Assembly: GCA_029062895.1 (NCBI GenBank)
Contig: JAIDPF010000067.1
Span: 1-64,000 of the forward strand
DNA from: Lachnospiraceae bacterium
GTDB taxonomy: Bacteria > Bacillota > Clostridia > Lachnospirales > Lachnospiraceae
Length of the DNA stretch: 64,000 bases
Reading direction: 5' to 3'
The notes beneath the pieces are model-generated. The model was not told where the DNA came from. It worked only from the letters and a program-made list of their open reading frames with translations, and did not search any database. This document shows, in pieces, positions 1 to 64,000 of this stretch; position 1 is the stretch's first letter, and every line of letters starts with the position of its first letter. Made by a program: the position numbers and the translations under genes.

Positions 1-78
1 AATCATCGGATTTATAGTGACAAGATTCGTTTGACTGTGTTAGACTTGACTCAGATAGACCTTGCAACCGGAAAGGAA
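1..78 (+). pseudogene. Rpn-family nuclease remnant (left-edge fragment)
   Basis: Frame 1 from the left edge encodes about 25 residues (NHRIYSDK, then VLDLTQIDLAT) that match nearly word for word the middle of the complete Rpn-family gene at 50227-51117 on the other strand. About 70 bases also match almost exactly at the DNA level. The upstream part lies outside the window. The similarity stops near base 80, before the expected C-terminal half, so this copy is truncated just ahead of the ABC transporter genes. That it is a paralogous copy is seen directly; that the break came from a rearrangement is inferred. Confidence 0.75.
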
Positions 79-151
79 CAGGCAGATCATTCCCACAAGT
101 CTCAAAATTATTTGACAAACCTTAGGTTTTGGTACAGCATGGAGTCCAAAA

Positions 152-1942
152 ATGAAGAAAAAAGAAAAAAACTCATCTCTATCAAATGTAATGTATATGC
201 TGAATATTTTGTGGCATGGCAGCCGCGGATATGTTCTCTATACATTCATTAAAGAATTTACAGAAAACGTATTCTGGACCATTTTTTCGGTTTACCTGAC
301 AGAGTGGATCTACATAGCAATTGAAAATGAAACACCGTTTGCGGCGCTGGCTTCCTTTGTGGGAGCCATGTGTATTGGGCATATCTGCATTCATATCATG
401 GCGGCGATTCACCAGTTATGTGAAAAACAGTTCCTGCCGAAAATGTATCAGAATTTTTACAAACGAGTGATCCGCAAATCCATTTCTATGGAATATACCC
501 GTTTTGAACAGCCTGATTTTTACGATAAGTATACCCGCGCACTTAACGAGTGTCAGTGGCGCGGAAGCACGATCCTTTATTACTCCGCATACCTTGTTGC
601 GCGCATTGCTTCTGTAATTGTGGCAACGATCATCGTTGCTGATGTTGACCCTGTGCTGTTGGTTTTTATTGTTCCAATGGTTGTAGTTTCACTGTATTTC
701 GGAAAGAAAGAGGGTGATATCTACTATGCTCTCGATTTTTCCAACACTCGTGACGGGCGGATTGGCAGCTACACAAAGCGTGTATTCTATGAAAAGAAAT
801 ATGCCGGTGAACTACGTCTTTTTGGTATAGGAAAACTGCTTTTGACCCTTCACAAAAAAGCACATGATGAAATGCAGGAAAGAAATCGTAAAATGCGCAG
901 AAAGCTTATGGTGATCGAACCTGCTAAATGGGTCCTTTACAATCTTCTATCCACGATTCTGCCTTATCTTTATATAACTTTTGTGTTGAACACAAATGAG
1001 ACGCAGACGGCCGCTTATGTAGCAATGATACCTGCGCTGAGTACGCTTTCGTGGTGCACCTCAGACGCTGTTGAGTTTATTGTTTCGCTTGCAAAGGAAA
1101 GCGCATTTGTTGTAAATCTCCGGGAGTTTCTTTCCTATGAGCCCAAAACCGACAGCGCCGAGCTGATCAAGGCTGAAAACCTTTCTGACATCAGGATCAA
1201 AAATATGGGATTCACCTATGAGGGAGCCGAAAAGCCCACCCTTCATGATGTCAATATCAATATCCGCAAGGGTGAAAAAATTGCGATTGTCGGTCATAAC
1301 GGCGCGGGAAAAACAACGCTCGTAAAACTGATCATGGGTCTGTATCAAGCTACCGAGGGTGAGATCTCCATAAGCGGAGTGAATATTAACAGCTATGAGC
1401 CGAAATCCCTTCACAGATGTTTCGGTACGGTATTTCAAGACCTGCAGGTTTTCGCGCTGCCCCTTTCTCATAACGTACTTATGAGAAAGCCCGTGAATGA
1501 AGAGGAAAGAAAGCTTGTTGAAGATGCTCTCCGTAAGGCGCAGTTTGGGGACAAGCTGGATACTCTTGAAAAAGGGATCGATACCATGGTCACAAAAGAG
1601 TTTGACGAAAACGGCATGGGTCTTTCCGGCGGTGAGGCACAGAAAATAGCCATTGCAAGGGTATTTGCAAGAAAGCCCGATATTGTCATTCTTGATGAGC
1701 CGTCCTCGGCGCTTGATCCGATTGCAGAATATAATATGTATAAAAATATGCTTGACGCCGCCGAGAATGAAACGGTGATCTTCATTAGTCACAGGCTTTC
1801 CGCAACACGGGATGCGGACAGGATATATATGTTTGAAAACGGTACTGTCATCGAACAGGGCAGCCATGCGGAGCTGATGTCCCTAAAGGGCAAATATGCC
1901 GAGATGTGGAAGTTGCAGGCGCAAAACTATTTAGCGCAGTAA
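152..1942 (+). CDS. ABC exporter half-transporter (membrane + ATPase fusion)
   Basis: A 596-residue protein with an N-terminal membrane domain of several hydrophobic spans (about residues 30-330) followed by an ABC ATPase. Walker A GHNGAGKTT lies near residue 382, the signature LSGGEAQ near 490, Walker B with DEPSSALDP near 512 and the H-loop SHRLS near 546. This is the standard layout of an exporter half-transporter. GGAG seven bases before ATG 152 supports the start. The next gene encodes a matching partner 28 bases downstream, so the two probably form a heterodimer. The substrate cannot be read from the sequence; family members export peptides, lipids or drugs. Confidence 0.9.
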   Translation: MKKKEKNSSLSNVMYMLNILWHGSRGYVLYTFIKEFTENVFWTIFSVYLTEWIYIAIENETPFAALASFVGAMCIGHICIHIMAAIHQLCEKQFLPKMYQNFYKRVIRKSISMEYTRFEQPDFYDKYTRALNECQWRGSTILYYSAYLVARIASVIVATIIVADVDPVLLVFIVPMVVVSLYFGKKEGDIYYALDFSNTRDGRIGSYTKRVFYEKKYAGELRLFGIGKLLLTLHKKAHDEMQERNRKMRRKLMVIEPAKWVLYNLLSTILPYLYITFVLNTNETQTAAYVAMIPALSTLSWCTSDAVEFIVSLAKESAFVVNLREFLSYEPKTDSAELIKAENLSDIRIKNMGFTYEGAEKPTLHDVNINIRKGEKIAIVGHNGAGKTTLVKLIMGLYQATEGEISISGVNINSYEPKSLHRCFGTVFQDLQVFALPLSHNVLMRKPVNEEERKLVEDALRKAQFGDKLDTLEKGIDTMVTKEFDENGMGLSGGEAQKIAIARVFARKPDIVILDEPSSALDPIAEYNMYKNMLDAAENETVIFISHRLSATRDADRIYMFENGTVIEQGSHAELMSLKGKYAEMWKLQAQNYLAQ

Positions 1943-1970
1943 AACTGCTCTGACAGGGAGGATTAACGTC

Positions 1971-3797
1971 GTGAGTGAAAAAAAAGAAGAAAAAATCGGA
2001 ATAAAGCGGCTTATTTCCAATGTGTTTTACGTTATGAAATATGCGTTACGTCATGACAAACAAATGGCGTTATCATACATTTTAGGCCGGTGCATTTTCT
2101 TTGGTTTGGGCACCTTTGCGAATACGTTCCTTTTAAAGAAGATCATCGACATTTTTACAACTACCGCAGACATGGGGAGTGTGATCAAAGTCCTTGCCGC
2201 TATGTTTGCTTTGGAGATTGTACGTTTCGCGATTTTCAGATTTGGTGAGAATTTTTTCTGGACAAGAATGGTAGGATTTTCGGGAGTGATTCAGCGTGAG
2301 CTTATGACTAAAGCGCAGTTGATGGATCTGAAATACTATGACATACCAGAGTATTATGACGACTACATTATTGCCGCCTCCCAATCGGAGGAAATGGCTA
2401 AAAAGGCAGTCATGAGCGTTGCGAATATTGCTTCAAGCCTCATCGCCATGCTTGTTGCGGGAACGATGATCATTACCGTAAATCCCATTATCATGATCTT
2501 CCCGGTAATAGGCTTCATCATTAACATTGTCACGCGTTTCATTATTACGAAACTGGAATATCAATATAATGTTGAAAAGCAGCGTATCGGCAGAAAAGCG
2601 GACTACTCCAAGCGTGTATTCTATCAACCTGAATATGCCAAGGAGATCAAACTGACGGGTATTGAAGATGCGCTGATGGAGCAGTATGATGAGGCGATCG
2701 AAGAGGAGCGTAAAATGGCGCTAAAATACTCGCTGAAAATTCTTCCGCCTACGCTTATCAACTGGATCTGTACTTTTACGGTATGTCAGTTTTTCGGCGT
2801 TCCCGTGTATCTTGCGTATCTTGCGCTCGAAAAGAAATCGATTCGTCTCGGGGACGTTGCTTCCTTAAAAAATGCTACTAATAACATCAAAAACCATCTT
2901 GATGGATTGAATTATGCATTAGTGGATTTTCAGCAAGTAGGTCAGTACGCGGAAAAATTCCGCCGCTTTATGGAATATGAGGTGAACATCGAAGGCTGTG
3001 AAGGAACGGAACCCATTCCCGAAAACGATAGTACGCTTGAGCTGAAAAATGTCAGCTTTAAGTATAAGGACAGCGAAGAGTATGTTCTTAAAGACGTCAA
3101 CATGACAATACGAAAAGGAGAAAAACTTGCGCTTGTGGGTGAAAACGGCGCAGGGAAAACCACGCTTATCAAGCTTATTATGCGTTTATATGACATTACC
3201 GAAGGCAGCATCACCTTCGGGGGCGTAGATATAAGAAAGCTGAATATAAGAGCATACCGTGAAAAGATCGGTGTGGTATTTCAGGATTTCCAGATTTACG
3301 GTGCGACCCTTGCGGAGAACGTCAAAATGGATTTTGTAAACGAAGACGATGAAAGAGAAAAAATACTGACCGTGCTGGAAAGAGCCGATTTAGGAAATAA
3401 GCTGAAAACGCTTTCCGACAACATTAATACGGAGCTTACAAAAGAATTTTCCGACAATGGGACAATGCTTTCGGGCGGCGAATCCCAAAAGGTGGCAATC
3501 GCAAGAATGTTTATGCGTGATATGCCGATTGCAATTCTCGACGAACCTTCCTCCGCCCTTGATCCTATTGCCGAGTACCGTCTAAACAAAAGCATGCTTG
3601 AAAATGCAGAAAATCAAGCGGTTATTTTGATCTCGCACCGTCTTTCCACCACAAAAGACGCCGATAGGATCATCCTTCTTGAAAATGGCAGTATTGCTGA
3701 AAGCGGTACTCACTCGGAGCTTATTTCCAGCGACGGGTTATATGCTAAAATGTGGAACGTCCAGGCAGAGAAATACTGTGCGGAGATTTATGCGTGA
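1971..3797 (+). CDS. ABC exporter half-transporter, partner subunit
   Basis: A 608-residue partner of the preceding gene with the same architecture: membrane domain to about residue 340, Walker A GENGAGKTT near 389, signature LSGGESQ near 500, Walker B with DEPSSALDP near 521 and H-loop SHRLS near 555. It starts with GTG, justified by AGGGAGGA eight bases upstream. Both ATPase halves keep all canonical motifs, so neither nucleotide site is obviously degenerate, unlike many heterodimeric exporters. It is probably co-transcribed with 152-1942. No terminator is evident before the palindromic element that follows. Confidence 0.9.
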   Translation: MSEKKEEKIGIKRLISNVFYVMKYALRHDKQMALSYILGRCIFFGLGTFANTFLLKKIIDIFTTTADMGSVIKVLAAMFALEIVRFAIFRFGENFFWTRMVGFSGVIQRELMTKAQLMDLKYYDIPEYYDDYIIAASQSEEMAKKAVMSVANIASSLIAMLVAGTMIITVNPIIMIFPVIGFIINIVTRFIITKLEYQYNVEKQRIGRKADYSKRVFYQPEYAKEIKLTGIEDALMEQYDEAIEEERKMALKYSLKILPPTLINWICTFTVCQFFGVPVYLAYLALEKKSIRLGDVASLKNATNNIKNHLDGLNYALVDFQQVGQYAEKFRRFMEYEVNIEGCEGTEPIPENDSTLELKNVSFKYKDSEEYVLKDVNMTIRKGEKLALVGENGAGKTTLIKLIMRLYDITEGSITFGGVDIRKLNIRAYREKIGVVFQDFQIYGATLAENVKMDFVNEDDEREKILTVLERADLGNKLKTLSDNINTELTKEFSDNGTMLSGGESQKVAIARMFMRDMPIAILDEPSSALDPIAEYRLNKSMLENAENQAVILISHRLSTTKDADRIILLENGSIAESGTHSELISSDGLYAKMWNVQAEKYCAEIYA

Positions 3798-3804
3798 TGT
3801 AACG

Positions 3805-4038
3805 GTTCTTATATTAATAGATATTTGCGAAACTCTCAATAACATAAATCTTAATGTGCTGCATTGACAAATTCATAAGCAGGCGCTGGGGAGCCGTCGG
3901 TACTTAGATGCCGTATTTTGGCATCTTATGTACCGCTACGTGCGACGCGCAGCGCAAGCGTGCCTGTGATGAATTGTCAATGTTGCACATTAGAAAAAAA
4001 CATGTCAGAGTTTCGCAATTACCTGTTCTTATGTTAAT
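3805..4038. mobile_element. MITE-like imperfect palindromic element
   Basis: The gap between the exporter and the hydrolase is almost entirely one long imperfect inverted repeat. TTGCGAAACTCT at 3825-3836 is mirrored by AGAGTTTCGCAA at 4007-4018. Further in, 3853-3876 is mirrored by 3969-3991 (core CATTGACA / TGTCAATG), and the centre carries a GGTACTTAGATGCC-type stem. The palindrome is flanked by near-identical direct repeats, GTTCTTATATTAAT (3805-3818) and GTTCTTATGTTAAT (4025-4038), which resemble a target-site duplication. There is no transposase reading frame. It is either a non-autonomous transposon or a folded RNA element. Confidence 0.55.
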
Positions 4039-4053
4039 TTTTGGAGGTGGAAA

Positions 4054-4752
4054 ATGGATAATATCAAAAAGATTTCAGATCATTTCTGGATTTTTCAGGA
4101 AGATGGCGTCCGCTCTTTCTTATTTGAAGGGAAGGAAAGAGCAATGCTGATCGATACGGGATTTGGCACACTGCAGATTCGCGAAATGGCAGCAGGACTG
4201 ACGGACTTACCGGTATTTTTAGTGAACACCCACACAGATAAAGATCATACGGGATGCAATAGAGATTTTAAGCATGTATATATGCATCCGGCAGAAATGG
4301 ATCATTATCAAAATTCACTGCCGGAAGGATGCAGCATGGAATATGTGCTTCCGCTGTGGGAAGGGGATGTTATTGATTTAGGATATTGGAAGTTTGAAGT
4401 GATTTTAACATCTGGCCATACTCCGGGGAGCATAATGCTGTTGGAGCGTGAAAAACGTATGCTCATTTCGGGTGATACGATTCAGGATGGGGATATTTTT
4501 ATGTTTGGAGCGGGACGGAATATGCAGGCATTTCAACACAGTCTTAAAAAAATGATAGCAATGGAAGATGCATTTGATTCCATCTGGCCGTCTCATGGAA
4601 ATTATCCGCTGACAGCAGATATCATTCCGGGAATTTTAAAGGGAGCGCAGGATATGGTTGCAGGGAAATTGCAGGGGCAGGAACCGCCATGGCCTATGCC
4701 ATGTAAGAGATATGTCTGTGATATGGCAGCTTTTTTGTATCAGTTTGATTAA
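4054..4752 (+). CDS. MBL-fold metallo-hydrolase
   Basis: A 232-residue metallo-beta-lactamase-fold protein. The metal site is visible as THTDKDH (about residues 58-64), SGHTPGS (about 119-125), the bridging aspartate in SGDT (about 140) and a late histidine in SHGNY (about 180). It has no signal peptide, so it should be cytoplasmic. GGAGGTGG just before ATG 4054 fixes the start. The first motif reads H-x-D-x-D-H rather than the commoner H-x-H-x-D-H, and the substrate cannot be named; family members include glyoxalase II-like and lactonase-like enzymes. Confidence 0.85.
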   Translation: MDNIKKISDHFWIFQEDGVRSFLFEGKERAMLIDTGFGTLQIREMAAGLTDLPVFLVNTHTDKDHTGCNRDFKHVYMHPAEMDHYQNSLPEGCSMEYVLPLWEGDVIDLGYWKFEVILTSGHTPGSIMLLEREKRMLISGDTIQDGDIFMFGAGRNMQAFQHSLKKMIAMEDAFDSIWPSHGNYPLTADIIPGILKGAQDMVAGKLQGQEPPWPMPCKRYVCDMAAFLYQFD

Positions 4753-4806
4753 TGGGTGTAAATTGGCAGCTTGAAATATTAAATTAGATTTTGGAGAGGT
4801 GTGACT

Positions 4807-5370
4807 ATGATTTTACAAAATGAAATATGTCACATTGTAATTAATATTGATGAAACATATACTGTTGACTCGGTAGATAATCGCCACTACGATGTAACAT
4901 TGAATCCAGGACATTATCGGCACAACGATTTGTCAAAAACACTGTCAATTCATATTGGTTTATATGCAAGGGAATTTCAAGTAGCGCTGATTGGACCGTA
5001 TCATTCATATGATTTGGATTGTGCCGTTTTGCAAGATGACATTCTTACAGTTCTACAAGACAACATGATAACGCAGATAAGGATTACCGACGCCCATATA
5101 ATTCGCCATGTTGTGCTGGACTGTTTGAGTTGTAACTTTGCAATTTATAAAGTTGAAAAGGGATATATTATCTATGGAGAAATAGAAATAACGATGTTGG
5201 ACTTGGATTTTAAGAAACAATGGTCATTTTCTGGAAGAGATATATTTGTTTCTATTTCAAACAAAGAACCATTTACAATACGTGAAAACTTGATTTGCCT
5301 GTACGACTTTGAGAATAACTACTATGAAATAGATTTTAATGGAAAGCGGAGGAAGGTATTTTCCTCGTGA
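4807..5370 (+). CDS. Hypothetical protein, possibly 3'-disrupted
   Basis: A 187-residue acidic protein of unrecognised family, rich in alternating hydrophobic/polar stretches typical of beta structure. GGAGAGG sits seven bases before ATG 4807, which argues against the GTG six bases upstream that almost touches it. The frame ends at 5370 with a short basic tail. A second open frame in the next register begins inside this gene without its own ribosome binding site, so the natural C-terminus may have been lost by a frameshift or fusion. No function can be assigned. Confidence 0.6.
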   Translation: MILQNEICHIVINIDETYTVDSVDNRHYDVTLNPGHYRHNDLSKTLSIHIGLYAREFQVALIGPYHSYDLDCAVLQDDILTVLQDNMITQIRITDAHIIRHVVLDCLSCNFAIYKVEKGYIIYGEIEITMLDLDFKKQWSFSGRDIFVSISNKEPFTIRENLICLYDFENNYYEIDFNGKRRKVFSS

Positions 5371-5599
5371 AAAATGGTTCAACAGGGATAATGAAAACCT
5401 TACCGCGGTAAGTTATGAATATATTGATGATAAGATTTCTTTCACAACGGTTGACCAGAATGGGACGGTAGATCATTGTGGGACAGTACAGCAAGATCAA
5501 CTGATATTAGATATACATTCTAATATAAACGGTTATGAAGAATCCAACAGAGAGTATGTGTTTTATCCATTTGAAGATATTCCGGGTTGGTATAATTAG
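5339..5599 (+). pseudogene. Out-of-frame 3' fragment of a hypothetical gene
   Basis: About 86 codons overlap the end of the previous gene by 32 bases in another frame. The text (YFPREKWFN, then a DQNGTVD motif) reads like the C-terminal beta-rich end of a small extracellular or lipoprotein domain. No ribosome binding site precedes its ATG, so it is more likely the displaced end of the preceding gene after a single-base shift, or the tail of a deleted gene, than an independent gene. A sequencing error cannot be excluded. Confidence 0.4.
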
Positions 5600-5639
5600 A
5601 TGTATATTTTTGATAGTTATTGCACCCCTATCCAGCGAT

Positions 5640-5671
5640 TAACTGGCTATGCTCCAGGGCATAGCCAGTTA
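5640..5671. terminator. Bidirectional hairpin terminator
   Basis: A perfect 13-bp stem (5640-5652 with 5659-5671, arm core AACTGGCTATGC) with a six-base loop lies between two convergent gene ends (5599 plus, 5687 minus). The flanks are AT-rich but lack a long T run, so termination strength is uncertain. Confidence 0.65.
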
Positions 5672-5686
5672 TATTCAGTCATGTTC

Positions 5687-6253
5687 TCAATCAACTCTGC
5701 CAAAGAGATCTAAGTCGGCTTTCTTTTTATCCACCATGATTTTTTTTAGGTCTCTACAATTCAAATTTACCAGTCCGTCGTAACCGCCGCGGCGCACCCA
5801 TCTTTGAACCCCCTCTTCACGAACAAAGGCTATTTCCATCACCCAGGCTTTATCTTTGTCATCATAATATCCCTTCCACTCCGAAAGCGTCCCCATAGGA
5901 GGCACGATCTTTAGATTCCACGCCTCTTTGCCCGAGTCAAACGCTGTCAGCACTTCCTCTATTTTAGAAAAGTCCTTGACCTCTTGTTCCATCCCCCTGA
6001 AGGTCAGAAAAAAATGATAGTCAAGATTGGGATCGATCCGCGACATTTTAGCGTCATAGCTTTTGTCCCAGCTGATGATCCTGATTCCCAGAAATGCAAT
6101 AAGAAGTCCCACTATTCCCACAATTATCCCAATCATTGACACATGGTTATCCTCAACACCAAGAAAAACCACCATGAAAATTGCGAAAATGCCTAATGTC
6201 ACTAATATTGAGCCAAATGTAGTCCAGCTTCTGCGTTTAGAAATAATATACAT
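5687..6253 (-). CDS. Hypothetical membrane protein (two N-terminal spans)
   Basis: A 188-residue protein with two hydrophobic segments near the N-terminus (about residues 12-32 and 38-58) and a soluble C-terminal domain of about 130 residues containing MGTLSEWKGYYDDKDK. AGGAGG seven bases before the ATG supports the start. It is the last gene of a minus-strand run of small hypothetical genes, most with an N-terminal membrane anchor, that extends back to 9589. I recognise no family. Confidence 0.7.
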   Translation of the reverse strand: MYIISKRRSWTTFGSILVTLGIFAIFMVVFLGVEDNHVSMIGIIVGIVGLLIAFLGIRIISWDKSYDAKMSRIDPNLDYHFFLTFRGMEQEVKDFSKIEEVLTAFDSGKEAWNLKIVPPMGTLSEWKGYYDDKDKAWVMEIAFVREEGVQRWVRRGGYDGLVNLNCRDLKKIMVDKKKADLDLFGRVD

Positions 6254-6295
6254 CGTCGTCCTCCTTCATCATTGCTTGTGTTTTGCTTTCCCATA

Positions 6296-6862
6296 TCACA
6301 GTTTTCTTAATGTTTCATACAATGATATCATATCGGAAGCGGTATCTCCCTGCAATCTCCGACCGATGCGGTTATATACAAACGCGTTCGTTCCCTTGAT
6401 ATTCACTCCATATCCAAGATTGGAGCTGATGAATCCTCCTCCGATATTTTTCCAGACTACAACACTAAAGAATCCGGTTGCCTTTTTCAAAACATCATTG
6501 AACATTTCTTCACTGAGTTTCTTTTGCTGAAACGCCTGACTTAGCGCGTCCAAAATGCTTTCAAATGCCGGAACTACTCCCTCCTCAAAATCCAGTGTCA
6601 CATGAAAAACATGTTGCACAAAGTCGATAAAATCAAGCGCAAAGCCAAGCTGCATAAATTCTCCATTTAAATACTCTTTATCGCCCTGTGCAATCTTTAT
6701 TTTCTGCTCATCATAAAAAGCAATCAGTTCCTCAACTGACTTTGCATAATCGATCTTACAGGCCTCCACATCATTGATTTTCAGATCCAACTTCGTCGAA
6801 TCCGCCGGAGGAACATTATCCTTTTGTTCTTCCTTTTTCTGAAATTTATCAAACAATCCCAT
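6296..6862 (-). CDS. Hypothetical cytoplasmic protein
   Basis: A 188-residue protein starting MGLFDKFQKKE, chosen because AAGGAGA lies just upstream of ATG 6862; an upstream in-frame ATG overlaps the preceding gene and has no such site. The first 40 residues are charged and low-complexity. The rest is predicted helical, with a glycine-rich stretch (NIGGGFISSNLGYG) near residue 145. No motif that I recognise. Co-directional with its neighbours, 46 bases after the previous gene. Confidence 0.65.
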   Translation of the reverse strand: MGLFDKFQKKEEQKDNVPPADSTKLDLKINDVEACKIDYAKSVEELIAFYDEQKIKIAQGDKEYLNGEFMQLGFALDFIDFVQHVFHVTLDFEEGVVPAFESILDALSQAFQQKKLSEEMFNDVLKKATGFFSVVVWKNIGGGFISSNLGYGVNIKGTNAFVYNRIGRRLQGDTASDMISLYETLRKL

Positions 6863-6908
6863 CTTTTGTCTCCTTCTGTCAAAATAAACGGTTTCCAATT
6901 GGTTCAAA

Positions 6909-7421
6909 TTAATCCTCAACAACTTTTCCACCAACAGTGTGTTGGATATGCGGTCCATGTTTCTTTACAAATGCCACAAAACCATCGATCTTGCCTATGC
7001 CGATATAAAAATTAACAACAGCAGCGCTTGCTAAAAACTTCTTTTTGCTGGGGGTCAGATACTCACCGCGCATGACTTTATCATCCTTGCCGTAAACAGA
7101 AAATTCTCCCTTAAAGGTGGCAATATATGCAATATCACTTAAATTCCATTTTTTGTATCCCGGCAGCGTTCCGGAGCCAAAACGAAGCAATAATTCTCCT
7201 TTTTCCGTGACATAGAAATCACCAAATGCCTCCTTGACAGGATATTGTTCCGCTATTTCCTTAAGAAATTTTTTGCCGTTTTTCTTATCATATAGTATAG
7301 CAACGGTCAAAATAATAATAAATCCTGCAATAATAGCAATTCCTTGTGGTGTTATCTTTTCTTCTGAACTAAGTAAAATCATGTAGTTTTGTAACTGAAT
7401 GGCAATTCCTTGTGGTGTCAT
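6909..7421 (-). CDS. Membrane-anchored hypothetical protein, paralogue of 7497-7982
   Basis: A 170-residue protein with one N-terminal membrane span (about residues 25-45) and a globular domain sharing KKWNL, YIATFKGEF, MRGEYL and DGFVAFVKKHGPHI with the next gene, so the two arose by tandem duplication. An upstream ATG reads ATGGAGGA and is itself the GGAGG ribosome binding site for the ATG at 7421, so the shorter start is preferred. The N-terminus repeats the phrase TPQGIAI (about residues 2-8 and again near 25), a small internal duplication absent from the paralogue. Function unknown. Confidence 0.65.
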   Translation of the reverse strand: MTPQGIAIQLQNYMILLSSEEKITPQGIAIIAGFIIILTVAILYDKKNGKKFLKEIAEQYPVKEAFGDFYVTEKGELLLRFGSGTLPGYKKWNLSDIAYIATFKGEFSVYGKDDKVMRGEYLTPSKKKFLASAAVVNFYIGIGKIDGFVAFVKKHGPHIQHTVGGKVVED

Positions 7422-7496
7422 ATTTTGTTCCTCCATCTAAGTAATTTTATTAAAAATGTCCCAATTCCCTTTTGTATTCCCGTCATTATATAGAAG

Positions 7497-7982
7497 TTAA
7501 TCATCAACCACTTTGCCACCGACAGTGTGTTTGATATGGGGTCCATGTTTCTTTACAAATGCCACAAAACCATCGATTTGGCCTATGCCGATATTAAAAT
7601 TAACATCCGCCTTTCCTTGCAGCATGGGCTTATCATACTTAGGGGCTACTAAATATTCTCCACGCATAATTTTTTCATCCTTGTCACAAATACCAAATTC
7701 TCCTTTAAAGGTAGCAATATACCCAATTTCTTTTAAGTTCCATTTTTTATATGCCGGCATCCATCCGGAGGGCCAAAGAAACAATAATTCCCCTTTTTCC
7801 GTGACATAAGCAGACCCATAAGCAGAATTAGCAGACTCAAATTTATCCTTGGGGGGATATTTTTCCTCTACTTCCTTAAGAAATTCATCAATGATTTTTT
7901 TACCAGCCGTCTTTGAATATATTACGGCGACGATGATAAAAATAAATAATCCTGCAACGATAGCAATTCCTTGTGGTGTCAT
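7497..7982 (-). CDS. Membrane-anchored hypothetical protein, tandem paralogue
   Basis: A 161-residue protein with an N-terminal span (about residues 6-25), a basic stretch and the same C-terminal domain as the neighbouring paralogue (YIATFKGEF, FNIGIGQIDGF, VKKHGPHIKHTVGGKVV). The start at 7982 is chosen because GGAGG, part of an in-frame ATGGAGGA just upstream, is correctly spaced for it. A single span with a large C-terminal domain suggests a membrane-tethered protein. No known family recognised. Confidence 0.65.
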   Translation of the reverse strand: MTPQGIAIVAGLFIFIIVAVIYSKTAGKKIIDEFLKEVEEKYPPKDKFESANSAYGSAYVTEKGELLFLWPSGWMPAYKKWNLKEIGYIATFKGEFGICDKDEKIMRGEYLVAPKYDKPMLQGKADVNFNIGIGQIDGFVAFVKKHGPHIKHTVGGKVVDD

Positions 7983-8036
7983 ATTTTTTTCCTCCATATT
8001 AAATAATTTGATTTTTCTTAACCGATAACATATCTT

Positions 8037-8390
8037 TTAATCAAGCCAACAACATGATTGTTTTAAATTGGACAGTTTCTTGTATGAAATAGGCGATGTA
8101 GATAATACATATCCATAGGGATCACGGATTTTACTATATTCATTCTCAATCATACTATCTACATACTCTTTGATTTGGCTGCCATTAAGTACGCAATACT
8201 CCCATTCGTCTCCACCTCAGGGAGTTGAAAACGGAACAGGGGGTTCTTCCAGAGATATTTCAATGATTAAGTCGCCATCTTCTCTCATACTAAAATACTT
8301 GATCTGTTCCAAATCATCGGAAGTGATTTGCTCTTTTTTAAAATTTTTTTTCAATTCATCTTCCAGCCACTGCAATGAAAGTTTTTGCAT
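8037..8390 (-). pseudogene. Small gene interrupted by an in-frame TGA
   Basis: From ATG 8390 (AGGAGG about 12 bases upstream) the frame encodes 57 residues (start MQKLSLQWLEDELKK) and stops at a TGA at 8217-8219. The same frame continues without another stop for 59 more codons (GGDEWEY, QIKEYVDSMI) to a TAA at 8037-8039. The two parts read as one protein of about 117 residues, so the TGA looks like a recent nonsense mutation, for example from CGA. The 57-residue product may still be made. Family not recognised; compact acidic proteins of this size include many immunity proteins, but that is only a size argument. Confidence 0.6.
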
Positions 8391-8431
8391 TGTTTCTAAT
8401 AACCCTCCTTCACTTATTTTGAAATATATTT

Positions 8432-9589
8432 TTAATTCTTTTTCTCCGGCGTTATATCTATGATTGGAACTCTGCAATCTTCCAAGGCTTTCAGCGTCAG
8501 TCCTATATTATACCGGTCATTTACAGGCAGCATGATTTCTTTCCCGTTTTTCAGACGGAAATAAACTTTCTGCACGATAAACCGATACCTAAGAGTTGCC
8601 CAGGTATAGTACACGTAAGCGATTTCTCTGATTTGTTCTTTTGGAATAGCAATCGGATCTAATGCCATCGGATTAAGCGTCACACCTGTTAATGAACCAA
8701 TAATGTAACGATCTGAAATGATCAGGTTATGTTTTTTCATAAACGGCAAACCCTTATTTAAGTCTGCCTGTAGCTGTTCTAAAAAATCCTCCCCGACATT
8801 TGACAGATATGTATTTGCGTTCTTGATTATTTTATTCTTTTCATCCTTCTTTTTAGCCTTCTTTCGAACCAAAACAATGATGCCCAAAGGAATCATCACA
8901 AATATAATACAGATAATGACAATCCCTATACCCAAACCTAATCCTGTTATGCCCCCTGTCGAATAAATAGCAACAAGAGCAAATGAATAAATAATACCCA
9001 TCATTGTACAAATTAGGATAATAAGAAAATTCAATCCCCTAAATTCCCTCAACTGAAAGATGATTTCATTCAGTTCCAGCGCTCCCTTATCCTCCGGAGC
9101 ATACCGATACTGGCTCATATCAATCATCTTCTTACCTTTTTTAGTTTGAATAGATTTCATCATAACGATAAAAATATCGCCTATGAGCAATATCAATAAT
9201 CCATATCGAAACATTTTACTGTTATTGTAATACAGGGATAATATCGATTTACTGCTCTTCGTTACCCCTATGACCTTATGGGATCTTGTATTGATAAATA
9301 CATTTCTTGTAATAGAATCGCCATCGTATATGATATCTTTGATCTCATGTTCACTGTTTCTTCCAAACACAACAGAAACCGGCATCCAAAATGACTTTTG
9401 TTCATTATCTTCATACTCCAGCTTAATATACCTTGTTGCACCTCTGTATTCCAATTTAACAGGAACCAGATCCACACTCTTATCAACCCTGATATGTACT
9501 CCGAATTGTGCCAGCAATGTAATCACTATAAATCCAAGAAAAATAAAATTCACAATAAAAATTTCATAATTCTTTTTTATAAAATTCAT
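8432..9589 (-). CDS. Hypothetical multi-span membrane protein
   Basis: A 385-residue protein with hydrophobic segments at about residues 10-30, 130-150, 190-210 and 220-245, then a soluble C-terminal domain with a beta-rich stretch (REIAYVYYTWATLRYR, YFRLKNGKEI) that resembles a pleckstrin-homology-like fold. The start is ATG 9589, with GGGAG 11 bases upstream; an in-frame TTG at 9595 is a possible alternative. It is the first gene of the minus-strand run down to 5687, which may be one operon. Function unknown. Confidence 0.65.
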   Translation of the reverse strand: MNFIKKNYEIFIVNFIFLGFIVITLLAQFGVHIRVDKSVDLVPVKLEYRGATRYIKLEYEDNEQKSFWMPVSVVFGRNSEHEIKDIIYDGDSITRNVFINTRSHKVIGVTKSSKSILSLYYNNSKMFRYGLLILLIGDIFIVMMKSIQTKKGKKMIDMSQYRYAPEDKGALELNEIIFQLREFRGLNFLIILICTMMGIIYSFALVAIYSTGGITGLGLGIGIVIICIIFVMIPLGIIVLVRKKAKKKDEKNKIIKNANTYLSNVGEDFLEQLQADLNKGLPFMKKHNLIISDRYIIGSLTGVTLNPMALDPIAIPKEQIREIAYVYYTWATLRYRFIVQKVYFRLKNGKEIMLPVNDRYNIGLTLKALEDCRVPIIDITPEKKN

Positions 9590-9718
9590 TTCCAAACAGA
9601 CTCCCTTGTAATTTTTTTGCTAACTTTGACCTGCATATAAAATTTACCCCGGTGTCGTCTGTTTTCCAACCTGCATTGCACCAAATGACTATTTTTTTGC
9701 ACGAAATGACCATAACAT

Positions 9719-11017
9719 TTATAAAATCACCACCGTCTGGAACTTTTCCTGGTCACAGGAAATAGCAAAGTCACCATCATATTTATCCACCACCGCTTTT
9801 ACATTTATAAGGCCCACACCGTGCATTTCTCCGTCAGAATCCAAAACAATACCGTTCTTGATCTGCACTTTTTCCGCCACGGGGTTCTTTACGGAAAAAA
9901 TCATCTTTTCGCCCTCCTGCACCAGCTTAATATTTATGACGGCTTTACGTCCCGCGCTTACGACCTTCACGCACTCATGGATGGCGTTGTCCAGCAGGTT
10001 GGAAAGCAGGATTACCGTTTCCTCCCCGTCCAGCCGTATCCCGCTCATGTCGCCTACCCTGAAAATCATGGACACCCCCTGCTCCCTTGCGACATGGAAC
10101 TTCTGGTTCAAGACTGCGTTCACGACAGGATGGTTCGTATTGACCGCCGACATCTCCACAGATATACTCTCCGTCAGCTTCTCTGCAAGCGCGGCAGCAG
10201 CCTGCGTGTTTCCTTCCTTTAACAGCACCTGTATCGTCCTTATCTGGTTCTTGTAATCATGCATCTTCCGTCCCTGCCGCTCATAGACCGCCTGCATATC
10301 CCGGTAATGCGCAAGCTGGCTTTCCTTCTTCTGGTTTGTCAGTGCGTTTTCCCTTAACAACTCCCCCTTATCACGGATGCTCTTCATCACCGCCATCACA
10401 AGGAAGTTTATCATGATCTGCCCCGTCGCAATAAAAAGATAGACTGCCTGCACCTTTTTTTCGCCGATGTAAAAAGAATACATAGGCAGCATGGATGCCA
10501 TGGTGAACAGCGGCACTACACAGAATTTCTGCCATTCCTTATAGGAAAGTTCCTTATTATTTTTCTTCCCTTTCCATATCCTCTGTAATATAAATAGGAG
10601 GAAAACCCAGATTAGTTTTGCGAGCAGTCCCAGAAAGATAATGCTGGGCGCATATTCTTCCTCCTTGGCTATCAGTATGTTTTCAACCTGTAGTGAAAAA
10701 AAGTCTATCAGATACAACAGCGGATAATACAGTACAAAAAAGAAAATACACTGCTTTAACTCCATCTTGTAAAACACCGCGCAGAATGCTGTGAATACCA
10801 GGACTACCAACGTAATCTTAATTCCTATTGGCCCCAGATACTCTCCCGGAAATGCAGCGACAAAGTTAGCAAGGTACAGAACAATATATCTGCACTTATC
10901 CTGCCATCCCCTCCTTTTCCTTTTCATAAACATATCAAAAAAGTATACAATCCCCCATGTCTCTATCGCTATGAGGCATAAAGAAAGTATCCACATCCCT
11001 ATTTCTTCTATTTCCAT
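9719..11017 (-). CDS. GHKL-type sensor histidine kinase
   Basis: A 432-residue kinase with six or so membrane spans in residues 5-210, a coiled linker, the phospho-acceptor region KMHDYKNQ (His about 253), the N-box LLSNLLDNAIHE (Asn about 344) and a glycine-rich box MHGVGL near 398. This matches the AgrC/peptide-pheromone type that pairs with LytTR regulators. The regulator gene lies immediately upstream; its TGA ends two bases before ATG 11017, and GGAG precedes that ATG, so the pair is translationally coupled. The signal is unknown; no agrB/agrD-like peptide gene is visible nearby. Confidence 0.9.
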   Translation of the reverse strand: MEIEEIGMWILSLCLIAIETWGIVYFFDMFMKRKRRGWQDKCRYIVLYLANFVAAFPGEYLGPIGIKITLVVLVFTAFCAVFYKMELKQCIFFFVLYYPLLYLIDFFSLQVENILIAKEEEYAPSIIFLGLLAKLIWVFLLFILQRIWKGKKNNKELSYKEWQKFCVVPLFTMASMLPMYSFYIGEKKVQAVYLFIATGQIMINFLVMAVMKSIRDKGELLRENALTNQKKESQLAHYRDMQAVYERQGRKMHDYKNQIRTIQVLLKEGNTQAAAALAEKLTESISVEMSAVNTNHPVVNAVLNQKFHVAREQGVSMIFRVGDMSGIRLDGEETVILLSNLLDNAIHECVKVVSAGRKAVINIKLVQEGEKMIFSVKNPVAEKVQIKNGIVLDSDGEMHGVGLINVKAVVDKYDGDFAISCDQEKFQTVVIL

Positions 11018-11019
11018 GA

Positions 11020-11715
11020 TCACTCCGCCCCTTTAAACAATGTGTACTGCCGCTTCACTTCCTGATACCTTGATTTCGGCACGGATATCTCTTTCCCCGT
11101 GGTCAGGACCATGACGTAGCTGCTGATCTTCTCGACGTACTTCATGTTGATGAGGAAGCTCTGGTGTATCCGCACAAAGCCCATCCCCTTCAAGTCCTCT
11201 TCCAGCTCATCCATTTTTTTATAAATGTTGAATGTCCGTCCCTGTGTGTAGAACACATTCTTGTGTTTACTCGTTTCAATATAGATGATGTCGTCCACCT
11301 TAAGCCGAGTATTCCCCTCCACAAAGTCGAACTCCACCATCCGCTCCTCCTGCTGGATTTCCCAAAGGATATCATCCATACATTCCTGCAAAGTCTGATC
11401 CAGATCATCTTTTAAAAGGAAACGGCTCGCCTTCACCTTGTACCCATCCAGCGCATAATTCACATAAGCAGTGACCAGTACGATATGCACTTTCGGGTAT
11501 TTTGCCTTTATCTGTCTTGCCGTCTCCAAGCCATCCAAGTCATCCATGTTGATGTCGAGGAATACAATGCGGCATTTCCGTATATAATCCATATCCCCGC
11601 ACAGACTTTTCCCGGAACCGTATTCCTTTATTTCAAAATCCTGCCCGTGGGCTTCCAGCAGCGCCTTAAGTGCACTGCGGTCATCCTCCCTGTCATCGCA
11701 GATTGCTATCTTCAT
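11020..11715 (-). CDS. LytTR-family response regulator
   Basis: A 231-residue regulator. The receiver domain keeps the acidic pair D7-D8, the phospho-acceptor D54 (IVFLDINM) and K102 (FLLKDDL). The LytTR DNA-binding domain spans about residues 135-231 (IYIETSKHKNVFY, VRIHQSFLINMKYV). GGGAGG before ATG 11715 fixes the start. It forms a two-component system with the downstream GHKL kinase. Targets would be promoters with direct repeats, and none is assigned here. Confidence 0.92.
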   Translation of the reverse strand: MKIAICDDREDDRSALKALLEAHGQDFEIKEYGSGKSLCGDMDYIRKCRIVFLDINMDDLDGLETARQIKAKYPKVHIVLVTAYVNYALDGYKVKASRFLLKDDLDQTLQECMDDILWEIQQEERMVEFDFVEGNTRLKVDDIIYIETSKHKNVFYTQGRTFNIYKKMDELEEDLKGMGFVRIHQSFLINMKYVEKISSYVMVLTTGKEISVPKSRYQEVKRQYTLFKGAE

Positions 11716-11877
11716 CGCACCAACCTCCCATTGATTGTATCAAACCAACATTATTACCACTCATATATTATTTTCCAAGTCATTCCCATATCAGATCGCC
11801 ACATTTGTAATTTTAAAATCAAAAAAGTAAAAAGTCCAGAAAACTTTATTTTTTGCCAAACACGCAGTTTACTGCGA

Positions 11878-11906
11878 TTGACTTTATATAAGGAAGTAGA
11901 TATATT
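11878..11906 (+). promoter_or_regulatory. Sigma-A-type promoter for the MBL gene at 12001
   Basis: TTGACT at 11878 and TATATT at 11901 are separated by 17 bases, about 90 bases upstream of ATG 12001. Good match to the housekeeping consensus. Confidence 0.6.
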
Positions 11907-12000
11907 AAAGTAAAATACATAACCACTGAATTTAACAATATCCCAAAACGCTCGTAGGAAAAATGACCTATCTAATTCTAAAGAAGAAAGGAAATAAAAA

Positions 12001-12789
12001 ATGCAGTTAAAATGGTACGGGACAGCCGCTCTGATTTTGAAGGAAAATGACATATCAATTGCGTTTGACCCGTTTTGCGGACTTCAGCCGCAGGAATCCT
12101 TGCGTTCAAAGAACCTATCTCCCGGCGAACAGGAATTCCGTAAGATAAAACATGTATTTATCACACATGGGCATTTTGACCATATTGCCCGAATTCCGGC
12201 TATTTATAATAAAGCCCCCTTAAAACTGTGGTGTACGCAGACTCCTTACAATACCTTGCTGCGGGAAGGTATGCGGTCGGAACAGATGCAGGTGATCCGA
12301 CCGGGAGAACAGATCCATGTGGGGTCGTTTACGGTTACGGCATATCAAAGCAGACACTGTAGATTTGATGTACCCCTCATTGTTAAAACGGTGTTTCGCC
12401 CTAAGGTTTTCTGCCATCCGGTCCATCTGTTTCATTTTCTGAAAATGCAATTGCAATATCCGGAAAATAAAGAGATCCTGTTTTATGAGGTTCTCAGTGG
12501 GGATAAAAGAATACAGATCATGGGAAGTTTGAACCTGTCTGTGGATGTGGAATATCCCACAGGAGCGGATATACTTATCCTGCCGTTTCAGGGGCGCAGC
12601 GATTTAGAAAAGTGCGGATTATCTATTGTCCGAAGACTAAAACCTAAAAAAGTTTTTTTGGATCATTACGATGACTCTTTTCCGCCGATTTCAGATAATA
12701 TCAGTACAAAAAAATTTGAAAAGATATTATGGGAGCAGGAAAAAATTCCTTGCCGGGCTTTAGAGATTGGAGAGGTTGTTTATGAGTAA
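12001..12789 (+). CDS. MBL-fold metallo-hydrolase (UlaG-like)
   Basis: A 262-residue cytoplasmic protein of the metallo-beta-lactamase superfamily. It opens with the MQLKWYGTAAL strand typical of UlaG/YtkL-type members and carries THGHFDH near residues 54-60. A further histidine is present in HCRFD (about 120), but the later ligands are less regular, with MGSLNLSVD where SGDT-like motifs usually sit and LDHYDD near 221. AAAGGAA precedes the ATG. It is a single gene divergent from the LytTR/GHKL pair. Substrate unknown. Confidence 0.8.
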   Translation: MQLKWYGTAALILKENDISIAFDPFCGLQPQESLRSKNLSPGEQEFRKIKHVFITHGHFDHIARIPAIYNKAPLKLWCTQTPYNTLLREGMRSEQMQVIRPGEQIHVGSFTVTAYQSRHCRFDVPLIVKTVFRPKVFCHPVHLFHFLKMQLQYPENKEILFYEVLSGDKRIQIMGSLNLSVDVEYPTGADILILPFQGRSDLEKCGLSIVRRLKPKKVFLDHYDDSFPPISDNISTKKFEKILWEQEKIPCRALEIGEVVYE

Positions 12790-13032
12790 GCAGAGAAGGA
12801 AATAAAATCCAGTTTATTTCTTCGCCAGCCAACCTTCATATAAATCCCCCATATCGCAGCTTTGTTGCGACTTAAATAGAAATGTAAAACGCTGCTTAAA
12901 AGCAAACAATTTCGCTTTGTGCTTTTCGGTAAAACTATAAAACAAACATTTGTTATATAACATAAATAACAATATTTAATTTGTCAAGTAAAGTTTTGCC
13001 AAGAAACAGTTCCATTGTTTTCTTGAAAAAGT
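12790..13032. other. Intergenic region with a possible decayed minus-strand gene end
   Basis: No complete gene. On the minus strand a frame of about 45 codons runs from roughly 12950 to a TAA at 12814-12816 and ends GDLYEGWLAKK. It has no start with a ribosome binding site and could be the tail of a deleted gene or a chance frame. The rest is AT-rich and precedes the promoter at 13033. Confidence 0.3.
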
Positions 13033-13061
13033 TTGAAATGATAAAATTTAAGTGATATACT
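13033..13061 (+). promoter_or_regulatory. Sigma-A-type promoter for lipoprotein gene 13117
   Basis: TTGAAA at 13033 and TATACT at 13056 with a 17-base spacer, about 55 bases upstream of the lipoprotein start. Confidence 0.65.
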
Positions 13062-13116
13062 TAAAGCCACTAATTAAATAATAGGCAAAAGGCATAGTAT
13101 AAGGAGAAATAGCATA

Positions 13117-13992
13117 TTGACAACTGATAAAATGAAAATAGAAGTATTGACAGTATTTATGTTACTTTTGCTTATAACGGGCTGTTCGGCAGGTGGAAAT
13201 CAGGGTGAAGCAGAAAACGAAACATCTGGTACGGAAGTAAGTGAAAATCAAACGGAAGACCAAACATATACGGAACAGACTGAAACAGCAGAAACTGAAG
13301 ACAGAGAAGAAACCGAGACATCAGAGGATACTCGTATAGAGATAGATGACAATATTGCCTTAAATGACTTGTTTGTTCAATTTATTGAAGGAGATGCAAA
13401 TGCATATAGTTACGGCGAAGAAAAATATATATCTGACTATTATGAAGAATATTCGGCACGTGAAATAAATGTAGTGCATTTTATGGCAGAAGACCTAAAT
13501 GGGGACGGGGAAAATGAATTATTAATTAATATAAACTGGACGTATGATGATGGGATCATTCTGGCATTTCATTGTCAGGATGGAGATTTATTTGAGTGGG
13601 AATCAATCAGATATGGTATGCATAGTCCAAAAGTAACTCTGTATTCTGATGTTAATACTATTGAAATTACCGGAACCGGTTGGACAAGAATTTTTTTTAT
13701 ATATAATTCGCAAGGCGGGCAAGAGCGGATTTTTAGTTGTTCCTCTTGGGAAGATAATCTGGAAAATGGCAATTTTCGGAGACAATACCTTATCGTTGAG
13801 TATCAAGATGGCATAGAGTTAGAAGAATATTCAGTTGAAGAAATATTTGATAAAAATGATAATGTAGTGTTTGAAAGCAGTGAAGAAGAAACATTACTGT
13901 TTCATAATGTGTTAAATGATTTCTTAAGTACGTTGGGTGAAGGGAAAGAAATTAGTGCTACACCAGAGGAGAAGGATGATGAAAAAGAATAA
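13117..13992 (+). CDS. Secreted lipoprotein, hypothetical
   Basis: A 291-residue lipoprotein. The signal peptide ends in LLLITGC (lipobox), followed by a long acidic Glu/Thr-rich linker (residues about 25-75) and a globular domain containing EDLNGDGENELLI, a calcium-loop-like DxNxDG motif common in surface proteins. It starts with TTG, chosen because AAGGAG lies ten bases upstream and because the related lipoprotein at 52024 begins with the same MT-ADK-type sequence from an ATG. The two share the signal peptide and the first 20 or so mature residues but diverge afterwards. Function unknown; cell-surface location inferred. Confidence 0.75.
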   Translation: MTTDKMKIEVLTVFMLLLLITGCSAGGNQGEAENETSGTEVSENQTEDQTYTEQTETAETEDREETETSEDTRIEIDDNIALNDLFVQFIEGDANAYSYGEEKYISDYYEEYSAREINVVHFMAEDLNGDGENELLININWTYDDGIILAFHCQDGDLFEWESIRYGMHSPKVTLYSDVNTIEITGTGWTRIFFIYNSQGGQERIFSCSSWEDNLENGNFRRQYLIVEYQDGIELEEYSVEEIFDKNDNVVFESSEEETLLFHNVLNDFLSTLGEGKEISATPEEKDDEKE

Positions 13993-14116
13993 AGTTGTAA
14001 CATTATTTGATGGATGCCTATGCAAATTAGCAGAGTGCGACGCAGTCAGGCATCAGGCTGCGGGAGAACAGCAGCTTCCCGCTTATGTGCAGAATCTGAT
14101 ACGGACTACAGGATGA
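13976..14116 (+). CDS. Possible small ORF (46 codons) overlapping the lipoprotein end
   Basis: An ATGATG start preceded by GAGGAGAAGG opens a 46-codon frame that overlaps the last 17 bases of the lipoprotein gene and ends (LPAYVQNLIRTTG) 13 bases before the YdeI-family gene. The tail reads like a real protein end, so this may be a small protein or the fused remnant of a larger gene. No family recognised. Confidence 0.35.
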   Translation: MMKKNKVVTLFDGCLCKLAECDAVRHQAAGEQQLPAYVQNLIRTTG

Positions 14117-14129
14117 GGAGAGTTATTTT

Positions 14130-14693
14130 ATGAGTGAAATATTGAAATTTGCTAACCGGGAAGAGTTCCGGGAATGGCTCCATGAACATTGCCTTTCTAG
14201 TGCTGGCGTATGGCTATTATTTGGCAAGACTGGTGGACCGAAAACGATTAAAGCAGGGGAAGCACTAGAAGAAGCTCTCTGCTTTGGCTGGATTGACGGA
14301 CAGATGGAAAAGATTGATGATAAAAGCTATAAGAAGTATTTTTCTCTGCGCAGAGAGAACAGTAAATGGTCAGAGAAAAATAAGGCATTGGCGAAAAGTC
14401 TTGAAGAACGAGGGCTTATGACTGACTTTGGCAGGAAAAAGATAGATGAGGCCAAGAAAAACGGCCAGTGGGACGCGGGGAACCCTCTGGCAATCATTAC
14501 AGAGGAACAGATTGCCTGCTTATCTGCATTGTTGGAAGGGTACGAACCCGCCTACACAAATTTTCAGGCCATGTCCCCATCTGTAAAGAAAACATATACG
14601 CGAGCATATCTTGACGCAAAGACAAATGCGGGGCGGGAAAAACGAATTGCCTGGATGGTAGATAGGCTCAATAAAAATCTGAAACCCATGTAA
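14130..14693 (+). CDS. YdeI/OmpD-associated family protein
   Basis: A 187-residue soluble protein. LEEALCFGWIDGQ (about residues 49-61) and YFSLRRENSKWSEKN (about 71-85) are the hallmark stretches of the YdeI family, and the C-terminal helix ends KRIAWMVDRLNKN. Length and motif order fit the family. Members have been linked to bacteriocin or antimicrobial-peptide tolerance in a few species, but the biochemical activity is unknown. GAGGAG precedes ATG 14130. Confidence 0.8.
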   Translation: MSEILKFANREEFREWLHEHCLSSAGVWLLFGKTGGPKTIKAGEALEEALCFGWIDGQMEKIDDKSYKKYFSLRRENSKWSEKNKALAKSLEERGLMTDFGRKKIDEAKKNGQWDAGNPLAIITEEQIACLSALLEGYEPAYTNFQAMSPSVKKTYTRAYLDAKTNAGREKRIAWMVDRLNKNLKPM

Positions 14694-14843
14694 TCCATAG
14701 GAAAGAAGTATTACTAAAGATACTGCAAAATCGACTGATGTAGGTGCAAGTTTTTACAGGCAAGCCCAAAGTTGAATGTGCCGTTTGTGCAGATGTTCCT
14801 AATCTGATGGATATAGATTCGGAAAATTGAAATAAGTGTTACA

Positions 14844-14891
14844 ATGTATTATGATGATCATAATCCGCCACATTGCCGTCAAAACAGTTAA
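14844..14891 (+). pseudogene. DUF4160 remnant in a 342-base gap
   Basis: Within the gene-free stretch 14694-15035, a short frame reads MYYDDHNPPHC and then stops. The YYDDHNPPH phrase is the conserved core of DUF4160, a family usually found in toxin/antitoxin-like gene pairs, where it continues FH. The rest of the gap shows only short, broken frames. It looks like the scar of a deleted DUF4160 gene. Confidence 0.45.
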
Positions 14892-15035
14892 AACTGATTT
14901 TGGCATGGTGTGTATTACATCCGGATGGTTTGTGAGAAGAAACAAGTTATCATGATAGAAAAAGGCATGTAATATATATAAAATAAAAGTATAAAAAAAT
15001 CAAAATTAAAAATATCAAAAAAGGAGAGATGAGCA

Positions 15036-15653
15036 ATGAAAGTTTTATTAGTAAACGCGAGTCCGCACGCCAATGGCAATACCTTTATTGCACTGAATGA
15101 AATGCAGCAGATCTTTACATCCGAAGGAGTGGAATCAACGATCTTACATATCGGTAATCAGGATATCAGGGGCTGTATTGCCTGCCGATCTTGTGTAAAG
15201 AACGGCAAATGCTGTTTTGATGATGCAGTAAATGAATCGGCGCACCTGTTTGAGGAAGCAGATGGGTTGGTTGTGGGTACTCCTGTTTATTATGCATCCG
15301 CCAATGCTACATTGATTGCATACCTGGACAGATTGTTCTTCAGCACACATTTTGATAAGAGGATGAAAGTTGGAGCGGCAGTTGCTGCGGCGAGGCGGGG
15401 CGGTCTTACAGCGACCTTTGATGAGTTGAATAAATATTTTACAATCTGCGGTATGCCGGTTGCAAGCGGACAATACTGGAACGGAATCCATGGAAGGGAG
15501 CTAGGAGAAGCGCAGCAGGATGCAGAAGGCTTACAGCAGATGCGGACCTTGGCGCGCAACATGGTATTTCTGATGAAATCGATCCAGCTGGGTAAAGAAA
15601 AGTTTGGTCTTCCTGAAAAAGAACCGGCAGTAATGACAAATATGATAAGATAA
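15036..15653 (+). CDS. Flavodoxin-like NAD(P)H-dependent FMN reductase
   Basis: A 205-residue flavoprotein. The N-terminal strand and loop NASPHANGNT bind the FMN phosphate, VVGTPVYYAS (about residues 79-88) is the second flavin loop, and GCIACRSCVKNGKC (about 46-59) is the cysteine cluster seen in iron-sulfur flavoproteins and their relatives. It probably passes electrons from NAD(P)H to FMN or quinone-like acceptors in the cytoplasm. AAGGAG precedes the ATG, and a strong terminator follows, so it is probably a single-gene unit. Confidence 0.85.
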   Translation: MKVLLVNASPHANGNTFIALNEMQQIFTSEGVESTILHIGNQDIRGCIACRSCVKNGKCCFDDAVNESAHLFEEADGLVVGTPVYYASANATLIAYLDRLFFSTHFDKRMKVGAAVAAARRGGLTATFDELNKYFTICGMPVASGQYWNGIHGRELGEAQQDAEGLQQMRTLARNMVFLMKSIQLGKEKFGLPEKEPAVMTNMIR

Positions 15654-15712
15654 TCAGATAAAATATTATCCAATTAAGTGACTATATAAATTATAAAGAT
15701 AGCATAAATAAT

Positions 15713-15750
15713 AAAAGCAGGAACATCCATGATAGCATGTTCCTGCTTTT
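15713..15750. terminator. Strong bidirectional terminator
   Basis: A perfect 14-bp stem, AAAAGCAGGAACAT (15713-15726) with its complement at 15737-15750, flanked by A and T runs, lies between the convergent genes ending at 15653 and 15771. It should terminate in both directions. Confidence 0.9.
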
Positions 15751-15770
15751 GCGGTTTTAGGGAAATGCTG

Positions 15771-18044
15771 TTACATATTATAATACTGTGCCGTTTCTTG
15801 CAAATCCTTCATAAATTTTCCGCCTGCCTTTTCGTATTTAACGAGTACGCCGGCATAGTGCTGCTGTTTACGTGCCAGCTCCGTTTCAAATCTCGTCATG
15901 GATAATTGATAGAACGGATTGTTTCTAATTCCATCACGAATGGATTTATTAAACGGAATGTGGCGGACCAGAATATCACGGGCAACCTTGTTCAGACGGT
16001 AACTGCCTCGTGCTTCAAATTTGATCCAGTTGATATAATCTCGTACAAATACCTCGCGATAATTATTTTTCACATTCTGCATGACGTTCTTTACCTTCTC
16101 TTTTGCATCCGGCGAAAGCTCGCTGTTCTTTTTATAAAACTGCAGATAGTTGCAATACTCCGCAGTCAGCGATTTTTCTCGCAGATCGTTCCAACGCATT
16201 CCTTCGATCTTCCTACAGATCTCCCAGTGGAAACGTCCCATGGCAATCATCATCAGATCTGAAAGATCTGCGGAAGTAAAGATTGGGAACATAAAACGAC
16301 CCGGTGTGTCGGTTTTTGTAGTGGCTGTTTCCTGCCACATCATAGATCGTATTCCCACATTAGGCATCAGGATGATGTCGGGTAGAATTTCTTTAACGAC
16401 CCTGTCATTGGCGATTCCATGATCCTTATCAGAGAAAGGAACTTCCCTGTAAAATATGGAATAGTCAATCATCCGGATCTCATTCATGGCATTTTCCAAT
16501 TTTTCCGCAGTAACGAGCATTTTGTCTATAGAGTTGATCAGGTCGCTACCGTTTAAGATAGGACAGAATGTTGTAATTCTGCCGTAAGTCAGTTTATTGA
16601 TCATGGAAAACATATTGTTGATCTCAAATTCCACACGCAGTCTCGGATCTTTTAGACGCTTCTCCATTTCTTCTTTTGTAATCGTTTTTTCCCTATACTG
16701 TTCCGCCAGAAAAGCAGGATAATTGGCATCATATTCATTTTTAGAAGTTTCTTTCTTTCCCTTATAGATCTGTTTCAGCCACTCATAGATTGTGTAGATA
16801 TGTCTGGAATGACAGATATCCAGATGGGCGCACAGATCATAAAGTTCTTTGACACGGTCTTCCCCTACAAAGGAGGTATCCATGAATCCAAAATTTAGAA
16901 ACATTTCCAGAACTGGTGTCAGCGTGCTTTCATCTTCCACCGCTTTGATAAATACCTTATAATATATCTCATAAAAATCAGCAGAGATCTTCTTTCGGAG
17001 CGCATAGGTTTCCTTGTCGGTAGATAACAAGTCAGGCAGGTTAAAATATTTTTTGATCCTCTCGCTAAGTTCATCAATTTCCGTATTCTGATAACCGGCA
17101 TATTCCAGAATATGGGAAAGACAGTCTTCTGCCAAAACGTCCATTTCTATCCGTTTAACTGACCCGTCTGAAGTAAGCGTGTTCCTGCTTTCTCCACTGT
17201 AATCATATTCCTCATATTCCTTAATGCGTCTGCGGATCAGGCGGTTATTGTAAATCTGGAATTTTTCCGCGGATTGTGTGATCCGGCCAAGAGCTTCCGT
17301 AATCGGTTCAATATCATATTTTTTTGCATACATTTCGATGGAAAGATCAAAATATAGCCTATAAAGATCCAGTTCGTTTTCACTAAGCAGAATATCCTTA
17401 TTGTAAGAAAGATAGCTTTCCAATTCGTTGATACCCAGTGAAAATCTTCGCATCTGTGCGGCGGCTTCCATAATTACGCCCACCGTAAGGCTGTCGTCCT
17501 TCTCCATAAGCTGCAGATACTCCTGCATATATTTCCGTACGATGCTGATGCTGTTATGGACTTCCCATTTTTCCGCCTTATGCTGCATCACCAGCGGTTT
17601 AAACAGTTCCATCTTGGAAAAATTCTGAGTTTCAATTTTATATTTGCCACATAAGATCTTATAATCGTAATATAGGTTTTCCACCAAAGTATGGAACTCG
17701 CTGGCTTTTTCAGAAAGCTCCGTATACAGTTTTAATAGATTGTGCCGCTGTATGACGGCGGCGCGTAGGAAGATATTGCGGATCTTTTCCTTTCCCGAAA
17801 GCGTCCGTTTGAGATTTTCGGAAGTTTCACAGTTTAAAGCAACCAGTGAAGTGTCTTCGATGGCAATATAATCGCACAGATAGATATCCCTTTCCAGAAA
17901 ACCGATAATGGAGTTCTTTTCCAGACGAATCTCCGAAAACTCCATTTTCTGTAATACGCTTCCCTGCTGAATCAGATACCAGCATTTTACCTTATCGTTT
18001 TTTCTTGCGATGACCATATCATGCTCAAATTCTAAGATTTCCAT
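15771..18044 (-). CDS. Large protein with cyclic-nucleotide-binding-like N-terminus
   Basis: A 757-residue soluble protein starting MEILEFEHDM. ATG 18044 is chosen because AAGGAG sits five bases upstream; an in-frame ATG at 18071 lies before that site. Residues about 10-75 (WYLIQQGSVLQKMEF, SIIGFLERD, VALNCE) read like a cyclic-nucleotide-binding beta-barrel, but the phosphate-binding cassette is not convincing. The remaining 680 residues are mostly helical with no motif I know. It is the last gene of a six-gene minus-strand cluster with two VirB6/TrbL-like membrane proteins, so it may be their cytoplasmic partner. That role is inference from position only. Confidence 0.65.
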   Translation of the reverse strand: MEILEFEHDMVIARKNDKVKCWYLIQQGSVLQKMEFSEIRLEKNSIIGFLERDIYLCDYIAIEDTSLVALNCETSENLKRTLSGKEKIRNIFLRAAVIQRHNLLKLYTELSEKASEFHTLVENLYYDYKILCGKYKIETQNFSKMELFKPLVMQHKAEKWEVHNSISIVRKYMQEYLQLMEKDDSLTVGVIMEAAAQMRRFSLGINELESYLSYNKDILLSENELDLYRLYFDLSIEMYAKKYDIEPITEALGRITQSAEKFQIYNNRLIRRRIKEYEEYDYSGESRNTLTSDGSVKRIEMDVLAEDCLSHILEYAGYQNTEIDELSERIKKYFNLPDLLSTDKETYALRKKISADFYEIYYKVFIKAVEDESTLTPVLEMFLNFGFMDTSFVGEDRVKELYDLCAHLDICHSRHIYTIYEWLKQIYKGKKETSKNEYDANYPAFLAEQYREKTITKEEMEKRLKDPRLRVEFEINNMFSMINKLTYGRITTFCPILNGSDLINSIDKMLVTAEKLENAMNEIRMIDYSIFYREVPFSDKDHGIANDRVVKEILPDIILMPNVGIRSMMWQETATTKTDTPGRFMFPIFTSADLSDLMMIAMGRFHWEICRKIEGMRWNDLREKSLTAEYCNYLQFYKKNSELSPDAKEKVKNVMQNVKNNYREVFVRDYINWIKFEARGSYRLNKVARDILVRHIPFNKSIRDGIRNNPFYQLSMTRFETELARKQQHYAGVLVKYEKAGGKFMKDLQETAQYYNM

Positions 18045-18166
18045 ATACACTCCTTGTACCTTTCCTATCATAATAGGTGATTATAAGCCGTGAAAGATTC
18101 CCTTTCTATATTAATGTATCACTATCCATACATTTTCACAAGCATTAAAAAGGTAAAGAGCCGGAT

Positions 18167-19561
18167 TTACTTATATTTATGTGATTGTTCTTTTGCTTTA
18201 CTGTCAACCCCTTTGCTTGTTTTGTTTATACCTTGTTTTACGCTGGATGAAAATTTGTGTCCAAGGGTGCCGATTCCGGAACCTGCCTTGTCTGCTGCCC
18301 ATCCGGCAGCGACAACCACTGTTTGACCCGCCTTTCCACCGATCCAATCAGCTGTTGCCTGTTCTGTTTGTCCGTTATGGGCATTGAGTAATGATGTGAT
18401 CATGGGACCGATCTTTAACATTGCCCAAGCGCCGCCTACTAAGAAAATCAATTTGATAAAATAAGTGGCATCTTTCGATGTAGCGGAACTTCCCCATTGT
18501 ATGGAATTGCCGATGATGATCGGGCAGAGCATCAGATACAGTTTCATGGAAAGTACGGAACCATACCCACTAAATACTTTTGCAATAAATAGTTCCCGCC
18601 ATTTTTTAAATTTTTCTCCATCGTCTAACGGCATGGTAGACACAAATAAAGGTGATACAAGATATAATGTCAGCAATTCAAATATTCTCCGAATAAAGGT
18701 AATACAACAGATCAATAAGATCACTGCAAGGAAGATACCCATGATGATCCCTACCAGATAATCAAATTTACTTAAATCAAAGTATTTTTTTACTTGCTCA
18801 ATATCCAAGTAGCTTATTTCTCCTCTATAAAAGCTTCCCCGTATTCTATAAGTCAGAAGATCCACATTGGATGCTGTACTGCTTAAATTAAGAGAAGAGT
18901 TATTAATCGCCGCATCTAGAGAAGTGATCCCAAACATAATACATCCAAGGGTTTGCTTATGACCGGCTGACGGATCGTATAGCGCAGTATCAAAGGCGGT
19001 TAAAATAATGCCGGAGAGTTGAAGAATAAATATAATAAAAAAGGGTATGGTCAAAAATTGAAAAAAACATTTTAACATGGAACGCATAACTGCACCTACC
19101 GGACGTTTATTTTCAAAATCAAAATCCAATGAGGATTTCATAACGGCATAAATACACAACAGCATCGCGATTCCGATGCCCAGCGCCGTAATGATCCAGA
19201 ATGCCTTAGATACAAGATCTACTGACATCATGGCATTTAACAGTGGCACTTTCTTCTCTCCATAGGAGACTTTAGAAGTACCGATAAAAATATCGAATGC
19301 AATATTCATATAATCAATCATTTTAAAGATCCACGACAAAAAACGATAGAGAATACCACTGAAAAGTTCCTTTAACGAATCTTTGAACCATGGCCATACA
19401 GTTTCTAGTACCTTCGTTAGAATGGGGAGCAGAATTGTATTAAAGATCCATCCAAACAGACGACCTAACAAATCAGCGACAAAATTTACTACTGGAGCTA
19501 GTATTTTTTTCCAGATCCATTCAAAGATTTGGCTGAATAAGCCAAGATATACCATTGTCAT
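18167..19561 (-). CDS. VirB6/TrbL-like multi-span membrane protein B
   Basis: A 464-residue protein. The N-terminal 80 residues are amphipathic and tryptophan-rich. Hydrophobic spans follow near residues 110-135, 155-180, 255-280 and 290-330, and again near 360-390. The phrase SPLFVSTMPLDDGEKFKKW is typical of VirB6/TrbL-like proteins in Firmicute conjugative elements. The C-terminus is a short basic cytoplasmic tail. AAGGAG ten bases before ATG 19561 supports the start. A paralogue lies directly upstream, 27 bases away. No conjugative ATPase, coupling protein or relaxase is present in the window. Confidence 0.7.
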   Translation of the reverse strand: MTMVYLGLFSQIFEWIWKKILAPVVNFVADLLGRLFGWIFNTILLPILTKVLETVWPWFKDSLKELFSGILYRFLSWIFKMIDYMNIAFDIFIGTSKVSYGEKKVPLLNAMMSVDLVSKAFWIITALGIGIAMLLCIYAVMKSSLDFDFENKRPVGAVMRSMLKCFFQFLTIPFFIIFILQLSGIILTAFDTALYDPSAGHKQTLGCIMFGITSLDAAINNSSLNLSSTASNVDLLTYRIRGSFYRGEISYLDIEQVKKYFDLSKFDYLVGIIMGIFLAVILLICCITFIRRIFELLTLYLVSPLFVSTMPLDDGEKFKKWRELFIAKVFSGYGSVLSMKLYLMLCPIIIGNSIQWGSSATSKDATYFIKLIFLVGGAWAMLKIGPMITSLLNAHNGQTEQATADWIGGKAGQTVVVAAGWAADKAGSGIGTLGHKFSSSVKQGINKTSKGVDSKAKEQSHKYK

Positions 19562-19588
19562 ATGTTTCGTCTCCTTATCTTAATCTTA

Positions 19589-20836
19589 TTAACGCATACG
19601 CATTTTTGCCGCTCTTTTTGCTTTGCCGGCAACTCCGGCTGCCATTCTGGCAGTAGAAAGCATGGTCCCCGCAGACTGTTCTGCCGCCGCTGCCGCCTGC
19701 GGATTCAGGATCATAAGGGGGATATGATGGGTTTTATAGACGGCATATGCGCCGCCGATCAGAAACAGTGTCAAAAGGAAATAAGATACTTCTGCATTTG
19801 TCGGATACAAATTTATCGTACCGTCTGCAAAAATCGGGATAAACATAACATATAAACGGATAGAAAATACGCAGCCAAAGGCTGAAAAAAATTTCGCTAT
19901 GAACAGATCTTTCCACTGACAGAACATACTGCCCCCGTCTAACGGCATTGTTGATACAAACAGGGGCGACGTCAGATACAGGATTACGATCTCAAAGAGT
20001 CTGCGGATAAATAATAAGATGGATGCCATCAGCATAATAATTAAAAATATGCAGGAAACAAAACCTATGCCATAATTAAATTTTTTATATTCAAAATTAT
20101 TTTCAACATCTTTGCTTCCATATTTCCAGCTACTGTTTCCATTATAGAAAGCAGAGCGTATGTAATCCTTAAAACTTGCCCTATCTGGGGCGCTGGAAAT
20201 ATTATATTCAGTGTTCTTCGCTGCGTTCATACTGGAAGAAAGCCACAAAATAGTTGCCAAACTGACATTATTACTGGTCATACTTTCATACGTTGACTGA
20301 GTCCGGACGCTTAACGCCGTTTCAATGCCGTCCAATACGATCGTAGAAATCTTTAACATAAAGATACATAGAAAAGGCACCAGCATAAAAGTAAAGCAGC
20401 ACTTTAATGCGCTTCCCAGAACTTTTCCGATGGGATTTTTATCCTCAAGCGCCATATCCGATGTGGACTTTGCAACAGCATAAATTGTAAAAATAAATGA
20501 CAATCCTACTGCCAGACAGGTAATTACCAGAAAAGCTTTCTGTATTCCGTTGATTTTGAAAAAAAGCTCCAGAACAGACAGAGCTTCTTCTTTTTTATTG
20601 GGTATCGTATAAACAACATCTTCGCTGCCGGAAAAAAAATCAAATATTTTCACCATAAAATCTACCATGCTTAACAAAGATGTAAATAACCAGTATAACA
20701 AAGCTGCCAATGCATTTTTTACGGCATCAGTCAAAGCGTCTAGAACGTTCTTTAAAAAAAATTCCAGAATTGGAATAAAAATGCCTTCAAATATTTCGGA
20801 TAGTACATCGGATATTACTTTTAAAAAATCGTCCAT
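19589..20836 (-). CDS. VirB6/TrbL-like multi-span membrane protein A
   Basis: A 415-residue paralogue of the next gene, with the same plan: amphipathic N-terminus, five or six membrane spans, SPLFVSTMPLDGGSMF near residue 285, and a basic tail rich in Arg/Lys. GAGGAG eight bases before ATG 20836 marks the start. Two VirB6-like proteins side by side, followed by a large soluble protein, suggest a hetero-oligomeric membrane complex. The VirB6 relationship is inferred from the TMPLD phrase and span pattern. Confidence 0.7.
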   Translation of the reverse strand: MDDFLKVISDVLSEIFEGIFIPILEFFLKNVLDALTDAVKNALAALLYWLFTSLLSMVDFMVKIFDFFSGSEDVVYTIPNKKEEALSVLELFFKINGIQKAFLVITCLAVGLSFIFTIYAVAKSTSDMALEDKNPIGKVLGSALKCCFTFMLVPFLCIFMLKISTIVLDGIETALSVRTQSTYESMTSNNVSLATILWLSSSMNAAKNTEYNISSAPDRASFKDYIRSAFYNGNSSWKYGSKDVENNFEYKKFNYGIGFVSCIFLIIMLMASILLFIRRLFEIVILYLTSPLFVSTMPLDGGSMFCQWKDLFIAKFFSAFGCVFSIRLYVMFIPIFADGTINLYPTNAEVSYFLLTLFLIGGAYAVYKTHHIPLMILNPQAAAAAEQSAGTMLSTARMAAGVAGKAKRAAKMRMR

Positions 20837-20869
20837 AATAGGTCTCCTCTTTTTCTGGTTTGGATGGAG

Positions 20870-21700
20870 TCAGATATTTTCATATTTTTTGTATTGTCTC
20901 CATAACAAAAGAACAATACATCCGGCAGTCATGCCATAACAGACAATTAAAAATTTATTTCCGTATAAGGAGTGATATAATCTTTCATTGTTCAAAATAA
21001 CATAATTAACTGCCGACGGCAGATTAAAACCAATGTGCATTGCAATGGAATAGAGAAGGTTATCCTGCCGTATGGATACCTTCGCAAGCAGATATCCCAT
21101 AACCAGTCCATACAATCCCCAGAATAGATTGATATGACACAGGGCAAATAAAATACTGACGACTGCTACCGCCTTTTTTTCTCCAAATACCGGCAGCAGT
21201 CGTCCTAACATATATCCCCGGAATACAATTTCTTCCAGAACCGGTGCTAATACCACCGCTGAAATGATAGCAAGCGTTACATCATAAGCCTTAAAGCTGC
21301 CGTATGACAGCTCTTCATAGGACTGCATCAGCGCTTTTGGAAGAAGGGTATATATCGAAGAAATACTGACTGCTGCCGCCGCTCCAAATAGGATCATTCC
21401 AAACAAATACGTTTTATTGAGATCCTGAAGAGATAAGGTAACCTCCTCCATGATGTATGACTGGCGCTTTTTAGCAGATTTCCAAAAGATCAAAATGACG
21501 AAGACCAATCCTAAAAAAGTATAAAAATTAGAAGCATACATATAATATTCTGCAGACACTTCGTAATTCCCGCGGTTTAACAATGGAGATAATACGGCCA
21601 GCAAAAATGGTGGTACGATCATATAGATCAGCACCGGTTTTATGGCGTGCAGGAAAGCGCCTCCGTATTTCCATATCTTTTGCTGCCAAGTCAGATTCAT
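20870..21700 (-). CDS. CPBP-family intramembrane metalloprotease
   Basis: A 276-residue protein with about seven membrane spans. It carries the three CPBP/Abi motifs: PVLEEIVFRGYMLGRL (about residues 158-173), LFALCHINLFWG (about 190-201) and SIAMHIGFNLPSA (about 222-234), which supply the glutamates, histidines and asparagine of the active site. Members cleave membrane substrates, including bacteriocin-related peptides and prenylated proteins in other organisms. It lies 19 bases after the STAS gene in the same cluster. The substrate is unknown; the neighbouring membrane proteins are candidates. Confidence 0.9.
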   Translation of the reverse strand: MNLTWQQKIWKYGGAFLHAIKPVLIYMIVPPFLLAVLSPLLNRGNYEVSAEYYMYASNFYTFLGLVFVILIFWKSAKKRQSYIMEEVTLSLQDLNKTYLFGMILFGAAAAVSISSIYTLLPKALMQSYEELSYGSFKAYDVTLAIISAVVLAPVLEEIVFRGYMLGRLLPVFGEKKAVAVVSILFALCHINLFWGLYGLVMGYLLAKVSIRQDNLLYSIAMHIGFNLPSAVNYVILNNERLYHSLYGNKFLIVCYGMTAGCIVLLLWRQYKKYENI

Positions 21701-21719
21701 GAGATTTTTGATCCTTTCC

Positions 21720-22004
21720 TTATTCCATTGTGAAAATGCCTGAAAAACCGGTTATCTCAAAGATCTCCATAATCTGGGGGTTTACGCCGGTAATGATCAT
21801 AGAGCCATCCTTTTGATGGAGTTTTTTTTGAGTTGCAAGTAATACTCGTAAACCAATAGAACAGATATAGACTGTATCCGTCATATCAATTACAATATGG
21901 GAATTCTGACCGTCCCCCATGGCTTCTTTTAGCAGTTCTTCAAATTTTGGCGCATTAATGGCGTCGATTCTTGACATTGCTCTTACAGTAATTTCCTCTG
22001 TCAT
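21720..22004 (-). CDS. STAS-domain protein (anti-sigma-factor antagonist type)
   Basis: A 94-residue single STAS domain. VRAMSRIDAINAPKFEELL and HIVIDMTDTVYICSIGLRVL match the SpoIIAA/RsbV fold. The usual phospho-acceptor serine should sit in the DTVYICSIGLR stretch (family D-x-x-x-x-S-S-G-L), where one serine remains. The start at 22004 is preferred over in-frame upstream ATGs because these belong to a recurring leader sequence (see 22005-22084). Partner kinases of the SpoIIAB/RsbW type are not visible in the window, so it may act inside this cluster. Confidence 0.8.
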   Translation of the reverse strand: MTEEITVRAMSRIDAINAPKFEELLKEAMGDGQNSHIVIDMTDTVYICSIGLRVLLATQKKLHQKDGSMIITGVNPQIMEIFEITGFSGIFTME

Positions 22005-22084
22005 ATTAATAACCATGCCTTTCCGTAACCTGCGAATTTGGGCCGCAGGCACAAATTTGCGTGTGAAAAATTTATTTTTCACAC
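22005..22084 (-). promoter_or_regulatory. Recurring structured 5' leader, copy 1 (STAS gene)
   Basis: Reading toward the gene: a perfect GTGTGAAAAA hairpin (22061-22084), then GCAAATTTG, the apical stem GTGCC-TGC-GGC, CAAATTCGC, then CGCAGGTTACGGAAAGG and ATTAATATG. The same arrangement precedes genes at 25090, 29469, 33970 and 60353 (minus). The conserved tail ends exactly at the start codon. Confidence 0.65.
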
Positions 22085-22148
22085 TATCCTCCATGCTACG
22101 ATTGTTTTTTATAGCTTTGCTTTGAGCAGACAATCTCTTTATACGGAC

Positions 22149-22871
22149 TCAGTACGTATATTTTTCGATATATTCGTCATACTGTATTTTCGCTTTATTG
22201 TGCAGCGTGCGGGAAATGGGATATATTTTTCCATTGACCAGTTCTACTTCCGTAGCCGAAATCCGCCTGATATAATTGCCGTTTACAATAGTAGATTTAT
22301 GGATTCTTACAAAACGATGGTCTTCCTGTATTTCCTCTTCAAACCAGTCCAGTTTCCCATATGCTTCGATACTGCTATGGTTTACCATATTCAGGATGAC
22401 TTTATGAGCCCGGCTTTCCAGATTAATAATGTTGCGCAGGCGTATATGGTACCAACCGTCTTTTCGCTTAAATCTTAAACATGCGCAATCATTTTCTTGA
22501 AAAAAGCTTTTACTATGTTCTAAGATTCTGATTAATTGATTCTTGTCAAAAGGAAACATTAAATAGGCGTCTGCCATATTTTCCCACGCCTGCAGGGCGT
22601 ATTTTTCTTCTCCGGAATATAAAACGCAGTACAAATTCTGCCTATAACTGCGGATGATATTCATGATTTCAATTCCGTTTAAACCTGACATATCCGACCG
22701 TATAAAACAGATGTCATGTCTTCCATTTTGTAAGATATCATCCACCATCTGCATACCGCTGCTGATTTCACGTATCTGATAAGGTTCTTTTGATGCCGAA
22801 ATGAGACTTTTTAACAAAGCAGCCAATTCTTTTCTTATCAATTGATTAGAATCACATATGGTATAATTCAT
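22149..22871 (-). CDS. LytTR regulator with degenerate receiver domain
   Basis: A 240-residue protein with receiver and LytTR domains (DNA-binding part about residues 135-235: IINLESRAHKVILN, VRIHKSTIVNGNYI). In the receiver, the phospho-acceptor position reads R58 (CFIRSDMSGLNG instead of LD-x-D-M-P), the conserved lysine is F106 (LMFPFD instead of L-K-P-F-D), and the second acidic residue is S8. It therefore probably works without phosphorylation. GGAG precedes ATG 22871. It is first in the minus-strand six-gene cluster and has a direct-repeat site right in front of it. Confidence 0.85.
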   Translation of the reverse strand: MNYTICDSNQLIRKELAALLKSLISASKEPYQIREISSGMQMVDDILQNGRHDICFIRSDMSGLNGIEIMNIIRSYRQNLYCVLYSGEEKYALQAWENMADAYLMFPFDKNQLIRILEHSKSFFQENDCACLRFKRKDGWYHIRLRNIINLESRAHKVILNMVNHSSIEAYGKLDWFEEEIQEDHRFVRIHKSTIVNGNYIRRISATEVELVNGKIYPISRTLHNKAKIQYDEYIEKYTY

Positions 22872-22902
22872 CTTTGCTCCATTATCCTGTCCTGCAGTTT
22901 AT

Positions 22903-22936
22903 AGAACTATAGTGCATCATAACTAAGAACTATAGT
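22903..22936 (-). promoter_or_regulatory. Direct repeats, candidate LytTR operator
   Basis: AGAACTATAGT occurs twice, at 22903-22913 and 22926-22936, separated by 12 bases and starting 32 bases upstream of the LytTR gene. Spaced direct repeats about two helical turns apart are the known binding format of LytTR domains, so autoregulation is likely. No clear -35 box is visible, as expected for an activated promoter. Confidence 0.5.
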
Positions 22937-23091
22937 ACGTTGTAATAATAATTTACAATTCTTATCCTTCTGGTATTTGAAATTGAATGGTTTGCTATTT
23001 TTATTGAAATTATAACAAATAATTTTTTTATTCTTTTTAATTGACAAAAATAACATTGATATAGACAAAATATGTTTTCGGAAAAATAAAA

Positions 23092-23123
23092 AGGGGAACG
23101 CGCTGATAGACAGAGCGTTTCCC
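23092..23123 (-). terminator. Terminator of the carbonic anhydrase gene
   Basis: AGGGGAACGC (23092-23101) pairs with GCGTTTCCCT (23114-23123). In the minus-strand reading the hairpin is followed by TTTTTATTTTT, a good intrinsic terminator 36 bases after the gene end at 23159. Confidence 0.8.
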
Positions 23124-23158
23124 TCTTATAGTGTAAGATATAAAATTAAAATCTATGG

Positions 23159-23722
23159 TTATTTATCCAGAAAATCTACATGACCGTCTTCAATATGATA
23201 AACGGCGCCCCTTGCTTGTAATCCCGGAATATTTAACTGATCGTCAATTTTTTTAACGCTGTTTTCAACATTCAGGCAGCAGGCTTTGTAATCATCTGCG
23301 ACATCTCCGATTGCAGATTTGATCTCGTCGGTAATGGATTTGATAAAACCGCCCGCGCCTCCACCGATGGCAGCGCCTACAGCGCCACAGTGCGTATGTC
23401 CAAGAACAACTACTAGCTTGCTTCCAAGGTGATCTGCTGCATATTCAACACTTCCAAGCTGGGTATCGCTTAAAACATTTCCGGCAACACGAATCACAAA
23501 CAGTTCACCGATCCCGGCTGAAAAGATACTTTCCGGTATTACGCGGGAATCGGAACAGGTAACAACGATTGCGTAGGGATGCTGTCCGTTTTCACAGGTA
23601 TCTTTACGAATTGCAGGTGAAATATCCCCTGAATTAGTAGATGCGTTTAAATATTGTTCATTTCCTTTCTGCAGTTTGCTCAAAGCTTCTTCTGCAGATA
23701 AATTCGTGGCATTTGACATCAT
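23159..23722 (-). CDS. can: Beta-class carbonic anhydrase
   Basis: A 187-residue enzyme that interconverts CO2 and bicarbonate. Zinc ligands are visible as C56 in TCSDSR (with D58 and R60) and H109/C112 in GHTHCGAVG. Family length is about 180-220, so it is complete. AAGGAGGA precedes the start. It is a single gene between its own terminator and a divergent regulatory region. It probably supplies bicarbonate for carboxylations; the zinc sites indicate cytoplasmic beta type. Confidence 0.93.
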   Translation of the reverse strand: MMSNATNLSAEEALSKLQKGNEQYLNASTNSGDISPAIRKDTCENGQHPYAIVVTCSDSRVIPESIFSAGIGELFVIRVAGNVLSDTQLGSVEYAADHLGSKLVVVLGHTHCGAVGAAIGGGAGGFIKSITDEIKSAIGDVADDYKACCLNVENSVKKIDDQLNIPGLQARGAVYHIEDGHVDFLDK

Positions 23723-23814
23723 ACGATCCTCCTTTTTTACTTTTCAAAAAGTATACCATAGTTTCCCGGAAATTGTAAGGGCTGCGCTAAATTTAAAATT
23801 TTCGATAAATATTT

Positions 23815-23842
23815 TTGTATTTCATGAAATATATGCTATACT
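23815..23842 (+). promoter_or_regulatory. Promoter of the small RNA at 23848
   Basis: TTGTAT at 23815 and TATACT at 23837 with a 16-base spacer. An extended TGC in front of the -10 compensates for the weak -35. Confidence 0.6.
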
Positions 23843-23847
23843 GATTA

Positions 23848-23940
23848 GTGTGAGAAGAAGTTCTATTGCTCACAGCAAAGGCTGTTTCGCAAAGAACTTC
23901 TATATCTCACACAGAAAAACGCCAAAAGCAGGCGTTTTTC
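23848..23940 (+). ncRNA. Probable structured small RNA upstream of parB
   Basis: From the predicted transcription start, a 65-base interrupted hairpin forms: GTGTGAGA (23848-23855) with TCTCACAC (23905-23912), GAAGTTCT with AGAACTTC, and an apical CAGC-AAAG-GCTG. It is followed directly by an intrinsic terminator, AAAAACGCC (23915-23923) with GGCGTTTTT (23931-23939). Promoter, compact fold and terminator make a complete unit of about 93 bases. It does not match the motifs I know for 6S, SRP RNA, tmRNA or T-box. It could also be an attenuator leader for parB. Confidence 0.55.
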
Positions 23941-23989
23941 AATCTCATCGCGTGTCATTGCAGCAAGCGCTCTGACATGGAGGATTAGC

Positions 23990-24097
23990 ATGAAAATCTA
24001 TTTGAGTCGTCAAAGGCGGAATGGGAATAGTAAAGTATTTCAAAAGCAGAAGCATGATTGGAGAAAGGGGCAGGCATGGCAGCAAAAAGAGGATTAG
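23990..24097 (+). CDS. Small basic ORF overlapping the parB start
   Basis: GGAGGATTAGC followed by ATG 23990 opens a 35-codon frame with a strongly basic product (RQRRNG near residue 8, QKQKHDWRKGQ near 18). It runs through the parB start region in another frame and stops at 24097, 22 bases inside parB. The ribosome binding site is better than that of parB, so the ORF may couple or tune parB translation. No family recognised. Confidence 0.45.
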   Translation: MKIYLSRQRRNGNSKVFQKQKHDWRKGQAWQQKED

Positions 24098-24969
24098 GAC
24101 AGGGTTTAGACGGATTGATCAAAAATAAACCGGGGACAGTAGCAGCGCCGAAGGAATCTGCGGTCAAAGGCGCCGCGGTCATGATCGATATCAATAAGAT
24201 AGAGAGGAACAAGGAGCAGCCCAGAAAAAAATTTGACGAAGAGGCGCTGGAAGAACTTGCAGAATCCATTAAACAGCATGGCGTGCTGCAGCCGCTGCTT
24301 GTACAGGATCGGAAGGATCATTATGAGATTATCGCAGGCGAGCGCAGATGGCGTGCGTCGAAGAAGGCAGGACTGAAGGAAGTTCCTGTTATTATTAAGA
24401 ATATGACAGAGCAGGAGATCGTAGAGATCTCCCTGATTGAGAATATCCAGCGTGAAGATCTGGATCCCATCGAGGAGGCACTGGCATTCCGCCGCCTGAA
24501 GCAGGAATTTAAGATGACGGATGATGAGGTTGCAGGCAAGGTATCTAAGAGCCGTGCCGCAGTGACCAATTCCATGCGTCTGTTAAAGCTTTCTCCGAAG
24601 GTACAGCAGATGATCATGGATGATATGATTACAACCGGACATGCCCGCGCGCTTTTGGCGATTGCGGATCCGGACAAGCAGTATCAGTTGGCGATGGATG
24701 TATTTGATAAGAAGCTTTCCGTCCGGGAAGTAGAGAAGTTAGTCAAGAATCTGACAAAACCGGAGAAAGAAAAAAAGGGAAAGAAAAAGGAAGACTTAGA
24801 ACAGTATAAGGTTCACTTTGATGAATATGCTGACAGGCTTGCAGAAAAGCATGGAGTGAAGGTGGCAGTATCCTTAAAGGATAAGAATACCGGTAAGCTG
24901 GAGATTGATTTCTACAGCAATGAGGAATTTGAAAGGTTCTATGAGCTGTTGATGAAATCACCGGACTGA
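24076..24969 (+). CDS. parB: ParB/Spo0J-family partition protein
   Basis: A 297-residue ParB. It starts MAAKRGLGQGLDGLI. The N-terminal CTPase region has ERNKEQPRKKFDEEAL (about residues 39-54) and AGERRWRASK (about 90-99), followed by the helix-turn-helix region (ALAFRRLKQEF, SRAAVTNSMRLLKL) that reads parS. An upstream in-frame TTG (24058) is rejected in favour of ATG 24076 with AAAGGGG five bases before it. ParB acts in chromosome segregation by loading SMC near the origin. No parA/soj neighbour, no gidB and no obvious parS (TGTTNCACGTGAAACA) were seen here, so this may be a second, Noc-like or orphan ParB. Confidence 0.88.
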   Translation: MAAKRGLGQGLDGLIKNKPGTVAAPKESAVKGAAVMIDINKIERNKEQPRKKFDEEALEELAESIKQHGVLQPLLVQDRKDHYEIIAGERRWRASKKAGLKEVPVIIKNMTEQEIVEISLIENIQREDLDPIEEALAFRRLKQEFKMTDDEVAGKVSKSRAAVTNSMRLLKLSPKVQQMIMDDMITTGHARALLAIADPDKQYQLAMDVFDKKLSVREVEKLVKNLTKPEKEKKGKKKEDLEQYKVHFDEYADRLAEKHGVKVAVSLKDKNTGKLEIDFYSNEEFERFYELLMKSPD

Positions 24970-24989
24970 CGCTTGAAAAATAGGTTGAA

Positions 24990-25012
24990 AAGGGCTGTTG
25001 ATGCAGCCCCTT
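24990..25012 (+). terminator. Hairpin after parB
   Basis: AAGGGCTG pairs with CAGCCCCTT (one bulge), loop TTGATG, 20 bases after the parB stop. The T run is weak (TTAAT), so read-through into the following lipoprotein gene is possible. Confidence 0.5.
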
Positions 25013-25027
25013 AATAGGTATGGTATC

Positions 25028-25089
25028 GCAAATATTGTGCCTGCGGCAGTATGTATTCGCAGGTTGTGAAAAGGTATGGTTTATTAATT
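25028..25089 (+). promoter_or_regulatory. Recurring structured 5' leader, copy 2 (lipoprotein 25090)
   Basis: GCAAATATTGTGCC-TGC-GGCA pairs back on TATTCGC. It is followed by CGCAGGTTGTGAAAAGG and TTATTAATT in front of ATG 25090. It shows compensatory changes in the stem relative to the other copies while the TGCC-TGC-GGC apex is kept. Confidence 0.6.
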
Positions 25090-26784
25090 ATGAAAAAATT
25101 AGTATTTATTATGGTTTTCATTTTTTTGTGCGGGTGTACGTTACAAGAAAATCATGAAGAAGATTATGACGGAAATTATGGAATAATCAGTGAAAATAAG
25201 CCGGATAACATGGTTTCAGAAAATGCGGCAGAAAATGTGGTATCAGAAGATGAAATTATACCGGAAACTGTGATGACGGATGATACGGAAGATATGGAAG
25301 ATATTTTTCCTAAAAGGTATTATGCAGTATTAGCAAGTCAGAAATCGACATGGTCATTAGACGAACGGTACGGGCAATATTATGAAGATCTGGGAGGCTC
25401 CTGGCTAAGTTATTATGATTCCTATATGAACGTACTTGACAGGGATTCTGAGATCATTGATTTCTCAGCATATGCAACCACGAGGAGAAACATGTTGTTG
25501 CAAAAATATGCTTCTCTGGCAGAAGCTCTGAGAGATCCGTCACTGAATGCGGAAATGGAAGCTGTCAGGACGGCATATGGTGTGGATGATGAAACCATAG
25601 GAAGTTATGTGGATAGTTACATGCAGCGTGCGGACACCTGTGTTTATAGTTTTGTCAGAAAATGCATGATAGGGGAATTGGAACAAGATAAGCCTTATAG
25701 GGATTTCTATTTGAAGACATGTCTTTATAATGGATATTTTGGCTACACTTTTGATTCGCAGACCGGGGAGAGGCTGGCGTTGACAGATATTGTAACGGAT
25801 CAGGAACAGCTGCCTGAGCTGATCATGCAATCTTTGGAAGAAACCTATCAGGAAACATTTCCGGAAGGAGTGGAGAGTATGATCACAGAACTGCTGCAGG
25901 ACGATGCACTTGCATGGTCTCTGGGATATCAGGGAATCACCTTCTATATACAGTCAGGACAGATCGGCATTGATGATATCCGTATTTATCAGGCGCTAAT
26001 TCTTTTTGCGGCAGAACCGGATCTCTTTGTGGAAAAATATTGTGATATTCCGGAATATTATGCAATGCAATATGACTTTATGGAAGGGGTAGTAGCGGAT
26101 ACTGATAATGATGGTAAAGCAGAGCGGATCGATATGGGAAATTGGGATAATGTTGCAGACAAATTTGATGAGTGGGTATGGCTTAACAATAATGAGTGTC
26201 TTACCCTGATATCCGGAAGAAACGGAGATATGTTCCTATACCTTACTGCAGATGGCCAGTTGGACTATACGGGAGAAGCAGCCATTTATGATCTTTCAGG
26301 GGAAGAACCTGCTTATATTTATACGGAAAGTGGATTGATTGAACGAAATAGGCTGATAGATCCTGCCTGTGTAATTAACAGGCTTTACGACGAGCATATG
26401 CTTATTGTAGGAGGTGGGTTTGCCGACGCATATCATATATCGGATATCAGCGAAACCGGTATTCCGGAAGAAAGTATCCATACATATACATGGTTTTACA
26501 GTAGATGGAATTTACTGTATCAGGTTGAGAATTCCATAGAAGGAAGAATTGTAAATGTGGATGGAGAGGATCAGGGAGAAAGCATTACTCTGACAGAAGG
26601 TATGTGGGTCATGGCTTTTAGGACAGATCTGCATTCGTATATTGATTTTATCTTAGAAGATGGGCGGCTTTGCCGGCTAACAGTAGAAGAAGAGGATGGT
26701 ATCTGTTATTATGAGGGTCAGTCATTGTCAAATTACTTTGATATTATGTACACAGATAGCTATCTAACATATGGCCAAGAATAA
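25090..26784 (+). CDS. Large secreted lipoprotein with RsiV/DUF3298-like domain
   Basis: A 564-residue lipoprotein. The signal peptide ends IFLCGC (lipobox), followed by an acidic linker to about residue 65. Residues about 200-310 (TGERLALTDIV, GYQGITFYIQSGQIG) resemble the DUF3298/RsiV domain found in cell-wall-associated and anti-sigma proteins. The C-terminal half contains DTDNDGKAERID, an aspartate-rich calcium-loop-like motif. ATG 25090 is the first codon of a good signal peptide and lies at the end of the recurring leader. Cell-surface location is confident; function unknown. Confidence 0.75.
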   Translation: MKKLVFIMVFIFLCGCTLQENHEEDYDGNYGIISENKPDNMVSENAAENVVSEDEIIPETVMTDDTEDMEDIFPKRYYAVLASQKSTWSLDERYGQYYEDLGGSWLSYYDSYMNVLDRDSEIIDFSAYATTRRNMLLQKYASLAEALRDPSLNAEMEAVRTAYGVDDETIGSYVDSYMQRADTCVYSFVRKCMIGELEQDKPYRDFYLKTCLYNGYFGYTFDSQTGERLALTDIVTDQEQLPELIMQSLEETYQETFPEGVESMITELLQDDALAWSLGYQGITFYIQSGQIGIDDIRIYQALILFAAEPDLFVEKYCDIPEYYAMQYDFMEGVVADTDNDGKAERIDMGNWDNVADKFDEWVWLNNNECLTLISGRNGDMFLYLTADGQLDYTGEAAIYDLSGEEPAYIYTESGLIERNRLIDPACVINRLYDEHMLIVGGGFADAYHISDISETGIPEESIHTYTWFYSRWNLLYQVENSIEGRIVNVDGEDQGESITLTEGMWVMAFRTDLHSYIDFILEDGRLCRLTVEEEDGICYYEGQSLSNYFDIMYTDSYLTYGQE

Positions 26785-26830
26785 CGATTCCTGTAGTGAA
26801 AATAGGTTTCATTAAAGGAGGCATTACATT

Positions 26831-27967
26831 ATGAAAAGAACATTAGTGATTATTATGAGTTTCATACTTGCGGTGGGTTTACCAGCTTGCGGTCAGGATG
26901 CGGAAAGTACCAGCGAATTAGAACAGCAAACCGGGGAGGCAGGGGACAGGGACTTAACCCCGCAGATGGAGGAATCAGAGGCAGGGGACAGCGAATCAGA
27001 ACAACAGGGTGAAGAAGCAGAGACAGAGAATGACGGATTAGAACAGCAGGGCGATGAATCAGAAACAGAGAATGATGAATCAGAACAACTGATCGAAGAT
27101 GCAGAGATATCTGGGAAATGCGGAGATCATTTAATATGGTATTATAAAAATGAAGTTTTATACATTACAGGTACAGGAGAAATGCTTGACTATGATTTTC
27201 GCGGAGATACTGATGAAACGGACGGTTTCGTTTGTATATATGGCACCACTACACCATGGGACGATTTGCATGAGAAGATAGATGAGATCATCATTGATGA
27301 AGGTGTAACAAGCATAGGCAAGTGGGCATTTTATGATTGCAGTAATCTAACGGAAATCACCATACCTGAAGGCGTAACAAGCATAGGCGACAATGCATTT
27401 GATGATTGCAGTAATTTAACGGAAATCACCATACCTGAAGGCGTAACAAGCATAGGCGTCAATGCATTTTTGGGATGCAGTAGTTTAAGGGAGATCACCA
27501 TACCGAATTCCATGACAAGCATAGAAAACGGTGCATTTTGTGGTTGCAGCAGTTTAAGGGAGATCACGATACCTGAAGGCGTAACAAGCATAGAAGAGTA
27601 TGTATTTGGGAGTTGCAGTAGTTTAACGGAAATCACCATACCTGAAGGCGTAACAAGTATAGGTGACTGGGCATTTTCGAAATGCAGTAGTTTAACGGAG
27701 GTCACGATACCGGATTCTGTGACAAGCATAGGTTGCGGTGCATTTTCGGGATGCAGTAGTTTAAGGGAAATTACGATACCGGATTCCGTTACAAATATAG
27801 TTGATGAGGATCGTTATAGTTGGGCTAGAAACGGAAGCATAAATTTAAATATATTTGATTCTTGCAGTGATTTAACAGTTTATTATTCCGGCAATAACCT
27901 TGATGAATATATTAACAGTTATCAAGATGAGTGGAACAGCAATCATATAACATGGATCAAGCAATAA
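26831..27967 (+). CDS. BspA-type leucine-rich-repeat lipoprotein
   Basis: A 378-residue surface protein. The signal peptide has lipobox GLPAC, then an acidic Glu/Gln-rich linker (to about residue 95) with repeated short phrases, then a beta-strand start module and seven 23-residue leucine-rich repeats of the TpLRR/LRR_5 type (LTEITIPEGVTSIG). GGAGG precedes ATG 26831. Such proteins bind host matrix or other bacteria in gut species; here that is family knowledge only. It lies 46 bases after another lipoprotein gene, possibly in the same transcript. Confidence 0.88.
   Translation: MKRTLVIIMSFILAVGLPACGQDAESTSELEQQTGEAGDRDLTPQMEESEAGDSESEQQGEEAETENDGLEQQGDESETENDESEQLIEDAEISGKCGDHLIWYYKNEVLYITGTGEMLDYDFRGDTDETDGFVCIYGTTTPWDDLHEKIDEIIIDEGVTSIGKWAFYDCSNLTEITIPEGVTSIGDNAFDDCSNLTEITIPEGVTSIGVNAFLGCSSLREITIPNSMTSIENGAFCGCSSLREITIPEGVTSIEEYVFGSCSSLTEITIPEGVTSIGDWAFSKCSSLTEVTIPDSVTSIGCGAFSGCSSLREITIPDSVTNIVDEDRYSWARNGSINLNIFDSCSDLTVYYSGNNLDEYINSYQDEWNSNHITWIKQ
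27305..27787 (+). repeat. Seven tandem 69-bp leucine-rich-repeat units
   Basis: Seven units of exactly 69 bases, each coding for 23 residues beginning VTSI (once MTSI) and ending ITIPEG or ITIPDS. The units are nearly identical at DNA level at several junctions, indicating recent duplication or recombination between units. A degenerate eighth unit follows. Confidence 0.9.
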
Positions 27968-28002
27968 GTAATACATTCTTAATAAAGATATTTTTACACA
28001 AA

Positions 28003-28036
28003 CACACCTGTCTGTTTAAAAAATGGGCAGGTGTTT
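28003..28036 (+). terminator. Terminator after the LRR lipoprotein
   Basis: ACACCTGTC pairs imperfectly with GGCAGGTGT around an A-rich loop and is followed by TTTTTT, about 40 bases after the stop at 27967. Confidence 0.75.
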
Positions 28037-28130
28037 TTTGTGAACCTTAACATCATGGCAGTGATCGAGACCGGATGCTATTTTAAGTAAAATTTATAAC
28101 CAGTTAAAGAAAAAAAGAATTATAAAAAAT

Positions 28131-28159
28131 TTGATTTTTTAGATATAGTATGATATACT
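28131..28159 (+). promoter_or_regulatory. Promoter of the 28232 sulfur gene
   Basis: TTGATT at 28131 and TATACT at 28154 with a 17-base spacer. Confidence 0.65.
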
Positions 28160-28176
28160 CCATTAACATACTAATA

Positions 28177-28194
28177 TGATAGGTAAATAGGAAA
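28177..28194 (+). promoter_or_regulatory. Sulfur-gene box, copy 1
   Basis: TGATAGGTAAATAGGAAA lies about 20 bases downstream of the -10 box. The same 17-base core with one change precedes cysK in the same position relative to its promoter, and ATAGGAA is part of the binding motif known for CymR, an Rrf2-type cysteine regulator. A repressor site is inferred. Confidence 0.55.
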
Positions 28195-28231
28195 TACAAG
28201 GATAAATAATTAGGCTAATCAGGAGGAAATT

Positions 28232-29404
28232 ATGGCAAGAGAAATTGAAACAAAGTGCCTGCATCTGGAGGAAGAAGAGGGAGGAAGCCAAAATTATGGG
28301 GCAATCAGTTATCCCATTTTCCAGACGGCAACCTATGCGCATCCCGGCGTAGGGAAAAGCACCGGTTATGATTATAGCAGATTACAGAACCCTACAAGGG
28401 AACATTTGGAAAAAGTGGTAGCTTCATTGGAAAATGGAACAGACGTCTTGGCGCTTACAACAGGCATGGCGGCCATTTCTTTGATGATGGAGCTGTTCCG
28501 GCCGGGAGATCATCTGATTGTGGATGCGGATCTTTATGGGGGCAGCATCCGGCTTTTTAACAACGTATCGAAGAAAAACGGAATTACATTTTCAAGTATT
28601 AACTGTTATAAAGAGGATGTGGAAAGCTATATCAAGGAAAACACAAAGGCTGTTTATATAGAGACGCCGACGAATCCCATGATGAATGTGACGGATATAG
28701 AGAAGCTGGGAAAGTTAGCAAAAAAACATCATTTATTGCTGATCGTTGACAATACCTTCCTTTCCCCATATTTCCAGAACCCGTTGGATTTGGGAGCAGA
28801 TATTGTTGTACATAGCGGGACGAAATATCTTGGCGGCCACAATGACACACTGGCAGGTTTTTTGGTCACAAACAGGGAGGATATCGGTGAGAAGTTCCGG
28901 TTTCTCATTAAGACTACAGGAGCAGGGCTTGCACCTTTTGACAGCTGGCTGATTCTGCGCGGAATAAAAACACTGGGAATCCGTATGGAAAAATCACAGC
29001 AAAACGCCATAACGATTGCAAATTGGTTAAAGGAGCAAAAGGCGGTATCAAAGGTAATCTATCCGGGCCTTCCCACGCATCCGGGCCATGAAATTATGAA
29101 AAAACAGGCAAGAGGATTTGGGGCTATGATCACATTTCAGCTGGAAAGCAAAGAGTTTGCGCAGGCTGTTTTAGAAAAGGTCCGCATGATCAAGTTCGCG
29201 GAAAGCCTTGGAGGTGTTGAAACGCTGATCACTTATCCGACAACTCAGACACATGCAGATGTGCCGAAGGAAGTCCGTGAGAGAAATGGGATTACGGAAA
29301 GTACCTTGAGACTTTCTGTTGGAATCGAAGATGTAAAAGATTTACTGGATGAGCTGGAAGCAGTTTTTGAAGAGATAGAAGGGGACAGATTGAAAAATCT
29401 TTGA
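28232..29404 (+). CDS. Cystathionine gamma-synthase / lyase family PLP enzyme
   Basis: A 390-residue enzyme of the Cys/Met metabolism PLP family. The cofactor lysine is K198 in HSGTKYLGGHND. TGMAA (about residue 78), YGGS (about 102) and the substrate-binding SLGGVETLITYP (about 323) are all present. Family members either join a homoserine ester to cysteine or cleave cystathionine, and sequence reading alone cannot decide which. AGGAGG precedes the ATG. It heads a run of sulfur genes (C-S lyase, gamma-glutamylcysteine ligase, amidotransferase), and its promoter carries the shared sulfur box. Confidence 0.9.
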   Translation: MAREIETKCLHLEEEEGGSQNYGAISYPIFQTATYAHPGVGKSTGYDYSRLQNPTREHLEKVVASLENGTDVLALTTGMAAISLMMELFRPGDHLIVDADLYGGSIRLFNNVSKKNGITFSSINCYKEDVESYIKENTKAVYIETPTNPMMNVTDIEKLGKLAKKHHLLLIVDNTFLSPYFQNPLDLGADIVVHSGTKYLGGHNDTLAGFLVTNREDIGEKFRFLIKTTGAGLAPFDSWLILRGIKTLGIRMEKSQQNAITIANWLKEQKAVSKVIYPGLPTHPGHEIMKKQARGFGAMITFQLESKEFAQAVLEKVRMIKFAESLGGVETLITYPTTQTHADVPKEVRERNGITESTLRLSVGIEDVKDLLDELEAVFEEIEGDRLKNL

Positions 29405-29468
29405 TTTTTCAATCGCAATTTGGGCCTGCGGCCCAAATTGCAAGTTATAGAAAGGTATGGTAATTAAT
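29388..29468 (+). promoter_or_regulatory. Recurring structured 5' leader, copy 3 (malY gene)
   Basis: A perfect 12-bp hairpin, GATTGAAAAATC (29388-29399) with its complement at 29403-29414, overlaps the stop of the previous gene. It is followed by a perfect 12-bp hairpin, GCAATTTGGGCC (29415-29426), loop TGC, complement 29430-29441, then AAGTTATAGAAAGG and ATTAATATG. It is the most stable copy of the leader family. Confidence 0.65.
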
Positions 29469-30650
29469 ATGGCTGAGAAAAATCTTGATTTTGATAAGAT
29501 CATAAACAGAAGGAATACAAGAAGCCTGAAATATGATTTCGCCGGGAAGCGCGGTATGCCGGAGGATGTGCTGCCGCTTTGGGTGGCTGATATGGATTTT
29601 GAGACATCCTCTTATATCGAGGATGCCCTGATAGAACGGGTTAAGCATGGGATCTTTGGCTATAGTGAGGTGCAGACCCCTTATTTTGAAATTGTCAGGG
29701 ACTGGATGAAGAAACGCCATAACTGGGAGACCCAGGAAAAATGGCTGGTGAAAACACCCGGAGTCGTCTTTGCACTGGCAATGGCGGTAAGGGCATATAC
29801 AGAGCCGGGAGATAGCGTGCTGCTCCAATTACCGGTATATTATCCTTTTTCAGAGGTGATTGAAGATAATGGAAGAAAGGTGGTAAGTAGCAACTTATAT
29901 CTGGGAGAGGATAACCGTTATCATATAGATTTTGAAGATTTTGAGCAAAAAATCGTAGAGGAACAGATCAAGCTGTTTTTCCTGTGCAATCCCCATAATC
30001 CGGTGGGAAGGGTATGGAGTGAAGAGGAACTGACGAAGTTAGGCGATATTTGCCTGAAATATCATGTCATTGTTGTAAGCGATGAAATTCATCAGGACTT
30101 TGTATTTAAAGGTAAACATTTGGTGTTTGCAAATTTGAAAAAGGAATATGAGGATATCAGCATCACCTGTACTTCGCCGAGTAAAACATTTAACCTGGCA
30201 AGTATGCTGTTGTCAAACATTTTTATTCCAAACCATGAATTAAAACATAAATTCCGCAGAGAAATGGATGCGGCGGGCATCAGTCAGCTTAGCGTTATGG
30301 GGCTTGTTGCCTGTGAGGCCGCCTATAGCAAAGGAGAAGAATGGTATCAGGCGATGCTTTCCTATGTGGCGGATAACATAGAATTTACAAGAATGTTTGT
30401 AGAAGAAAATTTGCAGGGCGTACGCATGATTGAACATGAGGGAACCTATCTTGTGTGGCTTGATTTCAGGGGAACCGGATTTGAAGTGGATGAAATTGAG
30501 AGACGGATCATACATAGGGCAGGATTATGGCTTGACAGTGGTAAAATCTTTGGGGAGTGCGGCAGGGGTTTCCAGAGAATTAATATAGCATGTCCAAGAA
30601 GTGTGCTGTCAGAGGCATTGGAGCGGATAAAAGAGGCATTTCAGGGATAG
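29469..30650 (+). CDS. malY: MalY/PatB-type PLP C-S lyase
   Basis: A 393-residue fold-type I aminotransferase-like lyase. LPLWVADMDFE (about residues 35-45) is the family signature, NPHNPVGRVWS binds substrate and cofactor, SDEIHQDF carries the aspartate to the pyridine nitrogen, and K239 in SPSKTFN holds PLP. MalY/PatB enzymes split cystathionine and other cysteine S-conjugates into a thiol, pyruvate and ammonia. ATG 29469 is taken as the start because ATG 29457 is part of the recurring leader. It follows the CGS-family gene and precedes gshA, in line with a sulfur role. Confidence 0.9.
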   Translation: MAEKNLDFDKIINRRNTRSLKYDFAGKRGMPEDVLPLWVADMDFETSSYIEDALIERVKHGIFGYSEVQTPYFEIVRDWMKKRHNWETQEKWLVKTPGVVFALAMAVRAYTEPGDSVLLQLPVYYPFSEVIEDNGRKVVSSNLYLGEDNRYHIDFEDFEQKIVEEQIKLFFLCNPHNPVGRVWSEEELTKLGDICLKYHVIVVSDEIHQDFVFKGKHLVFANLKKEYEDISITCTSPSKTFNLASMLLSNIFIPNHELKHKFRREMDAAGISQLSVMGLVACEAAYSKGEEWYQAMLSYVADNIEFTRMFVEENLQGVRMIEHEGTYLVWLDFRGTGFEVDEIERRIIHRAGLWLDSGKIFGECGRGFQRINIACPRSVLSEALERIKEAFQG

Positions 30651-30676
30651 AGAGATAGGGAAGGGTATGATAGAGA

Positions 30677-31945
30677 ATGTTACATATTGAAAGTGATGAA
30701 GTAAAAAATCATATATTGGATGGAAATTTTGGACTGGAGAAGGAAAGCTTAAGAATATTAAAGGATGGCACATTGTCCCATACCCTTCATCCATTTCCGG
30801 ATGATGAGCATATTGTAAAAGATTTTTGTGAAAACCAGACGGAAATCAATACTTCGGTGCATACCAGCGCGAAGGAAGCAATTGAGGAGCTGGAATTTCA
30901 TAACAGGCGTATCTATGAAAGATTAAAAGGACTGCCGGAAAGGGAATACCTGTGGCCCTTTTCCAATCCCCCTTATATTGAGAAGGAAAGCGACATACCG
31001 GTTGCGGTTTTTGGCGGTATCGAGGTATCAAAAACGGCATACAGGGAATATTTGTCTGCAAAATATGGGCGGTATAAAATGACATTTTCCGGCATCCATG
31101 TAAACTATTCTTTTTCTGAGGAATTGCTGAAAGCAGATTTTAAGCTGCAGACAGGGATGGATTATCAGGAATACAAGAACCGGTTTTATCTTATGCTTGC
31201 ACAAAAAATGGCGGCGTATGGCTGGGTGCTTGTAGCAGTGACTGCGGCAAGTCCGATTTTGGATAGTTCCTTCGTAGAAAAAGGCATTTGTGATGGAGAT
31301 GTGTTCACGGGGATGGCATCAGTCAGATGCGGTGAAATGGGATATTGGAACGAGTTTGCACCCATTTTTGATTATCATGATATTTCCTCATATGCAGATA
31401 GTATCCAGAAATATGTGGATATGAGATTATTGAAGGCTGCTTCTGAACTATATTACCCCATCCGGCTGAAACCGGCCGGGGAAAATACACTGGAATCCTT
31501 ACGGAAAACAGGAGTCAATCATATAGAACTGCGCATGTTTGACCTAAATCCCCTTGTAGATGCCGGTGTGGAAGAAAAGGATGTGATTTTTGCCCAGCTT
31601 TTAATGGTGTGGCTTGCATCAACGCCGAACCAGCCGTTTAGCGAGAAGGATCAGATCCAGGCGGTACAGAATTTTAAAAATGCCGCCCGTTATGATTTAA
31701 AGACAGTTAATATCCTGAGTCCGGATGGGAAAACCTATTCCGTAGCCCATGCGGCGCTAAAAGTAATTGACATGATGAAAGCGTTTTTTGACGAAATCGG
31801 GTTAAATGTAAATGAAGTCCTACAGTTTGAATATGAAAAATTCATGGATGCGGAAAATAGATACGCGTGGAAAATCAGAAAACAATTCGGAAACGGATTT
31901 GTGAAAAAAGCTCTGGAGCTTGTCAAGGAAAGGCAGGGGAAATAA
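30677..31945 (+). CDS. gshA: Glutamate-cysteine ligase (gamma-glutamylcysteine synthetase)
   Basis: A 422-residue ligase that joins glutamate and cysteine with ATP. GNFGLEKESLRI (about residues 16-27) is the family's N-terminal glutamate/metal motif, ENQTEINTS (about 52-60) is the second, and GIHVNYSF (about 138-145) and HIELRMFDLNPL (about 285-296) complete the active site. The length fits the N-terminal half of bifunctional GshF, but no ATP-grasp glutathione synthase follows, so the product may remain gamma-glutamylcysteine. An amidotransferase gene starts directly at the stop codon. Confidence 0.88.
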   Translation: MLHIESDEVKNHILDGNFGLEKESLRILKDGTLSHTLHPFPDDEHIVKDFCENQTEINTSVHTSAKEAIEELEFHNRRIYERLKGLPEREYLWPFSNPPYIEKESDIPVAVFGGIEVSKTAYREYLSAKYGRYKMTFSGIHVNYSFSEELLKADFKLQTGMDYQEYKNRFYLMLAQKMAAYGWVLVAVTAASPILDSSFVEKGICDGDVFTGMASVRCGEMGYWNEFAPIFDYHDISSYADSIQKYVDMRLLKAASELYYPIRLKPAGENTLESLRKTGVNHIELRMFDLNPLVDAGVEEKDVIFAQLLMVWLASTPNQPFSEKDQIQAVQNFKNAARYDLKTVNILSPDGKTYSVAHAALKVIDMMKAFFDEIGLNVNEVLQFEYEKFMDAENRYAWKIRKQFGNGFVKKALELVKERQGK

Positions 31946-32716
31946 ATGTGTGAATTGTTTGGAGTAAGCTCCCAAAGAAAGCTGGAATTAAATGAACTGC
32001 TTTGGGAATTTTTCTCACACGGTGTCAATCATCCGAATGGATGGGGCATGGCATTTTTCTATGGGAACGCCGTATCTTTGGAAAAACAGCCCGAAAGCTC
32101 ACATAAAAGCGTTTATCTGAAACAGCGGCTGCAATCCAAGGTAGAAGCGGATAATATGATTGCACATATACGGCTTGCCACAAGAGGAAATATCACTTAT
32201 GAGAATTCCCATCCTTTTGTGATGAGAGACAATAGTGACAGGACATGGACATTGGCACATAATGGGACAATCTTTGACTGTGATCTGCTAAATCCCTTTG
32301 CACATGTTCAGCAGGGACAAACAGACAGCGAGAGGATTCTTTCCTATATTGTCAGCCAAGTGAATGAAGCAATAAAAAAGAAAAAAGAATTGTCACAGCA
32401 GGAGAGATTTGAACTGGTAGATAAAGTGATCTGCGAAATAACGCCGGAAAATAAAGTAAACCTTTTATTGTATGATGGAGACCTGATGTATGTGCATACG
32501 AATTATAAAAATAGTTTATACAGCCGTCAAAAAAGTGGGGCGATTATAATTTCTACTACACCACTTGACCATCATATATGGGAAAGCGTGCCGATGAACA
32601 CGCTGATTGCTTATCAGGATGGGAAACAGGTATTGACAGGTCAAAATCATAAAAATGAATTTTTTGAAACGGAAGAAAAAATGAGATTGTTGTTTTTGGA
32701 TTTTGCCAATTTATAG
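31946..32716 (+). CDS. Class II glutamine amidotransferase-fold hydrolase (YafJ/EgtC-like)
   Basis: A 256-residue Ntn hydrolase. The catalytic nucleophile is Cys2 (MCELFGVSS). NPNGWGMAF (about residues 29-38), AHIRLATRG (about 71-79) and LAHNGTI (about 106-112) are the glutamine/gamma-glutamyl pocket motifs. It begins on the base after the gshA stop codon, implying tight coupling. In ergothioneine synthesis EgtC, a relative, removes a gamma-glutamyl group added by a GshA-type ligase, so this enzyme may act on gamma-glutamyl-cysteine derivatives. That role is inference from adjacency. Confidence 0.8.
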   Translation: MCELFGVSSQRKLELNELLWEFFSHGVNHPNGWGMAFFYGNAVSLEKQPESSHKSVYLKQRLQSKVEADNMIAHIRLATRGNITYENSHPFVMRDNSDRTWTLAHNGTIFDCDLLNPFAHVQQGQTDSERILSYIVSQVNEAIKKKKELSQQERFELVDKVICEITPENKVNLLLYDGDLMYVHTNYKNSLYSRQKSGAIIISTTPLDHHIWESVPMNTLIAYQDGKQVLTGQNHKNEFFETEEKMRLLFLDFANL

Positions 32717-32767
32717 TTTCAATTTACTGCCAAATAGAAAATCTTTTATTTTAACTATGAAAATCTA

Positions 32768-32796
32768 TTGACAAGATAAATAGAAAAAAGTACAAT
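32768..32796 (+). promoter_or_regulatory. cysK promoter
   Basis: TTGACA at 32768 and TACAAT at 32791 with a 17-base spacer; near-consensus. Confidence 0.75.
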
Positions 32797-32817
32797 ATAA
32801 AAATAACCTATAAAACC

Positions 32818-32834
32818 GATTGGTAAATAGGAAA
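32818..32834 (+). promoter_or_regulatory. Sulfur-gene box, copy 2
   Basis: CGATTGGTAAATAGGAAA-type sequence about 22 bases downstream of the cysK -10 box, sharing GGTAAATAGGAAA with the site at 28177. The identical placement in both promoters suggests the same repressor, probably the Rrf2 protein at 42406. Confidence 0.55.
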
Positions 32835-32870
32835 AATATCAGATCAATTATATGATAGGAGATAATTATT

Positions 32871-33809
32871 ATGAGTCAGATCAAAGAAAGTGCGCTGGAG
32901 TTAATCGGAGGAACTCCGATACTGAAACTGAATGGATATGCGAAGAAAGCAGGCGTAACAGACGCCACAATCCTTGCGAAACTGGAGTATTTCAATCCGG
33001 CAGGTTCCGTAAAGGACCGTATTGCATTGGCAATGATTGAAGATGCGGAAAAGAAAGGTCTTTTAAAAGAAGGCTCGACCATTATTGAGCCTACCAGCGG
33101 AAATACCGGAATCGGTCTTGCGGCTGTTGCAGCGGCAAAGGGATATAGGGCAATCCTTACCCTGCCGGATACCATGAGCGTTGAGAGAAGAAATCTCTTA
33201 AAGGCGTATGGTGCAGAGCTGGTGCTCACAGAAGGAGCCAAGGGAATGAAGGGAGCAATTGCAAAGGCAGAAGAACTTTCCAAAGAAATAGATGGAGCTG
33301 TTATCTTAGGGCAGTTTGTAAATCCGGCAAATCCGGCAGTACATAAGGCAACGACAGGTCCGGAAATCTGGGAGCAGACAGAAGGAAAGGTTGACATTTT
33401 TGTTGCCGGTGTAGGAACGGGCGGAACCATTACAGGTGTTGGCGAATACTTAAAGGAAAAGAATCCGAATGTGAAAATTGTGGCAGTTGAGCCGGCAGGA
33501 AGTCCCGTTTTGTCAAAGGGAACTCCGGGAGCACATAAGATTCAGGGAATCGGTGCAGGATTTGTTCCGGAAGTTCTCAACACGAAAGTATATGATGAAA
33601 TCATCACAATTGAGAATGAGGATGCCTTTACAGAGGGTAAGGCATTTGCAGTCAGCGAAGGAATCCTTGTGGGGATCTCTTCCGGTGCGGCACTTAAGGC
33701 AGCAGTGATATTGGCGAATAGACCGGAAAATAAAGGAAAGACAATTGTAGCATTGCTTCCTGACTCAGGAGACAGATATTTGTCTACTCCTTTGTTTAAC
33801 AATAATTAA
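32871..33809 (+). CDS. cysK: Cysteine synthase A (O-acetylserine sulfhydrylase)
   Basis: A 312-residue PLP enzyme that makes cysteine from O-acetylserine and sulfide. PLP lysine K48 lies in PAGSVKDR, the substrate loop PTSGNTGIG near residue 74, the phosphate-binding [10 protein letters not shown] near 182 and ISSGAA near 267. Length and motifs are those of CysK rather than CysM or cystathionine beta-synthase. The gene has its own promoter and sulfur box and is closed by a terminator, so it is a separate unit within the sulfur region. Confidence 0.95.
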
Positions 33810-33836
33810 AAGATTAATAAACTGCTGGTTTTATAC

Positions 33837-33872
33837 AAGGCTGTCGCAATTCGCTCGCGTGACAGCCTTTTC
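33837..33872 (+). terminator. cysK terminator
   Basis: AAGGCTGTC (33837-33845) pairs with GACAGCCTT (33861-33869), followed by a T-rich stretch, 28 bases after the cysK stop. Confidence 0.85.
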
Positions 33873-33897
33873 ATCTTTCATTTGCAAAAGCAGCCGG

Positions 33898-33969
33898 AAA
33901 AATTGTGCCTGCGGCATAGCACTAAAGTGTATTAAAGTTTGCAGGTTACGGAAAGGCAAGGTAATTAAT
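33898..33969 (+). promoter_or_regulatory. Recurring structured 5' leader, copy 4 (mnmA)
   Basis: TTGTGCC-TGC-GGCA apex, a longer AT-rich middle, then GCAGGTTACGGAAAGG and ATTAATATG. Here the usual in-frame upstream ATG is AAG, which shows that translation starts at the final ATG and that AAGG acts as the ribosome binding site. Confidence 0.6.
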
Positions 33970-35058
33970 ATGAGCGGTAAGAAGACGGTGGTTGTTGGTA
34001 TGTCCGGTGGAGTGGATTCATCGGTGGCCGCTTATTTATTAAAGAAGCAGGGATATCGTGTCATCGGTGTGACAATGCAGATTTGGCAGGAAGGGCAGCA
34101 GGAGAATGAATCAGAAGGCGGATGCTGTGGATTAAGTGCCGTGGAAGACGCCAGAAGGGTGGCGCAGGTATTAGATATTCCCTATTATGTCATGAATTTT
34201 AAGCAGGACTTCAAACGATATGTGATTGACTATTTTATTAAGGAATATCAGACTGGACGCACCCCCAATCCTTGCATTGCCTGCAATCGTTATGTTAAAT
34301 GGGAATCGTTGTTAAAGCGCAGCATGGAAATCGGAGCGGATTACATTGCAACAGGTCATTATGCCAAAATACGTCGTGGAGTCAACGGACGTTATGCCAT
34401 TGAAAAATCCGCGACAAACAGGAAAGATCAGAGTTATGCCCTATATAACCTGACACAGGAACAGCTGGAAAGAACGCTGATGCCAATCGGAGAATATGAA
34501 AAGAACAGAGTACGGGAAATTGCAGAACAAGCAGGACTGCCGGTGGCACATAAACCGGATAGTATGGAGATCTGTTTTGTGCCGGATGGTGATTACGCAT
34601 CTTATATAGAGACAACTGCAGGAGTAAAATCCGAGCCGGGTAATTTTGTGGATATGGAGGGACATGTGCTGGGCAGACATCGGGGAATCATTCATTATAC
34701 GGTAGGACAACGTAAAGGATTGAACTTAGCATTAGGGTATCCGGCATATGTGGTCAGGATTAAACCGGAAACGAATGAAGTTGTAATCGGACGCCTGAAA
34801 GATAATCTGTCCGAAAAGGTATATATATCTCAGATAAACTATATGTCAGAGGCAAATTTCTCAGAACATAAGACATATCTTGGTAAGATACGCTATAACC
34901 ACAAAGGGGCTTGCTGTAGGGTGCGGCAGGTGGAAGAGGACATGTATGAGTGCATTTTTGCAGAGCCACAGAGAGGGGTAACACCGGGACAGGCACTGGT
35001 ATTGTATGACGGCAGTCTGGTGGCAGGAGGCGGAACGATCCTACATCATGTTGAATGA
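33970..35058 (+). CDS. mnmA: tRNA-specific 2-thiouridylase
   Basis: A 362-residue enzyme that thiolates uridine-34 of Lys, Glu and Gln tRNAs. The ATP-pyrophosphatase loop GMSGGVDSS is near residue 10, the first active-site cysteine lies in NPCIACNRYVK (about 96-106), the tRNA-binding motif in ATGHYAKI and the second cysteine in MEICFVPDG (about 197). The C-terminal beta-barrel is complete. It is followed 28 bases later by a cysteine desulfurase gene, its natural sulfur donor. Confidence 0.95.
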   Translation: MSGKKTVVVGMSGGVDSSVAAYLLKKQGYRVIGVTMQIWQEGQQENESEGGCCGLSAVEDARRVAQVLDIPYYVMNFKQDFKRYVIDYFIKEYQTGRTPNPCIACNRYVKWESLLKRSMEIGADYIATGHYAKIRRGVNGRYAIEKSATNRKDQSYALYNLTQEQLERTLMPIGEYEKNRVREIAEQAGLPVAHKPDSMEICFVPDGDYASYIETTAGVKSEPGNFVDMEGHVLGRHRGIIHYTVGQRKGLNLALGYPAYVVRIKPETNEVVIGRLKDNLSEKVYISQINYMSEANFSEHKTYLGKIRYNHKGACCRVRQVEEDMYECIFAEPQRGVTPGQALVLYDGSLVAGGGTILHHVE

Positions 35059-35086
35059 TGAAATAAGAAGAAAGAGGAGTATCTTT

Positions 35087-36268
35087 ATGAAGAAATTAAT
35101 TTATCTGGATAATGCTGCAACTACGCAGGTAAGCGAAGAAGTGTTCAATGAAATGCTTCCTTTTTTCCGGCAGACCTACTGTAATCCATCTGCCATATAC
35201 AGCTTTGCAGGAGAGGGGAAGAAGGCAGTTGACCTCGCAAGAGAGAAGACAGCTGAGTTAATTGGCGCGAAAATGGAAGAAATCTATTTTACCGGCGGGG
35301 GAAGCGAGTCTGATAACTGGGCATTAAAAGCTGCCGCAGAGGCTTATTCTTCCAAGGGAAAACATATCATAACCAGCAAAATAGAGCATCATGCCATTTT
35401 GCATACCTGTGAGTATCTGGAAAAGCAGGGTTATGAGATCACTTATCTTGATGTAGATGAGGAAGGAAAAATATCACTGGAAGAATTAAAGACCGCTATT
35501 CGCTCGGATACCATTTTAATATCAGTCATGATGGCAAATAATGAGATAGGAACCATAGAGCCGATTGCGGAGATCGGAAAGATCGCACATGAGAACGGTG
35601 TACTCTTCCATACGGACGCGGTACAGGCTTATGGACATATTCCAATCCATGTGGATGACATGAATATAGATATGCTTTCTGCCAGCGGTCACAAATTCTA
35701 TGGTCCAAAAGGAGTCGGGATTCTGTATATCCGGAAAGGGGTAAAAATCCGTTCTTTTATCCATGGCGGTGCACAGGAACGAAACAGAAGGGCAGGGACT
35801 TTAAACGTACCGGGAATCGTAGGCTTCGGAAAGGCGGCAGAGATTGCCGGAAAAAAGATGGAAGAAAGAACTGCAAAGGAGATCGTATTGAGGGATCATC
35901 TGATAGAAAGGATTTTATCGGAAATTCCTTATGTCAGGCTGAACGGGCATAGAACCGACAGGCTGCCCAATAACGTGAACTTCTGTTTCCGATTCATAGA
36001 AGGGGAGTCTTTGCTGATTTTATTAGATCAGCTGGGAGTGTGCGCCTCCAGCGGTTCGGCATGTACTTCCGGTTCATTGGATCCTTCCCATGTGCTTCTT
36101 GCGATCGGGCTTCCCCATGAGATCGCCCATGGTTCCTTAAGGATTACCCTTTCGGAGGAAAACACATTAGGGGAGATCGATTTTGTGGCGGATGAGCTTA
36201 AAAAGATTGTAGAGAGGCTGCGGAGCATGTCTCCGTTATATGAAGATTATATAAAGAACCGAAAATAA
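35087..36268 (+). CDS. iscS: Cysteine desulfurase
   Basis: A 393-residue PLP enzyme that takes sulfur from cysteine. YLDNAATTQVSEEVF opens the protein, PLP lysine K203 is in SGHKFYGPKG, and the persulfide cysteine is in SSGSACTSGSL near residue 330. The start is ATG 35087 with GAGGAG seven bases upstream; upstream in-frame starts lie inside mnmA. Together with MnmA and IscU it supplies sulfur for tRNA thiolation and Fe-S cluster assembly. Confidence 0.94.
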   Translation: MKKLIYLDNAATTQVSEEVFNEMLPFFRQTYCNPSAIYSFAGEGKKAVDLAREKTAELIGAKMEEIYFTGGGSESDNWALKAAAEAYSSKGKHIITSKIEHHAILHTCEYLEKQGYEITYLDVDEEGKISLEELKTAIRSDTILISVMMANNEIGTIEPIAEIGKIAHENGVLFHTDAVQAYGHIPIHVDDMNIDMLSASGHKFYGPKGVGILYIRKGVKIRSFIHGGAQERNRRAGTLNVPGIVGFGKAAEIAGKKMEERTAKEIVLRDHLIERILSEIPYVRLNGHRTDRLPNNVNFCFRFIEGESLLILLDQLGVCASSGSACTSGSLDPSHVLLAIGLPHEIAHGSLRITLSEENTLGEIDFVADELKKIVERLRSMSPLYEDYIKNRK

Positions 36269-36295
36269 TATAGAAAAAGAAGGAAGGGATAAGGA

Positions 36296-36733
36296 ATGTA
36301 TAGTGAAAAAGTAATGGATCATTTTAATCATCCAAGAAATGTAGGCGAAATAGAAAATCCCAGCGGTGTTGGCACTGTTGGAAATGCGAAGTGCGGCGAT
36401 ATTATGCGGATGTATCTTGATATCGATGAACAGGGAATTATCAGGGATGTTAAATTTAAGACATTTGGATGCGGTGCGGCAGTAGCAACCAGCAGTATGG
36501 CCACGGAACTGGTAAAAGGAAAAACCGTTCAGGAGGCCTTAACGGTTACAAATAAGGCGGTGATGGAAGCATTGGACGGACTTCCTCCTGTAAAGGTTCA
36601 TTGTTCGCTGCTGGCGGAGGAAGCAATTCATGCGGCGCTGTGGGATTATGCACAGAAAAACCATATTGTGATTGAGGGTCTGGAAGAACCGGTAAATGAT
36701 ATAGCGGAAAAAGCAGAGGATGAGGATTACTGA
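36296..36733 (+). CDS. iscU: Fe-S cluster scaffold protein
   Basis: A 145-residue scaffold on which IscS builds Fe-S clusters. The three cluster cysteines are C33 (GNAKCGD), C59 (TFGCGAA) and C103 (VHCSLLAEEA). The region between resembles the NifU N-terminus/IscU. It ends with an acidic tail of about 20 residues. It follows iscS by 27 bases with AAGGAAGGGA upstream. The convergent importer gene ends only six bases away, so no terminator space exists between the two operons. Confidence 0.93.
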   Translation: MYSEKVMDHFNHPRNVGEIENPSGVGTVGNAKCGDIMRMYLDIDEQGIIRDVKFKTFGCGAAVATSSMATELVKGKTVQEALTVTNKAVMEALDGLPPVKVHCSLLAEEAIHAALWDYAQKNHIVIEGLEEPVNDIAEKAEDEDY

Positions 36734-36739
36734 TATTAA

Positions 36740-37483
36740 TTATTCATAATCAAATGTTTTCAAAAATGCCTTTGCCCTATCCGTAACAGGTTGTTTGAAA
36801 AAGTCTTTGGGCTGATTGCTTTCCTCTACAATTTCTCCATTATCCAGAAATAGGATACGGTCTGCAATGGCTTTTGCAAATGCCATCTCGTGGGTTACGA
36901 TCAGCATGGTACTGCCTGCCCTGGCAAGTGAAAGGACAACTTCCAGCACCTCCCGTACCATTTCCGGATCCAGTGCGGCAGTAATTTCATCCAGAAGGAG
37001 GATTTCCGGATGCATGCACAGCGCCCGGACAATTGCAACACGCTGTTTCTGTCCTCCGGACAGCTGGCGGGGATAATCATCTCTTCGATCTGCAAGACCA
37101 ACTTTCGTCAAAAGTTCCAGCGCTTCTTTTTCTACCTCGGAGCGGTTTCTTTTCTGTACTTTTATCGGCGCCAAAAGAATGTTTTCCAGTATCGTTTTAT
37201 GGGGAAATAAATCATAACTCTGGAAAACCATTCCTATTTTCTGCCGCATTTTGGAGATGTTTTTATTCTCCTTCCGAACCGGTTCGTTGTCCAGCAGAAC
37301 CTCGCCGCCCTGAATATCTTCCAATGCATTGATACAACGGAGAAGCGTGCTTTTTCCACAACCGGAAGGACCGATAATAACGACGACTTCTCCCTTATTG
37401 ACTTCAAGATTAAAATCCTTCAGTATCACCTGATTGCCATATGTTTTATGAAGATGATTAATTTTCAAAAGCGCCTGTTCCAT
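36740..37483 (-). CDS. Amino-acid ABC importer ATPase (GlnQ/TcyC type)
   Basis: A 247-residue ATPase of the polar amino-acid importer family. Walker A GPSGCGKST (about residues 34-42), Q-loop VFQSYDLFPH, signature LSGGQKQR and the HEMAFA stretch after the switch histidine are typical. The start at 37483 lies two bases after the permease stop and behind AAAGGTGGG; the in-frame GTG 12 bases upstream overlaps that site. It is last in a six-gene minus-strand importer operon that begins at 41986 under a cysteine-rich leader peptide. The substrate is probably cystine or a related sulfur amino acid. Confidence 0.9.
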   Translation of the reverse strand: MEQALLKINHLHKTYGNQVILKDFNLEVNKGEVVVIIGPSGCGKSTLLRCINALEDIQGGEVLLDNEPVRKENKNISKMRQKIGMVFQSYDLFPHKTILENILLAPIKVQKRNRSEVEKEALELLTKVGLADRRDDYPRQLSGGQKQRVAIVRALCMHPEILLLDEITAALDPEMVREVLEVVLSLARAGSTMLIVTHEMAFAKAIADRILFLDNGEIVEESNQPKDFFKQPVTDRAKAFLKTFDYE

Positions 37484-37485
37484 GT

Positions 37486-38160
37486 CTATGCCCACCTTTT
37501 CTCAAGATATCCGGCCAGCTTGCTGATTGGCCAGCAGATCAAAAAATATAGTAGAAAAACAACTGCAAATACACCAAATACCGCATTTGGGGAGGTCCTT
37601 CGATTTGCCTCAATAATCTGTTGCGCAACTTTTAATACTTCTACAATTCCGATCATCATAACAAGGCTTGTTGTCTTGATCATTCTTGTAATCAGATTGA
37701 TGGAAAGCGGGATCAATCGACGAACCGCCTGTGGCAGGATGACATACAGATAGGTCATGGGCTGCGTCATCCCCAGCGCCTGTGCGCTTTCATACTGAAT
37801 CTTCGGGATGCTGATGAGCGCGCCACGCACCAGATCACCCATTTCAGCCACGCCCCAAAAACTAAATACAATAATGGCGGAGTATTCTGCGGAAAGATTC
37901 CAGCCAAACACCCTTGTCGTACCAAAATAGACGACAAACAAAAGTACCATCTGCGGCATGATTCGGACAATTTCCAAATAGAGGCGCAAAATCATTTTCA
38001 GGATTTTGTTTTTTGATGTCATTAACATTCCCATCACAAGTCCCAGTGCAATACTGATGGCAACAGAGATCAGACTGATCCGGACAGCAACCCAGAGGCC
38101 TTCCAGCAGCCTCAGAAAGTTCGTTCCTTTGAAAAGAACATCAATTCCCAAATTCGGCAT
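37486..38160 (-). CDS. Amino-acid ABC importer permease 2
   Basis: A 224-residue membrane permease of the HisM/GlnP type with about five spans. The cytoplasmic coupling motif ESAQALGMTQ...VILPQAVRRLIP (about residues 124-148) fits the family. It overlaps the previous gene's end by 20 bases, so the two permeases are translationally coupled and probably heterodimeric. Confidence 0.88.
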   Translation of the reverse strand: MPNLGIDVLFKGTNFLRLLEGLWVAVRISLISVAISIALGLVMGMLMTSKNKILKMILRLYLEIVRIMPQMVLLFVVYFGTTRVFGWNLSAEYSAIIVFSFWGVAEMGDLVRGALISIPKIQYESAQALGMTQPMTYLYVILPQAVRRLIPLSINLITRMIKTTSLVMMIGIVEVLKVAQQIIEANRRTSPNAVFGVFAVVFLLYFLICWPISKLAGYLEKRWA

Positions 38161-38800
38161 GGCGCAGCCTCCTTTCTATAATGCTGCCCAATATGGACAC
38201 GGGAAGCAGCATAATCAGATAAAAGATGACAAGCAGAGTTAAACATTCGATGGTTTTCGCATACATACCGATAAGGTCTTTTGCGGTGAACATCAGATCC
38301 ATCAGGCTGATGGTGGAAAATACGCTGGTCTCTTTCAGCAGAAAAATTACATTGGCAAGAAGTCCCGGTACGCTGGAAGAAACTGCCTGGGGTAGGATGA
38401 CATAGCGGAAGGTTTGTAATTTATTCATGCCAAGACTTTGTGCGCTTGCCGACTGAATGGGCGCTATATTTTCCAGACCGCTTCGGAAGGTCTCTGTCAT
38501 ATAGGCGCCGCCCAAAAGACCGAGACCAAGGCTTCCGCAGAACTGTGCAGAAATGCGGATTCCGATTTTAGGGAGTGCAAAATATAAAAAGAATAATTGT
38601 ACCAAAAGGGGAGTGTTTCGGAACAACTCGATATAGATACCTGTTATCTGACGCAGAACCGGTACTTTCAGATGCGTGATTACTACACAAAGTACCCCGA
38701 TCATAAACGCCAGAAGAACGCCCTGCCACCCGGTTTTCAGTGTGAGCAGTAAGGCATCCTTATAAAGCGGCAGATATGATACCATTGTATCCCAATCCAT
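38141..38800 (-). CDS. Amino-acid ABC importer permease 1
   Basis: A 219-residue permease of the same family, with spans from about residue 20 on, ELFRNTPLLVQ (about 59-69) and the coupling motif SASAQSLGMNK...VILPQAV near residue 120. Its end overlaps the start of permease 2. It lies 21 bases after the MetI-like gene, so two different importers share one operon. Confidence 0.88.
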   Translation of the reverse strand: MDWDTMVSYLPLYKDALLLTLKTGWQGVLLAFMIGVLCVVITHLKVPVLRQITGIYIELFRNTPLLVQLFFLYFALPKIGIRISAQFCGSLGLGLLGGAYMTETFRSGLENIAPIQSASAQSLGMNKLQTFRYVILPQAVSSSVPGLLANVIFLLKETSVFSTISLMDLMFTAKDLIGMYAKTIECLTLLVIFYLIMLLPVSILGSIIERRLRHAEFGN

Positions 38801-38821
38801 TGTTTACCTCCCGTAATATTC

Positions 38822-39481
38822 CTATCTTCTGTGATCAAGTCTTTTTGCTGCAAGCATTCCCAGACCCTGCATCAATTGTACAATAACTACAATAAAAATT
38901 AAAGTAATTAACATAATTTTCGTATTGTAACGGTAATAACCGTAACGAATGGCAATATCACCAAGTCCGCCTCCGCCAACCACACCGGCCATAGCAGAAT
39001 ATCCTAGAACCGTTCCCAAAACAATTGTTATTCCCACAAGCAGGGATGTTCTCGCTTCTCCAATAAGCACCTTAAAAATGATCATTCTTTTTCTGGCTCC
39101 CATGCTGATTGCTGCTTCAATCACTCCTTGATTGACTTCTTTTAAAGAGGATTCTACCATGCGCCCGATCAGTGGAGCAGCGGCAAAGGTCAAAGGAACA
39201 ATGGTTGCCGTAGCGCCATAGCTTTTCCCTACGATCAATTTTGTAAGCGGAATTAGCAAAATCAAAAGAATTAAAAAGGGAATGCTTCTGGTAATATTGA
39301 TTATAATATCTAAAATACGGTAAATAATCTTATTTGGTGCAATTCCATCTTTATCTGTTAAAGTTAGTACAATCCCAAGCGGGAGACCGATGATATATCC
39401 GAAAAAAGTAGAAAGCAAAGTCATATATAGTGTATCACGTATTCCTTCTAAAAGCATTTCTAACATTGCCTTATCCAACAT
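38822..39481 (-). CDS. metI: MetI-like ABC importer permease
   Basis: A 219-residue permease with about five spans, the conserved TRSIPFLILLILLIP stretch (about residues 60-74) and the coupling motif EAAISMGARKRMIIFKV. The GGGGLGDIAIRYGY phrase near the C-terminus is diagnostic for MetI. ATG 39481 is chosen because GAGGAGG stands in front of it; the gene overlaps the end of metN by 11 bases. It works with MetN in uptake of methionine or a related sulfur compound. Confidence 0.9.
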   Translation of the reverse strand: MLDKAMLEMLLEGIRDTLYMTLLSTFFGYIIGLPLGIVLTLTDKDGIAPNKIIYRILDIIINITRSIPFLILLILLIPLTKLIVGKSYGATATIVPLTFAAAPLIGRMVESSLKEVNQGVIEAAISMGARKRMIIFKVLIGEARTSLLVGITIVLGTVLGYSAMAGVVGGGGLGDIAIRYGYYRYNTKIMLITLIFIVVIVQLMQGLGMLAAKRLDHRR

Positions 39482-40247
39482 AATCAGTTTCCTCCTCTGT
39501 TTCATTGATCATAAGCAGGCGTTTTGCCGCTTTTGACTTGGGATTTTTTAAAATTTCCTCAGCGCTTCCGCATTCTTGCAGACTGCCTTTGTGGAGTACT
39601 GCCATCTGTGTACAAATTTCCTGAATAACTTTCATTTCATGGGTGATGATAACAATGGTAATTCCCATGGTATCATGAATTTCTTTCAGTAAATTCAGAA
39701 TGGTTTTTGTTGTCTCCGGATCAAGGGCGCTGGTGGCTTCATCACAAAGAAGAATATCAGGATCGTTTGCCAGCACTCTGGCGATAGCAACCCGCTGTTT
39801 TTGTCCTCCCGAAAGCTGGGAGGGATATGCTTTTGCTTTATCTTCCAACCCTACCTGTTTCAGCAGTTGCAGCGCCTTTTCCTTTCGTTGCTTTACAGGG
39901 ATTTCCCGGATCTCCAGTGGAAAACAGACATTCTCCAAGACAGTTTGCTGTTCCAGTAAGTTGAAATGTTGGAAGATCATACCAATTTTTTGTCGGCGGA
40001 TCCTTAGCTGTTCTTTGCTGAGGGTCAGAAGATCCTCGCCGTTTATAATGACGGTTCCTGAATCAGGCTTTTCCAATAGATTCAGACATCTGACCAAAGT
40101 ACTTTTTCCTGCACCGGATAAGCCGATGATACCGAAAATTTCATTTTGAGGTATCGAGAGAGATATTTCTTTTAATGCTTCCACAGTTCCGTTTTTTGCG
40201 GAATAGGTTTTAGAAAGTTTTTGAACTTCTATGTATGCCGTTTCCAT
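39471..40247 (-). CDS. metN: MetN-like ABC importer ATPase lacking the C-terminal regulatory domain
   Basis: A 258-residue ATPase. Walker A GLSGAGKST (about residues 41-49), Q-loop FQHFNLLEQQTV and signature LSGGQKQR, followed by CDEATSALDP, match MetN. Typical MetN is about 340 residues and ends with a NIL domain that senses cytoplasmic methionine. Here the protein stops soon after the ATPase core, so that feedback domain is missing. It is coupled to metI by an overlap. Confidence 0.9.
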   Translation of the reverse strand: METAYIEVQKLSKTYSAKNGTVEALKEISLSIPQNEIFGIIGLSGAGKSTLVRCLNLLEKPDSGTVIINGEDLLTLSKEQLRIRRQKIGMIFQHFNLLEQQTVLENVCFPLEIREIPVKQRKEKALQLLKQVGLEDKAKAYPSQLSGGQKQRVAIARVLANDPDILLCDEATSALDPETTKTILNLLKEIHDTMGITIVIITHEMKVIQEICTQMAVLHKGSLQECGSAEEILKNPKSKAAKRLLMINETEEETDYVG

Positions 40248-40279
40248 AAGTTATTTTCCTTTTCGTTAATAAATAGAAA

Positions 40280-40310
40280 GCGGGCAGCGGCATATATATC
40301 CGCTACCCGC
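40280..40310 (-). terminator. Intra-operon hairpin between substrate-binding protein and metN
   Basis: GCGGGCAGCGG (40280-40290) pairs with CCGCTACCCGC (40300-40310), one wobble pair, in the 80-base gap inside the operon. In the minus reading it is followed by CTTTCTATTTATT, a weak T run. It probably causes partial termination or protects the upstream message, giving more binding protein than transporter. Confidence 0.65.
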
Positions 40311-40327
40311 TGTTTCATTATGTTTCA

Positions 40328-41986
40328 TTAGTCTTCGAAGGGGACAACCGCTCCATCGTAGGTATCAATAATATATTGTTTGATTTCCTCAGAATTTAAA
40401 ACATCAACAAGAGCTTGAATGCCTTCGTTATTTTCGTTTCCTTCCTTGACAACCAAAACATTCACATATGTCTGGGCTGCGGCTGAATCGCTGGTTTCAT
40501 AGGCTACAGCGTCATGTGCAACGGAGAAACCGGCTGCCAGTGCATAATTTCCATTCAAAACAACGAATGCGACTTCATCTGTAACTCTGGAAACCTGAGC
40601 TGCTTCCAGTTCCTGAATCGTAATATTATAAGGATTATCTACGATATCCTTCACAGTGGCTGTAAGTCCAGCGCCATCGACAAGCGTGATGATTCCGTTA
40701 TCCTGTAACAGAAGAAGCGCTCTTGCCTCATTGGTGGTATCGTTAGGAACGGCAATTACATCGCCGTCAGCAATCTCGCTAAGCGTTGCTTTAGTTCCCG
40801 GGTAGATGCCGAAAGGTTCATAGTGAATTCCGCTTACTGCTACAAGGGAGGTGCCGTTTTCTGCATTAAAATCATCAAGATAAGGAACGTGCTGGAAGTA
40901 GTTTGCGTCAATTTCACCGCTATCGACTACCAGATTGGGCTGTATATAATCTTCAAACTCTGTAACATCCAGTGTCCAACCTTGTGAAGCCAGCAGTTTT
41001 GCAGCCTCAGCAAGAATTTCTGCATGGGGTGTGGGTGAAGCGGCGATCGTAATGATACCTTTTTCCGTTACATCTGTAATCACGTCTGTAGCTGCGCTTG
41101 CAGAGTTTACTACACCGCCTTCTACAACCAGAGTGTCTTCATAATCTTTACCGTAGGTATCCAACAGGGTTGCTTCATAATCTGCGTGGAAGAAATTTTC
41201 TTCACCAAGCGTCTTAATTTCATCATTCAGCCAGTTCAGCAGGCTTTCATTTCCTTTAGTAACTGCGGGAGCAATGGTGTCAGCGCTGCCAAGGGAAGGG
41301 ATTCCGACTACGAAACCGGGATTTTCAATGGCAAAGGCAATGACTTCCGTATTATCATTTGCCCAAGCTGCGCCATTGCCGTTCTCCAAAGCAGTTTTAG
41401 CTTCTGCGTAAGCATCGTATTTCTGCAGTCTGATATCAGGATAATTCTTTTCCAGATAGGTTTCTGCGGTAGTGCCGGAAATAACAATCACGGCATCTTC
41501 AGCACCAATGTCATCCAGACTGGTAATCACTGCATTTTCGGGAGAAACAATTCCCAGTGCCACATTCATGTAAGGCAGTGCAAAATCTACTTCTTGTGCG
41601 CGTTCTTCCGTTACTGTAAAGTTTGCCAGGATGATATCGACTTTGCCGGTCTGGAGATACTCAATACGATTGGCAGCTTCTGTGGAAACATAATTCACTT
41701 CAACTCCAAGATCCTCTCCGATACGGTTGGCAAAATAAACATCATAGCCTTGGTATTCACCATTTTCATCCACGTAACCGAAGGGGCTTTTGTCAGAGAA
41801 TACACCAATGTTGATTGTGCCGCTTTCTATAATCTCATCTACAGTTCTGTAAACCGTATCCGGATTACCTGTGGCATTGCCGCCTGCAGACTGATCGGAA
41901 GTGCAGCCTGCCAGTACAGATATCAAAAGTGTCAGTATCAGGACGGCGGTTCCTAACCGCTTAAATAAAGTGTTTTTCTTTTTCAT
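40328..41986 (-). CDS. Fused double substrate-binding lipoprotein (SBP family 3 + MetQ/NlpA)
   Basis: A 552-residue lipoprotein with lipobox LAGC (Cys28). Residues about 45-270 are a family-3 amino-acid binding domain (GTINIGVFSDKSPFGYVDE, TGKVDIILANFTVTEERA). Residues about 290-552 are a complete MetQ/NlpA domain (ITIAASPTPHAEIL, IDANYFQHVPYLDDFN, VPNDTTNEARALLLLQ). Each normally serves a different type of importer, and both importer types follow in this operon, so one anchored protein may feed two transporters. GAGGA eight bases before the ATG fixes the start. Likely ligands are cystine/cysteine and methionine, inferred from domain families and from the leader peptide. Confidence 0.92.
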   Translation of the reverse strand: MKKKNTLFKRLGTAVLILTLLISVLAGCTSDQSAGGNATGNPDTVYRTVDEIIESGTINIGVFSDKSPFGYVDENGEYQGYDVYFANRIGEDLGVEVNYVSTEAANRIEYLQTGKVDIILANFTVTEERAQEVDFALPYMNVALGIVSPENAVITSLDDIGAEDAVIVISGTTAETYLEKNYPDIRLQKYDAYAEAKTALENGNGAAWANDNTEVIAFAIENPGFVVGIPSLGSADTIAPAVTKGNESLLNWLNDEIKTLGEENFFHADYEATLLDTYGKDYEDTLVVEGGVVNSASAATDVITDVTEKGIITIAASPTPHAEILAEAAKLLASQGWTLDVTEFEDYIQPNLVVDSGEIDANYFQHVPYLDDFNAENGTSLVAVSGIHYEPFGIYPGTKATLSEIADGDVIAVPNDTTNEARALLLLQDNGIITLVDGAGLTATVKDIVDNPYNITIQELEAAQVSRVTDEVAFVVLNGNYALAAGFSVAHDAVAYETSDSAAAQTYVNVLVVKEGNENNEGIQALVDVLNSEEIKQYIIDTYDGAVVPFED

Positions 41987-42057
41987 AACATAGATCCTCT
42001 TCTTTCTTTTTATTTATTTTATTTCATAAGTAATTATTTGCTGCAAAATTTGAGCAT

Positions 42058-42086
42058 AAAAAAACGGGATTCTTATAAGCTCCCGG
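42058..42086 (-). terminator. Attenuator terminator of the sulfur importer operon
   Basis: In the minus reading, CCGGGA, an AT-rich loop and TCCCG are followed by seven T residues, 70 bases before the binding-protein gene. Its 5' arm CCGGGAG is exactly complementary to CTCCCGG inside the upstream leader peptide gene (42174-42180), so the terminator can be replaced by an antiterminator. Confidence 0.7.
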
Positions 42087-42180
42087 ACAAATGACTATAT
42101 GGCGTTTCATGGTGAAATATCATGTATCGGTGCAACACAAGAAAGATGTATGCACCTGACCATATAAATATGCCCGGGAG
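42080..42180 (-). promoter_or_regulatory. Candidate antiterminator stem
   Basis: Two nested 7-bp pairings link leader-gene and pre-terminator sequences: CTCCCGG (42174-42180) with CCGGGAG (42080-42086), and TATATGG (42160-42166) with CCATATA (42096-42102). A third hairpin, GGTGCA (42151-42156) with TGCACC (42129-42134), sits in the loop. This fold and the terminator are mutually exclusive. Confidence 0.6.
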
Positions 42181-42236
42181 GTTAACATTCGACAACAACA
42201 CAGGATAGCAGCAGTAGAATGATTTGTTCTATACAT
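42120..42236 (-). CDS. Cysteine-rich leader peptide (38 codons)
   Basis: A short gene in the leader of the importer operon. GGAG stands eight bases before ATG 42236, an ideal ribosome binding site. Codons 13-15 are three consecutive cysteine codons (TGT TGT TGT, peptide ILCCCRM), and codons 34-35 are TGT TGC. Five cysteines in 38 residues of a peptide that sits between a consensus promoter and a terminator is the classic design of an amino-acid attenuator. A ribosome stalled for lack of Cys-tRNA at codons 13-15 would stop just short of the antiterminator arm at codons 19-21. The peptide itself probably has no other role. Confidence 0.75.
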   Translation of the reverse strand: MYRTNHSTAAILCCCRMLTSRAYLYGQVHTSFLCCTDT

Positions 42237-42282
42237 AGCATTTTCTCCTTTCCTTTAAGGATTGCTCAAATTCGATAAGCAT

Positions 42283-42311
42283 ATAATACACATATTTGCC
42301 TACCGTGTCAA
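42283..42311 (-). promoter_or_regulatory. Promoter of the sulfur importer operon
   Basis: On the minus strand, TTGACA (42311-42306) and TATTAT (42288-42283) have a 17-base spacer; near-perfect consensus. A variant of the sulfur box (AATAGGTTAAATAAAAA on the plus strand, 42311-42327) abuts the -35 box, so the Rrf2 regulator may also act here. Confidence 0.75.
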
Positions 42312-42351
42312 TAGGTTAAATAAAAAATATTAAATTTATTTTTCTTTCTCA

Positions 42352-42389
42352 TTGATTTATCCTATTACCTTGCAGTAAAATAGGAAAAA
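42352..42389 (+). promoter_or_regulatory. Promoter and box of the Rrf2 regulator gene
   Basis: TTGATT (42352) and TAAAAT (42376) are spaced 18 bases apart. GTAAAATAGGAAA (42375-42387) overlaps the -10 and resembles the sulfur box, which suggests autoregulation. Confidence 0.5.
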
Positions 42390-42405
42390 GACAGGGGGTG
42401 TTGGA

Positions 42406-42813
42406 ATGATTTCAACAAAAGGTCGATATGCCATTCGGTTTATGATGGATCTGGCGGAACAATCACAAGATAGGACCGTTCCGTTGGAGGAAACTGCTGC
42501 AAGGCAGGATATTTCCAAAAAATATCTGGAAATGATCGTAAAAATTCTTGTAAAAGGAAAACTTGTAAAGGGAATCAGCGGAAAAGGCGGCGGATACCGT
42601 TTGACGCGTAAGCCGGAAGAATATACCGTAGGTGAGATTCTGGAGCTGACGGAAGGAACGCTGGCTGTAGTTGCATGTCTAAATGAAGAGGCAGAACAGT
42701 GCCCAAGGGAATCTATTTGCAAAACATTACCCATGTGGAGAAAATTTGATCATCTCGTGCGTGATTATTTCTTCCATATAACAATAGTGGATCTCGTAAA
42801 CGGAAAGGTCTGA
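42406..42813 (+). CDS. Rrf2-family transcriptional regulator with cysteine triad
   Basis: A 135-residue winged-helix regulator starting MISTKGRYAIRFMMDLAE, the Rrf2 signature. C91, C99 and C105 (spacing C-x7-C-x5-C) sit where IscR and RirA bind an Fe-S cluster; the spacing equals that described for RirA. CymR, the cysteine regulator of Bacillus, is a relative without such a triad. It is divergent from the cysteine/methionine importer operon and near the Fe-S assembly genes, so it may link Fe-S status to sulfur supply. The GGTAAATAGGAAA boxes are its likely sites. Confidence 0.88.
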   Translation: MISTKGRYAIRFMMDLAEQSQDRTVPLEETAARQDISKKYLEMIVKILVKGKLVKGISGKGGGYRLTRKPEEYTVGEILELTEGTLAVVACLNEEAEQCPRESICKTLPMWRKFDHLVRDYFFHITIVDLVNGKV

Positions 42814-42818
42814 ATGTA

Positions 42819-43553
42819 TTATTTTAATGTATAAAGGTACGCATTACCTGTTTTTCCGATGCGGTCGATGAGTTTAAGGTCATAAAGAATATGTAATAAT
42901 GTACTGGCAGTCTGCGTAGGTATTTTACAGAGGGCAGAAATATCCTTGGATGTAAATTTTTCCGGCAGATCATCCGGCAGGAAATTCAGGAAATCTTCTT
43001 GAGAGTCAATCCGCCATTCTTCCACCAGCGACGTCGGTATCTTATCCGTTTTTGTAGAACCCTTTTTTTTATCTTTTGACCAGCCGTCTAAGATACGGTA
43101 TTCTTCCATATCAAGAAAAATCAAGATAAAGTGAAGATGTTCGTTGGAAAGATATGGTTTGATCCTATACAATTCCGGTATGATATCATAGATCTTTCCC
43201 TTTTTGGGGCATTTTCTCGGAGGACGGATTTCTCCTGTTTCAGGATCAACCCAGCGAAGATATTTGATATGGGGAATGGGATAAACAATGGTTACTTCAT
43301 AATCCTGTAAAAAATAATCCAGTTTTGCCCGCATCGTATAAAAATGCCTTGTCTGGATTTCTATAATTTCACCTTCCTTACAGATATCCGCTATAAAATT
43401 TCCTATCCTGATCTCGTGGTATCTTTCTTCGGGCGCATAATAATATTTTAAGACGGCATGAACCGTCTTTTCCCCTAATGTTCCGATTCCGTGCAAACCC
43501 TGCTGCCTGCCGATGATCTTATCACATGCTTCTTTAAATAATACTTCATCCAT
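42819..43553 (-). CDS. Hypothetical protein, nuclease-like N-terminus and winged-helix C-terminus
   Basis: A 244-residue soluble protein. Residues about 25-95 (GEKTVHAVLKYYY, EIRIGNFIADI, GEIIEIQTRHF) show an E...D...E-x-Q pattern like the PD-(D/E)XK nuclease fold. The C-terminal 60 residues (FTSKDISALCKIPTQTASTLL) read like a winged helix. It is convergent with the Rrf2 gene. Neither assignment is certain and no function is known to me. No clear ribosome binding site was seen for ATG 43553. Confidence 0.6.
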   Translation of the reverse strand: MDEVLFKEACDKIIGRQQGLHGIGTLGEKTVHAVLKYYYAPEERYHEIRIGNFIADICKEGEIIEIQTRHFYTMRAKLDYFLQDYEVTIVYPIPHIKYLRWVDPETGEIRPPRKCPKKGKIYDIIPELYRIKPYLSNEHLHFILIFLDMEEYRILDGWSKDKKKGSTKTDKIPTSLVEEWRIDSQEDFLNFLPDDLPEKFTSKDISALCKIPTQTASTLLHILYDLKLIDRIGKTGNAYLYTLK

Positions 43554-43631
43554 AGAGATTCATATTTCCCCTGATCAATTTTCTTTTTTAAATATATCAA
43601 TTTCAGAGATTGATAGCAATAGAAATTAGAA

Positions 43632-43699
43632 ACTACTGTGGTAGTGTATTGACAAAAGAAAAGTGTAATGCTAACATGAAAATACACTACTACAGTAGT
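43632..43699 (+). promoter_or_regulatory. BlaI-type promoter with two operators
   Basis: TTGACA (43649) and TAACAT (43672) with a 17-base spacer are bracketed by two related palindromes, ACTAC-TGTG-GTAGT (43632-43645) and ACTAC-A-GTAGT (43689-43699). ACTAC/GTAGT half-sites are typical of BlaI/MecI operators, so the blaI-blaR pair should repress itself. Confidence 0.75.
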
Positions 43700-43716
43700 G
43701 CGAAGGGAGAAGCATT

Positions 43717-44076
43717 ATGGAAGTGAAACTTTTTGATTCGGAATTGAAAGTAATGGATGTTCTCTGGAGAGAAGGCGATGCGACGGCAAAGCATATTTCC
43801 GATGTATTGAAAGACGAAGTCGGATGGAATATGAACACTACATATACCTTGATTAAAAGGTGCATAAAAAAAGGAGCGATCGAACGTCGGGAACCTAATT
43901 TTATGTGTCATGCATTAATTCCAAAGGAGACTGTGCAGGAGGCGGAGACGAATGAACTGATCAATAAAATATATGATGGTTCGGCGGACAAGTTATTTGC
44001 CGCGCTGCTTGGACGCAAGAAGCTGACAGCGGAACAGATCGATAAATTAAGGCAGATCGTGGGGGAATTGGAATAA
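43717..44076 (+). CDS. BlaI/MecI/CopY-family repressor
   Basis: A 119-residue winged-helix repressor. The N-terminal LKVMDVLWREGDATAKHIS and TTYTLIKRCIKKGAI segments form the DNA-binding domain; the C-terminal helices dimerise. Such repressors are inactivated by cleavage triggered by the membrane protease encoded next to them. The gene follows its own operators and a start with AAGGGAG. The downstream partner's sensor domain is not a penicillin-binding domain, so the inducing signal is not obviously a beta-lactam. Confidence 0.92.
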   Translation: MEVKLFDSELKVMDVLWREGDATAKHISDVLKDEVGWNMNTTYTLIKRCIKKGAIERREPNFMCHALIPKETVQEAETNELINKIYDGSADKLFAALLGRKKLTAEQIDKLRQIVGELE

Positions 44077-44136
44077 ATCAGATTAAGGTATGAGAGATTT
44101 TATCAGTAGTTTATTTGGATAATACGGAGGATAGAT

Positions 44137-46992
44137 ATGAGTCTTTTACAAATGAGTTTTTCCGGAGCGGTGATGATCATAGCGATATTGCTTGTTCGGA
44201 TGGTGGCAATTAATAAGCTGCCTAAAATGGTGTTTGTAGTGCTTTGGGAAATAGCCTTCTTACGGCTGCTGATTCCGATATCCATTCCTTCCGTATTCAG
44301 CGCATATTCCATGATAAGAGAAAATCACATTACACAGGAGGTGTTTACGAAGGGCGGGGTCAGTTATCTGATTCCCGAAGCGCAGGAGATACAGTTTGCG
44401 GTACCTGATCTGATTCCGGAAACGCAGGAGGTACAGTCTGCGGTACCTGATCTGATTTCCGAAACCCAGGAAATTCAGTCTGCAGTATCTGCTAATATGA
44501 TAGAGGCGGTACAGCATGACATGTCTGCAACCCCGGCGGAGGCAATCCTTCCGGTGGAAGCATCCCTTCCGTTATGGACGGTTTTGCGGATAGCTGGGAT
44601 GGTCATATGCGCTCTTTTCTTCTTAATAACATATCTAAGATGTTATCGGGAATTTAGGATGTCTTTGCCTGTCAGCAATGCATTTGCGGAGAAATGGTTA
44701 AAAGAGCATCAGATAAAACGAGGTATCAGGATCAGGCAGTCTGACCGTATTTCCTCACCTTTGACTTATGGCATTTTCCGTCCGGTGATCCTGATGCCGA
44801 AGACGACGGACTGGGAAGATATCCAGCGGTTACAATACGTTCTGCAGCACGAATATGTACATATCCGCAGGTTTGACATGATCCGTAAGCTTGTAGCAGC
44901 GTTGGTATTATGTATCCATTGGTTTAACCCGGCGGTCTGGATCATGTATCTGGTATATAACAGGGATATCGAATTATCCTGCGATGAACGTGTGATACGG
45001 GAATTTGGGGAATCATCAAAACCATTGTATGCAAAAGCGTTGATTGCAATGGAAGAAAAGCGGAACAGCTTGCAGCCATTGAGCAATAGTTTCAGTAAAA
45101 ATGCCATAGAGGAGAGGATCAAAGCGGTAATGAAAACAAAAAAGGTCACGGTATGGGCTACAATCATAAGTGTAGCAGTGATTATTATTATAATTTTGGT
45201 ATTTGCCACTTCCGCCAATATAGCGGAACGTGATGAACAAGTAAGCGCGAATACAACCGGAGAAGATATGACGCTATCTGGTGATTTTGCTAATGATGTT
45301 AATAATGCAGACAACAATAGTCAAATTGGAGAGGACTCGGCGGAAGCGGTTTATCATATTGAAGATGATGATATCATCAATATGGAGGAAGCATTTGAAT
45401 CATACTGGTCAGTTCTTTCGGAGTTACAAAGGGAGAATACGATAGAAGGAGGTTATGTAGATAATGTCCCCATAGAGCTGCAGGATCTGCTGATATATCG
45501 TAATGATGGAATCAATGATGAAAAGGACGAATATTGGAAGGAATACTCGGTTGAGTGGGGAGAGCAAATCACAAAAATCACAGAGGAGAATATGGAAGAT
45601 TATCCCATTGAAGGGATAATGCATGTACAAGATGACGATTATCTTCGAGACGTTACAGATCTGTGGGTTATTGATATTGATGGTGATGGAGAAGATGAAT
45701 ACTTTCATTATGTAAGTTTTGGCACTAGTGCTGGGTACTCGTACTGTTTTCATAAGAATATAGAAGGCGTATGGTCATCAACAATGGTGAATATTTCGGG
45801 GGACGGCATTGATATACTATATTACAAAGATAGGTATTATTTATTTTCCGGCAGATATTTAACATGGTGGAATGAAGAGGTAGAATTACCATGGCAAGAG
45901 TCTGATAGAATAGGCAATGATCCATGTTGGAATAACCTGTGGATGGAGCATACACGGGTGAAGTACACTCCTTATGAAATATTTAGCAACGTACAGGATG
46001 AATCTATTGATTATCTGGAGGATATCAGCTTTGATTCTATGGAAATTATTTTTAATGATACAGAAAAAATCGATATTGCGCCAACTGGTTGGAATAAAAG
46101 TATTCTAACAAATCCTAATTTAGTTCCTATTTATGGTTGGGAAAGGTCATATGACGGCGAACAATATCTGTATGTTTTAACATCAGCTGATAACAGACGC
46201 ATCTATTTGGATGATTGGGACAAGCAACTGATCATTCTGCGTCAGACGGAAGATGGGGCATGGGAGGTCGTTAAAGTATATTATCTGATGACAAATTATA
46301 ATTGTTCGTTATACATGGCGAACAATGAGACACAGGATCCGGCAACCGCGGCAGATCCGATAGGAACAGAATATACAGAAGAAATTGATGGGATCAGTCT
46401 ATCGGAATATATAGAAAAATATGTCACACTGACGGATGATACAGAGATCGAAGGATGGGAAATGTTGAACCATAATGGGGAAAATATATTAAGGATACAG
46501 GTGGGATATAATCAAGATGATCTTCGCGGAACGATTCAGGGACATAAAGAGGATTATTTTATCTTTTTAAATGGAAATGGAGAAGCCAAATACATATTAC
46601 AAGTTGGGTATGAAGATAAGTATGTAGGTATGGCATGTGATTATAGCGCGCATTTTGAAGATGTTACATTTGATGGGAATGATGATCTTCTGATATGTTT
46701 GGGCGGCAGCAGAGCTCAGGGCTATTGTGCTTTTATATATGAGAATGGACAGTACAGGTATGAAAAATCATTTGAGAACATTCCCGATTATGAAGTAGAT
46801 GCACAAAATCATGTGATCAGGGGCAGTAATTTGGACTCTGCTACAGCGCAAACGTATTGGACTTTTGAATACCGAAATGGAAAGTTTGTTGAAGTTGAAG
46901 AAAAAACGATCCAATATGAATATAGAGATGAAAAGCTTGTTGAAGTTGAATACATAAATGGAGTTCCTGTAAGAATCGAAGAAGTTGAATAA
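44137..46992 (+). CDS. BlaR1-like M56 membrane peptidase with unusual sensor domain
   Basis: A 951-residue protein. The N-terminus has four or so membrane spans and an M56 zinc peptidase domain with HEYVH (H238, E239, H242) and ELSCDE near residue 280. A last span lies near 330-350. The extracytoplasmic part of about 600 residues contains no SxxK/penicillin-binding motifs. Instead it has acidic domains such as DIDGDGEDEYF, like those of the neighbouring lipoproteins. It should cleave the BlaI-like repressor on sensing an external signal. The end is a repetitive Glu/Val tail. GGAGGATAG precedes ATG 44137. Confidence 0.85.
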   Translation: MSLLQMSFSGAVMIIAILLVRMVAINKLPKMVFVVLWEIAFLRLLIPISIPSVFSAYSMIRENHITQEVFTKGGVSYLIPEAQEIQFAVPDLIPETQEVQSAVPDLISETQEIQSAVSANMIEAVQHDMSATPAEAILPVEASLPLWTVLRIAGMVICALFFLITYLRCYREFRMSLPVSNAFAEKWLKEHQIKRGIRIRQSDRISSPLTYGIFRPVILMPKTTDWEDIQRLQYVLQHEYVHIRRFDMIRKLVAALVLCIHWFNPAVWIMYLVYNRDIELSCDERVIREFGESSKPLYAKALIAMEEKRNSLQPLSNSFSKNAIEERIKAVMKTKKVTVWATIISVAVIIIIILVFATSANIAERDEQVSANTTGEDMTLSGDFANDVNNADNNSQIGEDSAEAVYHIEDDDIINMEEAFESYWSVLSELQRENTIEGGYVDNVPIELQDLLIYRNDGINDEKDEYWKEYSVEWGEQITKITEENMEDYPIEGIMHVQDDDYLRDVTDLWVIDIDGDGEDEYFHYVSFGTSAGYSYCFHKNIEGVWSSTMVNISGDGIDILYYKDRYYLFSGRYLTWWNEEVELPWQESDRIGNDPCWNNLWMEHTRVKYTPYEIFSNVQDESIDYLEDISFDSMEIIFNDTEKIDIAPTGWNKSILTNPNLVPIYGWERSYDGEQYLYVLTSADNRRIYLDDWDKQLIILRQTEDGAWEVVKVYYLMTNYNCSLYMANNETQDPATAADPIGTEYTEEIDGISLSEYIEKYVTLTDDTEIEGWEMLNHNGENILRIQVGYNQDDLRGTIQGHKEDYFIFLNGNGEAKYILQVGYEDKYVGMACDYSAHFEDVTFDGNDDLLICLGGSRAQGYCAFIYENGQYRYEKSFENIPDYEVDAQNHVIRGSNLDSATAQTYWTFEYRNGKFVEVEEKTIQYEYRDEKLVEVEYINGVPVRIEEVE
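44368..44493 (+). repeat. Three tandem 42-bp repeats inside the M56 gene
   Basis: Residues 78-119 are three 14-residue units (LIPEAQEIQFAVPD, LIPETQEVQSAVPD, LISETQEIQSAVSA), in the loop between membrane spans. Unit number probably varies between strains by slippage without breaking the frame. Confidence 0.85.
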
Positions 46993-47045
46993 ATTCAAAA
47001 AGAATTTCATTAAAAAATAATTTAAAACCGAAGGAAATAATCTTA

Positions 47046-47080
47046 AAAACTTGATGTCTTGCAAAAGATATCAAGTTTTT
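47046..47080 (+). terminator. Terminator after the BlaR1-like gene
   Basis: AAAACTTGAT (47046-47055) and ATCAAGTTTT (47070-47079) form a perfect 10-bp stem ending in a T run, 54 bases after the stop. Confidence 0.8.
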
Positions 47081-47137
47081 ATAAAATAAAAGATAGAAAA
47101 AAATAGTATAACACCAACACCAAAAAGGAGAACGATT

Positions 47138-47476
47138 ATGAGCGAAAGAAAAGGCAGCGGTCATATTCATAGCGCGGGTAATTTTCTATTTTGTTTGATA
47201 ATATCATTGGCGCTGAACTTACAGGGACTGATTCCCGCAGCGATCGCCTTGATCTTATATCTATGGCTTGGATTTCCGCCATTATGGATCGTTTTAACTT
47301 TGGCAGGTATATGGTTTTTTATCATATTAATACAGTTATTGGTCATCCGGTGGGCAGCATCCAGACCGTCAAAACCGTTGGGGAGCAATAAAAATCCATA
47401 TTCTTCCAACGGATATGTACCGGGCGGCAATAAAAATCCGTATTCTTCCGCCGGAAATCAAGCGGACGACAATTAG
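47138..47476 (+). CDS. Small membrane protein, hypothetical
   Basis: A 112-residue protein with two or three membrane spans (about residues 15-70) and a polar tail carrying the repeated phrase NKNPYSS twice. AAGGAG precedes ATG 47138. It lies between a terminator and the SPFH gene, to which it may be functionally tied, since both face the membrane. I recognise no family. Confidence 0.65.
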   Translation: MSERKGSGHIHSAGNFLFCLIISLALNLQGLIPAAIALILYLWLGFPPLWIVLTLAGIWFFIILIQLLVIRWAASRPSKPLGSNKNPYSSNGYVPGGNKNPYSSAGNQADDN

Positions 47477-47722
47477 TTTTTTCCGTAAAATAAGAACCTT
47501 GTCAACGATAACTTCTTTTATTATAGGAAAATAATTACATTAGTAAATATTTTATAAAAGAACAGTTGAGGAAAAGATCAATTTATGTCATAATAGACAT
47601 GAGCGATTGTAAAATTATACAGCTATCTTTTACAATAGAGAACCAAAAAAAGTGATCTGTAACATATAATGATTTAAGATACAGTTGCTTAAATAAATAA
47701 AAAAGGGAAAGGAGTAAGAAAT

Positions 47723-49081
47723 ATGGGTTTGATTAAGGCCGTAGGCGGCGCTGTTGGTGGTGTGCTTGCCGATCAATGGAAAGAGTTCTTTTATTGTGAT
47801 GCAATTGATAAGAGCACTCTTGTAGTAAAGGGACAGAAAAGAACTACCAGCCGTTCCTCCAATACGAAAGGAAATGATAATATTATTTCCAGCGGTTCTG
47901 CAATTGCGGTTGCAGACGGACAATGTATGATCATCGTAGAACAGGGAAGGGTTGTAGAGGTCTGTGCAGAGCCCGGAGAATTTATTTTTGATTCCTCCAC
48001 TGAGCCCAGTATCTTTGCAGGCAATCTTGGAGAACAGATTGTAAATTCTTTTAAAACAGTGGGAAGACGTATTGCTTTTGGCGGCGACACAGGGAAGGAT
48101 CAGAGGGTCTATTACTTTAATACGAAAGAAATCCCGGAAAATATGTTTGGTACTTCTTCTCCGATCCCGTTCCGTATTGTAGATAATAATATCGGACTTG
48201 ATCTGGATGCTGAGATCCGCTGTAATGGTGTATACTCTTATAAACTTACAGATCCGATCCTGTTTTATACGAATGTCTGCGGTAATGTAGAAGAAGCATA
48301 TACCCGTTCACAGATCGATAAGCAGTTAAAGACGGAATTTGTCAGCGCGCTGGCGCCTGCATTTGGAGAAATCTCTAAATTGCAGATCCGTCCCAGCGAC
48401 ATTCCGGCGCATACGGAAGAGCTTTGTGATCTGATGAACAAGGCATTGACAGAGAAGTGGGCAAATCTTCGTGGTATCACTGTCGTATCGGTAGCGATGA
48501 ATCCGATCACGCTTCCGGACGAGATCGCACAGCAGATCAGAACGATCCAGATGACAGCTGTCAACAGAAATGCAAACATGGCAGCAGCTACCCTGGTTGG
48601 CGCACAGGCAGACGCTATGCGTGCAGCAGCAAGCAACGAAGGCAATGGCGGCGCTGTTATGGGTCTGATGGGTATGAATATGGCACAGAACGCAGGCGGT
48701 ATGAATGCAGCTAGTTTATTCCAGATGGGTCAGCAGCAGCAAGGAGCAGCACAGGGCGGAATGCAAGGTGCACCGGGTGGCGCACCGGCACCAGCTCCGG
48801 CAGGTGGTCCCAGTTGGACCTGTGAATGCGGTACAGTCAATACAAGTAAATTCTGTATGAACTGCGGTAAACCGCAGCCTCAGAGTGTGGCAGGATGGAC
48901 TTGTGAGTGCGGCGCTGTGAATAAAGGTAAGTTTTGTCAGGAATGCGGCAAACCAAAGCCGGCAGGCGCTCCGCTTTATAAGTGCGATAAGTGCGGATGG
49001 GAACCCGCGGATCCTCACAATCCGCCGAAGTTCTGTCCGGAGTGCGGAGATATCTTTGACGAAAAGGATATCAAGCAATAA
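47723..49081 (+). CDS. SPFH-domain protein with C-terminal zinc ribbons (YdjI-like)
   Basis: A 452-residue protein. The N-terminal 310 residues form an SPFH/band-7-like domain (ADQWKEFFYCD, FAGNLGEQIVNSF, ITLPDEIAQQI), followed by a Gly/Ala/Gln-rich linker. Three zinc ribbons follow: WTCECGTVN...FCMNCG, WTCECGAVN...FCQECG and KCDKCGWEP...FCPECG. The first two ribbons are clear duplicates. Proteins of this kind (YdjI) sit at the membrane and are often part of stress-response or phage-defence-like membrane systems. Nothing here shows a specific partner. A strong terminator follows. Confidence 0.85.
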   Translation: MGLIKAVGGAVGGVLADQWKEFFYCDAIDKSTLVVKGQKRTTSRSSNTKGNDNIISSGSAIAVADGQCMIIVEQGRVVEVCAEPGEFIFDSSTEPSIFAGNLGEQIVNSFKTVGRRIAFGGDTGKDQRVYYFNTKEIPENMFGTSSPIPFRIVDNNIGLDLDAEIRCNGVYSYKLTDPILFYTNVCGNVEEAYTRSQIDKQLKTEFVSALAPAFGEISKLQIRPSDIPAHTEELCDLMNKALTEKWANLRGITVVSVAMNPITLPDEIAQQIRTIQMTAVNRNANMAAATLVGAQADAMRAAASNEGNGGAVMGLMGMNMAQNAGGMNAASLFQMGQQQQGAAQGGMQGAPGGAPAPAPAGGPSWTCECGTVNTSKFCMNCGKPQPQSVAGWTCECGAVNKGKFCQECGKPKPAGAPLYKCDKCGWEPADPHNPPKFCPECGDIFDEKDIKQ

Positions 49082-49137
49082 GAAAATCCCTTCGTATAGA
49101 GATATTTATTAAAACAGTAATGAAATAAAGCATAATT

Positions 49138-49186
49138 AAAAGATTTCTATACAGACGTTGTATAGCTCTGTATAGAAATCTTTTTT
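49138..49186 (+). terminator. Strong terminator after the SPFH gene
   Basis: An 18-bp perfect stem (49138-49155 with 49167-49184; arm core GATTTCTATACAGA) with an A run before and six T residues after. Confidence 0.92.
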
Positions 49187-49251
49187 GTCAAAAAGGATGC
49201 AGTCAGGATAAACAAAATATAGATTGTAAAATATAAAATCAGGGTACGAAA

Positions 49252-50205
49252 ATGAATTATATTGTATTTGATTTAGAATGGAATCAACCGATGGATGGAA
49301 AAAAGAACTCCGAGAGAAAGCTTCTCTTCGAGATCATTGAGATCGGTGCAGTAAAATTAAATGAAGAAAAAAAGATCGTTGACAGCTTTTGTGAACTGGT
49401 GCGTCCTCAGGTTTATCAAGAGATCAATTGGCATACCAAAAAAATGCTTCGATTAAAAAAAGGCGAGTTGAAGCAGGGAGAAAAATTTAAAATTGTGATG
49501 AACCGTTTTTTAAAATGGTGTGGAACGGAAGACTACATCTTCTGCAGCTGGGGTCCGCAAGATTTGACGGAGCTGCAGCGTAATATGCAGTATTACAGGA
49601 TGAAGCCCCTTAGCAATAAGCCGATTCCATTTTATAATGTGCAGAAGCTGTTTGGTATTCAGATCGGGGAAGAGGAATCCGCCAAAAATCTGGAGGCGGC
49701 AGTAGAGCTTGCCGGATTAAAAAAGGATGTGCCGTTTCACCGGGCTTATGGCGACGCTTATTATACGGCAAAGCTGTTTATGCGTATGGATGAGGATCTG
49801 CTGAAGAATCATTATTCCTATGATCTGTATCATATTCCCCATTCGAAAAAGGAGGAAATACGGATCTGTAATGAAAAGGAGAATATATTAATCACCCATG
49901 GCGTGACGGAAAAGACGGATATCACCATGTCGAGACAGATGATGGCGATCAACTGTATGAAATGCGGTCAAAAACCGGTTCGTGCAAAGGTTCGTTGGTT
50001 TTCTTCCAATAATAAGATATATTATGCGGCCGGATATTGTCCAGAACATGGATATATCAAAGGAAAGTTGAAGATCCGGAAAAGTGAGCAGGGTGAATAC
50101 TATGCGGAAAAGGTGCTGACTTATACGACGGAAGAAGAAATTATAAAAATAAAAGAAAAGAAAAAGTTATTACAAAAAACAACGAAAAAAGCAATGGAAA
50201 AATAA
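49252..50205 (+). CDS. DEDDh-family 3'-5' exonuclease
   Basis: A 317-residue nuclease. VFDLEWN supplies the first Asp/Glu pair (D7, E9), CSWGPQDLTEL the second aspartate, and FHRAYGDAYYTAKL the H...D pair of the DEDDh class. The C-terminal 100 residues add a CMKCG...YCPEHG zinc-binding-like module and a lysine-rich end, which may contact nucleic acid. Related KapD/ERI-1-type proteins trim RNA or DNA ends. CAGGGTAC precedes the ATG. Confidence 0.85.
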   Translation: MNYIVFDLEWNQPMDGKKNSERKLLFEIIEIGAVKLNEEKKIVDSFCELVRPQVYQEINWHTKKMLRLKKGELKQGEKFKIVMNRFLKWCGTEDYIFCSWGPQDLTELQRNMQYYRMKPLSNKPIPFYNVQKLFGIQIGEEESAKNLEAAVELAGLKKDVPFHRAYGDAYYTAKLFMRMDEDLLKNHYSYDLYHIPHSKKEEIRICNEKENILITHGVTEKTDITMSRQMMAINCMKCGQKPVRAKVRWFSSNNKIYYAAGYCPEHGYIKGKLKIRKSEQGEYYAEKVLTYTTEEEIIKIKEKKKLLQKTTKKAMEK

Positions 50206-50226
50206 GAATAACAATTACTATGTTAG

Positions 50227-51117
50227 TCATTTAGCGAGCAGACTGCGGAGATGTTCAATTTCGGCGTCCTTCTTAGCGATATCGACGTCTTTCTTAGCGA
50301 TTTCAGCATCTTTTTGAGAAAGTTGTTCTTTCAGTTCATCACGTTCCATAGTTGTTTTTTTGAGAAGTTTTTCCCGACCTGCCGTGCGGCGGTAATAATC
50401 TTCGCGTGCTTCGCATTGCTGACGGATTTTTTCTTCCTGCGTCAGCTGGCGGACGGTTGTAACAGCATCTTCGATGGACTGATTGTTCTCTGCAAGCATT
50501 TTTAATTCCTCCCAGGTGGTGGCTTTAAACAGGGCGGCCCAGCGGTCAATCTGATAGGCGCGGTCTTCTTTGGTTGCAAGGTCTATCTGAGTCAAGTCTA
50601 ACACAGACAGACGAAATTTGTCACTATAAATCCGATGATTTTTTGAATTCATAAGATAGTAATTGGCAAAAAATTCCGGACTGTCCTCAAAGAGGGTGAA
50701 ATCCAGAAGTCCGATCTGGATAGCGGGATGGACATCTTCGTAATCTTCCCCACGGTTTAAGTTGTCGAAGACGCGGCACAGATAGCAGAGAGAGCGTTCC
50801 GGCCAGTTTCCTTCATTAATGACCTGCATTTCCAGATTGATGGTAGTATGTCCGTTTAATTCCACTTTGATGTCAAGGATATAATTTTTATCGTCAATGG
50901 TTTCACCCAGTTCGATAGGATTGAGGATAGTGACGGAAATTACATCATCAGGATCAAGATGGAGCAGAGAGCAGATCAGGGATTTTAAAACATTAGTGTT
51001 GCGCTGCATCAATGCCCGAAAAAGGTAATCATTGGTCATGCGGATCGGGATGACGCCGTGAAGATCATCCAGTTTAATTTTTTTTGTGCTTTTGGTAGTA
51101 ACACTGTTTTTTGCCAT
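50227..51117 (-). CDS. Rpn-family recombination-promoting nuclease / putative transposase
   Basis: A 296-residue PD-(D/E)XK nuclease-family protein. MTNDYLFRALMQRN opens the fold; IELGETIDDKNYILDIKVELNG carries the D...(E/D)-x-K-like active site, and LEMQV follows. The C-terminal 60 residues are a coiled coil with near-repeats of KKDAEIA, a known variable region of Rpn proteins that changes length by slippage. Rpn proteins promote RecA-independent recombination and are often called transposase-like. A truncated relative lies at the left edge of the window. AAGGAG precedes the ATG. Confidence 0.9.
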   Translation of the reverse strand: MAKNSVTTKSTKKIKLDDLHGVIPIRMTNDYLFRALMQRNTNVLKSLICSLLHLDPDDVISVTILNPIELGETIDDKNYILDIKVELNGHTTINLEMQVINEGNWPERSLCYLCRVFDNLNRGEDYEDVHPAIQIGLLDFTLFEDSPEFFANYYLMNSKNHRIYSDKFRLSVLDLTQIDLATKEDRAYQIDRWAALFKATTWEELKMLAENNQSIEDAVTTVRQLTQEEKIRQQCEAREDYYRRTAGREKLLKKTTMERDELKEQLSQKDAEIAKKDVDIAKKDAEIEHLRSLLAK

Positions 51118-51527
51118 AGGTAACTCCTTTCATTGGTGGTATAAGTTAGGGAATGAAGATACAAGTAGAGAATCTGTGATTCGGATACTGTGTTGAATAA
51201 TTATAGAACAAATAGATAATATATTTAACGAAAAAAATGTTTTAAGATATGCAAAGACAAAAATAAACAAATAGTAAGTCTGCATGGTTCATAGCTTTAT
51301 TAGTAACAACAAGGTATATATGGCGAACTGCCAATCGGATACCTGAAATTAGAAAGATATGAAATTGACATGATAGTATCGTAATTTGGATAAAAAGTCA
51401 ACCCTTTATAAAAAATCCAAATGTTTATTTGAGCGGAACAGTAATAGTATCTATAGAAAAATAATCTTTCGTATTGCAAATCTATTATATTAAAAATATA
51501 ATAGATTTTATTATTAGGAGAGCAAAC
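51118..51527. other. Intergenic region with palindromic hairpin
   Basis: A 410-base AT-rich gap. A short plus-strand frame around 51311-51385 (GIYGELPIGYLKLERYEIDM) ends in TAA and may be a decayed gene end. Just before the next gene a 13-bp palindrome, AATCTATTATATT (51479-51491) with its complement at 51495-51507, is followed by TTATTATT and could act as a terminator or leader hairpin. Nothing else stands out. Confidence 0.4.
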
Positions 51528-51950
51528 ATGTACCAAAGCGGACAATATTTTCAGATTGATGAATTATTAAAAAAAAGAGAATATGATATATACAATAATG
51601 ATCATATTCGTGATAAAGAAATTATGGAATTAGCAGAGGTTATTTCTGCGGATAAAAGTATTGATTTAAAAGAATATTTTGATTTTTTAAAGGCTTCGTC
51701 TAAATTTTGTTGGTTTAACTATCTAAAAATCATTGAAAAACTGCCCGAAGAGGATAAAATCAGGGGAATTTCCGTTTTATTTGAATTGTTACAAGATTAC
51801 AACTGGCCGACCTTTCAAAAAACAATGGAGATACTTGAAAAATTAGATAAAAATGTAGTTGAAACATATATAAATCAATATCTAGCACAGGCACAAGAGG
51901 AAGATGATGAGGAGTGGATTTCTAATATACAATTGCTGGCAAAAAATTAA
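51528..51950 (+). CDS. Hypothetical helical protein (DUF5071-like)
   Basis: A 140-residue soluble, helix-rich, acidic protein. The stretch LFELLQDYNWPTFQKTMEIL followed by a long helix and a DDEEW near the end is reminiscent of DUF5071, a small family often found beside polymorphic-toxin or immunity genes. AGGAG before ATG 51528 decides the start; an in-frame upstream ATG lies inside the palindrome. Function unknown. Confidence 0.65.
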   Translation: MYQSGQYFQIDELLKKREYDIYNNDHIRDKEIMELAEVISADKSIDLKEYFDFLKASSKFCWFNYLKIIEKLPEEDKIRGISVLFELLQDYNWPTFQKTMEILEKLDKNVVETYINQYLAQAQEEDDEEWISNIQLLAKN

Positions 51951-52023
51951 AATAAACTATAATGAGAAGTTGTAAAACTATAATGAAATTAAATTATAGA
52001 GAAGTATGTGGAGGAGTAGCGGG

Positions 52024-53232
52024 ATGACGGCTGATAAAAAGAAAATGAAAGTATTGTTAGTATTTATGTTGCTGTTGCTTTTAACAGGATGTTCGGCAGG
52101 TGGAAATCAGAGCGAAGCAGAAAACGATGTTTCTGATACGGAAGTAAGTGAAAATCAAACAGCAGACCAGACGGAAGAACAGCCAAATCCCTTATTGGAA
52201 AATCAAACTGCAGATCAGCCCGAAGACCAGCCGGATTCCGTATTAGAAGATATACCGGATGCGGAGATTACAGAAGAAGAAATACACAGTTTATTGGCTG
52301 AAAATTATTTTTGTATAACCAATATTTTTATGTATGGCAATTTGAATTCTGATGAAAGCAGAAGGCAGGGAGATATTGCGCCGGTAGCAGATGAAAGATT
52401 TACTTCTTATGATGATCTGGAAAACTATTTAAAAAGTATTTATGTGGATGAGGAAGTTGATAACCTTCTTATGAAAGAGAGTCCTTATTTTGAACAGCAG
52501 GACAAATTTTGGATGCGTACCGATAAAGAGACGGAGGAAATACCGGCTGAATGGACGAGTTATCAAGAGGGATATATTATTGAAGAAGTGGAAGTGGAAG
52601 GTAATCAGGGAAAAATCGTCATTCGGCTCGATAATCCTGAGAATGAGGAATGGGGATACAAACTTATTTTTCGGGCAACTTATGAAGATGGCTGGAGACT
52701 AAATAAAATGATTTCCCAGGCTACATTTTCTGGATACGTGGAACAAGGTGAGCATTTTACCTATAAAATATGGGAAGTTGGAGATGAAATTGGAGATGAA
52801 GATGTTATATGGGGTCATAATATCGCTGTGTATGATGGTGAAGATCTGATACAAGTCATTGGAATAGAAAGTTACGATATTTATTTCACCACACACGCCC
52901 GCATGGAAGAAATCATATGGGAAGTAGACGTAAACTTTGACGGAACATTAGATTTAATGCTGTTTTGCGGACATACTGGCAATCAATGGGCCGGAATATA
53001 TGATTGTTATGTATTTGATGAAGGACAGTTTTATGAATGTGATAAGTTTATGAATCCAAGCATTGATAAGGAGAATCAGCTTATTATCACCTATAGCCGC
53101 GGTAGTGCGGCTTCATATGGGGAAACTGCATATACGGTGGAGGGAATAGATTCAAAACGGGTATGGAACAAAGAATATGTTTATGATGATGCTGTAGGGG
53201 ACTATGTCATTCAATCGGAATATTATTATTAA
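52024..53232 (+). CDS. Secreted lipoprotein, hypothetical, related N-terminus to 13117
   Basis: A 402-residue lipoprotein. The signal peptide ends LLLLTGC and is followed by SAGGNQSEAEND, nearly identical to the lipoprotein at 13117. A linker with duplicated ENQTADQ-type phrases (residues about 35-65) leads to a globular domain with EVDVNFDGTLDLMLF, a calcium-loop-like motif. GGAGGAG seven bases before ATG 52024 fixes the start. It is probably surface exposed; function unknown. Confidence 0.8.
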   Translation: MTADKKKMKVLLVFMLLLLLTGCSAGGNQSEAENDVSDTEVSENQTADQTEEQPNPLLENQTADQPEDQPDSVLEDIPDAEITEEEIHSLLAENYFCITNIFMYGNLNSDESRRQGDIAPVADERFTSYDDLENYLKSIYVDEEVDNLLMKESPYFEQQDKFWMRTDKETEEIPAEWTSYQEGYIIEEVEVEGNQGKIVIRLDNPENEEWGYKLIFRATYEDGWRLNKMISQATFSGYVEQGEHFTYKIWEVGDEIGDEDVIWGHNIAVYDGEDLIQVIGIESYDIYFTTHARMEEIIWEVDVNFDGTLDLMLFCGHTGNQWAGIYDCYVFDEGQFYECDKFMNPSIDKENQLIITYSRGSAASYGETAYTVEGIDSKRVWNKEYVYDDAVGDYVIQSEYYY

Positions 53233-53311
53233 ACAATTGAAATGAATACTTTTTTCAGATTGGAAAGGAAGTCAGAGACACAATAGTAACGGTTTATGAT
53301 TACGTCACCTA

Positions 53312-53341
53312 TTGACAAGAGCAGTAAAGAAGTTGTATACT
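53312..53341 (+). promoter_or_regulatory. Promoter of the DUF3793 gene
   Basis: TTGACA (53312) and TATACT (53336) with an 18-base spacer. Confidence 0.7.
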
Positions 53342-53349
53342 TGGAATGA

Positions 53350-53414
53350 AGTTAGCGGCTGCTAACTAAAAAGCAGCCGCATTAATTAAAATCATTGGTT
53401 AGTTATTCCTAACC
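53350..53414 (+). promoter_or_regulatory. Operator pair AGTTAG-N6-CTAACT, set 1
   Basis: Two 18-bp palindromes, AGTTAG-N6-CTAACT (53350-53367) and GGTTAG-N6-CTAACC (53397-53414), 47 bases centre to centre, lie just downstream of the -10 box. The first overlaps a 9-bp hairpin, GCGGCTGCT with AGCAGCCGC (53355-53380). The core resembles DtxR/IdeR-type iron boxes, although those normally have a shorter gap. Confidence 0.6.
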
Positions 53415-53506
53415 TATTTTAAAAGATCAGGATCTATGGATGACTGACGTGAAAAGGAACAGCAAAACTGAAAAATATATGGAGAAAAATGGGAGGTATA
53501 TGCTCT

Positions 53507-54058
53507 ATGTCAGAAGATATCATTGTAAAGCACTGTTCGCCGACTCTGGCGGGAATGAAAACCGGGAATATGTTTTCCTGTCCCTTTATAGACGAAGATG
53601 AGATGAGGGATAGTGTGCGACATTGGAATCAGATGCTGGTAAAAAAAGGACTGCGGATGCTGCCGCTTAAATTTAAGGATAATCGTGCTTTGGTGTATGT
53701 ATACCGTGTCTCCAGCCTTTCTCACGATCTGAAAAACGATGCTGTCTGCCGCCTGTTGAAGGAAAGAGGGTATGAAACGGAAGTGCCGGAACGATGCATT
53801 GTCCAGCTCATCCAAAAGCTGGAAGGGTGCAGTGAATTCCCTCATGAGATGGGGCTCTTTTTGGGCTATCCGCTGGAGGATGTATGCGGATTTATAGAGA
53901 ATAAGGCGCAGGGATGCAAGCTCGTTGGATGTTGGAAAGTTTATGGCAATGAAGAGAAAGCGCGGATGACCTTTGCAAAATACAAAAAATGCACGGATGT
54001 CTATACTGCGCAGTTTGCCAAAGGAAGGTCTGTTGACCGGCTCACAGTTGCCGGATGA
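53507..54058 (+). CDS. DUF3793 family protein
   Basis: A 183-residue soluble protein of the Clostridia-specific DUF3793 family: KHCSPTLAGMKTGNMF at the start, LPLKFKDNRALVYVYR (about residues 51-66), FPHEMGLFLGYPLEDVCGFIEN (about 102-123) and the closing RSVDRLTVA are all conserved landmarks. The family has no known activity but is commonly next to iron-uptake or flavodoxin genes. That fits the iron-box-like operators in front. The start at 53507 follows GGGAGG; an earlier ATG at 53489 is possible. Confidence 0.85.
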   Translation: MSEDIIVKHCSPTLAGMKTGNMFSCPFIDEDEMRDSVRHWNQMLVKKGLRMLPLKFKDNRALVYVYRVSSLSHDLKNDAVCRLLKERGYETEVPERCIVQLIQKLEGCSEFPHEMGLFLGYPLEDVCGFIENKAQGCKLVGCWKVYGNEEKARMTFAKYKKCTDVYTAQFAKGRSVDRLTVAG

Positions 54059-54794
54059 TGTGCCATTGACGCATCTTCACGTCCTCCAGCGTAACCTCCG
54101 CATTACCGCCAATATAGAGTCCGCAATCAGCAGGCACTTCGAAGTCTATGTTACTTGGGGAAAAATCAAAAGTATACCCTTTGAGTGCAATATTGTCGGA
54201 TGGCTTGCGCGTATAATCAATATGACGTAACTCTACATCTCGGATATTTCCATTTGCGCCGTATACACCCATGGCATTTTCACCCATACAGGTTACATTT
54301 TCAATATATACATTACGAATGGCACACTCTGTTCTTATGTGCGGATGTTGTGTAACGGGAATATGATGATCATGCTTCACTGCCATCATAAAAATCGGTT
54401 CACCGTTGCCCCACCAATTACCGGCACGAATCTTGGTATCAATCAGCATATTATTAACACGAACATTCTCAACCAAGGAACTTTCGTCATTGCACATGAA
54501 ACACAACCCACGATTGCTTTCTTTAATAATACAATTGGAAATCAGCACATTGCGTACAGTACTGTAAATGTAGCCAATAACAATGGCTTTCGAACACGAA
54601 CGCAGTACACAGTTCGTGATAACAATGTCCTCACAGGGTTTTTCCCAATTTGTGATACTGGATAATGCAATGCAATCGTCACCACTGGAGATATGACAGT
54701 CTGAAATTATCACGCCTTTACAGGCGGAGATGTGAATCCCGTCATCGTTCGGGATATTCAAATCGGTATCAATTGTCAACCCTAGCAATTTCAC
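54042..54794 (-). pseudogene. Truncated glycoside hydrolase family 28 (polygalacturonase) gene
   Basis: The frame encodes the C-terminal half of a right-handed beta-helix pectinase: IPNDDGIHISACKG, SSGDDCIAL (catalytic Asp pair) and a later GYIYSTVRNV region. Typical GH28 enzymes are about 450 residues; here about 250 remain and the N-terminal 200 are missing. The open frame extends a few codons beyond 54794 and hits a stop near 54830, with no start or ribosome binding site. The 3' end overlaps the convergent DUF3793 gene by 17 bases. It is a decayed plant-polysaccharide gene. Confidence 0.75.
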
Positions 54795-54884
54795 ATTTTC
54801 GTCTGTTTTTTGTATTTTATTCGGTCAGACTAATTAATGTTAATTTGATAATTCTATAGTTTTTATAGAGTCATAGATTATCAT

Positions 54885-54984
54885 TGACAAATGGATAGAA
54901 AAAGGAGTATATTTAATATGAGTTAGCGGTTACTAACTTCTGGTAACCGCATTTTTTGATAGCAATAGTTAGCATTCACTAACT
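54885..54984 (+). promoter_or_regulatory. Promoter and operator pair AGTTAG-N6-CTAACT, set 2
   Basis: TTGACA (54885) and TATATT (54909) with an 18-base spacer are followed by AGTTAG-N6-CTAACT at 54922-54939 and 54967-54984 (45 bases apart). A hairpin, GCGGTTAC with GTAACCGC (54927-54951), with six T residues overlaps the first operator. The architecture repeats that at 53312-53414 almost exactly, so one regulator should control both. Confidence 0.65.
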
Positions 54985-54996
54985 ATAAGTAGGGAG

Positions 54997-55167
54997 ATGA
55001 ATGAGAAAGTCATTCCACTTCTAGAGGAAGATTTCCGTGTGGTGTGCGTGTCGTATGACGGCTTTGACGAACTGCTGATCTGCTATCCGGAGAGATGGCA
55101 GAGGAAGTCAAAAAATGCTGCGAAATATAAAATAAATAAAATCGACAATGAGAGGAGGAGAAAATGA
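54997..55167 (+). pseudogene. Alpha/beta-hydrolase remnant
   Basis: A 56-codon frame containing VIPLLEEDFRVVCVSYDGFDE, the N-terminal strand of an alpha/beta hydrolase, which then loses similarity. Its GGGAG abuts the ATG too closely to be efficient. The last base pairs overlap the next gene's ATG (ATGA arrangement). Probably the fusion scar of a deleted hydrolase gene that still links the promoter to the methyltransferase gene. Confidence 0.55.
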
Positions 55168-55844
55168 ACAGACACGAAGAAATTAAAAACGCTTATAAAA
55201 ATTTGGGAGGGGATGCGACCTTCTATGATGGAATGATTACCTGTTCCACTTTATTGGGAAAAGCAGTGTGTAAGCTGGTGTGGAACATGGACAAGAGTAA
55301 GAATGATCATTATCTGGAATTGGCATTGTCCGGCATCCCAAAGAATTTCAGCGGCAAAATGCTGGAAGTGCCTGTGGGAACGGGAATCTTAAGCATGCCG
55401 GTGTATGAAACGATGCCGGGTGCAGACATCACCTGCCTTGACTATTCCGCGGATATGATGGAACGGGCAAAACGGCAGGCAGAGAAACGTGGCCTTAAGA
55501 ATGTCCGCTTTATGCAGGGGGACGTGGGGAAGCTGCCCTTTGAAGATGAGAGTTTTGATTTGGTTATGTCACTGAACGGTTTCCATGCTTTCCCTGACAA
55601 GGAAGCGGCATACCGTGAGATTTTCCGTGTCCTGAAGCCGGGCGGGATATTCTGCGGCTGCTTTTATGTAAAAGGTGAAAATAAACGGACGGATTTTCTG
55701 GTTGAAAAAATTTACACGCCAAAGAGATATTTTACGCCGCCCTATGAAACGGTGGGAAGCTTGAGAGAACGGCTGAAAGCCATGTATCGGAAAGCGGAAG
55801 TAAAGACCGTGGAGGGCATGGCGGCTTTCCGGTGCAGGAAGTGA
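55164..55844 (+). CDS. Class I SAM-dependent methyltransferase
   Basis: A 226-residue methyltransferase. MLEVPVGTGILSMPVY (about residues 66-81) is the SAM-binding motif I, DITCLDYSADMMERA (about 88-102) motif II and GDVGKLPFEDESFDLVMSLNGFHAF (about 118-142) motif III/IV. The substrate is unknown. GAGGAGG precedes ATG 55164. It begins a run with a membrane protein, an ICMT-type protein and a second methyltransferase, probably one operon under the promoter at 54885. Confidence 0.88.
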   Translation: MNRHEEIKNAYKNLGGDATFYDGMITCSTLLGKAVCKLVWNMDKSKNDHYLELALSGIPKNFSGKMLEVPVGTGILSMPVYETMPGADITCLDYSADMMERAKRQAEKRGLKNVRFMQGDVGKLPFEDESFDLVMSLNGFHAFPDKEAAYREIFRVLKPGGIFCGCFYVKGENKRTDFLVEKIYTPKRYFTPPYETVGSLRERLKAMYRKAEVKTVEGMAAFRCRK

Positions 55845-55854
55845 GGTGGATTTT

Positions 55855-56352
55855 ATGATACTTTTGACAGAATGCGTTGCAGCGTGTATCTTGTTTACAC
55901 TGGTGGTCGTGGCAGTAAGTTTGAAAGACCCGCTGGCACAGGTGAATAACTGGCCTCCAGCCATCCAGCAAAGGGCGCGGGAATTGGGACTGATCAGGGA
56001 AGAACAGATGTCGGGTTCGAAGAAGGTCTATGCTAAAAAGCTGGCGGTGGCACTGGTCATTGCCATTGCCTTTGCTGCCCTGGTATTCTTCGCTAACGGC
56101 GCTCGGAGTTTTGTAGACGGATTTGGATACAGTTATCTCATCTGGACGGTAGTGAACTGGTATGACGCTCTGGTCATCGACTGCCTTTGGGTTTGCCATG
56201 ACCAACGTGTCCGTATTCCCGGCACAGAAAACATGAAAGAATACAGGGACTATTGGTTCCATATCCGAGGAAGCTTGGTGGGGCAGGTGCTGGGTCTGCC
56301 TGTTGCCCTGCTGGTGGGAGGTTTGACGGCGGTCATTGGGCTGTTGGTGTGA
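55855..56352 (+). CDS. Hypothetical membrane protein (four spans)
   Basis: A 165-residue integral membrane protein with spans near residues 3-22, 63-83, 95-112 and 140-162. The start at ATG 55855 is preferred to an in-frame GTG nine bases upstream, because that GTG lies inside the AGGTGG ribosome binding site. It sits 10 bases after the methyltransferase gene. A VVNWYDALVIDCLWV stretch is conserved-looking, but no family is recognised. Confidence 0.7.
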   Translation: MILLTECVAACILFTLVVVAVSLKDPLAQVNNWPPAIQQRARELGLIREEQMSGSKKVYAKKLAVALVIAIAFAALVFFANGARSFVDGFGYSYLIWTVVNWYDALVIDCLWVCHDQRVRIPGTENMKEYRDYWFHIRGSLVGQVLGLPVALLVGGLTAVIGLLV

Positions 56353-56364
56353 AAGGAGAAGTAT

Positions 56365-56862
56365 ATGGCAGATAAAAAGAAACATCTTCCGATGATGGGA
56401 GTGGGTCCAATTTATGGTGCAGTGATTATTGCCGTTACGGTAATCGCTGTTATTACAGGAAAAAGCACAACATTTCAAACGGGCAGGGTTACTTTCCTGA
56501 AAATTCCGCTGCTCATTATTGGGATACTGTTGATTATTTTGGGAGTGTATCTGTGGGCAGGAGCGCTGTTCCGGTCAAAGATAGACAGCCATATTGAGGA
56601 GAACAGGCTGGCAACTACCGGTGTTTATGCATTGGTGAGGAATCCGATTTACTCAGCTTTTATGTTCTTCTGCACGGGCGCGCTGTTTATTGCAGGAAAT
56701 ATATTTTTTCTTCCGTTGTTCTTTTTCTACTGGATTTTTATGACTGTGCTTATGAAATACACAGAGGAAAAGTGGTTGAAAAATTTATACGGCATGGAAT
56801 ATGAGGAATATTGCAGACGGGTAAATCGTTGTATCCCTTGGCTGCAGAGAAGCGGGAGGTAA
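56365..56862 (+). CDS. Isoprenylcysteine methyltransferase-like (ICMT/PEMT) membrane protein
   Basis: A 165-residue membrane methyltransferase-like protein with four spans. TTGVYALVRNPIYSAFM (about residues 88-104), EEKWLKNLYGMEYEEYCRRV (about 134-153) and CIPWL are the signature C-terminal SAM-binding stretch of the ICMT/PEMT fold. It probably methylates a lipid-like or membrane-bound substrate. It is co-directional and 12 bases from its neighbour. Confidence 0.87.
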   Translation: MADKKKHLPMMGVGPIYGAVIIAVTVIAVITGKSTTFQTGRVTFLKIPLLIIGILLIILGVYLWAGALFRSKIDSHIEENRLATTGVYALVRNPIYSAFMFFCTGALFIAGNIFFLPLFFFYWIFMTVLMKYTEEKWLKNLYGMEYEEYCRRVNRCIPWLQRSGR

Positions 56863-56869
56863 TCTGTAT

Positions 56870-58135
56870 ATGAAATACATTGGAATGCCCATGGGGATGT
56901 GGGTGTTATTTAGAAAATCCTTTGAACAGAATCTGAATACAGAGTTTGGACTGGACAGGGAGGCGGCAAAAACAGTTGCTGTAAAAGCAAAACCACGGTA
57001 TAAAGAGATCATTGCCGGACTGCCGGAATTTGAAAAGGAAGACCGTTTCAAAATGAATATCGTCAACTGCGCCCTGCTTGCTGCTTTTGTGCTGAATATG
57101 CCGGAGCGGCCTGGTGTAAAACAGCTGACAGCATATTACGCAGATTCCATGATGATTCCTGCTATGAAGTGGTTTTGCCGTAAGAGCGGAAAATCCAAGT
57201 TTTCTGATAAGGATATCTCTTCCATGAAAGCTACGGAGCGGCTGAAGGCTGCAGACAGAAATCCTTATTCGTGGAACATGGAATTTTATCCTTATCCGGA
57301 CGGCAGTGGTTATGAAGCCCGCTTTAGCGCCTGCGGCATCTGCACTCTGATGCGGGAACTTGGGATGTACGACCTTGTTCCTGCCATGTGCCGACTGGAT
57401 TATACCATGAGCGAAGCTAGCGGAGTATCGGACTTTGTCAGGGAGTATACACTGGCTTCGGGCGGTCCGTACTGCGACTGCGGATACAAAAAGAAGCAGG
57501 ACAGAAACGACAATAAAGGCTTTTGGGACAGGTGGGCAAAACGCTATGACAGGACAATATCAATAGAAAAGAATACTTATGCACGGATTCTGCGCCGTAT
57601 GAAGGAAAAGCTGGACAGGGATATGTATGTATTGGAGCTTGCTTGCGGCACAGGAGTTTTGTCCGTGCAGCTTGCGGGGAATGTAAAAATGCTGGAAGCA
57701 ACGGACTTTTCAGAAAAGATGATAGAGCAGGCAAAGCAAAGAAAACATTCCTCCAGACTGCATTTTTCTGTGCAGGATGCAACAGCGCTTCCTTATGCGC
57801 CCGAAACATTTGACGCAGTAATCATTTCAAATGCCCTGCATATTATGCCGGCTCCGGAAAAGGCGCTGGCAGAAATCAGGCGTGTGTTAAAACCGGATGG
57901 GATCTTGATCGCGCCGACATTTACGGCGGCAGGAAGCGTATTTGGGCGTTTAAAGATACGGATGATGGAGCTTTCGGGATTTCAGGTATTTCATAAATGG
58001 AAACCACAGGAATATTTGAATTTTTTAAAGGCTAACGGTTTTACTGTAACAGACAGGGAGGTTTATGGAGGTGCGCTGGCGCTGACATATGCAGAGGCAA
58101 AGGTGAAAGGTAAAAGGAGAGTATGCGGATTATGA
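56870..58135 (+). CDS. Fusion of ATC-hydrolase-family domain and SAM methyltransferase
   Basis: A 421-residue fusion. Residues 1-200 match the L-2-amino-thiazoline-4-carboxylic acid hydrolase family (SACGICTLMRELG, MCRLDYTM, YTLASGGPYCDCGYKKK, with its cysteine-rich end). Residues about 215-420 are a class I methyltransferase: LELACGTGVLSVQLAG is motif I, SVQDATALPYAPETFDAVI the adenine and post-I region. The ATC hydrolase makes S-carbamoyl-cysteine in Pseudomonas; whether that activity persists is unknown. The start at 56870 lies eight bases after the previous stop with GGGAGG nearby. Confidence 0.82.
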   Translation: MKYIGMPMGMWVLFRKSFEQNLNTEFGLDREAAKTVAVKAKPRYKEIIAGLPEFEKEDRFKMNIVNCALLAAFVLNMPERPGVKQLTAYYADSMMIPAMKWFCRKSGKSKFSDKDISSMKATERLKAADRNPYSWNMEFYPYPDGSGYEARFSACGICTLMRELGMYDLVPAMCRLDYTMSEASGVSDFVREYTLASGGPYCDCGYKKKQDRNDNKGFWDRWAKRYDRTISIEKNTYARILRRMKEKLDRDMYVLELACGTGVLSVQLAGNVKMLEATDFSEKMIEQAKQRKHSSRLHFSVQDATALPYAPETFDAVIISNALHIMPAPEKALAEIRRVLKPDGILIAPTFTAAGSVFGRLKIRMMELSGFQVFHKWKPQEYLNFLKANGFTVTDREVYGGALALTYAEAKVKGKRRVCGL

Positions 58136-58458
58136 ATAGAGTACATTTTGAGGCGGAAACGGATGGCTTTTACGGAGCCTATTGAAAATGCAAAAACAAA
58201 AGTGATGCCGCGATAATCCTGATGCTTGGAGATGTCCCGGAAGATCATATGGCAAGAAGCGGTGTCAGGTGGCTTCATGAACTTGAGGTAAACATCATGT
58301 CAATGTCTCCGGGCAAAAAAGATTACGGGCATCATAATTATCCGCTTGAGAGAATAGAAACCGCAATTATGTGACTGAAAAAGAACGGCATCAGAAAGAT
58401 TGGCATTGCTGGTGCTTCCACTACAGGATCTTATGATAACTATGGGAAAAATTGGTAG
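58132..58458 (+). pseudogene. Acyl-thioesterase/alpha-beta hydrolase pseudogene with two TGA stops
   Basis: One continuous frame begins at ATG 58132 (overlapping the previous stop) and reads MNRVHFEAETDGFYGAY, TGA (58183), then IILMLGDVPEDHMARSG and YPLERIETAIM, TGA (58372), then LKKNGIRKIGIAGASTTG to a TAG at 58456. The parts form the N-terminal half of a BAAT/acyl-CoA thioesterase-like alpha/beta hydrolase up to the nucleophile-elbow region; the rest is missing. The second TGA replaces what is probably a tryptophan codon. Confidence 0.75.
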
Positions 58459-58550
58459 TGTATTGGCGAAAGACTTAAATAACAGGCTTACAGTTTACAA
58501 GTGGCAGGGAAGATAATATCCATATTGAAAATACAGGGAGGTTTTGTTTT

Positions 58551-59717
58551 ATGGAAATTCATTTCAAAAAAGGCGTATATAAGCTCAATGAGCAGAGTAA
58601 TTTTGATTTCCAACTGAACCGTGTCGTCATGTGGGACGGTGGCGATTTGGAAGAGATAAAGGCTGTGGGGCCGAAGATTAAGACAAGCGAGGACTGGAAG
58701 AGGGAACTGATTGCTCTGGGTGACAAGGCGGTATCGGAAGGTAGGACGGAAAATGCTATTGCTTATTACCGGATGAGTGAGTTTTTCATGTATGACGGCG
58801 ACCCGGATAAGAAAGCTTACTATGTGAAAGCAACGGAGATGTTCTACGATTATTACCGGTCTGTTTTTGACAGCGGTGAAGTAGTGCGCTATGAAGTGCC
58901 TTATGAGGATATCGTGCTGCCTGTCATGCTGGCAAAAGCAAAAGGTGAGGAAAAAGATGTGATACTGCTGCATGGCGGGAACGACAGCTATTTTGAGGAA
59001 TTTTTTATCCCTATGCTTTACCTTGCGGAACACGGTTTTTCCACTTATCTGTTTGAGGGACCGGGACAGGGCGGTGTGATGCGGGTGCAGGGAAAACATT
59101 TCACTCATGAGTGGGAGCGTTCGGTGAAGACAATTCTGGACTACTTTGGACTGGATGATGTGACAATCATCGGCGCTTCCCTCGGCGGTATGCTGGCTCC
59201 CCGTGCAGCGGCCTTTGAGAAAAGGATTAAGAGAGTGATCGCATGGAGCGTTTTCCCGAATTTCAGGGATGTCATCCTTTCTGCTTCCAGCCCTGCCGAT
59301 GGGCGGCGCATGAAGTTAGCGAAATGGCTGCTCGATCATAACTGCAGGGGAATCATTAATGCTGTATTCGGCAGACTGGCAAAGAAGGATGAGATGATCC
59401 GCTGGGGATTGGAGCATGGGAAATATGCATATGAGGCGGAGGATGCCTTTGGGTATGCGCAGAAGATGAACCAGTTCCAGATGATGGACATTGCGGATAA
59501 AATCACACAGGATGTCTTGATTGTGGGGGCAAACAGGGACCATTTCATTCCCTATACGATGGTCGGGGAAGAGATTAACGCCTTGAAAAATGTGCATTCA
59601 CTTACCTTCCGTTTATTTACGGATAAGGAAGATGCCTGCAACCATTGTAACTGCGGGAATGTAAAATTGACTTTTGATACTTTTATGAACTGGATTATGC
59701 AGATGAAAGAGTTTTAG
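58551..59717 (+). CDS. Alpha/beta hydrolase (FrsA/ dihydropseudooxynicotine-hydrolase-like)
   Basis: A 388-residue hydrolase with a helical N-terminal cap domain (residues about 30-130) and an alpha/beta core. VILLHGGNDSY (about 145) supplies the oxyanion loop, IIGASLGGMLAPR (about 206-218) the nucleophile serine, and VGANRDHFIP (about 325) the aspartate-containing loop. The C-terminal histidine is probably in NHCN. Substrate unknown. AGGGAGG precedes ATG 58551. It follows decayed hydrolase remnants, so it may be the functional survivor of a hydrolase family. Confidence 0.85.
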   Translation: MEIHFKKGVYKLNEQSNFDFQLNRVVMWDGGDLEEIKAVGPKIKTSEDWKRELIALGDKAVSEGRTENAIAYYRMSEFFMYDGDPDKKAYYVKATEMFYDYYRSVFDSGEVVRYEVPYEDIVLPVMLAKAKGEEKDVILLHGGNDSYFEEFFIPMLYLAEHGFSTYLFEGPGQGGVMRVQGKHFTHEWERSVKTILDYFGLDDVTIIGASLGGMLAPRAAAFEKRIKRVIAWSVFPNFRDVILSASSPADGRRMKLAKWLLDHNCRGIINAVFGRLAKKDEMIRWGLEHGKYAYEAEDAFGYAQKMNQFQMMDIADKITQDVLIVGANRDHFIPYTMVGEEINALKNVHSLTFRLFTDKEDACNHCNCGNVKLTFDTFMNWIMQMKEF

Positions 59718-59786
59718 ATATAAGAAGATAGATCGGTCATGCTGCTTACTATACTGTTATCAATAATGATGATGGCTAAGCTGTGC

Positions 59787-60353
59787 CTATCGTAGATTCT
59801 TGATCCCTTGATTGATAAGTTTGGAAGAAAGCTGTATCAATTCCTCCAAGGGCATTTTCTTCCCATCCATGACCCATTGACGGTAGATACCAACGGTTGA
59901 AACCTGTACATACTGGAGGAGGATTCTCTGTGTATATTCATCAAAAGATTGAAACCAGCGTGATTCATGCCAACGGTCATTCATGGTCTGTTCCATGAGA
60001 TCTTTTTGGATAACTCCATAACTTCCGCTGCAGGTAATCCGGTCATAAACTTCACCTGCAGAGGCGGAAAAAGTGAAGAATGCCCGGTTAATCTTATCCA
60101 TGTCTTCGGGAATCCTGTAACCGGCTATCTGCTCCAGATAGCGTGATGAAAAATCAGTCTTCAATTCGCTGAGCAATTCATCCAGATTGTTATAATACTG
60201 ATAAAAGGTCTTTTTGTTGATCATGGCTTGGTCGGACAATTCCTTTACTGTAATGGAATCATATTCTTTCTCACAGATAAGTGCTTCAAAAGCACTTTTT
60301 ATATTGGTGATAGTTCTGCGGATGCGCAAATCCTCTGTTCCATTAAGTTTCAT
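59787..60353 (-). CDS. TetR-family transcriptional regulator
   Basis: A 188-residue regulator. Residues about 10-60 (RRTITNIKSAFEALI, SITVKELSDQAMINKKTFYQYYNNLDELL) form the TetR helix-turn-helix; the rest is a ligand-binding helical bundle. It is divergent from the acetyltransferase/aldo-keto reductase operon, whose promoter region holds an 18-bp palindrome, its likely operator. The gene itself sits behind the recurring 5' leader (copy 5). Confidence 0.92.
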   Translation of the reverse strand: MKLNGTEDLRIRRTITNIKSAFEALICEKEYDSITVKELSDQAMINKKTFYQYYNNLDELLSELKTDFSSRYLEQIAGYRIPEDMDKINRAFFTFSASAGEVYDRITCSGSYGVIQKDLMEQTMNDRWHESRWFQSFDEYTQRILLQYVQVSTVGIYRQWVMDGKKMPLEELIQLSSKLINQGIKNLR

Positions 60354-60447
60354 ATTAATAACTATGCCTTTCTCTCATCCTGCGATATTTGGACCATAGG
60401 CACAAATTCGCGATTGAAAAATAAGATATCAATCTTATTTTTCAATC
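60354..60447 (-). promoter_or_regulatory. Recurring structured 5' leader, copy 5 (tetR)
   Basis: Reading toward the gene: a perfect 16-bp hairpin (60412-60427 with 60432-60447, arm core GATTGAAAAATAAGAT), then GCGAATTTGTGCC-TAT-GGTCC, ATATCGCAGG, GAAAGG and ATTAATATG. The apex is TAT instead of TGC, with changes in the stem that mostly keep the pairing. Confidence 0.6.
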
Positions 60448-60520
60448 TACTCTCCTAAAACTTTAAGTAACTTTTTTGGAGAAAGAGTTACTTATGTGCC
60501 TGATTACAAAAAAGAGTCCA

Positions 60521-60591
60521 TTGATTTGTAACTGTAAAGCAAATATAATTATAATTAAGAAATATGTAACAGTAGTTACATGGTAACACAT
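60521..60591 (+). promoter_or_regulatory. Promoter and palindromic operator upstream of 60665
   Basis: TTGATT (60521) with TATAAT (60544), or TTGTAA (60526) with TATAAT (60550), precede a perfect palindrome, ATGTAAC-AGTA-GTTACAT (60574-60591). A second inverted repeat, AAGTAACT / AGTTACTT, lies at 60464-60493 on the TetR side. The shared GTAAC/GTTAC half-sites fit binding of the divergent TetR protein. This covers the 311-base gap 60354-60664. Confidence 0.65.
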
Positions 60592-60664
60592 TAATAAAAT
60601 CAATTCAATAATTTTTTAGAATAAAGATTATTATTATCGGGTTTATGTGTAGGAGGTAAAAAGT

Positions 60665-61201
60665 ATGTCAGCAGAAATTCAACGTGTAAATATGGCAGAT
60701 GAGAGTTATCAGGAAACCTGGAAGGAGATTCAGCGTTCCAGCAGTATGTGTTTCAAGATCAATCATACAGACCCTATGGAACCTAAGTGCAGGGAACTGC
60801 TCCATGAATTGATTCCGAATATGCCCGACACTAGCAACATCATGGCACCCATGCAGATTGATATGGGAAAGAATATGAAGCTTGGAGAGCATGTATTTAT
60901 CAATCACAGTCTCACAGTCATGGCAAGAGGAGATGTGGAGATAGAGGACGGAGTAATGATAGGGCCAAACGCGTCTATTCTTACAGCCAATCATGATTTT
61001 GATGATCACATGGTCTTATTGGTAGGTAAGGTGCATATTAAGAAAAATGCATGGATCGGGGCGAACACTTCTATTCTGGCAGGAGTAACGGTAGGAGAAA
61101 ATGCGGTGGTAGCTGCAGGTGCGGTCGTCACCAAAGAAGTGCCACGGGATACAGTTGTGGGTGGAAACCCGGCAAGGGTTATTAAACAATTAGGAAATTA
61201 A
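60665..61201 (+). CDS. Hexapeptide-repeat O-acetyltransferase (Maa/LacA-like)
   Basis: A 178-residue acetyltransferase. The left-handed beta-helix repeats run from about residue 65 ([64 protein letters not shown]), ending [12 protein letters not shown]. The active-site histidine is in NHDF. These enzymes transfer acetyl groups from acetyl-CoA to sugars or other hydroxyls. AGGAGG before the ATG. First gene of a probable operon with the aldo/keto reductases. Confidence 0.9.
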
Positions 61202-61218
61202 GAAAGAGGGCAGCAGAT

Positions 61219-62208
61219 ATGAAGATGCGGCAATTAGGCAGTCTTACTGTTTCTGAAATCGGCACGGGATGTATGGGGTTTTCGCACGGTTACGGTAAAA
61301 TTCCATCAGAGGATTACAGTATTGAAGCGATCCGTAAGGCTCTGGATTATGGCTGTAATTTCCTTGATACATCTGAGGCTTATGGTCCTTATATGATGCA
61401 GACCGGACATAACGAGAAAATTGTAGGTAAAGCGATTAAAGGACGCAGAAAAGATGTTGTACTGGCGACAAAAATGTTTATCGGTACAGGTGAAGTAAAG
61501 CGCGGCGGTTCTACCTATGATGCGCTTAGGAAGCATCTGGAGGCATCTATGAAACGGCTCCAGACAGATTATGTGGATCTCTATTATCTTCACAGGATCA
61601 ATACGGGTGTCCCCATTGAGTATGTTGCGGAAGGCATGGGGCGGCTGATTGAAGAAGGTCTGATCCGCGGTTGGGGGCTTTCCATGGTAACAACGGATTT
61701 TATTGACAGGGCACATCATGTGACACCCGTTTCGGCGGTTCAGAATATCTACTCCATGATGGAGCGGGATTACGAAAAGAAAGTCATTCCATACTGTCTT
61801 AAAAATAATATCGGATTTGTTTCTTTTTCACCCATTGCCAGCGGTTACCTTTCCGGCAAGGTGACGACAGAAACAAAGTTCTCTGGGGATGATGTGCGTA
61901 AATGGGTTCCGCAGCTTAGAAAAGATAATATCATTGCCAATCAGCCGTTCCTTGATCTGGTATCAGATATGGCAAAGAGAAAGCAGGCGACAAATGCGCA
62001 GATTTCCTTGGCGTGGATGTTACACAAGTATCCCCACGTTGTTCCGATTCCGGGTTCCAAAAATCAAGAGAGAATCCTTGAAAATTTAGGAGCGTGGAAA
62101 GTGGAACTGTCCGATGAAGAATTTCAGGAGTTGGAAAAGGCACTTTCCGGGATACAGGTTTACGGACAGCGCAAAGAAGTGAACATGGGAGCGGAATATA
62201 TAGATTAA
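61219..62208 (+). CDS. Aldo/keto reductase
   Basis: A 329-residue NAD(P)H oxidoreductase. NFLDTSEAYG (Asp/Tyr of the catalytic tetrad, about residues 48-57), ATKMF (Lys about 86), LYYLHRI (His about 117) and IPGSKNQERILENL near 277 (cofactor phosphate binding) are all present. It follows the acetyltransferase by 17 bases. The carbonyl substrate is unknown. Related to the YhdN/tas-type group. Confidence 0.92.
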   Translation: MKMRQLGSLTVSEIGTGCMGFSHGYGKIPSEDYSIEAIRKALDYGCNFLDTSEAYGPYMMQTGHNEKIVGKAIKGRRKDVVLATKMFIGTGEVKRGGSTYDALRKHLEASMKRLQTDYVDLYYLHRINTGVPIEYVAEGMGRLIEEGLIRGWGLSMVTTDFIDRAHHVTPVSAVQNIYSMMERDYEKKVIPYCLKNNIGFVSFSPIASGYLSGKVTTETKFSGDDVRKWVPQLRKDNIIANQPFLDLVSDMAKRKQATNAQISLAWMLHKYPHVVPIPGSKNQERILENLGAWKVELSDEEFQELEKALSGIQVYGQRKEVNMGAEYID

Positions 62209-62245
62209 AAAACAAAAATAAGTATTTTTTAAGGAGGAAAAAACA

Positions 62246-63364
62246 ATGTCGGATTATTTTGGAAAAGAAACACCAAAGTTGGGATTCGGATTGATGCGTC
62301 TACCCCAAGGGAAGTCGGGTACGGATATCGAACAGGTTAAAAAGATGGTAGATTTGTTTATGGAAGCAGGTTTTACCTACTTTGATACCGCTTTTGTCTA
62401 TGGAACTTCGGAACAGGATATCAAGAAAGTACTTGTTGACCGTTATCCGAGAGAATCCTATACATTGGCAACTAAATTGAATGCATTCATGATGGCACCG
62501 AATGAAAAAGCGGCAAAACAGCAATTTTATACCAGTCTTGAGCGGACAGGCGCAGGATATTTTGACTATTATCTGCTGCACGCTTTTATGGAGAACAATT
62601 ATACCAAGTACGATAAGTATCATCTTTGGGATTTCGTGAAAGATCGTAAGGCGGAGGGGCTTATTAAGTACTTTGGATTCTCGTATCATGCCGGGCCGGA
62701 ACTTCTTGACAGGATTCTCACAAAACACCCGGAGGTGGATTTCATTCAGCTTCAAATTAACTATGCGGATTGGGAAAATCCATCCGTGACTTCCAGAGCC
62801 AACTATGAAGTAGCGCGAAAACACGGTAAATCTATTGTTGTTATGGAGCCGGTAAAAGGAGGTACGCTTGCCAATCCTTCGGTAGAGGTGAAGAAGCTGT
62901 TCAAAGATTATCACCCGGATATGTCTTATGCTTCATGGGCGATCCGTTTTGTAGCATCATTAGACGGAATCATTACGGTACTGTCCGGTATGTCAAATAT
63001 AGAGCAGATGGAAGATAACCTCTCTTACATGAAGAATTTCCAACCATTGAATGAAGAAGAACAAAAAATCATTCAGCAGGCGCAGCGAATTATGGGCAAT
63101 TCCTCCACAATCCCCTGTACAGCATGCCATTACTGCACTGACGGCTGCCCGAAACAAATTAAAATTCCGGATATCTTCTCCGCAGTGAATAAGCAGCTTG
63201 GAAACGGTCAGATGACAGAGGCACTTCAAAGTTATCAAAATGTTGCAGCAGAGGGACACCGTGCTTCGGACTGCATTAACTGTAAACAATGCGAACGTGC
63301 TTGCCCGCAGCATCTTCCTATTACGGAGTACCTGAAACAGTGTGCCGGAATGATGGAAGGTTAA
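62246..63364 (+). CDS. Aldo/keto reductase with C-terminal 4Fe-4S domain
   Basis: A 372-residue reductase. The barrel carries YFDTAFVYG (about residues 44-52), ATKLN (about 76) and YYLLHAF (about 108), i.e. the Asp, Tyr, Lys and His of the family. The end holds cysteines in CTACHYCTDGCPKQ (about 291-304) and CINCKQCERACPQH (about 338-351), typical of anaerobe reductases with ferredoxin-like clusters. It probably transfers electrons through the clusters to or from a flavin or quinone partner. AGGAGG precedes the ATG. Confidence 0.92.
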   Translation: MSDYFGKETPKLGFGLMRLPQGKSGTDIEQVKKMVDLFMEAGFTYFDTAFVYGTSEQDIKKVLVDRYPRESYTLATKLNAFMMAPNEKAAKQQFYTSLERTGAGYFDYYLLHAFMENNYTKYDKYHLWDFVKDRKAEGLIKYFGFSYHAGPELLDRILTKHPEVDFIQLQINYADWENPSVTSRANYEVARKHGKSIVVMEPVKGGTLANPSVEVKKLFKDYHPDMSYASWAIRFVASLDGIITVLSGMSNIEQMEDNLSYMKNFQPLNEEEQKIIQQAQRIMGNSSTIPCTACHYCTDGCPKQIKIPDIFSAVNKQLGNGQMTEALQSYQNVAAEGHRASDCINCKQCERACPQHLPITEYLKQCAGMMEG

Positions 63365-63375
63365 GGAGATCAAGC

Positions 63376-63429
63376 ATGAACCAAACACGGAAACTTGTAT
63401 CCGAAGAATATGAAAAGCTGGAACAATGA
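63376..63429 (+). pseudogene. 17-codon ORF, gene remnant
   Basis: AAGGAGATCAAGC then ATG opens a 17-codon frame (MNQTRKLVSEEYEKLEQ). It has a good ribosome binding site but is too short to assign, and looks like the first part of a deleted gene, possibly retained because translation couples to the next ORF. Confidence 0.35.
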
Positions 63430-63462
63430 GGGATATTTCATAACAGATAACAGGAGGTATTT

Positions 63463-63645
63463 ATGGCTAAGATATTGATTGCGTATTTTTCACACGCAGG
63501 ACAGAATTATTCTCACGGAGGAAGTGGCTTTTCCAATTCTTTAAACGACATCGCAAGGTTTTGCCCTAACGCAACGATAAAAGGGGGTCTGGCGATAAAT
63601 GGCGACGATGCAGCAAAAGTGATAAGATGCTTGAAAAATGGTTAA
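63463..63645 (+). pseudogene. Flavodoxin gene with internal deletion
   Basis: The frame begins MAKILIAYFSHAGQNY, the N-terminal flavin-phosphate strand of a flavodoxin, and jumps directly to GGSGFSNSLNDIARFCPN, the C-terminal part of the same family. About 100 residues, including the flavin-binding middle, are missing without a frame change. The 60-residue product should not bind FMN. AGGAGG is still present. Confidence 0.7.
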
Positions 63646-63681
63646 AGAGAATAAATATTTCATAATGAGGAGGAAATCAAG

Positions 63682-64000
63682 ATGACACAGACATATATCA
63701 CATTAAATAACGGAACAAAAATCCCGCAGTTTGGCATGGGAGTATTCATGGTGCCGGAAGGCGAAGAAACAAAGCAAGCGTGTCTTAGCGCTTTAAAATT
63801 AGGATATCGGCATATTGACACTGCTCATGCCTATCAAAATGAGCGCAGCGTAGGTGCAGCCGTCCGGGAAAGCGGTATCCCGCGAGATGAAATTTGGGTT
63901 ACTTCCAAACTGTGGCCGAGTGAGTACGGCGAGGGAAAGACAATGGCTGGTATTGACAAGATGTTAGAGCGTCTGGGCATCGGCTATATTGATCTGCTTT
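63682..64000 (+). CDS. Aldo/keto reductase, partial at right edge
   Basis: The first 106 codons of an aldo/keto reductase of the diketogluconate-reductase type: MTQTYITLNNGTKIPQFGMG, YRHIDTAHAYQNE (Asp and Tyr of the tetrad), VTSKLWPSEYG (Lys) and IGYIDLL leading to the missing histidine strand. AGGAGG precedes ATG 63682. It continues beyond the window. Third AKR gene in this stretch. Confidence 0.9.
   Translation, partial: MTQTYITLNNGTKIPQFGMGVFMVPEGEETKQACLSALKLGYRHIDTAHAYQNERSVGAAVRESGIPRDEIWVTSKLWPSEYGEGKTMAGIDKMLERLGIGYIDLL

What the first reader, a model, noticed from the sequence alone, without database searches (positions are those of the whole stretch)
15771..22936. Six-gene membrane cluster: degenerate LytTR - STAS - CPBP protease - two VirB6/TrbL-like proteins - cNMP-binding-like protein
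Seen: six co-directional genes with mostly short gaps, two of them paralogous polytopic proteins with the SPLFVSTMPLD phrase of VirB6/TrbL, and no other conjugation genes (no VirB4, VirD4 or relaxase). Combining a membrane channel-like pair with a protease, a STAS switch and a 757-residue soluble protein carrying a cyclic-nucleotide-binding-like N-terminus fits no pathway I know. It could be a signal-gated membrane pore, secretion or defence system; this is inference from architecture.
Basis: partly seen in the sequence, partly recalled or inferred. Interest (0 to 1): 0.78.

Follow-up and report, generated by a model that had tools for sequence, protein, structure and literature searches.

The report
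VirB6 part of split secretion system
Five of the six genes are the membrane-channel part of a bacterial type IV secretion machine whose motor and pilus genes sit at two other places in the same genome, a scattered layout known from Rickettsia but not, in the papers held here, from a gut Firmicute; the sixth gene only happens to be next door.

Summary
The six co-directional genes are real, but they are not one new pathway. Both polytopic proteins score far above the curated cut-off for the VirB6-like ICE family NF045848 (230.6 and 215 bits, cut-off 90), and the modelled VirB6b best matches VirB6/TrwI of R388. In 57 related loci the STAS, CPBP-protease, VirB6a and VirB6b genes, often with a LytTR regulator, belong to a conserved T4SS operon that also encodes VirD4, VirB4, an Ig-like protein, a solute-binding-like lipoprotein and a VirB2-like pilin. 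The pieces look like one machine: trees of both halves give the same sister (SH-aLRT 99-100), presence is matched across genomes, promoters are homologous, and the C32 ATPases are under strong purifying selection in two genomes with the same split. The 757-aa cNMP-binding-like gene is a separate, widespread gene, statistically unlinked to the T4SS. No relaxase was found near these operons. Verdict: a dispersed, probably working Gram-positive T4SS; new variant of a known kind; cargo unknown.

The parts
22149..22871 (-). LytTR response regulator with a degenerate receiver (phospho-acceptor Asp replaced by Arg, Lys by Phe)
   Evidence: Pfam REC 42.2 and LytTR 52.4 bits; alignment with 17 T4SS-linked relatives; LytTR genes flank the T4SS operon in 15 or more of 57 related loci
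21720..22016 (-). STAS anti-sigma-antagonist-type protein, about 98 aa; conserved serine position kept
   Evidence: ant_ant_sig TIGR00377 65.4 bits, over cut-off; conserved S in 27 of 27; STAS in 27 of 57 T4SS loci
20870..21700 (-). CPBP (Rce1-like) glutamic intramembrane protease with all catalytic residues
   Evidence: PF02517 67.9 bits; EE..R, H, H..N intact; CPBP in 36 T4SS loci, usually directly before VirD4
19589..20836 (-). VirB6a, polytopic channel protein
   Evidence: NF045848 215 bits, cut-off 90
18167..19561 (-). VirB6b, polytopic channel protein, without the 200-1000-residue C-terminal extension of its relatives
   Evidence: NF045848 230.6 bits; AlphaFold model pLDDT 81, top seven PDB matches are VirB6/TrwI of R388; extension lengths
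22995..23070 (-). promoter region homologous to that of the RsbW-VirD4-VirB4 operon on contig C32 (TTTGYTATAATTTCAATNAAA at 22999-23019)
   Evidence: 76-bp ungapped alignment, score 68 against a shuffle maximum of 49 in 1000; 21-mer only at these two places in 200 kb of this genome
22903..22936 (-). LytTR-operator-like perfect 11-bp direct repeat ACTATAGTTCT with 12-bp spacer
   Evidence: function inferred
18159..23090 (-). block LytTR-STAS-CPBP-VirB6a-VirB6b, absent from close relative G330, where other DNA lies between the same flanks
   Evidence: blastn and alignment with L157
15771..18044 (-). neighbour, not a part: 757-aa protein with cNMP-binding-like N-terminus and an uncharacterised conserved C-terminus
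   Evidence: 103 of 299 Lachnospiraceae genomes, never beside VirB6 in 39 loci, no association with the T4SS, own upstream region shared with G330

Best explanation
The block 18159-23090 is the VirB6 islet of a type IV secretion system dispersed over the chromosome. Shown: in relatives one operon encodes (kinase)-LytTR / RsbW-STAS-CPBP-VirD4-Ig-VirB6a-VirB6b-VirB4-lipoprotein-Ig2-pilin; in this genome the same parts lie on three contigs, C80 (window: LytTR-STAS-CPBP-VirB6a-VirB6b), C32 (RsbW-VirD4-Ig-VirB4-lipoprotein-Ig2, with a SpoIIE-type phosphatase and a second STAS) and C87 (pilin alone). Inferred: an ancestral operon was duplicated or broken, each copy kept complementary genes and the same promoter, and the products still meet in the membrane. 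VirB6a and VirB6b form the membrane channel/stalk base, VirB4 and VirD4 from C32 power assembly and substrate loading, the C87 pilin forms the stalk or pilus. The CPBP protease probably processes or regulates a membrane or pilin substrate; RsbW, STAS and the phosphatase form a partner switch gating the system; the phosphorylation-independent LytTR protein probably regulates its own block through the direct repeats at 22903-22936. Cargo (DNA or protein) is not determined. The 757-aa neighbour is not a component.
For: VirB6 family scores and VirB6-fold match. Conserved T4SS operon in 57 loci; 55 have VirB4 or VirD4/Ig adjacent and the other two are on 3-kb contigs; 28 of 28 loci with both flanks also hold the pilin. 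Own-genome VirD4 and VirB4 on C32 with no VirB6 there, and the window pair the only NF045848 hits in the genome. C32 identities: T4SS-DNA_transf 177 bits and CD1115-family VirD4 293.8 (cut-off 250); P-loop_TraG 72.6. Pilin on C87, 62.2 bits, cut-off 40. Matched presence of VirB4 and VirB6b: genus 10 both, 1 VirB4 only (a 72% complete genome), 0 VirB6 only, 24 neither (p=6e-8); family 15 of 16, and the 16th (G048) shows a VirB6b-type tail directly before VirB4. Trees of VirB6a+b (window), VirB4 and VirD4 (C32) each place this genome beside L240/G326, SH-aLRT 99-100; VirB6 divergence follows the VirB4 trend of intact systems. Same split layout in G331 with dN/dS 0.041 (VirD4) and 0.055 (VirB4). 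Homologous promoters of the two half-operons. G330 lacks both blocks at clean sites.
Against: No expression or interaction data. VirB6b has lost the long C-terminal extension of its relatives. G331, which shares the C32 layout, shows no VirB6 (72% complete genome). The window block has no close orthologue, so its own dN/dS could not be measured. The receiver is degenerate and the partner kinase is not beside it, so regulation has decayed or been rewired. C32 VirB4 scores just under its NCBIfam cut-off (566.6 against 590). The DUF1292 gene of the operon was not traced in this genome. C32 has its own STAS, so the window STAS need not be the T4SS one. The genome is a draft in 115 contigs.
Confidence: 0.75

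Rival explanations
1. The block is a decaying leftover of a conjugative element; VirB6a/b and CPBP are no longer used.
For: VirD4, VirB4 and pilin are missing from the block; VirB6b lost its extension; the receiver lost its phosphorylation site; the block and the C32 island are absent in close kin.
Against: All ORFs and the CPBP catalytic residues are intact; VirB6 divergence lies on the trend of intact operons; matching ATPases persist elsewhere under strong purifying selection in two genomes with the same split; shared promoter.
Confidence: 0.15
2. The split is apparent only: an assembly or binning artefact, with a normal operon in the real genome.
For: Draft genome of 115 contigs; three contigs involved.
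Against: G331 independently shows the same VirB6-less C32 operon with tight gene junctions; C32 and C80 flanks both match G330 at over 90% DNA identity, so both belong to this lineage; only one VirB6 pair exists in the assembly.
Confidence: 0.05
3. One reading: the six genes form one signal-gated pore or defence system with the cNMP-like protein as sensor.
For: Same strand, 95-bp gap between VirB6b and the cNMP-like gene.
Against: The cNMP-like gene is unlinked in 39 of 39 loci, not associated with the T4SS (family p=1.0, genus p=0.72), present at the same place in relatives without the block and with its own conserved upstream region; no PADLOC hit.
Confidence: 0.03
4. The block is a domesticated VirB6 pore module with a new function of its own, independent of the C32 system.
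For: It keeps its own regulator, STAS and protease; it is physically separate.
Against: Matched presence with VirB4 and congruent trees are not expected of an independent module; no genome in the genus or family set has VirB6 without VirB4.
Confidence: 0.05

Closest known systems
Mollicute ICE T4SS (Mbov_0395 pilin-like, Mbov_0396/MMCAP2_0566 VirB6-like, Mbov_0397 VirB4)
   Same: VirB6 and pilin proteins score above the NCBIfam cut-offs of these families; VirB4 just under (566.6 against 590); plasmid-borne relatives of the VirB4 are mostly Spiroplasma at 25-30% identity
   Different: No relaxase or ICE context found; two VirB6 paralogues; CPBP, STAS/RsbW, LytTR and Ig-like proteins added; parts dispersed over three loci
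Rickettsia vir T4SS 'archipelago' (PMC2653234)
   Same: Chromosomal T4SS scattered in islets, pilin alone in one islet, duplicated VirB6 with large extensions (as in the relatives here), congruent component trees
   Different: Gram-positive host, different T4SS class, split seen in two genomes only while relatives keep one operon
Patescibacteria T4SS (PMC12102498; review PMC12857230)
   Same: Monoderm host, PF18895-type VirB2-like pilin, relaxase mostly absent, VirB6/VirB4/VirD4 core
   Different: Not an epibiont; partner-switch and CPBP genes in the operon; here dispersed
Tn1549/CD1115-type ICE of Clostridia (MPF-FATA)
   Same: VirD4 exceeds the CD1115 family cut-off (293.8 against 250)
   Different: VirB4 is only distantly CD1110-like (153.7 against 325); no relaxase in the loci examined

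Membership tests
VirB6-like, MMCAP2_0566 family (NF045848) | score above the curated cut-off | tested here: met
   230.6 and 215 bits against 90
VirB6-like, MMCAP2_0566 family (NF045848) | VirB6 fold | tested here: inconclusive
   Top seven PDB matches are R388 VirB6/TrwI, probability up to 1.00, but E=0.015 and TM 0.28/0.42: supportive, not proof
Type IV secretion system | VirB4 ATPase and VirD4 coupling protein present | tested here: met
   Both on C32 of the same genome, not in the window
Type IV secretion system | components assemble into one machine | not testable with these tools
   Only indirect: matched presence, congruent trees, shared promoter
Conjugative element (ICE) | relaxase near the T4SS genes | tested here: not met
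   None in the window block, in the C32 and G326 genes scanned, or among the 25 Pfam families listed for 74 flanking ORFs of relatives; 8 further families were not shown and a whole-genome relaxase search was not run
Conjugative element (ICE) | integrase and attachment sites | tested here: inconclusive
   No integrase in the block or among the C32 island genes scanned; one phage integrase among 74 flanking ORFs of relatives; att sites not analysed
Rickettsia-type dispersed T4SS | components in several conserved chromosomal islets | tested here: inconclusive
   Three loci here; the C32 layout is also in G331, the other two islets could not be traced there
Anti-phage defence system | match to a known defence family | tested here: not met
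   No PADLOC match except one at E=0.07

The most novel reading that the evidence does not exclude
Lachnospiraceae carry a relaxase-free, pilin-bearing T4SS under partner-switch and LytTR control that is not a conjugation system but a resident secretion or contact machine, and in this lineage it has broken into three chromosomal islets while still working in trans.
Probability: 0.4. Interest if true: 0.75.

Novelty: new variant of a known kind. Interest (0 to 1): 0.55.

Why it matters
A 2025 review (PMC12857230) says nearly all known Gram-positive T4SS functions are DNA transfer and calls the existence of dedicated effector translocators there a long-standing question; PMC12102498 says Gram-positive T4SS classes lack VirB2 pilins. 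A conserved Lachnospiraceae operon with VirB2-like pilin, VirB4, VirD4, two VirB6, an intramembrane protease and a partner switch, without a relaxase nearby, makes that question testable in culturable gut bacteria such as [Clostridium] asparagiforme DSM 15981. The split in this genome shows that such a machine can be dispersed with its parts still under selection. It also warns that element-finding by co-location misses such systems.

Tried and rejected
Six-gene unit: rejected, because the cNMP-like gene is unlinked in 39 loci and statistically independent. Defence system: no PADLOC support. Phage tail link: weak tape-measure hits of VirB6b (E=0.003) taken as chance or helical similarity. Plasmid origin: no plasmid encodes a VirB6b relative. 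Fold of the 757-aa protein: single-sequence model useless (pLDDT 34); its profile matches only CRP/FNR/CNG-type domains in the PDB, at the N-terminus. A VirB6 remnant on C32: none. Shared promoter upstream of the pilin: no excess similarity. LytTR-type direct repeats upstream of the C32 and C87 genes: none. STAS as a uniquely displaced part: withdrawn, since C32 has its own STAS. The 21-bp promoter motif in relatives' operons: not found, so it is lineage-specific.
Full report
WHAT IS THERE. The window has six minus-strand genes at 15771-22871. Pfam and NCBIfam give REC-LytTR, STAS, CPBP protease, two members of the VirB6-like family NF045848 far above its cut-off, and a 757-aa protein with no family of its own. 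The receiver has lost its phospho-acceptor Asp and conserved Lys, while the CPBP catalytic residues and the STAS serine are intact. The AlphaFold model of the second membrane protein (pLDDT 81) has R388 VirB6/TrwI as its seven best PDB matches, at modest TM-scores.

THE SIXTH GENE IS A NEIGHBOUR. The 757-aa gene occurs in 103 of 299 Lachnospiraceae genomes and 20 of 35 of the own genus. In 39 fetched loci none has the VirB6 pair beside it, and it shows no association with the T4SS. Close relatives G330, G304 and G305 keep the gene (93-96% identical) at the same place beside parB but lack the other five genes; in G304 and G305 a hemerythrin-receiver gene precedes it. Similarity to G330 runs through the gene and its upstream region and stops at about 18158, then resumes at about 23090. 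The block proper is therefore 18159-23090. The gene's family has a cNMP-binding-like N-terminus (18 of 25 members; PDB profile hits to CRP/FNR/CNG proteins) and an uncharacterised conserved C-terminus.

THE OTHER FIVE BELONG TO A T4SS. Relatives of the VirB6 pair sit in a conserved operon: often a divergent kinase and LytTR, then RsbW, a DUF1292 protein, STAS, CPBP, VirD4, Ig-like, VirB6a, VirB6b, VirB4, solute-binding-like lipoprotein, a small protein, a second Ig-like protein, pilin and a large unknown protein. Of 57 loci, 55 have VirB4 or VirD4/Ig adjacent; the other two are on 3-kb contigs. All 28 loci with both flanks contain the pilin. Hosts are Lachnospiraceae, Hungatella, Enterocloster, [Clostridium] asparagiforme DSM 15981 and a few Peptococcaceae. 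No relaxase family appeared among the families listed for the genes examined.

THE SPLIT. In this genome VirD4 and VirB4 lie on contig C32 with 1.6 kb between them, filled by the Ig-like gene; no VirB6, CPBP or pilin is there. The only NF045848 matches in the genome are the window pair. The pilin is alone on C87 among metabolic and other unrelated genes. G331 has the same VirB6-less C32 layout at 97% identity. In G330 and G305 the C32 island is missing and its flanks join cleanly.

ONE MACHINE? (a) VirB4 and VirB6b presence match across the genus (10 both, 1 VirB4 only, 0 VirB6 only, 24 neither) and family (15 of 16; the sixteenth has a VirB6b-type tail before VirB4); relatedness inflates these p-values. 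(b) Trees of VirB6a+b, VirB4 and VirD4 all put this genome beside L240/G326 with SH-aLRT 99-100. (c) VirB6 divergence follows that of VirB4 as in intact systems. (d) C32 VirD4 and VirB4 have dN/dS of 0.041 and 0.055 between G000 and G331, which would be odd for a motor without its channel. (e) The upstream regions of the window block and the C32 operon share a 76-bp ungapped alignment above all 1000 shuffles and well above 135 other upstream regions; a 21-bp core occurs only at these two places in 200 kb. This suggests duplication of one operon followed by complementary loss, or shared control. The step from these facts to an assembled machine is inference.

HOW IT PROBABLY WORKS. From established T4SS biology: VirB6 forms the inner-membrane channel and stalk base, VirB4 drives assembly, VirD4 recruits substrate, VirB2 forms the stalk or pilus. 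RsbW, STAS and a SpoIIE-type phosphatase beside the C32 genes suggest a partner switch. The degenerate LytTR protein probably acts without phosphorylation on the perfect 11-bp direct repeat at 22903-22936. The role of CPBP is a guess.

KNOWN OR NEW. The parts are known T4SS families, closest to Mollicute ICE proteins. Dispersed T4SS islets are known in Rickettsia (PMC2653234). Relaxase-free pilin-bearing monoderm T4SS are known in Patescibacteria (PMC12102498). Paper searches found no description of this Lachnospiraceae system, though the library holds open-access papers only. I rate it a new variant of a known kind.

LIMITS. Draft genomes; no expression data; whole-genome relaxase search not run; the window block lacks a close orthologue for dN/dS; G331 (72% complete) lacks a detected VirB6.

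Noticed in passing
window 22001-22081, 25027-25093, 29404-29471, 33935-33973, 60350-60422; also L161, L207, L208: A dispersed short repeat of about 60-80 bp (REP-like), with similar copies in G330, G304, G305 and G331; one copy sits just before the STAS start inside the block, so the block has probably been in this lineage for some time.
   Followed up: partly
window 15771-18044 and L157-L159: Widespread Lachnospiraceae protein family (103 of 299 genomes) with cNMP-binding-like N-terminus and a strongly conserved, unnamed C-terminal region (residues 300-766); beside a hemerythrin-receiver gene in G304 and G305.
   Followed up: partly
window 26831-27967: Lipoprotein-like ORF with about seven 23-residue leucine-rich (BspA-like) repeats encoded by a 69-bp tandem repeat at 27298-27780; the repeat array gives several offset matches in G304.
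   Followed up: no
L160 9033-10532 (G000 contig C70): A second, distant VirD4-like gene (PF02534 137.6 bits) in the same genome, perhaps of another mobile element.
   Followed up: no
L240-L295: VirB6b proteins of relatives carry C-terminal extensions of about 200-1100 residues, often repetitive and Pro/Gln-rich; the window copy has none.
   Followed up: partly
L156 5720-7465 and 11897-13687: MATE transporters fused to a C-terminal HATPase_c_2 (RsbW-like) domain, near the SpoIIE-type phosphatase in the C32 island.
   Followed up: no
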